Below are positions 1-64,000 of a DNA stretch of 64,000 nucleotides, piece by piece. Both the position numbers and the translations under genes were made by a program. Every line of letters starts with the position of its first letter. Within the stretch, counting starts at the first letter, position 1. The stretch is taken from assembly GCA_001600175.1 (NCBI GenBank), contig BCJC01000007.1:1450115-1514114 (forward strand), in the 5' to 3' direction. The notes under the pieces are model-generated. The model worked only from the letters and a program-made list of their open reading frames with translations, was not told the DNA's origin and made no database searches. Source of the DNA: Erythrobasidium yunnanense. Its lineage: Eukaryota; Basidiomycota; Cystobasidiomycetes; Erythrobasidiales; Erythrobasidiaceae.

Positions 1-1059
1 GAGCAACAAAGGCTACAAGCTGCCCATGAGGAGATGCAGTACGAGCTCAGAGACGCCAGGGATAAAGCTTCATCACTACAAGAAGAAGTACAGTCCTTCA
101 AGAAGGCCCGACTAGATCAGACTCGCGACGAAGGCCACACGAGACGTTTGCTGGCAGAAGCGGAATCGAATCATGCTGAGAAAGTCAGAGGGTATGAAGA
201 CCGAGTGAAGGCCTTAGAAAGGGAGCGCAGTGATATCGAAGAGCGTATGGCGAAGAAGCTCCAGGAGAAGCTGCGCGAGGTGGAACAGATGCGACGGGAT
301 ATCGAGAAGAAAGAAGCTGAGAATGGAGAAGAGGTTCAGCTACGCGAGGAACGTCAGCAAAGGACAGAGAGAGCAGAAGCTCTCAATCGATCTTTGCAGG
401 AACGAGTGACGGCATTGGAGATGTTCCTCCATGAAGCTAAAGACGAGAACTCCCATCTTCAAGAAGATCATAATACGACTCGCGAGCTACTTGCAGATCA
501 GTCACGACGGACATCAGAGCTAGAAGCCAGGAATGAAGAGCTGCAAAGCAAAGAAGCACAACTGAGGGCAAGTAACCGGACACTGCGGGAAGAGTTACGC
601 AAAGTCCAGTCTGGCGTTCTACTCTCAGAAAGGTCGAGAAATCCTGGGGTCGGCTACTTCAGCAACTTCTCCACTGCGTCTGGCGATTCGAGATCTCCGC
701 CTTTCACTCCTCCACCTCAGGGTGCCGCTCTTTCGCGAGCGCCGAGCACGACAGGCAGTATCGCTGGTGCTGATCGCAGTCAAGATGTTCAACAGCAAGC
801 TAGAAAGAGTACCGATACCATCGGAACGCAGAGTGGGCGCGAAGCGGAAGAAGCGCTCAATTTTGAGTACATCCGGAACGTCATTCTGCAATTCTTGGAG
901 CACAAGGAGATGAGGGTACGTTTGAGCCTTCTCCTCATGAACACTGACACTGATCATGATCCATACATGCAACAGCCTCATCTCGTATCCGTTTTAGGTG
1001 TCATTTTGCATTTTACTCCTTCAGAGACACGGCGGCTTTCTGCTAAAGCATCAGCATAG
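1..1059 (+). CDS. RUD3: RUD3-like GRIP/GRAB-domain golgin, 3' part
   Basis: Partial gene. The frame is open to base 1, and coiled-coil residues precede the first visible Met at 34, so the true start lies outside the window. Exons are 1-915 and 976-1059. The 60-nt intron 916-975 has a GTACGT donor and CAACAG acceptor. The protein is a long charged heptad coiled coil, then a Ser/Pro linker, then a C-terminal module EYIRNVILQFLEHKEMR joined to PHLVSVLGVILHFTP and ETRRL. This matches the GRIP-related Arf-binding (GRAB) domain of fungal Rud3/GMAP-210 golgins. Known role: a cis-Golgi tether recruited by Arf1. The intron cuts the GRAB module between MR and PH. It is 3n long and lacks a stop, so an unspliced reading is also open. 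The family call is firm; Rud3 rather than another GRIP protein is inferred from the GRAB-like sequence. Confidence 0.8.
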   Translation, partial: EQQRLQAAHEEMQYELRDARDKASSLQEEVQSFKKARLDQTRDEGHTRRLLAEAESNHAEKVRGYEDRVKALERERSDIEERMAKKLQEKLREVEQMRRDIEKKEAENGEEVQLREERQQRTERAEALNRSLQERVTALEMFLHEAKDENSHLQEDHNTTRELLADQSRRTSELEARNEELQSKEAQLRASNRTLREELRKVQSGVLLSERSRNPGVGYFSNFSTASGDSRSPPFTPPPQGAALSRAPSTTGSIAGADRSQDVQQQARKSTDTIGTQSGREAEEALNFEYIRNVILQFLEHKEMRVRLSLLLMNTDTDHDPYMQQPHLVSVLGVILHFTPSETRRLSAKASA

Positions 1060-1361
1060 TCAGTGTCGTCGTGATTTGCGAGTCGCGTTGTGATCGTTTA
1101 GTCTTTGTGTGTTGTTAGACACGCAGTGCAGGCAATCTCTTATGCGGAAGCAGCTCGCCAGAATGAAGCAAATTCGCAGCAGTTGCTTACGACGGCTTAT
1201 GCTTTCTATACTGTAGGGAAGTTGCCTCAGATGTGAACACGCGCTACGTGGCCACTTCATATTTACGCATGCCTCCATCTATGGTGAACGTAAACCTGGT
1301 AGTAAGCATGGAAGCATCTAGATACTCTCCTTTCTAGCGTCTGTTACCTATCTGACAAGCT
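1060..1361. other. Intergenic, convergent 3' ends
   Basis: The stretch between the RUD3-like stop codon and the ADK1 stop codon. Both genes end here, so it should hold their two 3' UTRs. No ORF with family resemblance and no RNA gene was seen. Confidence 0.6.
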
Positions 1362-2466
<1,105 letters not shown>

Positions 2467-3951
2467 GATTGCGGGATCAGGCGAAGCTGGCGTGCCCTGC
2501 GGATCATTGGATCCATCAATGGTGGTTGTCTCAGCTTCCGTTCTTTCTTGCTTTAATTCCTGCCTGCTACGAGAGATCGCGAATACTTACGGCGGTTGTT
2601 GAAGTAGCCATAGCTTGATACTGAGCTGAGCCTATTGGGAGTTGACTGCTACAAACAGAACAAGACAGGGATCTCCAAAAAGCACGCCTCGGGAAAGACA
2701 GGCAAGATGTTACCGAAACACGGACATGAGCGGACGACATAAATGCTAAGCGCGCGCATTCTATCTGAAGACCAACATGCAGAGAGTATACCAAATTCTG
2801 TACTGAAGGCTGGATTAGGATCAGGATCTTTGCTGAACCTCAAAGCGGGATGCATTCACAAGCTATGCACCGGCCATCATAACTCGCTACCATCGTTTTA
2901 CCTCCTTTCCTATCCATCTCCACCAGGTATATTGCCCTCCGCCATCATCTTCTGATGTTCAGCTTGCTCGATATTTTCTAGACTTGGCTGACTCGCGCTG
3001 GGAAACGAAGCCTGCGTATCGAGACTACTTCACCGACGATGCCGCGGTATAGCTCACGGCTTTACTGCAATCGGCCAGGTTTAAGCTGGCAGCGTCGACT
3101 CCGGCTCATGTCTGAAGGTAACGAGCCAGGTCCTGTGCCTCTCATTTACGAGCAGTCCCCGATCACGACTAGCATGGCGAAAGGTCGCCGTCCTTTGTGC
3201 TACTATCCTCCCGCATTACGGCACTTGCCAGGCGCAGTCATTCCTTCTCTGAATGTTTTCCTCGTTTGCATCGCAGATCGACGCAATCTGTGCTTCGCGT
3301 GTAAAGTCAGTGCTGATATCTGAACTCTGCTTCAAGGTCCCAGCTTGATAGGTCTTACAATTCCGTAAACAGTTTGGCCAGGATTCTGAGATCGGCAAAC
3401 TGGCTTTACAGCGGGAAAGGAGGCGCCCGTTCCTGAAGTTCGCACTCTATCACAGCTACAGTATCTCACCCCATGCTCGAGTAAGGCAGGGCGTAACTCG
3501 TTTGTCTGGCTTTATTGATTCCGCCTATTTCCTCCAGGCAGCAAGCACCGCGAAGGCTGTTTTTCGTCCTCACGACGGCGTTTTGGAGGAGAAATGCGAA
3601 TCTATCTCATTTACAGAAAAGCAAAGTACTTGCTATCTAACAGGAAGACCTGATTGCTGTACATGCGCTAGCCCATTCGCGGTAGCGCCAGAAGCTAGAC
3701 GCGCCTACGCTCGTGGAGAGTTCGCAACATACAAAAATCGCCAATGAGCATCGTAGTAGTGTTTCCGTTGAAGTACATATCGTTCCTGTCCATCTGACGT
3801 GGCCTTGACGCGTGCCTTATTGTGCGATCGTAATTTCGTCATGCGAAGAGAGCAGGCTGGCGATGAACTTCGCCTTCTGCTTTTTGCTTCTTTACCACAA
3901 GAAACACTTTCCACTCACACAGTCTAATCAACACACACCAATCTATTCATC
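2467..3951. other. Intergenic, divergent promoters
   Basis: About 1.5 kb between ADK1 (-) and the DUF4267-like gene (+). Short ORFs occur on both strands, but none shows domain-like sequence or a plausible splice partner. The ADK1 5' UTR and a possible upstream Met (2610) lie at its left end. I see no RNA gene or repeat. Confidence 0.5.
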
Positions 3952-4794
3952 ATGAACCAGAGCGTGAGTCCATCTTTGTAGCAGGAGTCTGCGAAGCTGG
4001 CTCGCCCAGCCCAGCGCCAGCTGTGATAGGTCGAATAGCTGATATTTTCGCTGCTACAGATCTCTCCTCCTTCCACCTTCTTCAGGTGATTATACACATA
4101 TACTTGTCTGGTTGTGTCCTTGATGCTGACGCCGTAGCTCGTTTCATCTCGCAGGGTCCAGGGCATGTCCAACACCATCCAGGTCCTCTCGGTCGCCCGT
4201 ATCGCAGCTGGTCTCTCCGCCTTCGTAGCACCCGCCTTCCTCTCCCAGAAGCTGTGTATGTCATTACATGTCTTTGACTCTACTGAGACACGTTTCGCTG
4301 ACACTGAGATGGATTCGCGCAGACGGCTTCTCCACCCGTCAGACTTCTGGCTCATCCGCCACTACCAACTCTACCACCGCTAGACCTGGTGCACCAGAGG
4401 AGACCGTCACTGCTCTCCGTCTTGCTGGATCCAGAGATATTGTCCTCGGTCTCGCTCTCCGCGACAGCACAAGGTGGGCGAGGGTTTAGCCGATTGTCCA
4501 GCACGACAATGGCTAGATTGGAGAAGAGGCAATGAGGCTGATAAGCTGCTTGTGTGTGTCACAGCATCGTCGTCGAGCGTGCTCTTGAGCTCGGATTCAT
4601 CTCGTCCGTTATCGACCTCGTCGCAACCGCCTACGCTTTCTTCATTGAGGGTTCCCTCAGCCCAGAGGTATGTATACTCCTCTGCATTGCGTACCACTAT
4701 ATACTGATTAGGTACCGTTCTCCAGACTGCCACCGCCTCCGGTGTCGTCGCTGCTGTAGGAACTGCCCTTCAATACTACGCCCGTGCCGCGTAA
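3952..4794 (+). CDS. Small membrane protein, DUF4267-like
   Basis: Six exons join in one frame: 3952-3963, 4060-4085, 4155-4255, 4323-4473, 4565-4667 and 4726-4794. The product is about 153 residues. It contains VLSVARIAAGLSAFVAP (first membrane helix), LRLAGSRDIVLGLALRD (the family-like motif), IVVERALELGFISSVIDL with VATAYAFF, and a final hydrophobic helix ending in QYYARAA. The arrangement of three to four short helices with an LRLxGSRDIxLGL core fits the uncharacterised DUF4267 family. No enzymatic role is known to me. The first two exons are only 12 and 26 nt. Exon 2 is supported by frame and by good acceptor and donor sites, but not by homology. If it is wrong, MSNTIQ at 4165 is the alternative start. 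The last acceptor at 4725 is required to keep frame; the AG at 4711 would not. Confidence 0.7.
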
Positions 4795-5519
4795 AGCAGG
4801 AGAGAGGGTTGTGCATTAGCAGCCAAGCTTTTCAAAATACACAAACAATACAATAATTCAAGTATGACTTCGTCGCGGTTGAATATCTTCTGACTTTCAT
4901 GCATGCAATACGAATGATGTACCTGTTTCCCCTTCTGAGAGTGGCTTCTGATGGACTAAGCTGATTTGCGTAGAGAGATGAACACGCTAAGCTGAAGTCA
5001 CTGAAGTACACTCGAAGCTTGTCGTGTCCCTCGCTCACCTCGATGTTGTTTCGATTTGCATGTTACCGAGAAATGCCAGTTCTCCCGGGGCTAGTTGGAG
5101 CTCCGGCGGCCCTTCAAGCGTAATAATCAAGTGGAAGGCAGCTGACAGCGTAGTACAGTCCTTCCTCATTTCTGACCATTTGACCAACACCCATTTACGA
5201 TATCTGATAGGGCCGTTCAGACGCAGGTCCCGTCAACCTTGATTCGACGTCATATCTTCACACTCCCGTCAGAAAGCCGGGAGAGCTCTCAAGCAGTCTC
5301 AACAAAAAAGCTAGAGCTCTTACACGATAGCAATACTACAGTATCAGCTTCTACCTCGCTCCAACGTATCGTATCACATCATCCTTCGCGACTTCTGTCC
5401 AGCCAGGCCAGGTCCAGATTTCAGGTGACACCCCATTTCAGCACAAAGTAGGTACAGGCAACATCTTTCTCGTCACCTCAGCCGAGCAGGAAGCATCAAC
5501 AGGCCAAAGTATATTCATC
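4795..5519. other. Intergenic
   Basis: Holds the 3' UTR of the DUF4267-like gene and the promoter of the gene at 5520. No supported ORF, RNA gene or repeat. Confidence 0.5.
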
Positions 5520-6014
5520 ATGGACGCATCTATCGTCAAAGTCCTACAAGCTGTCCAGGAAGAGTTCCCTCCTAAACGGCCCTCTTCTTCTGGCTCGAGA
5601 AAATCCCCTCCTCTAGCCACTACTTCACCTCGCTCGTCATATTCAGCTCTTCCATCTACATCCTCGTCTACATCTTCTTCGACAAACTCCGCTCCTGCAC
5701 AGACGGCAGACCGGCCCGAAGCTTCCAGCATGGCAGGCGTCTCAAATGACCCTATTGCTACTGAAGATAGGAGTGGAGAGATGCAGTACGACAAGCAAGG
5801 TCATCAGAATACCACCGCTCCATCATCCAAGGTGTCACCCAAACCTACTTTTATGCAACTACCGCCTAAATCGCATAGTAGTTCATTTGGGGAGAATCAG
5901 GGAAGGAAGACGGAGTTTGGGATGAGAGGAAGCGATAACCTCATGCTCACTCCTGCGAGGGATGACCTTACTTTCATCTTCAAGAAGAAGGATGCGCCTC
6001 TAGCAGCACTCTAG
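5520..6014 (+). CDS. Orphan Ser/Pro-rich protein
   Basis: A single-exon ORF of 164 codons with a good start context (ATCATGG). The N-terminus MDASIVKVLQAVQEEFPPK looks like a short amphipathic helix. It is followed by a Ser/Thr/Pro-rich, presumably disordered middle. The C-terminal block DNLMLTPARDDLTFIFKKK is mixed in composition and the part most likely to be conserved. I do not recognise a family and infer no function. It could be a small cytosolic adaptor, but only the open frame and the composition change at each end support it as a gene. Confidence 0.5.
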   Translation: MDASIVKVLQAVQEEFPPKRPSSSGSRKSPPLATTSPRSSYSALPSTSSSTSSSTNSAPAQTADRPEASSMAGVSNDPIATEDRSGEMQYDKQGHQNTTAPSSKVSPKPTFMQLPPKSHSSSFGENQGRKTEFGMRGSDNLMLTPARDDLTFIFKKKDAPLAAL

Positions 6015-7140
6015 GCGTAAGAGAAATATGAAATTCGATTTTTGATGAGCCGAGCCTGGTCTCAAGCTCTACTGGCTACCTCGTCTCAGGCCCTTCCCCG
6101 CACCCATCTTCCGCATCGCATAGGCAACAACAGAACATATAAGCTTGCAACGCACCAGACCCTGCGCAAGTACCGTTCAGAAACCTTCAAGCTCTCTTTT
6201 CCTAACCTACAACTACTCTATATCCGATAATCCTCTATTCAGTATAATATGTAGCCTTTTGTTCTAGCTTCTTTTCGCTTTGTCTCTCTAGTCTTCATTC
6301 AGCCCTCCGGACCGTTAGTATTGTCGTTCGTAATCGTACCCTCCATATATTTCCACCTCTGCCACAACCTCCTCTTCTTCTTTAAATGTCGTTTAGCACG
6401 CCCCATCACTCAGCAATTACTCTGCTATTCCTCAATAATCGTTACTTTCGGTAGTCGCTTCCCCTGTCCTTCCCCTTTCCCTTTCTATCTATCTTTTGAG
6501 TTAGTGCTCTCGCGTAGATATAGTAAGATCGTTTGTTGAAAGTACATGCCTGCAAAGTAATCGTTTCGCTGTCCGCTATCAGGCGTGTGAATCTGTGATT
6601 CATCATCCGGTGCTCTAACCGCTGTGGCAGAGCGCAACTAATGCGTCGGTACTGGGAAGGAGCTATTGTATCGTGACTAGTTCCGGCTTTGGCTGATGAG
6701 ACGAAGATTACAGCTATGCACACTCAGTAGCCTGCATGACCGACAACGAACAGAGCGAATGCTATGGTAGATACTACAATGCGAACACCACGATCCTTGA
6801 ACGACAATACAGGATACACGTCTCATCGATGCTGGCGAGCGAACCGCAGGCAGACGAGAGGGAGTGTGTGAGATTTGCTATATAACGACAACAAAGCAGA
6901 ACGAATGGAAATTTTGGAGGTTGTTGGGGTTTGGTTTCGAAGGAGGAAGGAACGGATGTGGTGCGCTGTTGTCGGAAAGCCATGCGCTAGCTCTTGTGTG
7001 AGCAGCAGAGGTGAAGGAAAGTGATATGTGCATGCTCTATAAGCTGCCTGACAGAGCTGGAGAGAATGTTGGAGAGCTGAAGAACTCCTCGTGGCTACAA
7101 CCCGCTTTGACGGAAGGTTGATAACGGGATCTTGCCTTCC
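6015..7140. other. Intergenic
   Basis: About 1.1 kb between the orphan gene (+) and the CDC45 stop codon (-). The stretch 6230-6500 is rich in C and T on the plus strand. Short ORFs on both strands lack family resemblance. Nothing else was recognised. Confidence 0.5.
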
Positions 7141-10100
7141 TCAGAGCTTGATGTTAACCCTCTGCAAGAAGCTGACGAGATCATCCTTCCTGACCTCCAC
7201 AATGGACGCATCGAATTTATCATGTCTAGTTCTCGTCTTGCTACTCCTCGCTGCATTCTGGAACGCCAGTCCAAATTTATTCTTGCTGACATCCCCAAAC
7301 TCCAATGATCCCGTCAAGCCCACCACTAGGAAGACATCGCGTTTCTCATCTAGGACAGCCAAGATGAACGGTAGTGCTTTACGTGGTTTCTTCGATTTCT
7401 TGGCTCCTTCATCGGAGTTGTGGAGGTTGTTGGACCCGTCGAGTATGTCTCGGATCCCATCGACTAGCCATGTAGCTAGTCTCGAGATAGTAGAAGGATG
7501 GCAGAAAACAGGTAGGTCGGGCCCTTCTTTTAGAACGCAGAAGCGGAATTCGCGAAGGGTCTTTATGCTCTGTTTGTCGAGGATACTGATGCCTTGCCGT
7601 ATGATTGAGCGGTGGAGAGCCATGCTTAGTGGAAGTGAAGAGCGGAGGAGCGCGGTGCTGTTTCCACAACGAATGAAGAATGTTCAGCAAACAGCATCTC
7701 AGGCGAGGGATGGAGTAAGATAGACCCACTCATTCCCTAATGAATCATAAGCCATCCAGAAGTTCCTGACCCACCAGACCTCTTCCCTCTTCTTCGCTTT
7801 CGCCGCCGCGATCGCAGCAGCTTCCTGACTTCTCGCCAGCGCATTCGCGGCATTATTACCACCCTCTGCATTGTTATTGTTATTTTGATTATTCTCCCTA
7901 TCAGAAGACGCTCCTCCTGTTCCGTAACCATCATCGTCCTCTCCATCTGCTTCTCCTTTGCCTAGACTAGAGTTCCAATGCGATGCGTTCCAGAGCGTCG
8001 AGCTTGCAGCTGCATTCATGCTCATCCCGTTCTGCTGTGCGCCCATCGAGAAATGATCTCCTCCGAAATCGAGCCGTACGCCATTGGCTACTTCCAACAA
8101 CGCAGAGACGCATTCTACGACGTCCCCACATGATAAGATGGATTGGAAGCCGTAGACTCGACAGAAAGAGGGGTAGATCAGGTCGAATAAACCGTATTCC
8201 GGTGCGATGTCTTGCATTTTGGAAGGTAAGGAACGCTTCAGATCCATGTCCATGTGCGCATATGTTTGTCGACATTGCTCGAGGGAGAATCTGTAGAAAG
8301 AGGAAGCGAAGGAGTCAGTATGCAGCTTATCTCCGTATTTGGCTAAGACTGCGGGTATGAGATTGAGAAAGGAATGGAGATGAAGAGGTAGCATGGTAGA
8401 GGATGAACTAGAATAATAGCACAGCGCCAGAGAGAGACAACTTCTGTTGATCATCTCTTTTCGACGCTGACACTGAGCTCCCTAGCCCTTCGTTTTCCGT
8501 GCTACCTCTTCCCTTTCCCTCCTTCCCTTTTACTCTCTTTCCTCCCTCATAGCTCACTGCATTGAAGCACTCACCCCATTTTCGCAAGCAATCCCTGCAA
8601 GTTTTTCCTCCCTCTCTCTCTATATAGCTTCATCTTTCCCGCGACGTATCCCGAATGGTACATCGAGTCGTACAAATTCCAATGTCTGAAGAGCATGAAG
8701 CGGAATTCATCGCTTGTCCGTATACTTTTGTCATCGGGGTTTTGTATTGAATTGGGTTGTTGGACGGGGTCCAGGTTGAGACGGAGGACTTCGTTCGTGA
8801 ATATACTAGAGTAGGTCTCGTAGCGCTCTCTGTCGATTAGGTTGGCTGTGAATTGATATGTTAGACCAAGGATGGCCAGCCTGGGCGAACAAAGTCATTT
8901 GAAGTGGATAGAAGGTGGACAAGATCAGCACACATTGTACACATACACGCATCTCGATGAGTATTGTGTGTAACCCACCAAAGCGTATCGTTATCCTCCC
9001 GATTGATCTCATTCGCGAGGATATAGATCTGTCCCGCTACTGATTGTCCATACCACGTCCCTGCATTATAGTATTTCTGTATTCTATTCTGATAGAGTGC
9101 TTTCTTGGCTTTTGACAATCTCTTCGGCTGTTGTTGCTGCTGCATTATCGTATCTTCTCCATTGTTTATACGACGACGTTTCCCGCGTGATGAGGAGGAA
9201 TCGTCCGAGTCGCCTTCGCCTTCGGAATCGCTATCTGCTAGCATACGCCGTTGGCGTTCTCTCCACCGAGCATCTTCTTCTTCAGAATCAATATCTTCGT
9301 CTTCTTCAGAATCGCTATCGGGCTCATACTGCAAACAAACGCGTGTGATCATAGTCAGTAAAGTTGCTCTTATGAAGGGATAGGGTGTTCTCTTGATAAT
9401 AAATGGATGATTGTTGTGATTGTTGACACTCCCTAACGGTCGTGTCGACGGTCGTGTCGCGCTTCTTCCTTGATGTTAGGGAAGAAGGGCATCCTAATGG
9501 ATGCAGAGAAGAGAAGGAACACGCGCAGCACTCCCTAACAGTCGTGCTGCAGTTCTTGCGCGTAAAGAGGAAGAGCATCCTAACGGATGCAGAGAAGAAG
9601 GAAGAGAAGTGCACCCTAAAGGGTGTTGTGCACCCTAATGGGTGTATTACACTCGCTAACGCTCGTGGCTCACCTCCAATGCCTCATACGCCATCCTCTC
9701 CTCCTGCATATCCTCCTCTACATCCCCATCATCCCACACCACTATACTACTCGCTTCCGGCTGATTCGAGAACAAGTTATCCAGATTGCATGGCCTGTGC
9801 GAATCTATCACATGTAGTGTACACTGTGAATCTTGTGTTATCTGAAAGAAGTCTGCGAGGTCTACGAGGGAGCCTAGGTTTAGGAGGATGATGGATCGGA
9901 GCTGCGAAGCCCACGATATACTGTATTAGCATGGATGATGAGTGACAATGATGATGAATGATGATGCCTTACGGCATCATTGCCCTCCACCATCTCCCTG
10001 TTGATCCTCCCCAGTTCTGCCCACCCCGAGACTGGCACTATATTGTGTGCCACATGGTCATGCACCAGTAATCTTGCCAATATCCTGCATGCTGCCAGTG

Positions 10101-10209
10101 CATCCACGTCGGGAGCTACCAGAATTAAAACACTCCCTCCTCCCTTGTTGTTGGCTGCGACTATCCCCTCGTACGCCCGTCTGTACCGCCGCCGGTCGAT
10201 GAAGCCCAT
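7141..10209 (-). CDS. CDC45: DNA replication initiation factor Cdc45
   Basis: The helicase cofactor that joins MCM2-7 and GINS in the CMG complex at replication forks (family knowledge). Minus-strand exons are 10209-9973, 9901-9674, 9328-8979, 8880-8575, 8290-7730 and 7657-7141, 732 residues in total. Visible landmarks are [19 protein letters not shown] (DHH-like N-terminus), [24 protein letters not shown], an acidic loop from [100 protein letters not shown] and [11 protein letters not shown]. Exon 5 must end at 7730. Reading on gives WVYLTPSLA and a stop, while splicing to 7657 gives [16 protein letters not shown], which fits the family. Intron 2 (9329-9673, 345 nt) is far longer than most in the window and carries a hairpin array. 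The gene is divergent from the GT71 gene. Confidence 0.95.
9425..9667. repeat. Array of seven TAAN-loop hairpins in CDC45 intron 2
   Basis: Seven short inverted repeats share a four-base loop TAAN (plus strand). They are 9425-9446, 9489-9504, 9525-9550, 9575-9590, 9612-9625, 9631-9644 and 9650-9667. Four have perfect stems, GCATCC/GGATGC (twice) and CACCC/GGGTG (twice). Three share a stem interrupted by a tandem TC/TC mismatch, which on the sense (minus) strand becomes tandem G.A pairs. In the last one the inner CC/GG pair is GC/GC, so pairing is kept. A longer inverted repeat, ACGCGCA (9521-9527) with TGCGCGT (9557-9563), encloses the third hairpin. CTTCTTCC/GGAAGAAG (9462-9469/9480-9487) is a further stem. 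The array starts just after the 5' splice site of the intron. Function unknown. Confidence 0.85.
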
Positions 10210-10809
10210 GGTCGTAGTATGAATGTAGATTGTAGAGTATGTGTCGATGCTCTTCCTAGAGCTGAGACTGACAGCGAGGATATCCGATCATCTGGTGTTG
10301 TGGTCGAGAGAGAGGAACGCGTGCAATTTCGACGCGTGAAGTGAGGGCAGCATACCAGCAATTAGAGAAAGACGATATGCAATGACGTAGAGGCACATTA
10401 CATCGAGATGGATAGAATGAGCAACATCAGTCAAGCATTTAACTCCTCTAGCTTCAGCCATCATTGTGTACCCTGCGAACGAGCGAGCAGAGATGGGCGA
10501 ATACTCCAGCAACGTCTCTCAATGCAGGACGGCGTAGCACTACATTGTAACGATAATGTCGTAGATTACAAGGAGATGCATACCATCTAGGAGCCTTGCA
10601 AAGTACCATGCCTGCTTGTGCTTCCCAATCTGGGGCGGGATGGCTGCGCAGCAAGCAGCACCGGACAGCTTGGCTTCTGGCTTTCTTGACTTGTATCAAA
10701 TTGGACTGTTCATAGACTCTGTATAACATCCATATATCCTCGTAATGCTGCCTTGACAGCATCAAAGCATTGAGAAGAAGAAGAAGAAGAAGAGAAGACG
10801 TTGCCAATC
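10210..10809. promoter_or_regulatory. Divergent CDC45/GT71 intergenic region
   Basis: Six hundred bases between two start codons on opposite strands, so it should hold both promoters. A GAA-type microsatellite (about 10770-10792) lies just upstream of the GT71 start. No ORF with family resemblance was found. Confidence 0.5.
10770..10793. repeat. GAA trinucleotide microsatellite
   Basis: An imperfect run of GAA units about 17-40 bp before the GT71 start codon at 10810, probably within its 5' leader. Confidence 0.7.
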
Positions 10810-13255
10810 ATGCTGCAATTGCAAGCTTCATCACTGCCACTGCCACTCCCACTCTGGGCACAGCAGACGAGCAGAAGGAACAAGAACTCTCTCATCGTAG
10901 CTGGTATACTCTGCACTGTCATCTACTGCGTCATCTATGCATCCCCATCAACACTCTATCCAGCTTCAACCGTCTCTTCTTCCAGCAGTATCCACCCAAG
11001 CCAATCCATAACCGACTTTCCCCCACTTTCATCATCATCATCATCGAAATGGGAATCTCCTACACCTCCTCTTCCACTCTCAGCTTCCTTAAAAGACCGC
11101 TTGAACGCACTCTATGCCTCACCGTTAGAAGAGCCCGCGAATTGGGTGAAGTGGAATATGCAGACATGCTCGCATGAGAGGGTACATAAGGCACAGAATG
11201 ATTGGATCACACAGGACTCGGCGTATGTGTGGCATAGTCTGAACAGCACGGATATAGCACAAAAAAGGGTGGACATGATTCGATACTTGGAAGATGCTGA
11301 AAGAAAAGGATTACTGGATCCAAAGAATGCTGGGCATGGAAGGGGGTGCGCTCTCCATCTTCTATTCCTCGCGCATCCACGCTAATGACATACACGTGAA
11401 TCGGCACGCAGCCTCGTCTTCACTGCCGGAAACGCAGATACGTTCTCCCGCGTACTACTCACTCTGAAGCTTCTCAAGAAGTTCTACAACACAACGCTGC
11501 CAGCGGAGATCTTCAGTTTTCCAGGCGAGATGCCACCGCCTGAGCTGTTGCCTGAATTTGCCGAATACAACTGTACGCTGCGCTATGTGGGTGACACCTG
11601 CCTCTTCCTTTGCAACATAATGTGCAACAAGTAGCTTACCATGGTTCCTCTACTTCTGCTCCTTTCGTTTTCCAACTCTCTCTCTGCTCGTTCGAATGAA
11701 ATCCACAGATCGACGATGCATCCCGCGATCCCTCCCGGACCAAGAACTACCAGATCAAATCCGACGCCATCGTTTCTTCCTCTTTTGCCGAAGTGCTCTA
11801 TCTCGATTCAGACAACATGCCCGCGCAACACTTAGGACACGCCGATGGAAGCTTTGATAGTAGTTTCTTGGATGGGAGAAGTGAGAGATTGATTTGGAAT
11901 TCGAAAGCGTATAAGAGATTAGGGGTAATGTTCTGGCCGGATTATTGGAAGACGGGGCCGATGAACCCTATTTGGGGAATAATAGGGTGCGTCGAATACC
12001 CTTATTTAGCGTTACGCGTCCTACGTATCACCCAAAAGCTGACTTCTTTATTTTCACCCTTCTCTTCTTTCTTATATCCCTTCTTGATGCTTTCCTCAAT
12101 TCGCCTTTCTCTCCCAACTATCCTCCCTTCAATCGGCTCAACAGCACACAATGCAGAGACGAATGGGAACAAGAAGCAGGGCAGATCCTCATTGACAAGC
12201 GCAAGCATATGGATGCACTACTTTTAGCAAATTATATGCTCGACGACTGGAAGTTCTGGTTCAGGCTCTCGGACGGCGATAAGGATATCTTCAGATTTGC
12301 GTTCCTTGCTGTGAGTTGGAGATCTCTCATCTTTCTAGTCAATGTTGAAGAAAGTTGCTGATAAAGCCGTTTGTGTGGGAATAGTTGCGCAAGAGATGGG
12401 CTGTTCCTGGGCGGTACGTAGGAGCTGGTGCTCTTCCCGGAAACACCCTCACAGGCTTCTGCGGCCACGTAAGCCGCTTTGGACCTTTTGCACCATTCTC
12501 ATAACCTAGAACTGACCAAATCTTCATGTTGTTGCGGAATGCAGACCATGATGCAATACGACCACTTCGGCTACCCGATGTTTGTACATGCGAATCTATT
12601 GAAACAGATACCCAGTGGCATAGCTAGAGGATACACATGGGGACGGACACGACAGACGGGTCTGTTCAATTCTGGGGATCCGAAGATACCGGGAGGAGAA
12701 GGGTCAGGGGACGTAGAAGCTGATCGTACGTTTCCATCCCTCTTCTCTGAGGATTAGGATATATGCTGAGTGTGATAATGTATAGAACTCGCCAACGCCG
12801 CTTCGACTGGACAAGCTATACTCGACGCACCTACAGGCGTCCGGTATCGCGCCGCTCTCGAGCGGGGCGTATACACTCGCTTCCACGGCGGATCCACCTC
12901 CGCTCTATGCGTAGACCTACATTTCGAAGATCCACGCACAGCCGAGGAGAAAGCAGCCGATATAGCTTATGAGCTCAAACACCCCCCTAAGAACGAGTCT
13001 TTCGCGAGTCCAGAAGAGATGGAGAAGAAGAAGGGAATGATTACGAATACGGTGGGAGGGGATGGAGAAGTCATGAGATTCGATTGGACGGAATCACCAC
13101 TGCTTGTAGGATGGTGGAGGGACGAGCCCAATATGGTGGATTTCGAAAAGCATTTGTGAGAGCACTGCATACGCTGAAAAAGACTGATGTACTGATTGAG
13201 ATTGTGACGCAGCTACGACGAAGGCGGTAAGCCGAATGGCAAGGGCTTCATCTGA
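10810..13255 (+). CDS. Golgi mannosyltransferase, GT71 (Mnn2-like)
   Basis: Eight exons join to 610 residues: 10810-11345, 11412-11586, 11709-11986, 12145-12310, 12385-12468, 12545-12725, 12786-13155 and 13213-13255. A short N-terminal tail precedes one membrane anchor (SLIVAGILCTVIYCVIYAS), which is type II Golgi topology. The luminal part has LVFTAGNADTFSRVLLTL, EVLYLDSDNMP (DxD metal/nucleotide-sugar site), YKRLGVMFWPDYWKT, GTQCRDEWEQEAGQILID, FWFRLSDGDKDIFRFAFLAL, WAVPGRYVGAGALPG, GFCGHTMMQYDHFGYPMFVH and ANLLKQIPSG. These fit fungal alpha-mannosyltransferases of family GT71 that build N-glycan outer chains or cell-wall mannan. The exact linkage cannot be read from the sequence. The start is the ATG at 10810. 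Confidence 0.9.
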
Positions 13256-13517
13256 TCTCGACCGGGAAAAGGACACTCGGATTCGCCAAGTCTTGACATG
13301 TCGTTGTAAATAGCATAGCAGTCGCAGTAGATAGAATCAGCGTAGCATAGAACAGCATCAGTACAAGCAGCATAGAGCAAGCAGTCAAATACACGTGATA
13401 CCATTTCTCCGCGACTATTTTGTTATTCGTTGCTTTGCTCTGCTCAATCCAACCACTGTCGTCGCTCGTTACTCCTCTTTCCTTTGCTTTGCTTCTACAC
13501 ATTCATTTATCCAGTAC

Positions 13518-16512
13518 ATGGCAGCGCGCGTGTTTGATACACCGACGCCGCCTTCGCAGTCCTATTCTGCCCTCCAGACATCCCTCCGGCCAGCAAATCA
13601 GCAGAATAATCCCATAACATCAACGGTATTACCCAAATCTAGATTGAATCAACAGATCCATACATCTGCGCTCGACGGAATGAGCGAGTCGTCATTTACC
13701 TCGACCGATTTCGGGCGGCCAGAAGAGGCCCAGCAGCAGCAGCAACAGAGAACGCATCAAGCAACTACGTACAACAAGAGCGTAGGGTTTGGAGATGCTG
13801 GTGTTGGACTAGGGATGGACGACAGAGAACGCTTCGCGGACCTCTACAAAATAAACAATAACAACAAGGCGGCTCGAGATACAGCCCACGCTGGAACAGG
13901 CCGCACAAAGAGGACGAGAGTAGACGAATACAGTGATGTATCACCGGACGGTACTTCAGATGCAGAAGATCAATCCAATACTACGGCCAGCGAAGACGAC
14001 GAGTTTAGTGCAAGACTCGCTGGGCGAAACAATCATCACCAAACGAGGAATACAAGCACTCCCTTTCCTAATCATTATCATAATAATCAAAGCAAGTCTG
14101 CATTCGACGGCATGGCGCGAGAGTTGCGGAAGGAGTTCGAGAGGATCATGGATAGCGGGAAAGCAGCTAGGACACATCGTACTCAGTCGGATAACGAGAA
14201 CATCCCTCCTCCTCCACCTTCTTCATCTGCTATCTCTCCCTCTGCCGCTCAGCGTAGGTATTCTCTACAACAACCTCCGCTCAATGTAGCTCCTGCTGCT
14301 GTTCCTCCCCTTCCGGCAACAAGACAGCCTATGCCAAGAGGTGTAGCTCCTCGACGCTCCCCCGTGAAAGCAAGCGAACGACCTGGGTATGAGAGAAAAG
14401 ACTCTACTCCGACAGCTATCCGGACTTTCGGACAAGAACTACCTATTTACCGCCAGGCTTCTCAACAGCAGCAGCAACCATCTCGAGCTTCATTCGCAGG
14501 TGCAGACCCATCTCCCAAACAACAACAATATAAGAATGCGCTTTCACCTTTCCAAGTCTCGTCATCACAAGGTATTCAGCCGCCCAACAATACACGCGCA
14601 ACAAGCCATCAATCCATCTTTTCCCAAGCTGCACCACCACATCAGTTATCGGCTGCCCTAGCCTCTCCAGATAGACAGTCGATCCCTTCTTCTTATTCAC
14701 CTCTACGCGTGCCAGACATTACGGGCTTGACAGACGGCTTGAGTTCGCCTTCAAGAGCTACCTCCAATCCTTCATCGCATAGGGTCCTAGCGAACACACT
14801 TGGAGGATCACCTAAACTGCACGGGAAGTCAGCCAATCGATCGGTAGAAGGTGAGCGCAGAAACATGGCTTTTGTAGCTTCTACAGGAGAACTAGATGGC
14901 TGACCCAAAGGTATGCTTTGATACCAGATCCTGTTCTGTCATCTGCACTCGTCAGTCTGAGGAAACGCCTGGATGCGCTCGAGCAAGAGAATGCAAGATC
15001 AGAAGCCAAAGTTGCGGAGTTGGAAGACAAGCTGGCAGCCGCAGCGACGACTCAGCAGATACCTGCGTCGTCACATCAGGAAGGTCCGTCTGTATATCTC
15101 GTCAACAGGTCAGTTTTATGCTGAAGCCTTGGGTTTGTCCCGCTTTCCAGATCTGGTTGCGACTCTTCGAGGCGAGATTGACAGACTGCAGTCGTCCATC
15201 CAGCAACAAGCTCTGGCACTAGCGGCACTTCAGTCTGAAAAGCGTGTCGAGGAGGAGTTTCGAGATCCTAGGCATCCTCTGAGCCAGCAACGAGCAAGCT
15301 CGCAGGCCAGACAGGGCGATCAAGCATGGATGCAGGAATTTGTGATGTTGAGAGACACGCTTGGATCTCTAGCGGACCAAGTTGCAGAAGTTCGGCGAGT
15401 TCTGGAAGATGTTCTGGACAGCTTGCGGAAGGTAACCTGGAAGCCAGCTTCGAGAAAAGTAGCAAATGCTAATGACTATGAATCGCCAGATCCCCACTGC
15501 CCCGCGATACCATCCACGAGATCAAGAACTACTGCGAGAACAGCCATCCACACCTACCCGCCGGAGCTCTAGACAACGCAGAGAAGAGCTCTTGGCTTCT
15601 CCTCCTCAGAACATCAGCAGGCAGCATGTGAGTGTAATTGCGATGGACAGTGCGGAAGCTTTGCTGACAGACTTATGCATTGCAGAGCGCACCTGAATAC
15701 TATTATGCACCTACCTACAAAGGCCCGCTCCTTGATCGCCAACGTCAGCAGAGCAAGCAGCAGCACCAGCAACAGAGAGCGACTTCAGCTCCTCTTCCTG
15801 AAAACATAGCTCATCGCGTCACTCGCAATTTCTCAGCACCTCCCAATTATTCAGAGCCGTTACTCGATAGAGCCGAACGTATCCTCTCAAACCTTCCACC
15901 TTCCATCCACAACCATGCGCAATCAAGCTGTGAAGTTTGCAGAAGTCGAGAGCAAGCCGATCAACATCATCATCGACAACATGCGGAGATGGATCAGCGG
16001 GAACATACTGATGCGATACTTAGAGCGCAGTATGATGAGAACTCAAGTCATCGATATGCTTCGAGAGCGAATGCGAAGAGAGCATCGGAAGACGAGCAGC
16101 TGCCTATGCAGACTGTCATTAGCCGAGCTCTGCGGGACTTGGAAGATGATTTCTCCACTCACAAACGGTGAGGCCAGGTAGCTGATGGATGTACTGAGAC
16201 ATTTGGCTGATTTGCATACTTTGGCAGCATATACATCGAGCTTTCAGACGAATATAAACGGATGGATCCGGCGACACCAGATGTGGGCAAACGCAAGATC
16301 CTGGCGCTCCATCTGAAAGAGTCTATCGATGTTTTGGAGTTAAAGGTAAAACCCAATGCCTTCAACTTGAGAAACGCAAAAGCTGAACTACAACCTGATA
16401 ACAGGCCGACGAGATCAAACGATTATATGACCTCCTGCACTACCGCAGTGAGCTGCAGCAAACGCAGGACGCAGCCAGACTGCGCAATCTTGGACTAGGC
16501 CGCCATATTTGA
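13518..16512 (+). CDS. Cep57/Ppc89-type spindle-pole-body protein
   Basis: Seven exons join to 871 residues: 13518-14850, 14928-15083, 15151-15431, 15490-15627, 15686-16167, 16228-16345 and 16405-16512. The N-terminal half is disordered, with Gln, Asn, Ser and Pro runs. A coiled coil follows (LVSLRKRLDALEQENARSEA, then ATLRGEIDRLQSSIQQQALA). The C-terminal block VISRALRDLEDDF, IYIELSDEYKRMDP, LALHLKESIDVLELKADEIK and RLYDLL matches the Cep57 microtubule-binding domain, shared with fission-yeast Ppc89. Inferred role: anchoring of the spindle pole body. I start at 13518 (MAARVFDTP) although the frame is open to a Met at 13395, because the upstream stretch is hydrophobic and unlike the protein. 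The intron at 14851-14927 must end at 14927 to keep the frame. Confidence 0.8.
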
Positions 16513-16713
16513 GCCCTCAATCGCGCCCCTCAGCTTGTGCTACCTTACTTTACTGTCCTGCAAATGTCAAGCGGCAAGACTATTGGACTTCGTACTTCTT
16601 ACTGTCGTGCTTAGTCTACAACATAAGAATGTCCAAGCATCGTTGTAACACATCAACAGTACTGCATATTCTGATTACTCTGATCTAGTCTAGATTACAT
16701 AGTTCATTACTTC

Positions 16714-19700
16714 TTATCGGTCGCTTGATACCTGTTAAAAGTAGAGCGTTAGCGAAGCGACCATACTGAGGCTGGCGTCTGACTCACTCTTTCGAAGAAT
16801 TGCCTCAAAGTCTCGCTCAGCACGTCCGGCAGCGATGCTACGTCTCGCAAGACTACGTAGTAGTCGAAGGGAAAGGTGTCCATGTAGCGCTCCATCTTGA
16901 GTTCCAGGCCTCCGTCTTTCCCGCGAACGTAAGAGACCGAGTTCATTGAGAGGATGGAGTTCGCATTTGTCTGATCTGCTTGGCCTTCTTTGCCAGTAGG
17001 CTGATGAAGCGAGTCGACCACGATGAAGACGACCATGATCTTCTGCTCCGTGGCTTTGCGCAGAAGAGCGCGTAAGTCGTCTAGATCCTGGCAGATGCCG
17101 TCTGAGATGATGATTTGCATCTGCCATAGATCTGCTGAGGACCCTCGACGACTTTCTCTCGCCAGCGCGAGCTGCTGGAGACTCCTTTGCAGTAAGGCCC
17201 GGACATCTGTGCCTTTCTGGGCGAACTTGAAAGCTTCTATGAGGCTTGCTCCAGCACTTTCGTTGACAGGGCCGTCTTCAAAGTTGTGTACGAAGTCGAT
17301 GGCTTCACCGAAGCGGCATATGGAAATTTGACCCGCTTCGAGCCGGGTCAGAGCTTGTGAAACTAAAGCCAGAGCTTGGTATGCTAGATGCACAGAATGC
17401 GAGTCGGCCATGGAGCGCGAGTCGTCAAGGGAGAGTAGAATCTGGTATTCTCGTTGACTTGGTCGTGTACGCCTAAGCCAGATCTTGTCTTTTGTGAAAT
17501 CGGATGCGATGTAAGGTATGATCTTCTTCATGTTCAGGCGCTTGCCTGTGCGATAGTCGCCCTTAAGCCGGGTTGCAAGGGTTGGCTCTAGTACTAGGCG
17601 AAGAGACTCCGTAAGAGAGAAGGAAAGGTCGCGTGTCAGATTTTCGTAGAAACGCCAAACTGCATCGGGAGACATTGTTGAACGATCGCTTGCTAGCCAA
17701 GTGCGAAGCTGCTGTTCGTCGCTTTCCAGCTGGTCTTGTCGTTCTGAGGGCTCAAGATCTGTGTTGCCGTCCAAGTTCGGGTCGTCCTGAGCTGTGCCGT
17801 TGGTCATGTGTAGCGAAGATTGATTCTGTTCGGCGTTCTGATCTTGCGCATCAGGTAGACTGTGCGCATCTAGCTCCATCAAGCTGGCCTCAGGAACTCC
17901 GTCTACTTCCATTGCCTGGAAGTCTTCCACCATGTTCTTCTCGTCAACAGCTCGGCCCTTCTTAGCGAGTTCTTCATCTTCCGCTGGCCCTGCTGCCTGC
18001 ATCTCCTCTTCTTCCTCAGCGCCATGCGTGTATTCGATGTCCTTGGTGTCTGTGTTGTCCGTCTGCTTCGACTTCGGCGGTGTAGTCTCGCCCGCATCAG
18101 GTATGGAATCGAGCTTGCGCATCCATTCCTTCATAGCATCGCCTAAGTTCCTTGGCTTGTCTTGCAAGTGCTGTGCCTCTTGGTCAGGCTGTGGATCACC
18201 TTGGTCTTTATCCGCTGAAGCTGCAGTAGTAGCAGTTGCATCGGCGCTTTCTTCTGCTTCTGCAGTGTTGACACTATTCTGTTGCTGTTCAATCTGAGAC
18301 TGCGGATCTGACTGTTGTTGACTTCGCGTTCCCCGCGATTCTTGAGCTGCATTTTGTGCTTGTTGTTGACGCTCGTCTCGACCGCGACTGCCTGCTTGTG
18401 TCTCTGTACGGTCTTGCCTGTCAGACGTATCGTTCTCGAGTTCCGCCTGCATAGCAGCATCGTCTCCTTCGAGGTGACCGGCATCGTTGCCAGAGCTATG
18501 CTGCATAGTTTCCGATGCATCTACCGGCTCGGGCTGCGCAGTGCTTTCGTCCTGCATTTCTTCAGTAGTTGCATTGGTATCGTCGGCGTCGTCTCCATCC
18601 GCTGGCTCGCCTTCCTTGTCACCCGCGATATCTGTATCTTCGTCACTTGCGTCTCCTGTGAGCGAAAAAAAAGGGGGAATCAGCATGTTTCGGATGCGCA
18701 GTAGTAGGTTCACGCTACCTTGCGGCTCGTCACCCTCCATATCGATGTCCTCATCGATGCCACTCTCATCATCCTTCTCCTCCTTCGGCGGGGCATCTAA
18801 CTGTAGATCGTCGGGTAGTTGGAGAGCCTCGGCCTCCTCGTCAACCTGTGGTAGTTCATTGCGTTGACCTTCTTCATCAACATCGCCTGCATCGTCCATT
18901 TCTGGCTGTGCGTCACCGGTATCTTCCTCATTCTGCTTTTCGTCCTTTTCTGGCTTGTTCGTATCATCTGCTCCTTCAGCGCCTTCTTCCTCTTCTTCTT
19001 TAGACTTCGGTTTACCATTGGAATCTTCTTCTCTAGCGGCCATTTCATCATCTTTGCCGTCAGCCGGTTGCTGTTTCGTTTGTTCGTCTGTCTGCTCTTG
19101 CGGTTGCTCCTCCTTATCGTCCCCTTGCCAGAACTTGTCGTCCACTGCAGTGGGATCTAACGGATCGACCTGACCCATTTCATCTTGCGCTTCATCCTCA
19201 TCATCGCCTTCGTCGTCGTTCTCCTCCTCGTCCTCTTTGTCGGGCACATCTTCAGTGCGACCCTCGAAATCATCGCTCATATCGACTTTATCCTCATCCT
19301 TCTCTTTGTTGTCTTCGCCTTGCTGTGATGAAGCTTCTTCCTCTTGTTCGTCTTGCAGGCCCTCAACTTGCTCCTCGCCAGTGATCTCATTGCTGACGTT
19401 CTTGTCGCCTTTTCCAGCTCCCATACCTGTACCTTCACTGGTCTGAGTGGCCCCCGAGGCTTGTTCGTCACTCTCCATTGGTTTACAGAAGCCTTGTTGA
19501 GCCAAGTTGAGTATCACATTCGCCAAGACCTGGCATAATTTGATTAGAGAGCGATGCCATGCTGAATAGGCCTCCAGGTGTTCAGAGACGAGAAGGGTAT
19601 ACGCTTGCAGAACAGGGTAGACTCTGTTATCAAGGAGAAGAAGGATGATCAGCTTTATTCGTACGGTGCGAAATAAAGCTCACCTCTGCAACATATCACT

Positions 19701-22700
19701 ACTTAGGTGGGATCCGCTCACTCTAAGGCTCGCATGCGCGTTACTTAAGAAAGAATTGACCCTTGTCACGACTTCTTCGACTCGCAAACGAGCGGTCTTG
19801 CTTTTGAAAGCGCCCGCTTGCTTAGCTAGACCTGCGTCGACAAAGTAACCGTCTTCTCCCGTTGTCGGCTCATTTGGTATAGCCCTGCAATCCTGTATGA
19901 CGACCAATATGTATCCAATGAGATCCGCATGCGAAGACACCACGTCCTCATCCAAATCTTCACGAACGGTAGCTTCAGTTGTTGGTAGGTAAGGGAATTG
20001 ATGTAGGATCTGTTGTAGTGCATCTCGAACCGGATGGATGAAGTAAGCGAGTCGGTCATCTGTGCTACAAAGCTCGTCTACTGCTTGAATTGCATCAACG
20101 AGACCCTGCCGAGCGGAGCCGATCTTCTCGAATTGAGATGCCGATAGCAGACCTGTGTACCGGGTCTCGTGACAAAGTTCTTCAACAGCTTGGAGCTGAG
20201 CTATACACTGCGCACGCTGTTCCGAGAAAGCCGTGAGGCAGGCATCGCAGGCTTTCTTGTCCGATTGTACTTCGAAGAGTTTCCTCTGCTTGTTAAGGTG
20301 TTCAATGCATTCCTCGAAAATGCTGAGCGCAAGCCATGTCGTATCCCGAGCATTTTGTAAAGCTTCGCGAGTGTCGTCGAACTGACTTGACAAGACGTTG
20401 TCTGGTCGTACGCTGAAGGAAGCCATATGCGCGCATACGGACGAAAGCTGCGCATGTGAGCGGATTATTGACTCAAGATCGCTTCGCTCTGCAACGATGA
20501 ATGACATGCATGTTTCCACTGTACCGACCGCCAGAGCTAGTTGAGCCGAACTGATGTCATCGTGATGAGCGGTCGGACTCTTGCGCACAGCTGGTAGGCT
20601 AGAGATCAGTTTGTAGAAACTTCGCTGGGCGTCCAATGCCGATTGTGGCGCTTCTTCATTGTCGAATGGTGCTGTCTGATATAGTAATGCAGATTCCTGC
20701 TGCCTGGCGAGCAGTCGAGGGTTAGGCCTATGCGATAGCCCGATGCGACGATTCTCTTTCAATAGATCCGCCCAGGCTCTTCTTTTGCGCGCATTTAGGG
20801 CTGCTGTACTCTTGGCGAGCTCATCTTTCGTCTGTCCTTTGGGTTGCTCTTGCTGTAAGCTAGCGGAGCGCTCGATAATGGTGCTTGCCATGAGTCCTGC
20901 CGGATCGCCTGCACTTCCATCCTGAGAAGGTCTTTCAACCATACGAATCAGGCGCTTAACAGTCTGCTCTAGATTGGCGATGGCCGGGCTGGTGTGGTCC
21001 GTGTATTCCGGTGCCAGAGAGGGCAGAAACAGGGTGGCCATGCTGGCTATGATGGCCTGATTTACGGCCAGTCTGGGATGTTCGGGAGCCAATTCGCTGC
21101 TCCGAGAGCTTTGCTGCAAGGACAAGAAATCGCTAGCTGGCTTGTTCAGCAGAGTCCGCAGCTTCCGAGCGGCTTTGTATAGCTTGCGATGGCTCGCTTG
21201 CGCACTTTGCTTTAATGCCAATATGTTGACATCCTTCCAACTGGCAAGTCGTATGACTTCTTGAATCTCTGTTTCGATCTTAGCTCGTCCGGAAGCTATG
21301 AACTCCAGGATATCGGAGAGCCTGCTCGAGTAGAACTGGTGTACGTTCCGGAGTATAGCAGAGATAGCTTCGTATGAGTTTCCGCTCGCTTTGCACATGG
21401 CTTGCGAATAAGTTGCGAAGCTTTCGACTATCGTAAGTCGCGCTTGGAATTGGCCAACGGGGGAATCCAAGAAGAAAGACTGGAGCAGCGCGACTAGATC
21501 TTTGTAGTACGCAGATACTGTTTCCAAATTTGCACCTGCTTGTGCGTTGGCAGAGGCCTGTGTAATGGCGCCAAAGAAGCGGAACCACCAGTCGGCAAGA
21601 CCTTCGGTAAACTTCCGTTCCTCGTCTTGGAGCAGTCTAGCCCATGAGTGGAGTTCCAAACGCCGCCAGCTAACCACGAGCTCGACAAGCTTCGTCTGAA
21701 CGTCCCGCAGGCTCGTTTCCTTGCTAGCGTATGACTCCCAATCATCAATCTTGGGGAGCAGTTGCTCGACAGCCTGCAATATCCGAGCCAGCGGAGATGT
21801 GCTCGGTAGTGCTAGAATCGCTTGAGACCGCTCCATGATGTCTACGAGTACCATCTGTTCTGGCCAGGCTTCTATAAGCAAGGCGAGTCGCGATTGGAGA
21901 GTATGTAGTGCTGGCAGGCAATGCGCGGCTTCGGATGGATTTGCATCTTGGTAGAAGTTTGGAGGACTACTAGTGGTCTCGGGCAGGAGGGAAGCGTCCG
22001 CTAGTACTGTCATGCGGAAGACGGTTGAAGCAGCATCGGCTGCCTCGGACAGTAAATGGCCGTGAGAGCTCAAAGCATCGTGAAGGGTCTTATGCTGGAC
22101 ATCCTTGAAGTCTGCAGCAACCTGTGGAAAGCACGAGTTTAGCGTGTAGCAGGGAACAGATGTTTGAGTAGCTTACTTGGGCAGAACCTGAGTTACTGAA
22201 GATGTGGAGATGGAGGTGGTACAGGCGTGTCATATCCACTTGAGATATGCTTGGCGGAGTCATGCCACTTGAGCCTGATTGCTCTTTGACAGGCTTCTTG
22301 AGGTCGCTTGGAGTCAGGCTTTCATCTACCGGGAACAAAGCGAATAGTTCGTCCGCTTCGATCTCCTCCTCTGATGGCATGATGAGTTCTTCTTTACGGC
22401 TGCGATAAATACTCTCTGCGGCGGCCTTCTCCTCAGCAGCCCTGCGTTGATCCTCTTCCCAGATTTTGTGGAGGCGCTGAAACAGATCCGCGATGCCGCG
22501 GATCGCCTTGTTCGAGACTGTTGCCTTGCTCAACGCAGAAGACCGCTCTCGCGCGTGAGCGTGCAGATATAGACCGAGCAGGCACCTATCACCTGGCTTG
22601 AGGATCCAACGTGTATTGATATCCGCATGCAGCGTTTCATGTGCCCCGAAGGCAAGTGGAAACTGCACCATAGTATGCAAAAGGGACTCCTGTTGGACAA

Positions 22701-25700
22701 CCGCATCTGCGTGCATGCGCTTCTGGCTGTCATAATGAAGTAGATCCAGTCCGGTGCTGATTGCAGCAAAGATGAGCAGTATGGGGTGCAAGATGTCGCT
22801 GTAGTCCGATTCGTAGAGCGCTGTGAGTCTGCTTATGACCGAACGAAGGGCTTCTTGCAAGTTCCGTGCCTGAATCAGCGCGCTTGCCTGGCACGCATCC
22901 AGAGCTTTCGTCAGATCCATCAGCTTGATGGTATTTAAGAGGGACGTAGCGCATTGTTGCAGTTCCAAGAACAAGGAGGGAAGCATCTTGGCTCCTGTAG
23001 CTCTGGCGATGTGCGAAGAAGTGGCATAAGACAGTTTTCTGTCGAGGTCTGCCAGCTTTTGCGAGAGGTCTTCAAGATGCCTTGCGCCCCGACGTCCGGG
23101 AAGGCCACCATTGTCCTCCTCAACGACAAGCCACTCGAGTTGTCGGGACTTGAGGTGGTGCTGGAAAGCGTACTCGGCGTGTGAGGCGACGGCGGGGTCG
23201 ATGGGGATATTTGGAATGTACAGTTGCCAGATGAACATGGCTACCTGGATGTAGGCTTTGCCCAGGGTCGCGACCGAACTTGAAGTGCTGTCTGCCAGGT
23301 TTTGCAATGCTTGGCAGAGGGAAGCGACATATTCTGGACAATCATCGCCACCCAGAATCTCAAGGAAAAGGGCAATGTATGCGCTGAAGAGGTCTGTCCG
23401 ATCCGATGGTATTGTGATGGAGAGAGCAATGCAGATCTACATATGGCAATGTCAGCCCTCAGCTTGACTCGTTCGACATCATTCGATACGCACCTCTCGC
23501 AAGATCTTGGCCAGGACAGCTTTCAGTATCTCGTATCGTAGAGGGGTCCTAGCTATTACCAATTCAAGATGCGCTCTGCTACTTTGCAGAATATCCTGTA
23601 AACCGGTCGCTAGATCGCTTAGCGGTAATGATTGACTGGAGCGTCTGTAAGTGCTGGCAATCAGCCAAATACAAGGACGCTATCAAGTCTCGACCGACTT
23701 GAGGTGTCCAGCGTCAGCTAAGAGAGCTGGTTGAACCAAAGAGGCGATAGACCAGGACTGTGGGTCGGGCAATGTCAATATTCGTGAAGGGTCACGCCGC
23801 ATTGGATCTCACCTGAGATGTGGACAGAGATGATAATTGGCACGCATGCCGAGCCCATTCGAAGAGCTTGGTGATTAAGGGCGTAGCTGGAGGAGAAAGC
23901 TACATTAGTAGGGGTATTGCGAGGAGAGCTTCAATACCTACGGCTCGGATCGAAGTTCGAGACTTGCGCAAGCGAGCTACCTCGCAGATACTGGGACGTA
24001 CGCAATACTAGATTGCTTGTGCGGGCGTCCATGTATGGTTCCCCAATTTCGGAAAGCTGAGCTACTGCGATGATAAGGCCACCGTCGTGTTGCACTGTGG
24101 AGCCAGCTTCATCTCGTGAATAAGAGTCCAGCTTCTACAGAAGCGAGACGTGGCGTCAGTACACATCTTCCCGTTGTTTCGTATTGCCACTCACTGCAAG
24201 CAGAGTCGAGGATACACTGTTTAGGTCATCAAGAGCGTGTCGCTCCACCCGGCCAGTCAGAGTGGCCATGAGATCGCGATAGATGCGACGTAGGTCTACA
24301 GCACAAGGCTCAGTGGATAATCGAAGGGAGATTGTACCGCGACGAATTACCTTTGGGGACTGTTAAGAAATCGCATCTCCTGGCGCACGCTTGTAGTTGC
24401 TGATAGATAGAGCGAAGAGTCGTCGCCGGGAGTGCAGGAAGGAAATGTCTCCAAATCTCTACTTGATACTTACCAGAGGTGAGACTCAACGCTCTCCTGG
24501 CTTGCTCGAGGGGCGACGCTATCCCAGAGAGCAGTTGCTGAGCACTGGTAGTTGTACTTTGCAGAGCTTCGTGCAACCAGCCGAGGAGCACTTGATATGT
24601 CGTGTAGTCTAAAGAGGCAGCGCGGCCAAGGGAACTCAGCTCACTCAGGAGCTCTTCGATGCTCTGGAGTAGGGTAGCAGGCTGTAAATAGCCCGTGTCA
24701 GCGATTCTGCAGAAATTCAACAACTACGATACTACTTACCCAATCTCCTACAGTAGATGCGCTCGCAGCGTGTAACAGTGCCGACAGGATCCCAGTGATA
24801 AGCGGATAGACAGTCTCCACGCCATGATCCAGTTGACCGAGCTTGGAGGGTGCGACCATAGCGAGATAGGACTGTTGAACGATACTGAGCTCGCGCACTG
24901 GTTTCTGGCGAGCTTGCTGCTGTAGTAATTGGAGATGCATTCCTTCGAAAAGTATGCTTATCTGGACCCACGAGAGCTTGTCGATATGTGATAGTATTGC
25001 AGAAGTCTCCGGATCCAGTTGTCTCAGAGCATCCTGGGTGTCTTGGGAGAAAAGCACAGGTTGCACAAGCGGCTTTTGTACTTTACTCTCAAGCATCGAG
25101 TACAGCACCTGTGTCCGATACTCCTGCGCTCTTTGCAGTAGGAGCTGCTGAGGGAGGGCGACAGCGACTTGAGCAGAGATGGGGAAAGAGCGGTCATCGC
25201 GGCTGCTTGCATGGCCTGCAGTAAAGTTGATCCTGCCAATTCTGCTTGCTCGTGAAGCTCGGTCGAAAGCCTGCCTGTCTTCCGTCACCGGATCGATAAC
25301 TTTCCTGCTCGGTGTATGCCGCAGCAGAATCTGCTGGCTATATTGTAGCATCGAGGCGGAAGAGAGAGTGGTAATAGGAGAAAGTGTATCATCCTTAACA
25401 AGGGCAATCTCGATACCCCGATTCCTCATGGCCCGCGACAACTCTCCGTAGCGAGGATCCAGAGTCATGACGACCCTAAAAGCGGGATCAGGCAATACCT
25501 CGACTATTTGACCATTCACCATCCCTCGCTCGGTGAGTACGAGCTTGCCTTGGGGCTCAAAGAGAGCATTGAGCCGATCTAGCACAGATGCACTGCAGAA
25601 GTTGGCATTCTCGATGTGCAGGATTTCTCCGCTCATCATTGCTTGAGGTAGAGCGCCGTCTCGCCATTCGAATTTACCGGCGAAGGATTCTTGCTGACAA

Positions 25701-28700
25701 GCTCGCAACATCGGGTGTAGAATGGCCAGCAAACTTTCACTTAACCCGAAAGCCCAAGTGTCGTTACTTTGCTCAGCGGCTGTTCGGATGCTTGTAAGGC
25801 TTGAACGCCATTCTTCGATGCGCGACAAATTCCCTGCTTCTTCGATCTGGCGAATGACGTCTTGCATGTGATGACACAGCAGCCAGTGTCTTTGGTCTGA
25901 TGCTCTAGCTACATAGCCATCCAGAGTAGACTTGAGTTGGTCGAGATACGTCTGGACTGTCTTGTTTATGCTTGATTGTTCGAACGTGCCGAGCATTTCG
26001 AGGGTATCGGTTTGCGAATTCATGGAGAAGGTGCGGACTTTTTGTCCAGCATAAGATGCGAAGAGGTGGACAAGGCGAGTCTTGCCGGCACCTTCGGGTC
26101 CTGCAATGATTGCCAGAGATTTCGCCTGAAGAGCGGTACTTACAGCCTGTAAAGCGCGGATTTGTTGTACATGGTTACTGATAGAAGGTTGTGTGGATAT
26201 TGAACGAGGGGTATTGTTGCGCTTCAACAAGCAGCACCCAATTCTTGAGACTCTGCTACCGAGCTGAGGGCAGCCCGGCCGAGTCGGGTCTAAGACTTGC
26301 TCGAAAACTTCAGCAGCCAGGTCAAGGACATATTGACGGTCTTCGAGAGTCCTGAAACGCTGGAGGAAGAGGACATCCAGAAACTCCATTGGATCGCCGG
26401 CCCGTCTTTCCAGCCTGGTTTGGGAGATGAGGAGGTCAAACCATCGCAGGAGGTCACGTAGATTGAACTCCCAAGGTGCACCCTGTGTAGCGAACCTGCT
26501 ATGATTCACCGCAGCGTTGGAAAGGTTCGTAACGAAAGTGACCATCTTGCTGACTGTCGAGCGGTCTATGGCCGGATAGAGGCTAACACATATGATCATG
26601 TAATCCTCTTGCTCCAGCTCATTCATGTAAACCTGCGTGAAGCGATCGGTGAAGGACCGAGGAAGACCTTTTCGTGCACCTCCCTGATTCGAGGGATTCT
26701 GTGCCGCAAAGATTCTGAAATCGGGATGTCTTGCGAAGGATCTATCCAATTCGGGTATATAGATGGTGCCTCGGTGATCCAAGCACGAGTTCAGTCCCTC
26801 TAGAACTGCTTGGCTGGCTAAGTTCATTTCGTCCAGGAGAACCCAGTCGCCGTTCTGCAGAGCAGAGAGAAAAGGTGCGTCTTTCCAAACGAACTCTCCA
26901 CTTCGCCCTCCTTCAACTGGCAGATCACTGCCAAAGAGATCAATCAGATCTGTCTGATCTGACAGATTGATACGATGGAGGCGATGTGCCGAAAGAGAAG
27001 CCAGAGCGGTGATCAAGCTTGTTTTGCCGACTCCTGGACTGCCCTCCAACAATACGGGCTTGATAGTCTGCAGCGCGCGCATAACTTTGCGTGCGTTCTC
27101 TAAGACGGTAGGAGCGGTGATGGTGAAGGAGGTCTGAGGCTTCAGGGTGTCCTGAACACGCGATATAGCGAATGGCGAGATAGACAAAGTGTCTGCAGAC
27201 ATGTGTAGAGTGAGTTGCGGTTGGAGGTATTCAGCCAGGCTGGCATCTGCAGCTGTCATAGAAACCAAATGCTGAATGCAGCGCGTACGGAGTTGTTGTC
27301 TCGAAGGCACGCTTAAGCCGGAGGTAGCAGCCGTTGTACCTATGGCGTCCACCAGGGTCATCAGAGCACCATGGATGAAGGCATCCCGTTTTGCTCCAGT
27401 GAAAGCCTGGAGCAGATCTGCCCATGCTAGCAAGTCGCGTAGTGTGACGACCGAGCCAAGTGAGGGCGTTTCGTTCGGCCTAACAGCCATTGTGAACCAG
27501 TCTGCAAACTTGAGCATCTGTTCAGCGAATGGATCCAGGATATCTGTGTCCCAGCGGTCTTTGATGATAGCCAGGAGATCACGATGATCGGTCACCCAAG
27601 GAACCCATATCTCAGTGAAACGGTTCCTGAGGGCCGGAGACAGCTCTTTCTTGCCGTAGTCACCTCCAGGATTCATGGTTGCCAAGACCTGGAAGCCGGG
27701 CTGAGCAACGCATGTCACATCTTCAATGTCGCTTGCTCCCTTCTCTGCAATCACCAACGTTCGGGCTGGTTCGAGAACGCTATTGAGCCGCTCCAGCACA
27801 GAGTCATCCGCCAGAGACACTTCATCCAGCAATATGAGATCTCCATTCTGCATGGCCTGCACGAGCGGTCCGTCCTGCCACGTAAACAGCGCCGATGCAT
27901 GCTTAAAGCGTGCTAGCAAGCCTGCTGCTGCTTCGGACGACTTCGAGTATTTCGAGAGTATGCCGACAAAGTCATCGAAACTCGTAGACATAGGTTCGTC
28001 CGAATGCAGCTCTTGAAGCAGTCTCTGCGCTTCGGCAATCAAGCTCTCCTGGATGTTGGCTCGATTACGAATAGGTCTTTGAGACCCGAGGAGATCGGCC
28101 GTCTCAGTGTTTTGATGACAGTTTACTGTGTGCAGCCCGCACTTCCGTAGATGAGCCAGTGTCTGACAAATCGACGTTTTGCCTGATCCTGTTTCGCCGA
28201 CCAACAAAACTGGCTCATCGTAAGCAAGAGCTGCTGAAGCCAGCACGCAGAGCCTTTGCATCGCAGTCGTCCATACTATCTTTGCAGACTTGGGAAGGTT
28301 TGTAATCAATCCTGAGAAAGCAGTCCGATAGATGGCTTCTTCATCCAGCTGCACCCTCATGACAGACTCCAGCACCTCTTTGACCATCTCTTTGTCTTCC
28401 TTCCTGCGAGCTCGTTCGGCGATGAGCATGTAGCCATCAGCTGCCAATTGCTCATATCCAACTGCTCCTCGTCCTCCCCAGCGGAAAAGGTCTCTCAAGG
28501 TCACGAACGCCTGCTTTTCTTCGAAGACACGCGTGCTCTGCCGCCGCTTTTGTAATTCAAGAAAGACGGCTACTATCTTCTTGGCATAAGAAGGTGCTAT
28601 CCGGCATCTTTGGCAGAGTATGGTCTCCAGCTCGTCTTTCGGAACGTCCGTGAAATGCATCTCGAGGAAACGATTTCGGAAGGCACGAGAAAGAACTTTT

Positions 28701-31700
28701 CGTCCGCCATAGAGACCGGGCGGATTCTGAGTTGCAAACAGCATAAAATGCGGATGAGGCTTGACAATTTCTTGCGTTTCTGGTATCACTAACTCTCTGT
28801 TATCGTCTAGCAACCGATTCAGAGCTTCGAGTACGTCTGTCGGCGCCAAATTGAGCTCGTCCAGCACCAGCCAATCTCCTGCCCTAATTGCTTTCACCAG
28901 TATGCCTTCCCTGAAGACGAGCTTTCCGGTTTGAGGATCTGAAACATAAGAACCGAGGTATTCCTGTATGTCCGTGTGCTCGTGATTGTTTATGCGAACA
29001 AAACGATGCCCTGTTCGGCGAGCCAGATATTCAATAATACTAGTCTTGCCTGCAGAGGTCGGCCCTTGTATTAGGACAGGGAAGCGTCCAGCAGCGACGG
29101 ACCGAGCGATGTCGACGAGCTTGAGCTGTACTGACGGAGTGAGGACGTAGTCGTCTGCACGGATGGGCTCTAAAGCTCCGCATGGCAACCAGAAGGAACC
29201 AATGTTGACGAAACGATTGGATGTGTTGGGCTTGGTAGGTGGAGTCGACAAAAACGATCGAGCGTTTTTGGCTTTCGATACTACATGCTTCTGCAGCAGG
29301 TCTAGAACGGCAGTATGGCTATTCGGTTCGAGAAGCGTTGTAAAGGTCATCAGACATCCTTCGTAGACAGCTCGTCGCACACTGAATCCTGAGGTCACAG
29401 TAGCTGCGAAGCTCAGAGCTCGAGAAAGCGTTCTCATTGAGAAATGAGGAGGCTGATTTGCACCATCTGCTAAGCGGCCAGAAGCGGCCAGTGCTTTGAT
29501 GTCTAGATAGAAGTCCACAACATCAAGAATGAGACCTCTATCGCCAACAGCGACATGACCGATGTAGCCTTGCACAATGCTCGTCAAAGCTTCACGATCT
29601 GCATCGGGAGGTGGGACATATATCTCGGTGAACTTGGCTCGAAGAGAGGGTGGAAGATCGCGTTTGCCAATATCGGTAGCAGGGTTCATACAAGCGAAGA
29701 GTCTGAAGTCGGGATGGCGTTTGACTGGCTGGATATCGCCTCTTTCGGTGAGAATGAGGGAAGCACTGTCTGATTGTAGTAGGCTGGACAGAGACTCGAG
29801 TGTTTCGGGTGTAGCTAGGTTGACTTCATCCAGGAGAACCCAATGGCCCTGCTGCAAGGCCGATACTAGTGGGCCTTCTACAAATTGAAACGCGAATTTG
29901 GCGGCTTTGGCCGATTCTTCGGTCAGACGAGTTGCGAACTCATTGACGTTCTCTAAGAATTGCTTCCAGCTTGCTGTGATGCTCGTATAACTAGTTTTCC
30001 GCTTCTTTCGAGGAGAGTCCTCCTCTACAGCCTCACCCGGCCTCTGCATCGCTTTCAGACGGTCGCTCGCCATGCGGTATGCTTCTCGCCACAAGCCAAC
30101 CAGGCGCTGCCACCGCTTCTTCTTGTAAGCCTTAGTGACTGCATCTGCGTACTCTGCATTGCGAGCGAGGCTGAAAGTCCTAGAAAAGATATCGGTAAAC
30201 TCGTTGACGAGCTGAGTAGCATAATCTGTGCGGTTGTCTTGTTAGTGGACTTCTTCTCGAAGTCAGACGTAGGTGCAGCTTACGTTCGAGTTCTTCGGCC
30301 TCGTTTACTGGCTTGAAACCTCCTAGCAGATCTGATGCCTCAGTCTGATTCGACAAGTTCAGAGCAACCAACTCCTTCCCCAGTTCATGAGCGAGATTCC
30401 CGACTGCCGCAGTCTTTCCTGTTCCTGTTTCTCCCACCATCAAGACGGGCTCCCCTAGTTGGGTACAGACTGTCAATTTCTCCAATAGGACCAGGAATGG
30501 CTTAGTGAGGGCATATGGCTGTCGACGCTTCTGAAGTGCCTTCTGCGAAATCTTGGCCTTGGGCATGGAACCTCTGCCTATGCGCAGAATGTTTGTTGCG
30601 CTTGTGGTTGAGAGCTCGGGTATTCTGCCATTTAACATCCACGCTACACGCTCTGAGCTCAGGTGTAGGTGCTCCTGCAGCGAGGTAACCATCAAAGAGT
30701 ACTTGGTAGCTGATGTCGGGCTTTGAGGGGGAAAAGAACCGAAGAAGACGTCGCGAGCCTCGAGAAAGACCTCTTCCTGGAAGCTTGGGTTCTGTTGTAT
30801 TGATGTAATGAGAATATCGGTGGGTAGACGAGCTTGGACACGCTTGGCCCAGACGAGAAGGTCGTGAATACCGATGGGACGACTCATGCCGGCACCACTT
30901 GAGCCAGTAGGGCTATTGGCGATAGCAGCGAGTGCTTGCCAGGCACTCACAAGGCTATCCACGATATCCGCGGTGATCCGAGGATAGCAGCCTGCGACAA
31001 TCTGTGTGGTCTCCTCGAGATTGGGAAGGTCGAGCCCAACTTGCGTCCAGTACTGACAGCCTACGAAGTTCGCGGGAGACGGATCGGACGAGGAACTAGA
31101 CATGTTGGCAATACTTCTCGTACTGAACAGCGCAAAGCCTTCTGCTGCCTCCACCCATCGGCCACCAGCGGATACTCCTACAGAGCCTTCGCCTGAGCCT
31201 CCCCATCCCGCCCCAACGAAGGTCTCAACTCTATTGCGAATCTTTTCAACCAATTCGGCAATCGTTGACAGGACGTCGTCTGCCGCTTTGTCAATGTCTT
31301 CCAAAACAAGCCAGCGGCCGTCTCGAAGTGCGCGAGTTAGGGTGCCTTCGACGAAAACGAACGTTCCCGGTTCCGTTGGCGAGGATGTGAGGGAGCCCAG
31401 CAGCGTTTTCGCATCTAAAGAGCGATCCGCAAGATTGATGCTAACGATCTCCTGACCATTTGCGATAGCTTGCGATCCATGGAGACTGTATAATTGCTTG
31501 TGGAGCTCTCGTAACAGGGTCGCTTTACCAGCAGAGGCATACGAGCTGAGCAGAACTGGGGCTCGAATGGCCGTACAGGTCGCCAGTTGTTGCAGAGTCG
31601 ATCTCGCAGGTGTAGTGAGTACGAAGGCTGGGTCCGGTTGATGCGAAGAGGCGATTTGTGAATGCGATACTGCTGCTGGAGAGGCAGCCAAGGTGTTATG

Positions 31701-33219
31701 GCGGACAGAGAAGGCAGCCTCGCGAACGAGATGGAGGCCGCATATGTTGACGAGGAAAGGCGACATGTCTTCTGCGGCATACAAGAGCTGGTGACTGGCC
31801 GCTTCATCGCTCACCATGCTTGCATCGTTCATTTCCGACATCGGCTCGGCCAAGCTCGCTGATGACCTTGTCATGTCGCTTAGGCGCTTGACTTCAGAGT
31901 CGAACACCCAGGTGTCCAGAAACCGATGCTCCACAGATATTTCGAGTTGGCCAGTGCTTGCAGACCAGCTTGCTTGACCGGTGAGTATCGGCCAGAATGG
32001 CAGCCACTCCTCACCGTCTCCCTCGGATTTCGTCAAGTCTGGAGCCGGCACTGTCTGCATTTCTACCAAAGTCCCATTCTCCTTCGGCTTGTAGACATAC
32101 GTGTCCCACATATCTTGGCTTTTCGGACCATCCCATCCGAACCACTTATTGACGATACGCCATGCGACTATACGCATACCCGCTAGCGGATGATTAGACA
32201 TAATTTCAAAGAGGAAGACGGGCGGTATGAGGCCATAGTGCTGAAGTATAGCCGGCATGAGTGGTAGGTAGGGTACGGCGGTCAACAGAGTATCCAAGAC
32301 CATGAGGAAATTAGGTAAAGCCGGGTGGTATAAGTCGGCTGAAGCCTGTTCGTTCGGCTTGAGAGCAGAAGATGGCCAAGCTGGTATTCGCGGTGGACTA
32401 TCGAGCCTCGCCAGTAACGAAAAGGGCGTCTTAGCGTGAAATGCGGGATGCTGTATGAAGATGAGAAAGAGTCTGTAAAGTATATAACATGTCAGCGATC
32501 AAGTTATCCTGCTTGAAGTGAACGCCATACGGATAGAGGGATGTATAGTCCTTCAGTAGCCTTGCGAAGGCTGTCAAGACAGCCATGAAGGTCTCCTTGT
32601 CTGTATGAGAAGAAGATTCTCCAAATGCGACTCCATCGTGTCCAAGCAGAATGAGCCAACGACTCGCGACGTCTAGATGGACTCGGCAGAATACGTTGAA
32701 TATGAGGTGAGTAAGGGCCGGATGGAGTGCCAGCCTTGCTAACGTCTCCAGTAAGCGTGCCTTCAATTGCGATTCGCTATCTCCAAAATTTGGCAATGCA
32801 GGCAATCGACCATGCACGAGTTCTCTTTTGCTGGCTGGCAAGATTGAGCATAGCAGCGCTAGGTCTTCAAGCTGGATGGCATCGTTCAATTTGCTGGTAT
32901 AGGGCGTTCCTTCTATTCGCGCATCTTCATCATTTGCGAAAAGACCTAGTTTGTCAAGAAAAGTGATGATTCCCTGGACGAGGTCGAAAGGTAGCTGGTC
33001 ATCCAAGACTTTGACTAGATCCTTCAGTGGAAGAGAAGGCTCCTGTGGTGGTTCCTTTGCAGCCTTGAAAGCTTGATATCTTGCTTTCGTTTCTTGGAAA
33101 TCTTCACGAGCATGAAGCCAGGCTCTGCAATAACTTACGCAAGTCAGCTTTTGAGCTTGTTACAGTTGCACAGACGATTCTCCTCACAGCGTGTCGTCTA
33201 AGGGCCTGCCAGACGACAT
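16714..33219 (-). CDS. MDN1: Midasin, AAA-type ribosome-assembly ATPase
   Basis: A dynein-like nuclear ATPase that strips assembly factors from pre-60S ribosomes (family knowledge). Fifteen minus-strand exons sum to 5,232 residues: 33219-33188, 33124-32531, 32472-30284, 30225-24740, 24681-24351, 24295-24195, 24134-23942, 23886-23813, 23757-23699, 23644-23494, 23436-22177, 22121-19684, 19623-18719, 18655-16788 and 16731-16714. Six AAA modules have P-loops near residues 518 (ASAGKAT, degenerate), 886 (GETGTGKT), 1325 (GPTSAGKT), 1613 (GETGSGKT), 1998 (GSPGVGKT) and 2313 (GPEGAGKT). A long linker, an Asp/Glu-rich segment (about 4330-4900) and a C-terminal MIDAS domain (LSLDDSRSMAD, near 5015) follow. 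One 5.5-kb exon holds most of AAA2-AAA6, whereas seven introns crowd into 23.4-24.8 kb. The last exon, VSSDR, is supported only by splice signals; read-through would end at 16749 instead. Confidence 0.96.
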
Positions 33220-33545
33220 CCTACAGCCAGTCCGGTTATCGCTTGACCAAAAAGCGGCAAAGGCAAGATTTTATAAGTACGAAAGCTACAAATGGATTGC
33301 ATTCTGCTCTCCGAGTCATCGCGAGAGACTACTATGATACATTGATACGTCTCGTGTACTTATATGAACTTAGCGGAAGCGTCATCCCCTGCCGTGTAAT
33401 GTGATTTTGTGGATGTGAAGGATCGGAGGCACTGATCGGAGACAACAGACTAAGAGGTGGATGTGATTCCCGTTTGACGCTGTTCTTTCCTATATTCCTA
33501 TGGACTTCCCGATGAAGAAACTATGTATATTTTGTTCGTTGGCTT
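33220..33545. other. Intergenic
   Basis: The MDN1 promoter side and the 3' end of the C2H2 gene, both on the minus strand. No supported gene. Confidence 0.5.
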
Positions 33546-35432
33546 CTAGTCCTGCATGTCGCTATAGGACTGTCTAAGGAGCCATTCTTCGAGCGATGCA
33601 CTGCTTGGATGCATGTCATCGACCAGATTTTGAGGTGCAGAGATGGTCTTGTCTGCAAAGAGGGAGGAGGCGCTGTCTAGATCGCTAAAATCCAGGAAGG
33701 ATGCAGCGGAAGGCGAGTCGGAGCTCGACATCGAGAGTGTATTCTCTGGAGACATGCCAAGTGTATTGTTGAGGACTGGAGATGCCTCGCGAGATGGCCA
33801 TTGCAAGAAGTCATCAACTGGCTCTGCGGCCAAAAGATGGTCCATCTTGCTCTGGTTGAAGAAGTGTCGCCCAACAGGCATGGAAGGCAAGAAAGCGCTC
33901 TGGCGCTTGAAAGCCGAGCCATAGAGATACTCCTCGAAAGTCTCGGTATGGAAAGTAGGAGGAAGGGGGACGATCATGGAGTGAACCGAAGATGCCAACG
34001 ACTGAGCATCGCTTGTGGAGCTAGCGTACATGAACGACTCGTCATCCGAGTTGGAGTTCATGGGACTATCCTCTGGCGAGTACGAGAGGCCTACTTCTCC
34101 CGGTCCGTGGAAAAGTTGAGAAGCGTATGGGCGGCCTGCACCGTGGGAGAGAAAGGAATGTTGCTGTTGCTGTCCGCCAATGTTGGCTGCTGAAGGCTGG
34201 AATTCCCGCTGCTGCCGCTGCTGAAAATGGTGCTGGGAAGGCTGACTGGAGTGAGAGGGAGGTTGAGCTGTGGTGGTTGGGGCGAGAAAAAATTGGAACC
34301 CGTTCTGTGTGACGGGAAGAAATGCCGGCATCTCCTGTACTGGGACTACAGCTTGTGCTTCGATAGCTGCTACGTCTGGTCGCTGAAATGCGCTCTGGGG
34401 CGGCAAGATGTCCAAGCCCAGCGAAGATGCTTCAGGAGCAGCTTGTTCAGCCGCAAAGCTGAACGCTGAAGGCATAGCTACATCGGACGAAATAGCAGCG
34501 GGCATCTGCTCAGCTTTGGGTGCAGAGCCATTCTGGCCTTCCCAAGCCATTCCATATAGGAGAGTGGCTGTTGTAAGATTTGAGGGTGTAGGCTGCTCCG
34601 GCATGAAGATCTCGGGTTCCTCTTCCTTCTTTATAGCAGCCTCAGGTTCAGCGGCTGAGGGCGAGCGCATACGCCCATTCTCGCCAAACGCAAGATCTGG
34701 CATGCTTTCACCGGATCCTCCAGATACAGGCGCAGTGGACGTCGAGCCTGTGCCAGCAGTCATCTCGGACTCTGAGGCGGAAGCTTTATCGGCCGAGGCA
34801 GCAGAGCCAGTGCGGGTTCGGCGCTTCTTAGATGCCTTGCTGCTCGCAGTAGGCTCTGCAACCTCTCCGGTCATAGGCTCATCGCGTTTATGTAGTCGCG
34901 AATGTCGGGTCAGGGTGTCCCTGCGAGCCAAAAAGTCAGCCTAGCCTTTCGCCAGACGAGATCAAGCTGAGCTCACCGTCGAGCGAAGGTCTTGCCGCAT
35001 GTTGGAAAGTCGCAGTGATACGGTCTATCGAGTGTATCTGCAGCGTTGCAGGACATTATGCGAAATTAATATATGCTCCGATCACTGGGCGAAGATCTGC
35101 TCCCGAGCAGGGCAGATGACAAGAGGGAATAGGGGTGATGATGGTGAGAGCAAGCAAGCAGGGAAGAAGAATGTAGGGTGGGAGTAGGAGATGTGTTATA
35201 TGTATTGGATAACTTACGAGTACGCTCATGTCTCTGTAGATGCTCCTTCTTGTTGAATGTCTGCAGAGCAGAAGACGTCGAACGTTCAGCGGACTGCCCT
35301 CAACCGGCAGGACGGCAGAGTACGGCATACCATATTGCAATACGAGCATACTGAGTTTCTGTCCTTGCTGCGACCTGCCGACGACTTCTTGACGCTGCCA
35401 GAGCCGGCTGCGCTGGCTGAGGAGCCCGTCAT
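33546..35432 (-). CDS. C2H2 zinc-finger transcription factor
   Basis: Four minus-strand exons, 35432-35331, 35260-35218, 35037-34977 and 34920-33546, give 526 residues. After a short Ser/Lys N-terminus come two fingers. The first is C-x2-C-x12-H-x3-H and runs from VCSYCNM through KKEHLQRHERTH. The second is C-x4-C-x12-H-x3-H and runs from YHCDFPTCGKTF to TLTRHSRLH. A basic stretch ASKKRRTRTG is a likely nuclear localisation signal. The rest is Ser/Gln/Pro-rich with acidic patches, resembling an activation region. All three introns lie within the finger-coding part: one interrupts finger 1 after CSYCNM, one separates its last His from the preceding residues, and one interrupts finger 2. Target genes cannot be inferred. 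Confidence 0.85.
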
Positions 35433-36534
35433 GCTGGGGCGACTGACAGGCTAGAAGCTCGCTGCTTCGGGGAAGAGACGAGCTACAAGCTTGAAGTACA
35501 GCAGTACACGAAGGGTGTGTACCGTGCGAACGTGCCAGGTGCTTCCCGAACTTCGCAGAGAGAGCTTTCGAGTGTCCAACTTTGTTTCTTGACAGAGACG
35601 GGAGCCGTCAACGTTTGTCGCTGAGCAGATCTCGAAGAGGATCCTTTGAGAAGCTGTCAGAACAAGCAGAAGCAAGCAGCGTAATGAAATACGTTGGGGC
35701 TGCTGTTTGTTCTTTCCAGGAATGAAAGTGCGATCCAGCCTAGAAGGCTGAGCCAGCTCGTGATTGGCCGGCCTCCATGAACCCGATCGAATTTCCCCCA
35801 CGGGGCTGCAGAAACTGCGGGGAAGCCCTGACACTCAAGGTTTTGACAGCTTTTAGCTTTTCAGAGCTGAACAAATAACGACAACATGTACGTATGACAA
35901 GTCGTAGCTGCTCATAGAGTAGTCGTTGCTTCGTTCCCTGCTCGCCATGTCTGCAGCCCGAGAGATTGATTGCTGACTTGCAGCTGGTTTCTGCTTCGTG
36001 CCGATATATGAACCGGACATTAAATGGGTTACAAAGAGGTTCTTCAGCTTACAACGCCTCAGATTGCCTGATCCCGTCAGCGATTGACCTATAGCTACCC
36101 GAGAAGCCTGTTGCGTGTCCTTCGTCTTTACGCTATTGGTTGTAAAGGCCAGACATCCTGCCATAACACGTTCTCACGTTTCCAAGGGCACATCACGATG
36201 TCCGCTTTTGGGAGTGCAAGAATCCTGTGCCATCGTGCGGGCCAATCGGCGGAGTGACTGATTGGGCCTTATCTAAGTCTCTGCCAAGGGAGGATCTGCA
36301 AACTCCAGAACCTTAGCTGACCATATGCACCTATCGTCAATGTATCAGAAACAAGCGTCATGAGGCTTCATTCCAGCGGTAGAAGCCAATGGCTATGATG
36401 GCAGTGAGTGTAACTCCGCATTCTCTATGACCGACCTCTTCAACAACAACGCAGCCTTACATTACGAATCGTAACGATGATCTCCGACACTACCACGTTG
36501 ACTTAATCTCATACAGACCGTGACCCAGCAGGTT
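35433..36534. other. Intergenic
   Basis: About 1.1 kb upstream of the C2H2 gene and downstream of the transporter gene, both minus strand. Short ORFs (for example 35853-36164 minus) lack family features. No tRNA-like fold or repeat was seen. Confidence 0.5.
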
Positions 36535-38740
36535 TCACCGCATGAAGACCCATTTCAGATTGTCCACGGCAGCCTCGGTGGCTATACTTGTGACGTTCGT
36601 AAGGATCGTTCCATCTGCTGTGATGATGGGTGTAGGAAGCTTGACGTCCCCTCCTAGTGCAGAAGCGAACATGAACGCAAAGACCAGAAGGATCTGTCCG
36701 AATAGATCAACGGCTGATGACATGAGAGGGAGGGCGCTGCAATACAATCATTAGCAACATAGCACTACTCCGAGGTCATCTGGCATCGCCTTACTTGATG
36801 TCCGGATCATAGTCTCGCTTCCAGAGCCAGAACGTGAGGTAGTAGCAGACAAGCATGGTGATGACCATCTGCATTCACATAAACATGAAACATCAGTCAC
36901 TTCGATACTCGTTCCCGAATGCAGGTTCACCCACAATAGCGAAACTCAAAACAGTATAGCTGAGAGCGAAAACAGCGACGAATTTGGCTTGACCAGACAC
37001 ATAGACGAAAGCGAGGAAAGCGATGAGGATAGGTGTCGAAATTCCAGTTAATGAGGTTGCAGTGAGCCAATATTTTTCCTCTTTCGAGCCATGAAGCGCG
37101 GTGGAGATACGGGAGACAAAGATGGCACCGACGTTGCCAGCAACACCTGGCTAATCGCCTTAGCCTTTGTGTGAGATGGAGCAAATATGCACGTACCTGT
37201 CACAACAGGAGCGATGAGACCAAAGCCTCTATATTCATTTACGTAGTTTTGTAAGACGAGACCGGTAGCACTGTACAGATAGACCATCAGCAAATACAAT
37301 GGACCTTGAGCAAGCTATACACCAACCTGGAAATTGCCAACGCAATGAGCAGAGGTCCCCAGCCTGCCCAGATCAATTCCTGGACATATGCATTGCGCAT
37401 CGTGAAGAAGATGTTCATGGCGACGAAGCCGAGGAGGATGACTAGGACGACTGTTGACCAGAGAGAATCGATGATAGCTGCTCCGGCATTCGCGACAATA
37501 GCCAGAATGACAAGGGCCAATAGATCGCCCAGTGAGCCTGCCAATGGCGTGGCCAAGTTGTCTGCGAGGTATTTCAGCACTCTGCGTTGCCTTAAGAGTG
37601 AAGGAAAAGTCTGTCTGACCTGGATTTATCTTCATATACCGACTAACCACGACCAAGGAGCACATGAATGCTCCCACCACTGCAGAACTCACCGACGCTG
37701 CAAGCATACTTGAGCAGAGCACCATTGCGCACTCGAAGTATCCTCCTCTCTCGATGCCATATACGGAAATATCGTGTCCAGCGAGAGCTGCAGGTCCATG
37801 TTCCGTGACTCCCGTTCTTGACATGAGGCCAAGGACGAATGCGACTATTCCAGCCAACAAAGATGCCAGGAGCGCTTGAACCTGAAGGAGGGCCATGTTT
37901 CCGAGGATCAAAGACCGCCGTGTTTGCCGAAGATCCAGTTCGCCTATATTTGCTGAAGTCGAGAAGCGGGCTGCTAGATTCATCTCCAAGTTTCCTTTGA
38001 GATTGAGGAGGATAGGTACGAGAATATATAGCTCTTCGACGCGTAAGAAAACAGGCCATGTCTGGTGATGAATGTCAGCCTGGCTTAACGATTACAACCA
38101 AGCTTAGAGGACGTGCCTTCAACTTTGCTAGTACTTCACCAGCCAGCACACTGCCCAGCATAGATAGCAGAATGGAAGGAATCGTCTATTCCCAACATCG
38201 TCGGGGTTAGCGGTGTGCATGATGCACAGGGCTAGCAGAGTCTGCACGACTCACGACAAACGCCATTTCCTTTGCAAACTGTATTGTACGTTGTCTCTCT
38301 CGTTCTTTGCGCGTCATTTTGCGACGTTCACTGCTCGGCGCGCTACCCTTCGGCCTGCCGTTTCCTGCTACGACATCTTGCATTTCGATGCCATCGCTTT
38401 CTATCTCTTCTTTGCTAGTTGCGAAGCCATTGGACTGGTCGTGGAAGCCTACCGAGGCTGTAGAAGCAGATGCGGCAGGGCCATAGAAACCACCTTTCGG
38501 AATGGCTAGTGCGTTTTTACCAGTTGGCGACGGCGGTAGCAGGTCATCATTGTCTTCATCTTCATCTGAGCTCATAGAAGTTCGCTCTGCGCTTTGGCGT
38601 GTGGTCATTGATGACTTTCGGTCTTGGGCCTTTGTATCCTCCTCCAGAGACATGCGGCCATCTGGAGTGCGGTTGTCATAGCTTTGAGGACGATGGTGTA
38701 ATGATGGATCTATATTGAGCTCGACAGGTGTCCTGGCCAT
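36535..38740 (-). CDS. SLC41/MgtE-type divalent cation transporter
   Basis: Eight minus-strand exons give 597 residues: 38740-38255, 38185-38117, 38061-37620, 37561-37327, 37270-37197, 37146-36935, 36868-36795 and 36736-36535. A polar N-terminus with acidic SSDEDEDNDDLLPPSP and a basic MTRKERERQR precedes a multi-helix membrane part. Landmarks are LVPILLNLKGNLEMNLAARF, GELDLRQTRRSLILGNMALL, FECAMVLCSSMLAASVSSAV, NLATPLAGSLGDLLALV, GLIAPVVTGVAGNVGAIFVS and RISTALHG. These are the two MgtE-like repeats of the SLC41 magnesium transporter family. Magnesium is inferred from the family. Intron 2 (38062-38116) needs a GC donor (AAG|GCACGT) to keep KLK-TWPVFLR in frame. The start is the Met of MARTPVEL; the frame is open upstream but has no ATG. 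Confidence 0.88.
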
Positions 38741-39051
38741 CGACGTGCGAAGGTGCGAAGGAAACCCAAAATGCAATTCGCGTTTCGAAAGGAACAATCA
38801 AATAAGGCACCAAATCGCGGTCGTGGCAGTTGCATCTGGGCTCGATATACTACGCTGTTGTCGCAGCTATGCTAGACCAAGTAAAAGAGGTGCTCCCTCG
38901 AAGACACTGAATACTCAAATTTATACAAGAACTCCGACCGTATGGTTAGGTCAGACTCTTCCTGGCCGATTATTCTCCAACTAATAGCATTCTCCCTATC
39001 GCACGCGTACTTGGAGATATCGTGCTTCAACCGGCGCACGTCGATGTCTGA
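38741..39051. other. Intergenic
   Basis: The transporter promoter and the 3' region of the next minus-strand ORF. Nothing else recognised. Confidence 0.5.
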
Positions 39052-39939
39052 TCACTGGCGGGCTAGCATAGGTGGACATGCTTTGCCTCGATCTATCTTA
39101 AGAAGACGATGGATTGCTACATCGTTTCTTGCCAAAGCTGGCGGCGACCTCGCATATTGCATGACGGAATGAAGGCTGCTTTGTCTGCCTGAGCTGCTGG
39201 GGCTTTGAATCGCCGCAGGATCCGCTTTGAGGGTCCTAGAGGCGTGCTCACAATCTACGGCGTCCCTTCGACGAGCGCCACTTCTGGCTCTGCCCGATCG
39301 CTTCTGAGACGAAGAAGCAGTATAGCGGCTAGATAAATGTGGCTGAGGGTTCTGACGAGGGTTCAGAGCAGGCGCCAGTATGTGTGAGGTGGTATTGAGG
39401 GCTTTGGGATGGCCTGCCGCCTTGCGTCGGGCGTGAGTCCATACATCGTTTCGAGATTCGTAAGGTTCGTAGGCTTCGCCGGGACTGCGCTTTATAGTCG
39501 CAGATATACCGCCATCGACACCTTCAGCAGATACGCGACTACTCCTCTGCAAGGCTTGAAGCGATGGAGATCGTCTGCGAGGAGGAGTAGCGTAACAAAG
39601 GGAGCCCATCGATGAGTGGCTCGAGTATCTTCGAATGGGGCGTTTGATGTGCGTATCTAGAGAGCCATCAGAAGACTCGGATGAGGAGCTGCTGGAGTCG
39701 CTATCGGTATCTGTCAGAGCCTGGCTTTCGTGGCTCGCTCGCGCTCGACTGAGGATGCGATTTAGGGATAGTTGGGCTGGCGTCATGCTTTTCCCACGAT
39801 ATAATGGCGCCTGTGATGCTCCAGAGCCACTTGCAATACTCATGATAGCAAGTACCGCTGGCACAAGGCGTATCGATAGGTGCACTATCGTTTGAATGGA
39901 AGTGCCGTCAAGCGCGGGCTGGGTAGATGGTCGCGACAT
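39052..39939 (-). CDS. Orphan Ser/Arg-rich protein
   Basis: A single-exon frame of 295 codons. After a first Met at 39939 there is a second in-frame Met at 39843 (MSIASGSG), which may be the real start. The block LYRGKSMTPAQLSLNRILSR looks like an amphipathic helix. It is followed by a Ser/Asp tract (SDSSSSSSESSDGS), several arginine-rich patches (KRPIRRYSS, KRSGRARSGARRRD) that could be nuclear localisation signals, and a C-terminal LHSVMQYARSPP. No family is recognised and no function is proposed. The length and the lack of stops support a gene, but the biased composition weakens that. Confidence 0.5.
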   Translation of the reverse strand: MSRPSTQPALDGTSIQTIVHLSIRLVPAVLAIMSIASGSGASQAPLYRGKSMTPAQLSLNRILSRARASHESQALTDTDSDSSSSSSESSDGSLDTHIKRPIRRYSSHSSMGSLCYATPPRRRSPSLQALQRSSRVSAEGVDGGISATIKRSPGEAYEPYESRNDVWTHARRKAAGHPKALNTTSHILAPALNPRQNPQPHLSSRYTASSSQKRSGRARSGARRRDAVDCEHASRTLKADPAAIQSPSSSGRQSSLHSVMQYARSPPALARNDVAIHRLLKIDRGKACPPMLARQ

Positions 39940-40397
39940 ATCCAGTTATGCATTGATTTGCCGAATAGCGACTTATTATGCTGTCTTTCGTCGGCTTCGC
40001 ACAAAGACCGGTCATGCTTGACATATCGGCCTGATCTTGACCAACATCCTAATGTTTCGAGCGGCTTGGTGCATGGAAGGAAGGAGTAGACAGCGTGTAG
40101 AAGAGGTCGCTCTCGAGAGGATGTTTGAGATGTCAACACGGACCAAATTCGACTTCGCCGGTCAAGGTCGTGACACGCCTAATAAGACATAAGCCCGAGA
40201 ACCATTATTGCTTTGAGATGTTGTAACAGAGTGTATGAGGTGTACTTGAAGCGTATCCTGGCTGCCTGATTGCCCTTGCATACTCTTGACGGCCTGACCT
40301 GCTCGCGCCAATTGACCCGGAATCTCAGACGATACGACGACGACGAAAAGACGCAGATGCTGGGAGGGAGGAGTACGAGAAGAGTGCAGTTCCATCA
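39940..40397. other. Intergenic, divergent
   Basis: Lies between an orphan minus-strand gene and NGG1 (+), so both promoters should be here. No ORF or RNA supported. Confidence 0.5.
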
Positions 40398-43300
40398 ATG
40401 AGCGGGCGCGAACGCAGCGGTAGCATTAGCCATGGCCAGACTCTGCGATATCAGCTCGACGAGCCCGCCCGGATTGCCCAAGGGACGTACTACGACAGCG
40501 AGCACAGCGTGCCAGCGGTGCATGAGCTGCACGCACTGCAGGCAGCAGTACAGAAGGCTGCTACGACTGCGGGCCAGCGAAAGGCCGCTGCCTCTGCTCG
40601 AAGCGCCGCCTTGTCCGCCAAAACTGCAGCAAATTCGACGTCGACGACGAGCGCGGCGGGCAGCGCCAGCACCAGCGGGCGAAGGCTCGATAAGCAAAAC
40701 AGCAGCAAGAATGCAGGCAGTAGCAATACAACAGGAAGCTCTGGTACCGCAGGCAGCAGCAGCGTCAACGGCCACGGACTTTCCGGCTCTTCCAGCTCGA
40801 GCAGGCTGCTTCAGGCCGATGCTCAAGGTCCCAACACCCCTTTGTCCCAGTCTCTGGGAGTCAGCGCGCACTCGAATGAAGGCAGAGGTACAAAGAGAAA
40901 TAGATCAGACAGCGGTTCGTATCATCTACAGCGATTAAGGCTTGGCCGGCTTTACTGACTTGTACCTTAGAATCCTCACTCTCGCCTGCATCCTCGTCAG
41001 TCTCGTCCGTTGACTTTCAAGCGCCAAAGTCTACTTCGAGAGCTGCTTCTCCTGCTGGTAACGCTGCGAAAAGCCATACCGCTGCTCCAACCGTCAATGG
41101 AAAGCTTGCCCCGGCGCAACCGAAAGATAGCAAAGGGAAAGCAGCAGAGAATGGATCGGCTGTACCTACAGGCTTGCCTGCAATACCAGGGCTATCTGCA
41201 CCTGTTCCTGCTCTGCCAGGCTTCAAGCGCAAGGTGAAAGATACGCCTGCAGCCGGAACAGGCAGTGCTTCCAACACCCCGCGAGCCTCTCCTGCGCCAT
41301 CTGTCCAATCTAAACTTCCAGAACAACGTCACCCAACTTCTTCGCTACCACCTCCGCCCCCTTCGCTTCCTGCCAAACCGTTGCTCGCAAAGCCAGGCGG
41401 AAATTCACTTCAGAGAGGCTCTTCGCAACAAGGCTCAAGGGAGTCTTCTACAAGACCATCAGCATCTTCATCTACAGGGAGAGATCGGAAAGAAGGTGGT
41501 AGCAGTCTCCGTCAATCAGATGTTGACTCCGATAGTTCTGGTAAACCTAGTCGAGATAGCAGTGAAGCCTCCACAGCGCAATCTTCATTTTCACAACAAC
41601 CATCAAGACCTCCTCCACCAGCCCCGCCTTTCGAGACACCTCCGCCCTTACCTCCTCCCCCTCCCCCATCTGAACCTCCAGCTCCCCCGGCTAGTCAGCC
41701 TCAACCTCCTCTTGTTGCCATCACCTCTCCGACCGAAAATACTTCTCAAAAGCTACCTAGTGATGCAGATCAGCAGGAGCCTGACACTGCCTCTACCAAA
41801 CCCATTCCGCCGATCTCACCACAACCTATTGCTAGGAAGACCCTTCCACCTTCCGCAGCTAGTGTCCTTGCATCCACATCCTCAGCGTCAGCTTCATCTA
41901 CAGCATCTACAAAGCCGGGCACTCCGCAAGCCCGGAAAACCTTACCTGCTTCTATCGCTGCCCGTCCTTCAGCACCAAACCATCACCTACCATCTCCATC
42001 ACCTTCTCCTTCTGCTAGGAAGGATAGTCCAGCACCTAGCCAAACTTCTACTTCAGCTGGCGCGACCACGCCAGTGCGTTATCCGGGCAAACCCCAGCCT
42101 ACGCCAAATGTGACCGTCAATGGCGCCTCTGCGCCAGAGACAGCGAAAGATGCTGAAACACTGTCAGCTGAGGCGAAGGAAGCCAAGCAGAAACGCAAAG
42201 AGGAGAAGAAGAAACGGAAACTGGCAGCTGCAGGCTTGGGAGGAGCAGCAGGCGTAGACAGAACCCCGAATGGTTCGCCTATCTCGAAGACTCCTGGATC
42301 AGCTGGGAGAAACGACAGTCTGCCGCCTCCACCCAACAAGATTAGAAAGCTCGAAGCGTCGCCTAGTCAAGACAGCGTTTCTGGATCTAGCTTCAAGGTC
42401 AAGCTCAACGGCTTTACGCTGAACAGGGTAGGCTGCTCTTAAATCGTAGTCACACCACTATGCAGTGATAAGCTGACCTAAATTATATCCAGCAAAAGTC
42501 CGCTACGCCTTTAGACTCGCAAAGCTCCTTCACTCAGCCTGCTCCGCCTCGCAAGACGGTGGCCATTCCTGGAATAGCGGATGACTTCTCGTAAGTGCTT
42601 CTATATCGATTGTGCCAATCCTGAATTGACACCTGGTTTAGTCTTCCATCGCGCTCCCTAGTTCCGTCTGCACCTCCGCTCAATGTACCTGTCGCTACGG
42701 CCATGAAGCAAGACGATGTTGATGAAGACTTCGATCATGCCAAGCCTGCATCTCAAGTCCCATATTCTACCTTTGCGAACTGGGCAAACGATTATCTTCG
42801 GCTTTACGGTGAAGATGATCTAGCTTTCCTCGCTCCTCGTGGGAACGAAGACCCTGGTGTCTGCAATGTCCCGGATCTAGGTCCTCACTATCTGGATGCA
42901 TGGGCAGCTATGGATGCGGACCTCAACGGCGATGCAGTCGACCTGCCGGGACCTTCGAAAGCACTCATTCCGCATCTCCCTCGCCGCTTCAAGGCAGAGG
43001 CACTTTCGAATGAGACTCTTACTACGGAGAAAGTCTATCTAGGCCCGTTAAGCGAAAGGTTGATCTCTTCGTTCCGCAACACCGACAATCTTCCTACATT
43101 GCTTCAGGAAGTGACGGAACAGCAGAGGAGAGACATGAATGCTGCTCAGGACCAGCAACAAACAGGCGAGGGCGCTGTCGAACCCGCACAGATATCGCCT
43201 GCGTTGCCGACTCCTGCACTCTTCGGCGACCAGGACTTTGCAACGCAAACGCTACAAGAACAGGACGCTGCAGACTTCGAAACGCGTCTCATGCGAGAGC

Positions 43301-43899
43301 TCGCCTTCCTTGGTGTCATTCCCACTCTACCTCCTAAGCAAGCTCCGGCACCTAGTAAAAAGGCAAACAACGACAGTGGATCAGGAGATCAGCCGTCATC
43401 GGTTAATTGGGCAGGAAGAGCAGACGATGATATCTCATCAGCCTTAAGAGCATGTCAGCGGCTACTCAAGCGCCAAAGTGCGGTCAATGATGCTCGCAAA
43501 GCTCGACTAGCAGACCGAGTCCGTCAAAGAATTGCTTACCAGGAATACGAAAACTTACGAGATGGCTTGGAATCTGCGATCGAGAATGCATGGAACAAAA
43601 GACAGAGAGCCGCCGTGCGCAAGGCGCAGAAGGACAAGAAAGACAAGGATAAGAAGGAACGCGAGAAGGACAAGGAGAAAGAGGCCACGGCCACGCTTGC
43701 TCAGAGCATCGCCGCTCTGAATCAGCCTCAAGCCTTAACACCCACTCTGGTTTCAGCTTTGACGAAGCGGAGAAATCTGGTGGACGGCTTCGCGCACCTC
43801 TTTCCAGAAGGCGGTCTTCTGCTACCTTCGGAGTCTATCTATGACGACATCGAGGCGCCCTCACTTGAAGCAGTCTACAACCGAATCGAAGCGATCTAG
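40398..43899 (+). CDS. NGG1: SAGA histone acetyltransferase subunit Ada3
   Basis: The adaptor that links Gcn5 and Ada2 in the SAGA and ADA complexes in the nucleus (family knowledge). Four exons join to 1,109 residues: 40398-40914, 40971-42427, 42493-42590 and 42642-43899. The N-terminal two thirds are low-complexity (Ser/Ala/Pro, with PPPPP runs and a Lys-rich EAKQKRKEEKKKRK stretch). The C-terminal third carries the Ada3 domain: YSTFANWANDYLRLYGEDDL, ETLTTEKVYLGPLSERLISS, RLMRELAFLGVIP, DDDISSALRACQRLLKRQSA, RVRQRIAYQEYENLRDGLES and LTKRRNLVDGFAHLFPEGG. The TTEKVYLGPLSERL motif and the spacing of the blocks identify the family. All introns fall in or just after the disordered part. The protein is longer than yeast Ada3 (about 700 residues) because of the disordered region. 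Confidence 0.9.
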
Positions 43900-44246
43900 G
43901 CGTCTTGACTTTCGCCAATTCATCACCGTCGCATCCACATGGAGAAGTTCGCATGCTATTGAAAGGAGTGGAATTGCAGAATCTTTCGCATATGCAAAAC
44001 TCAGCAAACAAAATCAGTAAATAATGGTATAGTATCAGGGCAGCCTCGCCTTTAACGATGTTATAGGAATGCAGCATATTGCGTCGGCTATCGTATGCAA
44101 GAGGACATCCTTCCAGAGCTGAAAACTCCCTTTCTTACCTAGCTTTGGGCAACTACTTGGACTTCCCTTTGTGCACGGCTCATGGCCAGACACATTGCTA
44201 ATCACCCTAATGTGCTACACGCTGGCTATGCCTGCTGACTCGCTAC
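43900..44246. other. Intergenic
   Basis: The NGG1 3' UTR and the promoter of the GT64 gene, both plus strand. No other feature seen. Confidence 0.5.
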
Positions 44247-45446
44247 ATGCGCCTCCTACAGAGCAATCTTTATGGCAAGCTAGTCGCGCTGCTGACACTC
44301 AGCTGGTCGCTTTGGTCACTTCTCAAGCTGCAGACAGCATTCAGCGCTGTGAATTCTCTTAGTACATGGGAAGATGGGCCGTCTTTCAATCATGCACCTG
44401 CGCCAGAAGCGGGTAGTGATGTGGACACTGATGCTCCTGACCGTCTGGCCAGAGCGTCCAAGTACAGGTGAGCTGAACGCCAACTCAAATACGAACAGTT
44501 CTCAAGCTTTCAGCAGCATCATACTATCTACGTATACTCGGTACGAACACCTTCTCCAGTCGCTAGATCATTACGGTCGAGGGAAGTTCCCGAACCTCGA
44601 AGCCATCTTCATTGCCTGGGTGCGCTTTAATCGAGGCACGCGTAGACACCGCTAACAGGTGTTCCAGGGTCTTGGGCAAGTGAACCCACCGTCTTCCCTG
44701 AACCTATCCTCGTTCAATGTACCTGTCTATCTGGAGCGCGCCAGAACGAACAGCCTGACTGAGCGCTTCCGACTACCTGAGCGCATGGTCACAACAGCTG
44801 CGCTGTGTATCGATGACGATATCCTAATCTCTGCTCAAGGAACAGAATATGCCTTTCGAGCTTGGCAGGCATTTGGCCAGAACGATCACCGCATCTTGGG
44901 CTTCTCAGGCCGCTCTCATAAACTCGAAAATAACGTCTACTACTATTTGATGGATACCGCCAGCCATTCTATGGTGCTTACAGACAGCGCGTTCATGGAC
45001 GTTACAATGCTTGAATGGTTTTGGGCGATGGACGTGCGATTGCGAAAAGCTATACAATATGTGGATGAGCGAACGAACTGTGAAGACATCTTGATGAACT
45101 GTAAGCGGCAGCCTTTTTTTTCAGGTGCTAAGCTGACGCCAAGATACTAGACGTGGTCTCTATGAACAATAACCTGCCTCCTTTGATGCTCGATCTACCC
45201 AACCAAGTGCGTGTAGTGAAGGCAAAAGGCCTACACGACAACCGCAACCATTTCTACGAGCGAGCAACATGCATTCGGGAATTTACCCAACTTTTCGGCG
45301 ATGTTCTCAAACGATCTGATGTAACGCTCGGAAGGAGTTCAGCAGGAAATAGACGCTTGGTCGAGATGTCTCCGCAGTATGCTCCACGAGATGGAGAGGG
45401 GTGGGGACATGGGAAGACTTTCAATAATGCATCAGTTATAGCGTAA
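44247..45446 (+). CDS. GT64 (exostosin C-terminal-like) glycosyltransferase
   Basis: Four exons: 44247-44467, 44514-44619, 44668-45100 and 45151-45446, about 351 residues. A signal anchor near the N-terminus (KLVALLTLSWSLWSLL) gives type II topology. The catalytic part has SIILSTYTRYEHLLQSLDHY, AIFIAW, VPVYLERARTNSLTERFRLP, TTAALCIDDDILIS (DDD metal site), AFRAWQAFGQNDHRILGFSG, MVLTDSAFMDVTMLEWFW and TNCEDILMN. This order is that of the GT64 domain in EXT/EXTL2 enzymes and their fungal relatives. It probably acts on cell-wall or lipid glycans in the Golgi; the substrate is unknown. Intron 2 has two in-frame acceptors nine bases apart (44658 and 44667). I prefer the second because it leaves 8 nt after the CTAAC branch motif. 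The intron at 44468 is only 46 nt. Confidence 0.82.
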
Positions 45447-45896
45447 CTTGCGTAATCTGTCCTTAGCAGTCAGTACAGTATAGCATCGAAGCAATGGATA
45501 GCCATGAAAATAATACCGCATCATTCTGGCAGAGTCGTAATTGCTTATCTCGTACACCCCTCGTAAAATTGGCCAGCGTCCATGCCTCTGGACTGTCCAG
45601 AAAAGCTGTGCTGACACAATCCTACCCGCCCTTCACGACGCTGGACGTACGTCGTAGCAGCCTTGCAGCTTTGCGTTGGAGTCGCTGCTGACTCTCCGCC
45701 GCCAGCATCGCATGGTAGCGAAGTAGGCGACCTCCTCAGGTACACTGCGACCTCCAACGCCAGTAAATGAAACAATATTCACAGTGAGGGGATTTTGCGG
45801 AACGCGGTATCCGAGGGAAGTCAACCTTCAGATGCGGGCTGTGGCGTATATCGACCTTTTAGCATAGCTATAGAAGTATAGAGTTTGTTTGAAGCT
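45447..45896. other. Intergenic, convergent 3' ends
   Basis: Between the GT64 and PBP1 stop codons, so it holds both 3' UTRs. No gene seen. Confidence 0.5.
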
Positions 45897-48800
45897 CTAT
45901 GCGCCTTGTTCGTACACCGGCTGAGCCTGAGCTTGCATTTGCGGCGTTGGCATTTGCATCCCTTGCGAAGGAACGGCCATGTATTGTCCTGGCATGCCGC
46001 CTTGTGTCATCGCTATCAGCAATGTACTGCATACATTCAGTCAGGCTTTATTGCTTACCTTGTTGCTGAACCTGCTGATAGTAATACTGCTGATGAGGAA
46101 TACCCTGCATATGAGGTCCGTTCTGCTGCGCTCTAGCTCCACCTTGCTGCTGCACGAACATAGAAGGATGGTACATCTCTGCAAAAAAGCGATCAGTTGT
46201 GAAAAGAGAAGCTAATCTGCAAACTTACGGCCTGCAGGCATCTGGTTTGCCAACTGAGGTGAGAACATAGGCTGCGTTGCGTGCATAGCTTGCGGAGAGA
46301 AGGGCATCTGCGTTACATAGCCCTGTTGTGGCGGATAGGGAATGTGATTGCCGTGCGGTACAGCGAAGTGATGGATCTGTTGATTGGCTTGACCAGGCTG
46401 CTGTAGTTGCTGAATCTGACCATGCTGACTTCCACCTTGCTGCGGTTGTGGCATGTTTGCGCCAGGTGCGAACCGGTAAGGCGCACCTGCCTGCAGACCG
46501 GCTTGATATTGCTGATTCTGGTACATAGCATATCCTTGAGGGAGCATGTGGGGCTGTTGACCTGGCTGGCCGGGATGGACCATATTCTGAGGCTGCATAC
46601 CCGATGCTCCAGCTTGCGATGTAGAAGAAGACGGTACGGGCGTAGGCACGGTGCTTGACCGTTGTGACGCGCTGTCGTCTGTGGCTGTAGATAGAGTGTT
46701 TGTCGAGAGTGAGGAGGGCATCGTGCCAGCATTGCTGGGTGAGCGCGACATGTGCGATGTTGGCGGAGGAGACCGAACATTGAGGTGTCTGCCGCTTGCG
46801 GCCGAGGCGATAGAAACATTGCTCTGATGTTGCGGTTGCGGGTGAGGATGATGCGGCAGCGGGTGCTGTTGCTGCTGATAGAATTGTGCAGGAATCGCGC
46901 CTCCTGGCTGAGGCGTAATGCTCTGCATCAAAGTAGAGTTTGGCACGTTTGCATGTGCGGGCATCGGTGACGACACATTGCTGACTGATGCTGAACTTGG
47001 AACAGCACCTGAAGGGGATCCGATGCTTCTGAAAGACTTGCCAGAGAAACCCCATTCTTGCGAGACGGCTTCCGGTGCGGGCACACTTGTCGTACGCTTG
47101 AACGGCGAGAAGTCCTCTTTGACATGCAGAAGCTTGTCACGGGGAGATGGTCGGTGGCTAGCTGTTCCAAAGAAGGGGTTGACAGGTAGAGCCGGTTGGG
47201 ATGGGACAGCAGGGACAGCCGAAGGTACAGCAATAGTAGGTGGAGCAGCCGCTGTTTCAGTGGCTGGCGCAGCTGCAGTAGCTCCAGGCTGGAAACTCGC
47301 TGCACCAGGCCTGAACACAAATGCGGGCGCTGCGGCGTTGAACTTGGTAGTGCCAGTTGACGAAGATGCTGCAGGAGTTGCAGCAGCAGGCTGAGGTGAT
47401 GCAAGTCCAGCTTTAGCAGCTCTTGCAGCTGCCGCTTTGACAGGATCGAATGCCGGAATGGCGGCCAACGCATAAGGAGAAGCCTTCTTGGCCGGAGTAC
47501 CAGCCGGGGACACGACACTGGCGATGCTTGGGTTCTTAGCCGGCACAGCTGCAGCTCCCAGATTCGGGGAAGCTACAGTCGATGCCGAAGGCTTGATAGT
47601 GCTCGTGGTACTTGATTGGGAGGACGGCGTAGCTGCTGCCGCAGACAACTTTCTCGATGCCAGTTCGCGCTGCTTGGCTTCGTCCTTTGCAAGAAGTGGT
47701 ACAAGGTCCGCAGGAACGGCCGACTTGAGCTGTTTACGAAGTGAGGTGAACGAAGCCTGTGAGCAGAGTCTCCAAGACACTTTGGTCCAGCACCTACACT
47801 GAAAGCCTTGCTGAATGCGCGCAAATCAGCTATTCTGTCTTCCTTTTGCTTCTGGACAAGCTGCTGCTTCTTCTGGATCATCTTCTCCTTTTCGGTTCCT
47901 ACAAACTTGCGGAAGTCTTCGACCACTTTGTCGCTTGTCTGAGATTGAGCGGCCGGTTGCTCTGTCGCCGTTGTCTGTATAGCATGCACAAGTAGAATGT
48001 CAGCAAGCCCAGTGGCTGGAACCGCTCTCGAGGTAGGTACACGCACAGGAGTAACGCTGACATCTGGAACAGCATTCTTGGCGCCTTCAGTGGGTACAGG
48101 CTGATCGACTTTCGCTGAGCCGTTTATTTGCTTGTCGCTCTGAGGGCCTGCTTGCGCAACAGTATTGTCTGAATAAGGCATAGCTTGCTGTTGAGCTTTG
48201 CTAGTGGTATTGGGTGGCGGCGCACCAGCTGCGGTGGCTGCCATCGTACGCCGTGCTCCCGGCGGTACGTATGCGTTTGGACCTCGCAAGACGCCAGAAT
48301 ATCTGCAGTCACAATCTGTTAGCTGACAGCACAAGCACAAGCAAGACCATATGCTTACTTGTCCTCTTCATCCATGCCTGTGTCATCGTTGACGATTTGA
48401 CCACGCTCTTCGGCAACATGGGCATTCGACGATACGCCCTGTAATGAGATAAGAAATCGATAAGGCAAGGGTTGTACGCTAGTGACTGAGAATAGTCTCT
48501 CTTACCGTCAGGATCTCGTTTGCCAATTTGATTGCTCGCGCTTCTTTCGCCTTGAAATCGGCGCCCGACTTGTCAAGCTTTGTAGTATAGATCTCTTCTT
48601 GGTAGTTTGTCTTTGCGCCAAATAGCTTTTCGTTAGTTGCGAACTGGTCCCATTTTCCAGTAGAAGAGGGATTGTTTAGGCCGTTATTATACCCTCGTGA
48701 GGGCGCTTCAAGTAGACCATCATCGTCTTCCAAAGACGAGCCTCCGATGCCTCCATCGCCTGCACCGTCTATACTTCCGCCAAGTAGCGAGTTGCCGGCG

Positions 48801-49727
48801 CCCCATTTCTGGAGCTCTCGGCGCTCTATCCCTGCTCCTGAGCCTGAAATATCTGTGTCTGTCCTGAACTTATCTTTAGAAGCAGCTGCCGCATCAAGAA
48901 GCGCTCCAATGCTGTTGATCTCAGCAGCGCTCTGGGGTGAGACAGGTCTGGATTGGCTATTTCCAGGAGCTGCGCCCGGCTTGGTATCAAAGTCCAACTT
49001 CTCCGCTTGGATCTGGACGATGTCTTTCGCTTGTATCAGAAGCGATTTTGCGAGGTTTTGGGGTATGTCGTTCTGCAGCTGTCTTGCTGCTTTCAGGTGA
49101 ACGCTCAACTCGGTGTCGCTTGTTGAGGATAGTATTCCAGACCATGTAGGTCCACTCTTTACAGTGACGCGTACCTTCGTGCCCTGTTGTATACACACGA
49201 AAGAGCGTCAGTATGAGCCGACCGCGCATAACCGCCCCTTCTTTCGCGCTAGATGTCGAAGCGCAGCTCAACGCACAATCATGTTGACGAGAAGATACTG
49301 TGAGCAGAAAGTCAGTCAGGAAAGTCAACGGGAAAGCCGGGAACGCAGGGAACGCACGAGCATTCTATCGTGGAGCTTCGCATTGTCTTCGTTTGACAAG
49401 GCTGTCAGACCAGCTGGAGCCGCAGAATTCGACGTAGATGGCCCTCTTGCAGCTACATTGTTGGCTGGGCTCGCTGTTCTGCTATTTCCTTGCTGATTTC
49501 CAGCCTGATTTCCCGGCTGCTGATTGCTGCTGGCGTTTCCAAAGTTATGAGACCCTGTCCAGCGGTTCGGGCGCCTACGAAGCAGTCATCACGATGAACA
49601 TTAGTGATCTTTGGCCTTGTCTTCGCTGATTTCTTCGATTTTCGCCTTACCCCTTGGCTCCATTCCCAGCATTATTAGGCCCTGGTCCCGCTGGTCGCTG
49701 CTGCTGCTGCTGCCCTGTGCTGGCCAT
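45897..49727 (-). CDS. PBP1: Ataxin-2 homologue Pbp1
   Basis: Pbp1/ataxin-2 binds poly(A)-binding protein and promotes stress granules and mRNA stability (family knowledge). Minus-strand exons are 49727-49651, 49574-49358, 49297-49277, 49183-48506, 48438-48359, 48302-48047, 47974-47798, 47756-46229, 46178-46059 and 46000-45897, 1,085 residues. The ataxin-2 SM domain reads HDRMLYLLVNMIGTKVRVTV then SGPTWSGIL. The LsmAD region covers WDQFATNEKLFG to VNDDTGMDEEDKYSGVLRG. A conserved helix EKEKMIQKKQQ to DRIADLRAFSKAF follows. A PAM2-like motif FNAAAPAFVFRP lies near 47310-47345, and the C-terminus is Gln/Pro/Met-rich. Exon 3 is a 21-nt microexon encoding YLLVNMI in the SM domain. The 72-nt segment 47975-48046 is called an intron (GTGCGT donor, CTGAC branch) but is in frame and open. 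Confidence 0.9.
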
Positions 49728-50166
49728 ACTTGCGACCCTAAATCGTACCGCAAACGATATCAACTGGCTGGCGCTGGCTGGCCAGGGAGATGTCGATGAG
49801 AGAGAAGCAACAAGCGAAGGCCGTCACGGTAGTGCAATCCTGCCGAAATCGCAAGATCTTCGCAAAGTCAGGGAAACATACTAGGAAGGCTGTGTGTGTT
49901 CACTCTTCGCTGATGTTCGCAGGCTATGGACGCGCCGATGAGATCGCGACGTCCTAATGATAGATTGCATTCTCTAGGTGAAGTGGTCTTCCCACTTCTT
50001 GCTAAGCTTGTGTGCTTCAGCTCGATAATAGTATACATGTTACAGACGATATGGACCGAAGAAGAGCGAGAAGAGTCGCACCCAGGACGGTGAGCTAGCA
50101 TGCATGAAGCTGCAGAGGATGACTGTAAAACGGATCGATAGATAATTGCATTCGATTGTTTCCTCT
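49728..50166. other. Intergenic
   Basis: The PBP1 promoter and PAB2 3' region (both minus strand). No ORF with family resemblance. Confidence 0.5.
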
Positions 50167-51232
50167 TTATTGGTACGAAGCACCTCGTCCGCGACCCCTG
50201 TAGAAAACCATCAACTTCTATAGTCTGATACTAGCATTAAGCTTGGCCGACTCACCTCCCCCTCGGTGGGTAGCCGTAAGGAGTATAGCCTCCCCTGGGA
50301 GCTCCTCTTCCACCTCTGTACGGCCTGCCTCTGCCGCCTCGCCCTCTTCCAAGCATAAATGAAGGTACGTTTGTTCTCTTCGGCGTGACCTGGCAGAAGG
50401 CGAACCAAGTATCAGCTCATACTGCATTAAAAACGGATTGCTGTTGGGTCATACCTTTATCAGACGCCCTCTAAACAAACTCTCGTTGAGTGTCATGCTA
50501 TTCGCGACTAAGCCAGGTTCGGCGAACTCGACGTACGCATAGCCTTTCGGATGGCCAGTGAACTTATCACATAGTATAGTCACGCGGTTGATAGTTCCAC
50601 ATGATGCGAAATGCGCTTGAATCTCCTCAGGTGTAGCACCGTAGTCAACCTGGAAGATCCGAACAACATCTCAGCTTCACTTCGCTGGGGCTTCACATGA
50701 ATGTATCAGCTCACGTTACCAACGTATATCGACCGCCCATCGATTGCCTCCTTCTCCTCATCTGTCACGCTTGCATGCGCAGATGCTGATCCAGGCGTAC
50801 TTGGTCCAGCCTGGCCGTCCTGACTTTCTCCGTTCTGTTGCTCTCCGTTCGCTGTACTTGATGCTGATGCATTATTTGATGAGGCTCCCTGCTGCCTTGC
50901 CAGCATTTCTTTTTCGGCCTAGAAACGAACAAAGGTCATCAGCCTGCTTTCCCGCATTGACTGGCACTGAACTGACAGCCGCTTGCATCTCCTGCAACTT
51001 TGCAGCTTCAGCTTCCATCTCGCGAACTCTGGCCTTCATCGCTTCGAGCTCCTATAGACAGATCAAGAAAACAGGCAGAAGTCCAGGCGTAAGTATCGTT
51101 TCGTTGCACAGAGGTTCTTGTAGGTCTGCGCACCCTGTCTTCATCGTTCATGTCGTGATTGTCGTCGTCGTTTCCATAATCGACATCTTCGTCGTGCATT
51201 TCTGACGAGCGACTTGCTGCAGCTGAGGGCAT
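50167..51232 (-). CDS. PAB2: Nuclear poly(A)-binding protein Pab2/PABPN1
   Basis: Six minus-strand exons give 245 residues: 51232-51134, 51051-50977, 50918-50715, 50649-50455, 50389-50256 and 50197-50167. An acidic start ([14 protein letters not shown]) precedes a coiled coil ([20 protein letters not shown]) and a low-complexity linker. A single RRM follows, with RNP2 SIYVGN and RNP1 KGYAYVEF, plus [20 protein letters not shown] and GRLIKVTPKRTN. The C-terminus is Arg/Gly-rich ([20 protein letters not shown]). This order (acidic, coiled coil, RRM, RGG tail) is that of PABPN1 and S. pombe Pab2, which bind nuclear poly(A) and act in polyadenylation and exosome targeting. Its neighbour PBP1, same strand, also acts on poly(A) RNP; this may be chance. 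Confidence 0.92.
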
Positions 51233-51402
51233 GATTGGCTATCTTCCTCGATGACTCTTTGACTCTTGTAAGTGTTTAAGCAAATTATCCTTGAATCCTT
51301 TAAAAGCTGTTAAAAAGCACCAATCGATGGGAGAGAGAGCCTTTCTTTTCGACGAATACCCTCGTTAAAGGCAGCCGAGTCTGGCTGAGACTTTCCCAGA
51401 TT

Positions 51403-54400
51403 ATGAGTACAAAGGACCCGCAAGATGGTGCATTGTCGACGTCCTTCCCGTCTGGAGATTCGCAAGATTACCACTCTAATGCCGTGAATGACGATGGAAA
51501 CCCGCTCGCAATCCTGATCTATGCTGCCGCCGCCTTGGTTATCCTTCCCATACTGTACAAACTTGGTGCTGGTGCGACTGTACTCGTTCTGGTCCTCGCT
51601 GTGTTAGTCTTCGCAAGCTGGCTGCATGACCGAAGCTCTTATCCTGACGAAACTGGTTCGCAGAGCATTGAATGCTATTCCAGAAGTACGCCAGATAATA
51701 GACTCTTTCCTGGGAAAGGTACGCTGTCTATACTGCACGTCTGTTCGAAGAAGCTGATGATTACGAGCATTTATAGAGCCCTTCAGGCCGGCATCGATTG
51801 CCGATACAGATTGCAAGCGGGTCGCGCTCGCCTAATAATGAGATTAATGAGAAACCTTCAATATATGACGAACGACCTACTTCCGAAGAGCTACAATACG
51901 TTGGGCTGGACGTAGGCGATGTCCTGCAGGTACAGACCATTGGATACTTGCTTGATGAGGTTCGCAGCGCTGATTTAGTACTGTACTTGGTACCGTAGAT
52001 CCCCTTGACACGTCTCGTGGCTCTCATACAGCGCGATTTCATCTCGTTCTGGTACAATACCTCAGTCTGCCTGTCTCCAAGCACACCCTTTCCTATGCAC
52101 ACTCAGTCCCTTCTCAATGTAACAATGAATAACCTTGTATCACGTATGCGCCGCCAAGAACCGAAAGAAGTCTCGATATACCTTTTTCACTCGGCCAGTA
52201 CGGCCATAATCAGCCAGATACGTCAAGCGAAATCTCCGTCATCGAAGCCGCAGGATGCGCTGAAGGAGAAGGACGAGCTGCTACGAAAAGTTAGGAGGAC
52301 AAGCGAGGAATTGCTGCTTACCTTGGCTCCCAGAAGCGCGACAGCTTCGCCTATCGTGCTTTCGCTACTGTCGGAAGTACTGTCATTACAGATATGGAGC
52401 ACAATCCAGTCTGTTGGAAATGCAGACTTTATCAATACTTCGATAGTATCGCATTTCGGCAAAGCTGTAAAAGTGGTGAAGAAGGTGCAAGCGGACGCTG
52501 CGCAAGCCAACGGAAATCAGCAGCAAGTAGATACGACAGGCGACAGCCTGGACGAAGCCGTCAAGCTAGCCGAGGAGCAGATCGAAGCAGCAGAAGAAAA
52601 GGCCTCATCACCGCCAGCTCTACCGCCGAGAGTGAATAAAGGCAAAGGCCGTCAGCTTGACCAGGCTCGAGAGGTAGAGGATGCGCCTCGCGAAACGACG
52701 TTCGCGGCTTCTGCTTTTCCTGGCATGCTGAATGTGTTCCCTGGACAAGTAGCTCAAGAAGCTATAAACAAAAGCAACAAATCCGTATCATCTTCGAACG
52801 CCTCATCAGCTCCGACTTCCGCACCTCTTGCTTCTGCTTCAGCCCTGAACGGTCCTCCCCCTGAAGAAGCAGGCCCCAGCAACTCACACCATCAAGCGAA
52901 ACCGTCTGTCTCATCTGCTCCTATATCTCCTTCTCCATCGACTAGCGGCATCAGCCAGCATTCTGCAGTACGCAGTCCGCCTCCAAGCACTCCCTCATCG
53001 CCCCGAATCAGCAAGACGGCAAAGCTTCCAGAAACCGAGCGGTATGAGCGGAATTTAACCGATAGAACGCTAGATGAGGCTATAGATGCTGGAGTAGTCA
53101 AGCTGAGATCTTTCGGGACACGCTTCTTAACTGGAGCCACGAAGTTACTGGACGCTGCCCTGCCTCCTGATGAGCCATCGGCAAAGAGTGAGTCCCTTCC
53201 GCAGCTTCTTCTCGCAAATCTTTGGCTAAGCAACCGTCTACTGTAGCTCCGCCTACGCCGGCATCGAAAGCACCAAGCTTGAAGGGTAAAGAGCGGGAAC
53301 GAGATCCTGCCGACTCACCTCGCGGAAGCATCGAGTCAGTCCGCCCAGCCTCACCTCGGCCAGCGTCTATAGCTTCTAGAATATCGATGGCAACATCTTC
53401 GATCGGTCTGAGCTCAGCAATTTCATCCGAGTACGGCCAAAGTGCAACAGGCCCGTCAAACTCGAGACCCACCTCGCGAAGATCGAGCGTTATCCTTTCG
53501 GCCCTTTCTTCGCCTGCAACGTCAATTTCGGCCTTACCTCCTGGACAAGCACCCTCCCAGATTGCTGGACCTATGCTGCCGTCTATTTGCTGTCAGATCA
53601 TCCTGGATACCTTTTTGACCTCCAATTCCGAAACACGGGAGAAACATGCTAAGGCGCTTGAGCGTTCTCTCTTCTCGAAGGATCCGTCTCTTCTGTTTCC
53701 AGAACCGCAGGATCCGCAGCTGAAAGCTGTTTTAGCACATCATATCACTTCTGCCGACACTTTTGACCCGGAACTAGTACGCTTAAGCGACAACTTCCAT
53801 ACGTTCCTTGAAGACGGGGAACACGAGGATGGCGAGGCCCTGCTTCGCTTATGGACGCAGCTGGATCATTTCGGTTATATGGTCTCAATGACCAAAGCTA
53901 CCGAACAGCAAATGCAGGAAGATGCGATAGGCGTCTTGAAGAAGACGGTGGCTCAGACGGTAGACTTACGAGACATGCAGTCTGCAGACAAGGAGACCGT
54001 CGACGGTTTTTGGACAGCAGTCGAGACTGTTCTGCTGCGACTTGTTCAAAACCCAACGAAGGATCTCTTCGAACCGCTGCAGGACTGGTATATGAAGATG
54101 GTTCAGTCGAAGTATTGGGAGCAGTTCCTGCAGCAGAATCCGAACGATATGGCTATGAGCCAGTCTCTGGACTTGCTTCGTTCGCCGACACAAAGTACGT
54201 TCTCTTCGCTTAACGATAACTTCCCTGAACAATCGACATCTACGTCCATGTCGCGATCTGCATCAACCAAGATGGTCAGATCAGCCAGCTCCAGTAGAAA
54301 TAAGCCGCCCTCTCCTTCGGTAAGCAAGCGCACGCTTGATTGGTCAAATGCCGCCTTGCAGAAGGACGACAGTCTGGACCTTGGCGAAAGTATGTCAATG

Positions 54401-56451
54401 CACGAGGAACCCGAGCCAACACGATCCTTGACTCAGTCGAGACCGTCCTCAGTGCATGTTGGGCAGTCTTCCAATGTTGCAACGGACAATCTGTCTGAAG
54501 AAACGGCCGATGTATCAACGCCAGGTCTGGAAGATAGCAATGTTCCGCCTAAGTTGACAAGCGAGTCTACAACAACTCTCACTAGTATAGGCTCAACAGA
54601 CGAGCTGAGCGCGCCGCCAGCCTTTAGCGTTACTCTTACCGATCTTTCCCCTCCTTCCGCCTACGCAAATAACCATGTCAAAAATCGTAGGGAGCTGGAG
54701 TTCCTAGTTGCTGTTGAAGTTGAAGGATCGCCAGGGTACATCGTGAGTCTGCCGGTACTCCCTGCTTGTCGTTGCCTGCTGAATTTAATACTGAAACAGC
54801 TCGCTCGTAAATACATTGAGTTTGAAAAGATGGACACCGGAATCAAGAAAGCTTTACCACAGTCTGGTACCAAATTTTTCCCGAGGGCTCCCCTACCTTC
54901 GACAAATTTCCAGACCAGCGACAATCTATGCAACTCCCTTTCCCATTACCTCGAAGCGCTGCTTCGTGATGACCGCTACGCAGCTTCCGATCCAGTAGCT
55001 ACCTTCTTTGCCAAAGAGCGCACCGATTCAAAGGGGAACGCACAACCTCTGGCTTTCCTAGGACGGGGCGTCAATAACATAGGCAAAGGCGTGACAGGCG
55101 TTACACGTGGTATAGGGAAAAGTGGCGAGATGGCTATTGGTGGTATTGCTACGGGCTTCAATTCGTTTGGCAAAGCTGTGACCACCATCCCCGGCCTGCG
55201 AAAATCGCCTTCTGGGCCAGTAGAGACGCTCAAGGGTCAAGAAGATGACGCAAAAGACGCAGCACCTGAAGCTGAAGCCAAATCTCCGGCACCCTCTTTC
55301 TCTGGTCTGCAGCTAGAAACGCAGCCAGAGGAACTTAAGCCAGACTCAGAGGTCACAGACGCGCTGCCGCTCAACGATGCTCCCGGTACGAACATGGACA
55401 GACGGGGAGTTCTTTCTGCGAGTCAGCCTCCACCTCTGCCTCCTCGGTCGGAGATTCTTCCTCCCCGCTCAAGCTCGCCGGAAGGCTACGAAGTCTCGTT
55501 CCCTCCGACAGTACAAGAGGATAGACCTGAAGCACCGCCTGGCTTCAACTACACACCTCGAAGAAAGCAGACCGGCCCGCCAAATGTGTCACTACTCTCT
55601 GCCCCTACAAGTCCGACACATCAGCAGTCCATGCCTCTTCCGCAAATCCAGATACCCATATCACCCACTTTACGCGGAAGAATGAGCTTTGACGAACTGG
55701 TCAAAAAGGACGAAGAAGCGCAGAAAGTACAGCGGGAAAGCTTGGAGGAATCGCAGCCATCCCTCCTGAAAGCTGAACCGATGTCGAAGAGCACCTCCGA
55801 GCCGGGTGTCGAGATGTCTCGCGCAGCAAGTCCTAGCCCAGACCTCTCCCTGACGCCCGTGGAGTTCAACAACGTCCTCTCGTTTGCCATGGCGATACTC
55901 GAAGAAGCGTACGACCTGGTCGACTCCACATGGAACCTGAAGAGAGGCATCCTGAAAATGCTCGAAACTATTCTTCGGACACGCTATGCGAATGTTATCA
56001 AGGCAGGAATGACCAAGCTCGTGACAATGGCCAGCCAAGAGCAGTTCTATGCTCAAGGCATTGACAACCTTCGGGAGTCGTTCTGGCCACCACCTGACGA
56101 CGTGTAAGTGTGATATAGCTACTCATTGTCCGGCTGCTGATAGATAAATACCAGATGGTGGTCTTCGATACCCGACTATAGACCTGCGACAGAGCGTACT
56201 GCCGAAGAGAAAGAGGCTACACGTAAAGAAGCGCGACGTCTCGTTATCATGCAGGCACCTGAAGGATTGAAGGTATCGCTTGGAGCAGCTGGTAAGCCCC
56301 AGACTCTTGCGAGCCGGAATTATGGCTGACTGCTTCGCAAACAGCAACGGCAGAAGCTTTCGGCCGCCTTCACGATTCACTGCAAGGGCCAGGAGGTGAA
56401 AGACTAGTTGCTGGCCTGATGCTAGACTACCTGCGCCTGCTTCTTCTGTAA
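51403..56451 (+). CDS. Mdm1-like sorting nexin (PXA-PX-Nexin_C)
   Basis: An N-terminal membrane segment (AILIYAAAALVILPILYKLG) is followed by a PXA domain (TRLVALIQRDFISFWYNTSV onward), a long Ser/Pro linker, a PX domain (FSVTLTDLSP, LEFLVAVEVEGSPGYI, YIEFEKMDTG, FPRAPLPSTN) and a Nexin_C domain (LSFAMAILEEAYDLVDSTWN to ERLVAGLMLDYLRLLLL). Mdm1/SNX13 relatives tether ER to vacuole or lysosome (family knowledge). Firm exons are 51779-51929, 51999-53187, 53247-54742, 54800-56103, 56155-56291 and 56345-56451. The 5' end is less sure. An exon from ATG 51403 and one ending at 51719 (RALNAIPEVRQIIDSFLGK) are in different frames, so one more junction lies between about 51550 and 51690. Best candidates are a donor in the Gly-Ala codons after YKLG and an acceptor at GAAG (about 51635). 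The PX intron (54743-54799) is 57 nt and open in frame. No RGS domain was seen. Confidence 0.8.
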
Positions 56452-56622
56452 CTAACCAATTCGCATTCATATGTAGCGATATACCACCATCGCTTTATAC
56501 TCCTGCGCATCTCAGCACGAGGTAGAGCATCATCATTAGCAAGCAGATTAGAGTAAAGAGCGTATGACCTCCATCTGAAATCGCGTCCGCATCTCACCTT
56601 GCCCTGTTAATCCGTGACCAAA

Positions 56623-58285
56623 ATGAGCGAGGCAAGCACAAGCCGGACGAAGAAGACAGCTCGCATTCAAGGAGAGCTACCACCAAACCCTCGTATAGCG
56701 AAACGCGAAGACGATGCAAACGATAGCGAGGAAGACGACGACGGTGGAGCTTCATCAGCAGAGTCCGAAGGGCCTACCGAGCCTGTCAATCGAGAAGGCG
56801 ATGGACTTGCTGGCGTGATTCTTGAACGGGAGTTTGAAGACAAGAAGAAGAAAGCAGAACTTGAAGCGAACGAAACGCAGCTTGAAGAGGTCGAAGCCGA
56901 TATTCCTGATGACGCGGGTTAGGCGCGACACAGTCTATACGGACTCGCTTTGCGCCGTGCTGACGCGCAAACTCTGATAGACCTTCTGGCCGACTTCCCA
57001 GACGATACAGATGTGATTTGGCTATCCGGAACCTGACCTTTCCGAGACTAATAACCTCTGCAAAATAGGAACTGGAGCTTACGCATGCGCGTCTAAGGTC
57101 TCTGAAGGCCCTACATCTTGAACGTTTTCGCAAGACGCTTGTGGTCAGTATAGCGTGGGTGTCGCGCAAAACCATCAGTCTGATGCCTGCTTTGCTCTTT
57201 CCAGCGGCTCTCCCTCCGGCAGAATCTGCTTACTTCTTTGCTTCTGGACGATGGATCTACACCTATAGAAACACTAGAAGAGCTGGAAGAGCTCGATCTA
57301 TACGATAACAGGCTATCAAGCGTGAAAGGGCTGAAGAACCTCTCCAAGTTGACGTAGGTAGATCTTGTGTTTACCGCAACTACATCTGACAAGATTCATA
57401 GATCCCTCGACCTTTCTTTCAATCTTCTTCGCAAAGTGCCGGCGTCACAGCTGGCCACGCTAAAGAAGCTCAAGACACTCTACTTTATTCAGAACAAGAT
57501 AAGCCGGATAGACGGACTGGGTTCATTGGCAGATACGTTAGAGAGTATAGAGTTCGGCGGGAACAAGCTGAGGGTAAGGACCCTTGTGCTTAAAGTGAAT
57601 GAAGGCTTATCTAGGCCTCCAGAAAATCGAGAACCTCGAGCGGTGTACGCATATAACGGAACTTTGGCTGGGAAAGAACAAGATAACACGTTTAGAAGGG
57701 ATGTCTACGCTAAAGAACCTGAAGATATTGTCTATCCAGTCGAATCGGCTGGTCAAACTCGAGGGTCTGGAAGATCTTGAAAGCTTGGAAGAGCTGTATG
57801 TCTCGCACAATGGCATTAAGAAACTCGAAGGGCTTGAGAAGAATGTGAGTATCTTTCAACGTGCGAGGTGCCTATGCTAACTGCTGTCTTCCAGTCTAAG
57901 CTTCGTGTCTTAGACATAGGGAATAATTTCATCGCCGAGCTGGAGAACATCTCACATCTGTCTGGCTTGGAAGAGTTCTGGGTATGCCGAAATTCCTTTC
58001 CAGCTATGCGTGAGCTGAATGTGCACCCTACAGGCCAATGGGAACCTCCTCCATGACTTCGCACAAGTCGAGTCCCAATTGAGCGGGATGAAAGATCTAG
58101 ACACAGTCTACCTCGAGGCCAATCCCTTGCAGAAGACTGCAGGTGCGAATTACAGGCGGAAAGCCATGCTTGCCCTGCCACAAGTCAACCAGATCGATGC
58201 AACGTGAGCTTTGCTTCAATTGGATTTCATGAACGCAGCTGATGATGCGCATGCTGAACCGCATAGATTCGTGCATCAGCGATGA
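56623..58285 (+). CDS. SDS22: PP1 regulatory subunit Sds22 (PPP1R7)
   Basis: A leucine-rich-repeat partner of protein phosphatase 1 in mitosis (family knowledge). Nine exons sum to 406 residues: 56623-56917, 56981-57012, 57069-57143, 57205-57353, 57402-57573, 57623-57844, 57895-57981, 58034-58203 and 58267-58285. An acidic, charged N-terminus (SEEDDDGGASSAESEG) leads into tandem 22-residue SDS22-type LRRs, such as LEELDLYDNRLSSVKGLKNL, LKTLYFIQNKISRIDGLGSL, ITELWLGKNKITRLEGM, LEELYVSHNGIKKLEGL and LRVLDIGNNFIAELENI. The LRR cap ends ALPQVNQIDATFVHQR, with the ATFV C-terminus supplied by a 19-nt last exon. At 57574 the acceptor at 57622 is needed to keep NKLR-KIENLE in frame. Nearly every intron sits near an LRR boundary. 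Confidence 0.94.
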
Positions 58286-58549
58286 GACTAGCTCTCCTCT
58301 ATCTGAAAGTGCCAACCACGTTTCTGTTGTAGAGCGCGTATCATATACGCGAGATCGTGGCTGTATCTCAGCAAGGCGACAAGTGATCACATACAATGCA
58401 ATGCTATCACAGATATCTACTCCGCCTGTTTGGGTTCCATTGACATAAATTAGCCCCTATCCCTTGTCGTAGCCAAGCTCAACAACTTTTTTCGCGAAGT
58501 CGTCTCTATCTTTGACGTATTTCGCGCAGCCAACGCATCTTCTCTCATT

Positions 58550-60168
58550 ATGAGCAGCACGAAAGCCACGAAAAGGTCAAAAGCGCCAGCAGCGAGCTGC
58601 TCAACATCCCAGCAGAAGCATAAGCTATCGAACGGGACCTCGAAGCACAACGATGAGGGACAGAACTTGCCAGAGTTGGATGAGCTACCAGGAAGCTTGA
58701 CAGCAAGTATTAGTAGCAAGGAGAACGGCGTGAATGGGTTATCTGCCAGTAAAAATGCAAGCCAAAAAGCCAGCAGGAGCAAGAGCAGGCAAGCACGTCG
58801 ACAGAAGCTGGCAGAAGCTGAGGAGAAGCAGCGGAGCACGAGCGACGCCGTCTTACGTGAGTAGAACATGTAGCTTCACTGTCGTATATCTGCTGAAACA
58901 AGCTGGGCCTTTTCTCTAGAATTCGCAGGGCTCCCTGTCGCAGGCGCGGTCCTCTACAATCTGATATACCCTGTCGCGTCGCAGCTTACAGCTCGAGATA
59001 CGAGGCATCCTTCTTACCACATCCACCACTTCCTCCACAAATGCATCCATCTATCCTATCGGTTACCGACATATTCGTCTGTACCTGTCATCTCAAAAGC
59101 AGCGAAAGCAGCAGGAGCAGCATCAAGCACCTCTGTTCAACCTCTATACGTAAAAGGGAAGGACGACTTTTACTTCTTGGGCTTCTACTTCCTCGTCTTC
59201 ATGCTTTTGCGTGAAGTGGTCATGCGATTCGTCTTTATTCCGCTAGGAAGATATGGAGGCATAAAGTCAAAGAAGGACCTATTGAGGTTCGGGGAACAAG
59301 GATACAACCTGTTCTACTATTCTATAGCATGGTCGTGCGGCGTCTGGATCATGCAGCATTCGGAATATAGGAATATCACGCTGGAAGCGCTATGGAAGGG
59401 CTATCCCCACTACAAGCTTACATGGCAGCTCAAGTCATACTATCTCATGCAAGGAGCCTTCTGGGTCTCGCAGATCATGGTCATCAACATCGAGAAGCGG
59501 AGGAAGGACTACTATCAGGTAATAAGGAGGCTGCAACCTTTAATCTCTAGTAGCTGATAAATCCCGCTCTAGATGCTTACACATCACCTGATCACGCTCA
59601 CTCTCATGACTCTATCGTACCTCTTCAACTGGACACGGGTCGGCAACGTCATCCTTGTTCTGATGGATCCCTGCGATATTCTCCTCTCAGCTGCAAAGAT
59701 GCTCAAGTACTTCCACTTCGAGCGGACGTGCGACAGTATGTTTGTTGCATTCATGGGTACATGGGTCATCACTCGACTCGCACTGTACCCTCGCGTGCTA
59801 TTGAGCGTCATCTTCGATGCGAACAAGTATATCGCGTATAAATGGAAGCCGAGCAAGGAGCACTTCCTCACTCCGAATGTGCACAAGATCTTCATCGCCC
59901 TTCTCAGCATGCTTCAGGTACTGCTCCTGCTTTGGTTTGTCATGATTGTCAAGGTCGCTCTGGCTGTGGTGACGGGCAAAGGAGCGGAAGACTCGCGGAG
60001 CGACGATGAGGACGAGTGAGTCGCAGAAGTGCTAGCGCTAGAAGTTCAGGGCTAATATACTGTCCCAGCGTCGAGGACACATCGACTGACGAAGGCCTCA
60101 ATGGAAGCCCAAATCATCTTCGAAATGGGCATGTCAACGGCCAAAAGCCCGAGCAGAAGACTCTGTAG
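58550..60168 (+). CDS. Ceramide synthase (TLC domain, Lag1/Lac1)
   Basis: Makes (dihydro)ceramide from a sphingoid base and fatty acyl-CoA in the ER (family knowledge). Four exons sum to 482 residues: 58550-58856, 58920-59518, 59573-60015 and 60069-60168. A polar, Lys/Ser-rich cytosolic N-terminus (ASRSKSRQARRQKL) precedes several membrane helices. The Lag1 motif reads YYQMLTHHLITLTLMTLSYL (HH metal/catalytic pair) and continues GNVILVLMDPCDILLSAAKM. WQLKSYYLMQGAFWVSQIMV lies just before it. The C-terminal tail is acidic (EDSRSDDEDE) and likely cytosolic. The first intron has two in-frame acceptors nine bases apart (58919 and 58928), giving products with or without three residues. Lag1 and Lac1 cannot be told apart here. 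Confidence 0.92.
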
Positions 60169-60505
60169 GATCTGAATTACCAAAAGATTGTTTATGATGT
60201 ACAAATAGGTAGGAAGCGATTCTATAGATGCTACCAAACGATCAGTGGGGGATTAGGTAATATCAACGAAAGATAACGCTGCATGGCTGTCGTAACATAG
60301 AACATGTGTGTGCGAATCCACACAAAGCTTTGTTCTGTGTTGGCATCTGTTTGCGACCGAAAGTTGTGATGATGATGTGCCTCGTTGAGGCTTTCTCCCT
60401 TCTTTCCTCCCGAAACGTCGAGCTCTTTTTTCCAAGATTGCTTCTAGATTGCACAAGATCCAGCAGCACTTCAGCAGTAACATCACACCTACAAACACAG
60501 TCAAC
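60169..60505. other. Intergenic
   Basis: The ceramide-synthase 3' UTR and the GND1 promoter. Nothing else recognised. Confidence 0.5.
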
Positions 60506-62902
60506 ATGTCGACTCAAGCTGTGTGAGCTCGCCGTTTTCAAAGGGACCTTTTTGGGGCTGAGATAGCGATGATGCGCATTTCGCAGTGGAGATATCGGCG
60601 TGCGCTGCGACTATTCAGCATACACAAACCTCATCATCAAACTGACTATCATCTTCGTGCTCTCTACGCTCTCGTCGCCCATTTCCAGCTCATCGGTCTC
60701 GCTGGTGAGTTTGGGCGGTTATAAACGGAAACACTGCGTCTGGGCTGGTCCAGAGGGTGTTTAGACGATACAGAACAATGAGCTGATGTTTATGATGTGT
60801 TTTGCGACTCAAAAGTTATGGGACAGAACTTGATTCTGAACCTGGTGAGGACACCGCTGATCCCGCCGAAAGTAGCGAATCAAGCTGACGAGATATATGT
60901 ATATCTGATTACAGAATGACAAGGGCTTCACAGTCGTCGCTTTCAATAGAACCGTCTCGAAGGTCGACCACTTCCTCGAGAACGAGGCCAAAGGCACAAA
61001 CGTTGTCGGAGCACACTCGATGGAGGAGTTCTGCGCAAAGCTCAAGACACCAAGGAAGATCATCCTCCTCGTCAAAGCTGGAAAGGCTGTTGACGACTTC
61101 ATCGAGGCTCTCCTGCCCTTCCTCGAGAAGGGGGATATCGTTATTGACGGGTGCGCAGAGATGCTTGTAATGACCAAAGGCGAATGCTGACACTCATCGT
61201 CTGCAGAGGTTCGTGTATTACGTGGATACAGCTATAAGTGCTGGACTAATGCTTCTACAATCTCTCGACACAAATAGGAAACAGTAAGCCTCGCAGTTCT
61301 TTATATCCGCTGAATAACCTAGCTGACAATGTATCACAGGTCACTACCCCGACTCCAACCGTCGTATGGATGAGCTCGAGTCCAAGGGTCTGCTCTTCGT
61401 CGGATCCGGTGTCTCTGGAGGAGAGGAGGGTGCCCGTTACGGTCCTTCCCTCAGTACGTTGCGGCTATTTGAGTTCGAGAGAGAGTTATGCTGACGGAAG
61501 AACCCTAGTGCCCGGTGGATCCGATGCTGCTTGGCCTCACATCAAGGAGATGTTCCAGAAGGCTGCCGCTCAGACTGATGGCGAGCGTGAGCATGGTTGA
61601 CGCTAAGATCGATTTGAAGCAGTAGCCTAACATTCGTGTTATCTAGCATGCTGCGACTGGGTCGGTCAGGCCGGTTCCGGACACTACGTCAAAATGGTCC
61701 ACAACGGTATCGAGGTGCGCAGAACCGAGAAGCGAGTGGTAGATATTGCGCTGAACAATTTTGCGACCACAGTACGGTGACATGCAGCTGATCTGCGAGG
61801 CCTACCAAATCATGAAGGACGGACTCGGCATGAGCTGCTCCGAGATTGCAGATGTCTTCGCCAAGTGGAATACTGGAGTCCTCGACTCTTTCCTCATCGA
61901 GATCACCACTGCCATCTTGAAGTACAAGGATGAGGATGGTCAGCCATTGGTCGAGAAGATCATGGATCAGGCTGGTCAGAAGGGTACCGGAAAGTGGACC
62001 GCCATCAACGCTCTCGACTTGGGTGAGCTGGTGTTGCGTTACGTATACTTGCACGCTGTCTGGCTAAAGCATTGATTCAGGTATGCCCGTCACCCTCATT
62101 GGCGAGGCTGTCTTTGCTCGATGCCTGTCTGCTCTCAAGAGCGAGCGAACTCGTGCTTCCAAGATCCTCGGAGGTCCTCAAGCCGAGCCGTTCAAGGGCG
62201 ACAAGCAGCAATTCATCGATGACCTCGAGCAGGCTCTTTACGCTTCCAAAATCATTTCTTACTCTCAGGGCTTCATGCTCATGAGAGAGGCTGCCAAGGA
62301 GTACAAGTGGGAGCTCAACTACGCTGGTATCGCACTTATGTGGAGAGGAGGATGCATCATCCGATCGTACGTCTTCGCTTTACCTGTTCTCCGCTACGCT
62401 GCTTACACTTCGATTGCTACAGGGTCTTCTTGGGCGACATCACCTCCGCCTTCAGAAAGGAGCCCAAGCTCGAGAACTTGCTGTTCGATGACTTCTTCAA
62501 CAAGGCCATCCACAAGGCTCAGCCCGGCTGGCGACGAATCATTGCTCAGTCCGCTCTCTGGGGTATCCCAACACCCGCTTTCTCGACTGCGCTCTCCTTC
62601 TTCGATGGATACAGAACCGAGCTCCTCCCTGCTTCCCTCTTGCAGGCACAGAGAGATTACTTCGGTGTAAGTTCTGCTTGAGGAATCGGTATGGACAGAG
62701 ACTGACCCGTTGTGTCACGCAGGCCCACACCTTCAGAGTCCTGCCTCAGTACGCCTCTGATAAGCTCCCAGAAGGCCAGGATATCCACGTAAGTCAGCCT
62801 GGCATCGTCATCACGCACATAGCTGATTGTTCCTGTCTTTTACACTAGATCAACTGGACCGGACGTGGTGGAAACGTGTCTGCATCGACTTACGCTGCTT
62901 AA
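60506..62902 (+). CDS. GND1: 6-phosphogluconate dehydrogenase
   Basis: Oxidatively decarboxylates 6-phosphogluconate to ribulose 5-phosphate, giving NADPH, in the pentose phosphate pathway. Fifteen exons sum to 492 residues: 60506-60522, 60587-60599, 60689-60704, 60816-60844, 60915-61150, 61207-61208, 61278-61283, 61340-61453, 61509-61586, 61647-61714, 61773-62022, 62081-62366, 62423-62666, 62723-62788 and 62849-62902. Landmarks are [13 protein letters not shown] (Rossmann), [88 protein letters not shown] (catalytic Lys), [12 protein letters not shown] and WRGGCIIRS. It is a full-length dimeric-type enzyme. The first four exons are 13-29 nt. The DGGNSH codons are split over four exons, two of them 2 and 6 nt long. 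This follows from the conserved protein and the frame, not from transcripts. Confidence 0.96.
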
Positions 62903-63558
62903 AAAGATCGCCCGTAGACCGCAATCCGCGCTTATGATAAGACAAACGTATTGCAACGGTGTTCCGCTGTTACACATCTAATAGAGACAATAAAAGTGTT
63001 CAACAAATCTTTGGGATGCAGGCGGAGCGACGATTACGATTCGAATACCTGACGGGCTTCAATAAGAGATTAATAAAGATACATTCAAGGCGACTTCTAT
63101 TCCCTGTACTAACGACTTCTTAACTGATTGATTGCCTAAATTACACATGAGAAACTTTTCCCCAAACTACCCTCAAGACCGATGAGACTATTCAATCCGG
63201 ACAACGCCAAGAAGTAATGGGAAGTAAGGCGAGAAAACAGAAGGAGCGGGATCGCGTTATGCGGGCGATATCCGATACGTGATGCAGATGAGCTGTGCGA
63301 TTTGCAGCGCATATAGGCGAGCATTGGCTAGCGCAGTTGCTGCAGCGATGCTTTCGGTCATTGGTACGGTTGCGTCGGCAGCGGATACGATGAATTCGGT
63401 CGCGGTATGGCTGCAGCACGGCGTATGGCTGGCGCTAGGTTGCAGTGCCTTCAGATAATTCAGACGCAATGGCGGACGATCATATGTCTTGCTTTGCGGA
63501 AGTCTAAGGTGAGCCTTCGTACGCATAGTGCGTATGGTGGGTAAGCTGCTACGCAAGC
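62903..63558. other. Intergenic, convergent 3' ends
   Basis: Holds the GND1 3' UTR and the 3' region of the minus-strand repeat gene. A 58-codon plus-strand ORF (63282-63458) has an Ala-rich hydrophobic stretch (LASAVAAAMLSVIGTVASAA) and cannot be judged. A minus-strand frame (63257-63556) overlaps it. No RNA gene seen. Confidence 0.4.
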
Positions 63559-64000
63559 TTATTCTCGCTCTTGCAGAAAATGCTGGACAATAGCACGGCG
63601 TCTATCGAGGTTGTTCGGCAGAAAGCGATGGTGCAACAAGGCTCTGGTCGCATGCTTCATGGCTGGGTTGCGAAAGCTCACGGTCATGGTTGCTGCGCGT
63701 GCGGTAGCGAGGCCGAGGTCGATGGCTTTGAAGATGCGCCTGTTTTCGTTACTGCCGAAGACGGCTGTTTTCAATGCAGATTTGAAGGCTGACGAAGTGT
63801 CATTAGGCCGAGCAGGAGCTGCCGAGCTCGAGCTTGAGTCTGGGAAGAGCAGCTTGGCGGGTGCCTTGCGTCTGTCAAATTGGTTTGGAACGAAGCGGTG
63901 ATGGCTTAAGCCTTTGACGACGTGCTTGAGCACAGGTCGTCTAAAGGCGAGTCCGGCTGTTGCAGCGCGAACGACTGCCATGCTTATGTCGACAGCGCGG
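63559..64000 (-). CDS. Protein with duplicated about 45-residue segment, 5' end off window
   Basis: The frame is open from the right edge to a stop at 63559, so the start is probably outside the window (the Met at 63981 is internal to the repeat). Two diverged copies are visible. Copy A runs from the edge (RAVDISMAVVRAAT, FRRPVLKHVVKGLSHHRFVP, NQFDRRKA). Copy B is at the C-terminal end (KAIDLGLATARAATMTV, FRNPAMKHATRALLHHRFLP, NNLDRRRA). Shared positions are AxD, RAAT, FRxP, KH, LxHHRFxPN and DRR. A Ser/Ala-rich linker separates them. Charged and helix-prone; no family is recognised. More copies may lie beyond the edge. Confidence 0.55.
   Translation of the reverse strand, partial: RAVDISMAVVRAATAGLAFRRPVLKHVVKGLSHHRFVPNQFDRRKAPAKLLFPDSSSSSAAPARPNDTSSAFKSALKTAVFGSNENRRIFKAIDLGLATARAATMTVSFRNPAMKHATRALLHHRFLPNNLDRRRAIVQHFLQERE

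Follow-up and report, generated by a model that had tools for sequence, protein, structure and literature searches.

The GND1 gene of Erythrobasidium yunnanense very probably contains a coding exon of only two nucleotides, AG, followed 69 nucleotides on by a second minute exon, GAAACA, with three ordinary GT-AG introns setting them apart from each other and from their neighbors. The gene lies in a 64,000-nucleotide stretch of contig BCJC01000007.1, the whole of which we call the window. That its transcript would be spliced along this path is suggested by the coding need: between GACGG, which ends at position 61150, and GTCAC, which starts at 61340, eight further bases are required to encode the motif DGGNSH of 6-phosphogluconate dehydrogenase. 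What makes the case interesting is the gene itself, the clear sequence logic and how densely such exons occur in the genome.

The GND1 gene and its product

The region 60506-62902 of the forward strand encodes a complete 6-phosphogluconate dehydrogenase, decarboxylating (TIGR00873). The TIGR00873 profile matches the deduced protein over its whole length with 761.2 bits, against a curated cut-off of 426.7. Residues 7-492 match chain 2p4q_A with 838 bits; we take 2p4q to be yeast Gnd1, and the gene model is identical to this yeast guide at 364 of 487 guide positions. When the two-nucleotide exon is included, the GGNS segment aligns with IIDGGNSHFPDSNRR of 2p4q, at the expected place. The same segment reads IIDGGNSEY in three other aligned chains, so that GGNS is common to all chains and the H is not. 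Exon 1 and the first part of exon 2 were placed by the reading frame only, and exons 3, 4 and the last 9 nucleotides of exon 2 are also given by the yeast-guided alignment described below.

A genome search found GND1 as the only canonical 6-phosphogluconate dehydrogenase copy. The other match, a diverged relative on contig C9, shares 41% identity with GND1 over the best stretch and carries GANEH in place of GGNSH, inside one uninterrupted exon. Among the best candidates scored in the genome, we found no intronless or retro copy of GND1 that would prove the spliced sequence.

The layout around the two small exons is given in Table 1. A preliminary description of this DNA had proposed the path GG-AG-GAAACA-GT with introns of 56, 69 and 56 nucleotides; on re-reading of the sequence, these coordinates and lengths proved exact, and the GT/AG ends and the CTGAC or CTAAT motifs that it reported are present in introns 5, 6 and 7. 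Both neighbors of the two-nucleotide exon are complete canonical GT-AG introns, of 56 and 69 nucleotides, with branch-like motifs.

Table 1. Features of GND1 (positions in the window) and of other genes discussed in the text (positions as given in each row)
Feature	Location	Strand	Description
GND1 coding region	60506..62902	+	15 exons, 14 introns; intact spliced frame of 1479 nt, 492 aa; exon lengths in order 17, 13, 16, 29, 236, 2, 6, 114, 78, 68, 250, 286, 244, 66, 54 nt including stop
GND1 exons 1-4 and introns between	60506..60844	+	Further short exons (17, 13, 16, 29 nt) at the 5' end of the gene
GND1 exon 5	60915..61150	+	236 nt; ends GAC GG (Asp and first two bases of Gly)
GND1 intron 5	61151..61206	+	56 nt; GTGCGC...CTGAC...CTGCAG; GT/AG ends, branch-like CTGAC
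GND1 exon 6 (predicted)	61207..61208	+	AG, 2 nt; third base of Gly and first base of next Gly
GND1 intron 6	61209..61277	+	69 nt; GTTCGT...CTAAT...AATAG; GT/AG ends, branch-like CTAAT
GND1 exon 7 (predicted)	61278..61283	+	GAAACA, 6 nt; from path enumeration and spliced alignment
GND1 intron 7	61284..61339	+	56 nt; GTAAGC...CTGAC...CACAG; GT/AG ends, branch-like CTGAC
GND1 exon 8	61340..61453	+	Starts GT CAC TAC; GT finishes the Ser codon, then His, Tyr
Diverged 6-phosphogluconate dehydrogenase-like gene (L008)	Contig C9, 178500-183500	-	Seven introns of 50-61 nt each
Actin (L025), predicted exon	Contig C1, 2352800-2356000; 1302-1305 on reverse complement		4-nt exon TGGG inside G-M-G-Q-K
GAPDH (L031), predicted exon	Contig C2, 117800-120300; 345-349		5-nt internal exon ATTCG inside NGFGRIGR
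Ran (L045), predicted exon	Contig C1, 707000-709500; 900-905		6-nt internal exon ACATTG
Beta-tubulin (L029), possible exon	Contig C2, 2646800-2650200; 593		1-nt exon G inside T-G-Q-C-G (GT-AG reading)
Beta-tubulin (L029), putative AT-AC intron	801-872 of L029		ATAAGT donor; just downstream of the 1-nt exon

Enumeration of splicing paths

We enumerated splicing paths across positions 61101-61400 and looked for a 17-residue target string containing DGGNSH. With GT-AG introns, at most three per path and each of at least 40 nucleotides, the target is obtained in 1 of 2,852 paths. Admitting GC donors in linear chains under the same limits brings no extra solution for DGGNSH (1 of 29,362 GT/GC-AG paths), and allowing up to four GT-AG introns of at least 30 nucleotides each again leaves a single hit, among 4,560 paths. 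The winner is the same in all three enumerations and consists of introns 61151-61206, 61209-61277 and 61284-61339. Stepwise or nested GT-AG excision, in a run that covered GT donors, yields 94 distinct products with a single excision, 717 with two and 1,390 with three; the motif is absent from the first two sets and present in one product of the third, which is once more the path through the two-nucleotide exon.

Looser rules were applied to paths of up to two introns. Any donor dinucleotide combined with AG or AC acceptors produces the motif in none of 1,614,855 paths. When acceptors are left free and donors may be GT, GC or AT, 1 of 3,309,457 paths contains it: a GT-AT intron at 61151-61275 leads to an 8-nucleotide exon, AGGAAACA. 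This path and the path through the two-nucleotide exon yield an identical mRNA, because AG not only forms the two-nucleotide exon but also closes intron 6. The initial proposal that only one arrangement gives the motif in frame therefore holds within the GT/GC-AG and nested GT-AG limits but not beyond them, where the GT-AT intron gives the same mRNA. Its reading as a 2-nucleotide plus a 6-nucleotide exon is the sole canonical solution by enumeration, and is also the one returned by spliced alignment with yeast Gnd1.

Spliced alignment and splice signals

For this alignment we wrote a spliced aligner that compares a protein guide with DNA and has no minimum exon length, no frame repair and no GC-AG introns. 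Its splice-site matrices were derived from 18 introns (11 from GND1 and 7 from the C9 relative), with introns 5, 6 and 7 left out. Guided by yeast Gnd1, the program returns exons of ...236, 2, 6, 114... nucleotides. The two-nucleotide exon is kept at intron penalties of 10, 14, 18 and 22, and is replaced, together with the 6-nucleotide exon, by one 8-nucleotide exon at penalties of 26, 30, 34 and 40; at a penalty of 22, two short upstream exons of GND1 are already fused into one of 28 nucleotides. With the donor at 61209 blanked, the score falls from 1910.1 to 1889.7, and the best path then runs through an 8-nucleotide exon at 61207-61214 and loses GGNSH.

Splice-site scores were ranked against decoys within the gene (119 GTs and 163 AGs), counting the decoys that score as high or higher. 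Intron 5 has a donor of 8.4 bits (0 of 119 decoys) and an acceptor of 6.3 bits (6 of 163), and intron 7 a donor of 5.5 bits (1 of 119) and an acceptor of 7.5 bits (0 of 163). The weakest signals belong to intron 6, with a donor of 4.0 bits (7 of 119 decoys) and an acceptor of 3.9 bits (49 of 163); its donor exceeds just 3 of the 18 training donors in leave-one-out scores.

How often such an exon arises by chance was estimated from dinucleotide shuffles of the sequence that the outer sites enclose, 20,000 per run, with introns of at least 45 nucleotides. Any frame-restoring AG/NG/GT occurs in 410 of 20,000 shuffles and in 432 of 20,000 in a second run (about 2%). If a G at +5 and both branch motifs are demanded, 16 shuffles remain (0.08%), and 30 (0.15%) if donor and acceptor must each reach at least 3.5 bits. 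Among the 514 pieces of the window that are 127 nucleotides long, start with GT and end with AG, such an exon of any kind is present in 17, and a single piece survives the strictest test; this one is GND1, which is itself such a piece and passes.

Alternative explanations

Two alternatives would do away with the two-nucleotide exon and keep AGGAAACA (61276-61283) as one exon of 8 nucleotides. The GT-AT intron (61151-61275) would do so with the same mRNA and is the only such path when acceptors are free. Its length of 125 nucleotides is not rare enough to exclude it, since 13 introns are at least 120 nucleotides long among the 143 that measure 300 or less, and a non-canonical AT-AC intron seems to be required in the beta-tubulin gene of this genome, where FWEVISDEH is restored by 0 of 233 GT-AG paths. 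We nevertheless consider a GT-AT intron very unlikely: its acceptor scores -1.5 bits, under all 18 training acceptors (1.5 to 6.9 in leave-one-out scores), and the well-formed CTGAC...CTGCAG/AG/GTTCGT would then sit within the intron by coincidence, with a chance of about 0.08-2%. We know of no functional U2 intron with a pairing of that kind. The other possibility is that one AG of an AGAG was lost in sequencing or assembly, the true gene having a 127-nucleotide GT-AG intron that ends in ...AATAG before AGGAAACA. A collapsed AGAG would leave just what is seen at 61276-61277, where AG is the intron end and also the wanted exon start, and intact gene models elsewhere are no test of the assembly, given an aligner without frame repair. 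Such a loss is nonetheless improbable, as it requires an error at the exact spot and, besides, an internal exon whose good signals arose by chance, and the ultrashort exons predicted for actin, GAPDH and Ran in this genome (see below) are explained by no single alternative intron.

The preliminary description held recursive splicing to be equally plausible, the first splice leaving AG next to a new donor. Introns 5 and 6 are indeed separated by 2 nucleotides, with AG/GT at 61207-61210, and one long intron might leave in two steps, with no exon in between, either recursively or as a stwintron. Recursive splicing takes adjacent introns out in sequence, and its ratchet point retains no bases, whereas two bases, AG, remain in GND1. 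A zero-length ratchet exon, with all bases removed, leaves GG/GAAACA and a product ending at 116 amino acids; an acceptor at 61208 gives this same truncated product in which AG is skipped. The GAG/GTTCGT context is unchanged by the first splice, so that the second donor already exists before intron 5 is removed. A stwintron has an internal intron interrupting a signal of an external one; here every donor, branch motif and acceptor is continuous, and no nested GT-AG path of that kind gives the motif, which stepwise and nested enumeration produces solely by way of the two-nucleotide exon. The two-step readings thus appear highly improbable, not an equal choice. Least credible of all is that GND1 is a decaying copy without DGGNSH: all 492 amino acids are intact, the identity to the yeast guide is that reported above, and no second canonical copy was found in the genome. 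We therefore retain the two-nucleotide exon flanked by canonical introns.

Probable ultrashort exons in other conserved genes

Conserved genes elsewhere in the genome were located by Pfam searches and modeled by alignment to guide proteins; enumeration targets were read from the aligned models. Three genes, actin, GAPDH and Ran, yield predicted internal exons of 4, 5 and 6 nucleotides (Table 1). In each, a single GT-AG path gives the motif (1 of 250 paths for actin, 1 of 70 for GAPDH and 1 of 429 for Ran), and no single intron of at least 40 nucleotides gives it, with any end dinucleotides. Shuffles produce the required exon in 6 (actin) and 8 (GAPDH) of 20,000 cases, and the required exon with good signals in 1 and 0 of 20,000. 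The actin model has further exons of 7 (the first), 17 and 29 nucleotides.

Beta-tubulin perhaps contains a 1-nucleotide exon, G, as the motif is obtained from 1 of 152 GT-AG paths. This case is weaker, because the motif would also come from any of three single non-canonical introns, and the exon would not be needed if a run of G contained a one-base error. Shuffles of beta-tubulin have the required exon in 761 of 20,000 cases, and in 69 of 20,000 with good signals. The 5' exons of this model measure 9, 11, 8, 1 and 36 nucleotides.

The survey comprised 31 gene models, of which 19 were kept and 12, with identity below 55% of guide length, were dropped; L038 (208/375), L035 (361/642) and L040 (110/193) are kept models near this limit. 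Outside the 31 stand the C9 relative, L037 and four loci (L055-L058) for which EF-1alpha served as the guide. Exons were accepted under rules that we set ourselves, namely a local identity of at least 0.6 and introns of up to 260 nucleotides. Among 105 accepted internal exons in the kept models, 6 have at most 6 nucleotides (in 5 genes) and 11 have at most 12 nucleotides (in 8 genes). How many are counted depends on the local identity threshold, because the aligner makes spurious tiny exons where the alignment is poor (2 nucleotides in L026, 1 in L041 and 1 in L049). These three, the first two in dropped models and the last in a kept one, were excluded, as was an 11-nucleotide exon of the dropped model L054. 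Five of the six shortest exons have G, the donor consensus, as their final base, GAAACA being the exception.

Two further observations were made in passing. In Hsp70 (L035, contig C2, 1667300-1670700), the alignment breaks at GNRTT...ERLIG, at about 755-843; judged by eye, a GC-AG intron with the donor GCAAGT, which is outside the aligner's model, would account for the break. Several contig ends (the starts of L010, L012, L013 and L016, and the end of L021) carry an unusual telomere-like 11-nucleotide tandem repeat, GGGTTTACAGA, with shorter variants.

Proposed splicing mechanism and origin

Inclusion of a two-nucleotide exon may be explained by intron definition. The donor, branch site and acceptor of each of the 56-69-nucleotide introns would be recognized as a unit, so that no exon body would need recognition. 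Introns of up to 300 nucleotides in the kept gene models (n = 143) have a median length of 63 nucleotides, probably short enough for such introns to be recognized whole. The splice sites that flank AG lie 2 nucleotides apart and could hardly be occupied together; introns 5 and 6 are thus presumably removed in succession. Intron 5 probably leaves first, since it is the earlier of the two to be transcribed and its signals are the stronger. Its excision would leave GGAG/GTTCGT, from which intron 6 would be removed next. If intron 6 left first, CTGCAG/AGGAAACA would remain and the first AG would then have to be chosen. The order of removal would make no difference to the product.

Translation indicates what errors along this path would cost. 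If AG is skipped, the protein is truncated at 116 amino acids, in keeping with the early stop that had been foreseen for this event. Skipping of both small exons leaves 114 amino acids, and retention of intron 5, 6 or 7 leaves 116, 113 or 217, respectively. When GAAACA is skipped, the frame is kept, Asn-Ser is lost and the product has 490 amino acids. These two residues presumably lie in a conserved, substrate-contacting segment; the GAAACA-skipped isoform would then lose substrate-contacting residues and offers a possible route to an inactive product.

We envisage two histories for exon AG, one of which most likely lies behind it. An intron may have entered an 8-nucleotide AG/GAAACA exon at the AG/G junction. 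Alternatively, two bases may have been lost at an old acceptor, the frame being rescued by a cryptic two-nucleotide exon, AG/AG/GT; this second history resembles the route proposed for a 1-nucleotide exon of Fusarium (PMC12940212). An origin of the introns from introners was considered and rejected, as no similar copies of the region or of the introns were found in the genome: a search that skipped simple repeats and very common words found only the 189-nucleotide region itself, and the 14 GND1 introns gave only self-matches at E 0.01.

Comparison with known ultrashort exons

Exons of this kind are already known, with 1-2 nucleotides in plants and fungi (PMC4674806, PMC12940212, PMC6540522). 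The two-nucleotide exon of GND1, which had been introduced as one that would be among the shortest known, is no record, since 1-nucleotide exons are described in Arabidopsis and Fusarium and 2-nucleotide exons in Phlebia radiata. Arabidopsis APC11 has a constitutive 1-nucleotide exon, demonstrated with cDNA and reporters (PMC4674806), and the 1-nucleotide exons of APC11 and VPS55 are reported to be conserved across land plants (PMC8831610). As in GND1, the frame of these genes needs an ultrashort exon between GT-AG introns that annotation misses; unlike GND1, whose exon is predicted from sequence, they are unrelated plant genes with exons of 1 nucleotide established by cDNA.

Another known case is the 1-nucleotide exon of Fusarium CYP621A, which 18 SRA reads and 20 orthologs support (PMC12940212). 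It too belongs to a fungus and helps to complete the Gly codon of a conserved motif, and its authors first inferred it from a phase mismatch; it differs from the GND1 exon in its length and in having reads and orthologs behind it. That paper also refers to 2-5-bp exons described for Arabidopsis, Drosophila and humans. Gene models of Phlebia radiata reportedly include 2-nucleotide exons (PMC6540522); the passages that we consulted give short exons one sentence, with no GND1 case among them, and name GAPDH for a first exon consisting of the start codon alone, not for an internal exon. Exons as short as 6 bp occur in Phanerochaete P450 genes (PMC1184071). Stwintrons (PMC6616335 and others) resemble GND1 introns 5 and 6 in being adjacent introns that need sequential removal; in a stwintron, however, one intron splits the splice signal of the other, whereas introns 5 and 6 are both complete. 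In the literature matched under the name of two-nucleotide exons, we found one paper, on HLA-F, and none that paired the term microexon with a 2-nucleotide exon.

Implications

A two-nucleotide exon is too short to hold a recognition signal of its own, and so offers a clean test of whether introns alone define splicing. Gene-finding software usually misses exons of such length, and the motifs best conserved in such genes may be misread in gene models and protein databases and by RNA aligners that set a minimum exon length. Taking together GND1 (2 and 6 nucleotides), actin (4), GAPDH (5), Ran (6) and beta-tubulin (1), we lean towards the view that exons of 1-6 nucleotides are routine in core housekeeping genes of this intron-rich fungus, and that its spliceosome, working by intron definition, has essentially no lower limit on exon length. 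If this is true, the standard annotation of such genomes would be wrong in many of their most-conserved genes.
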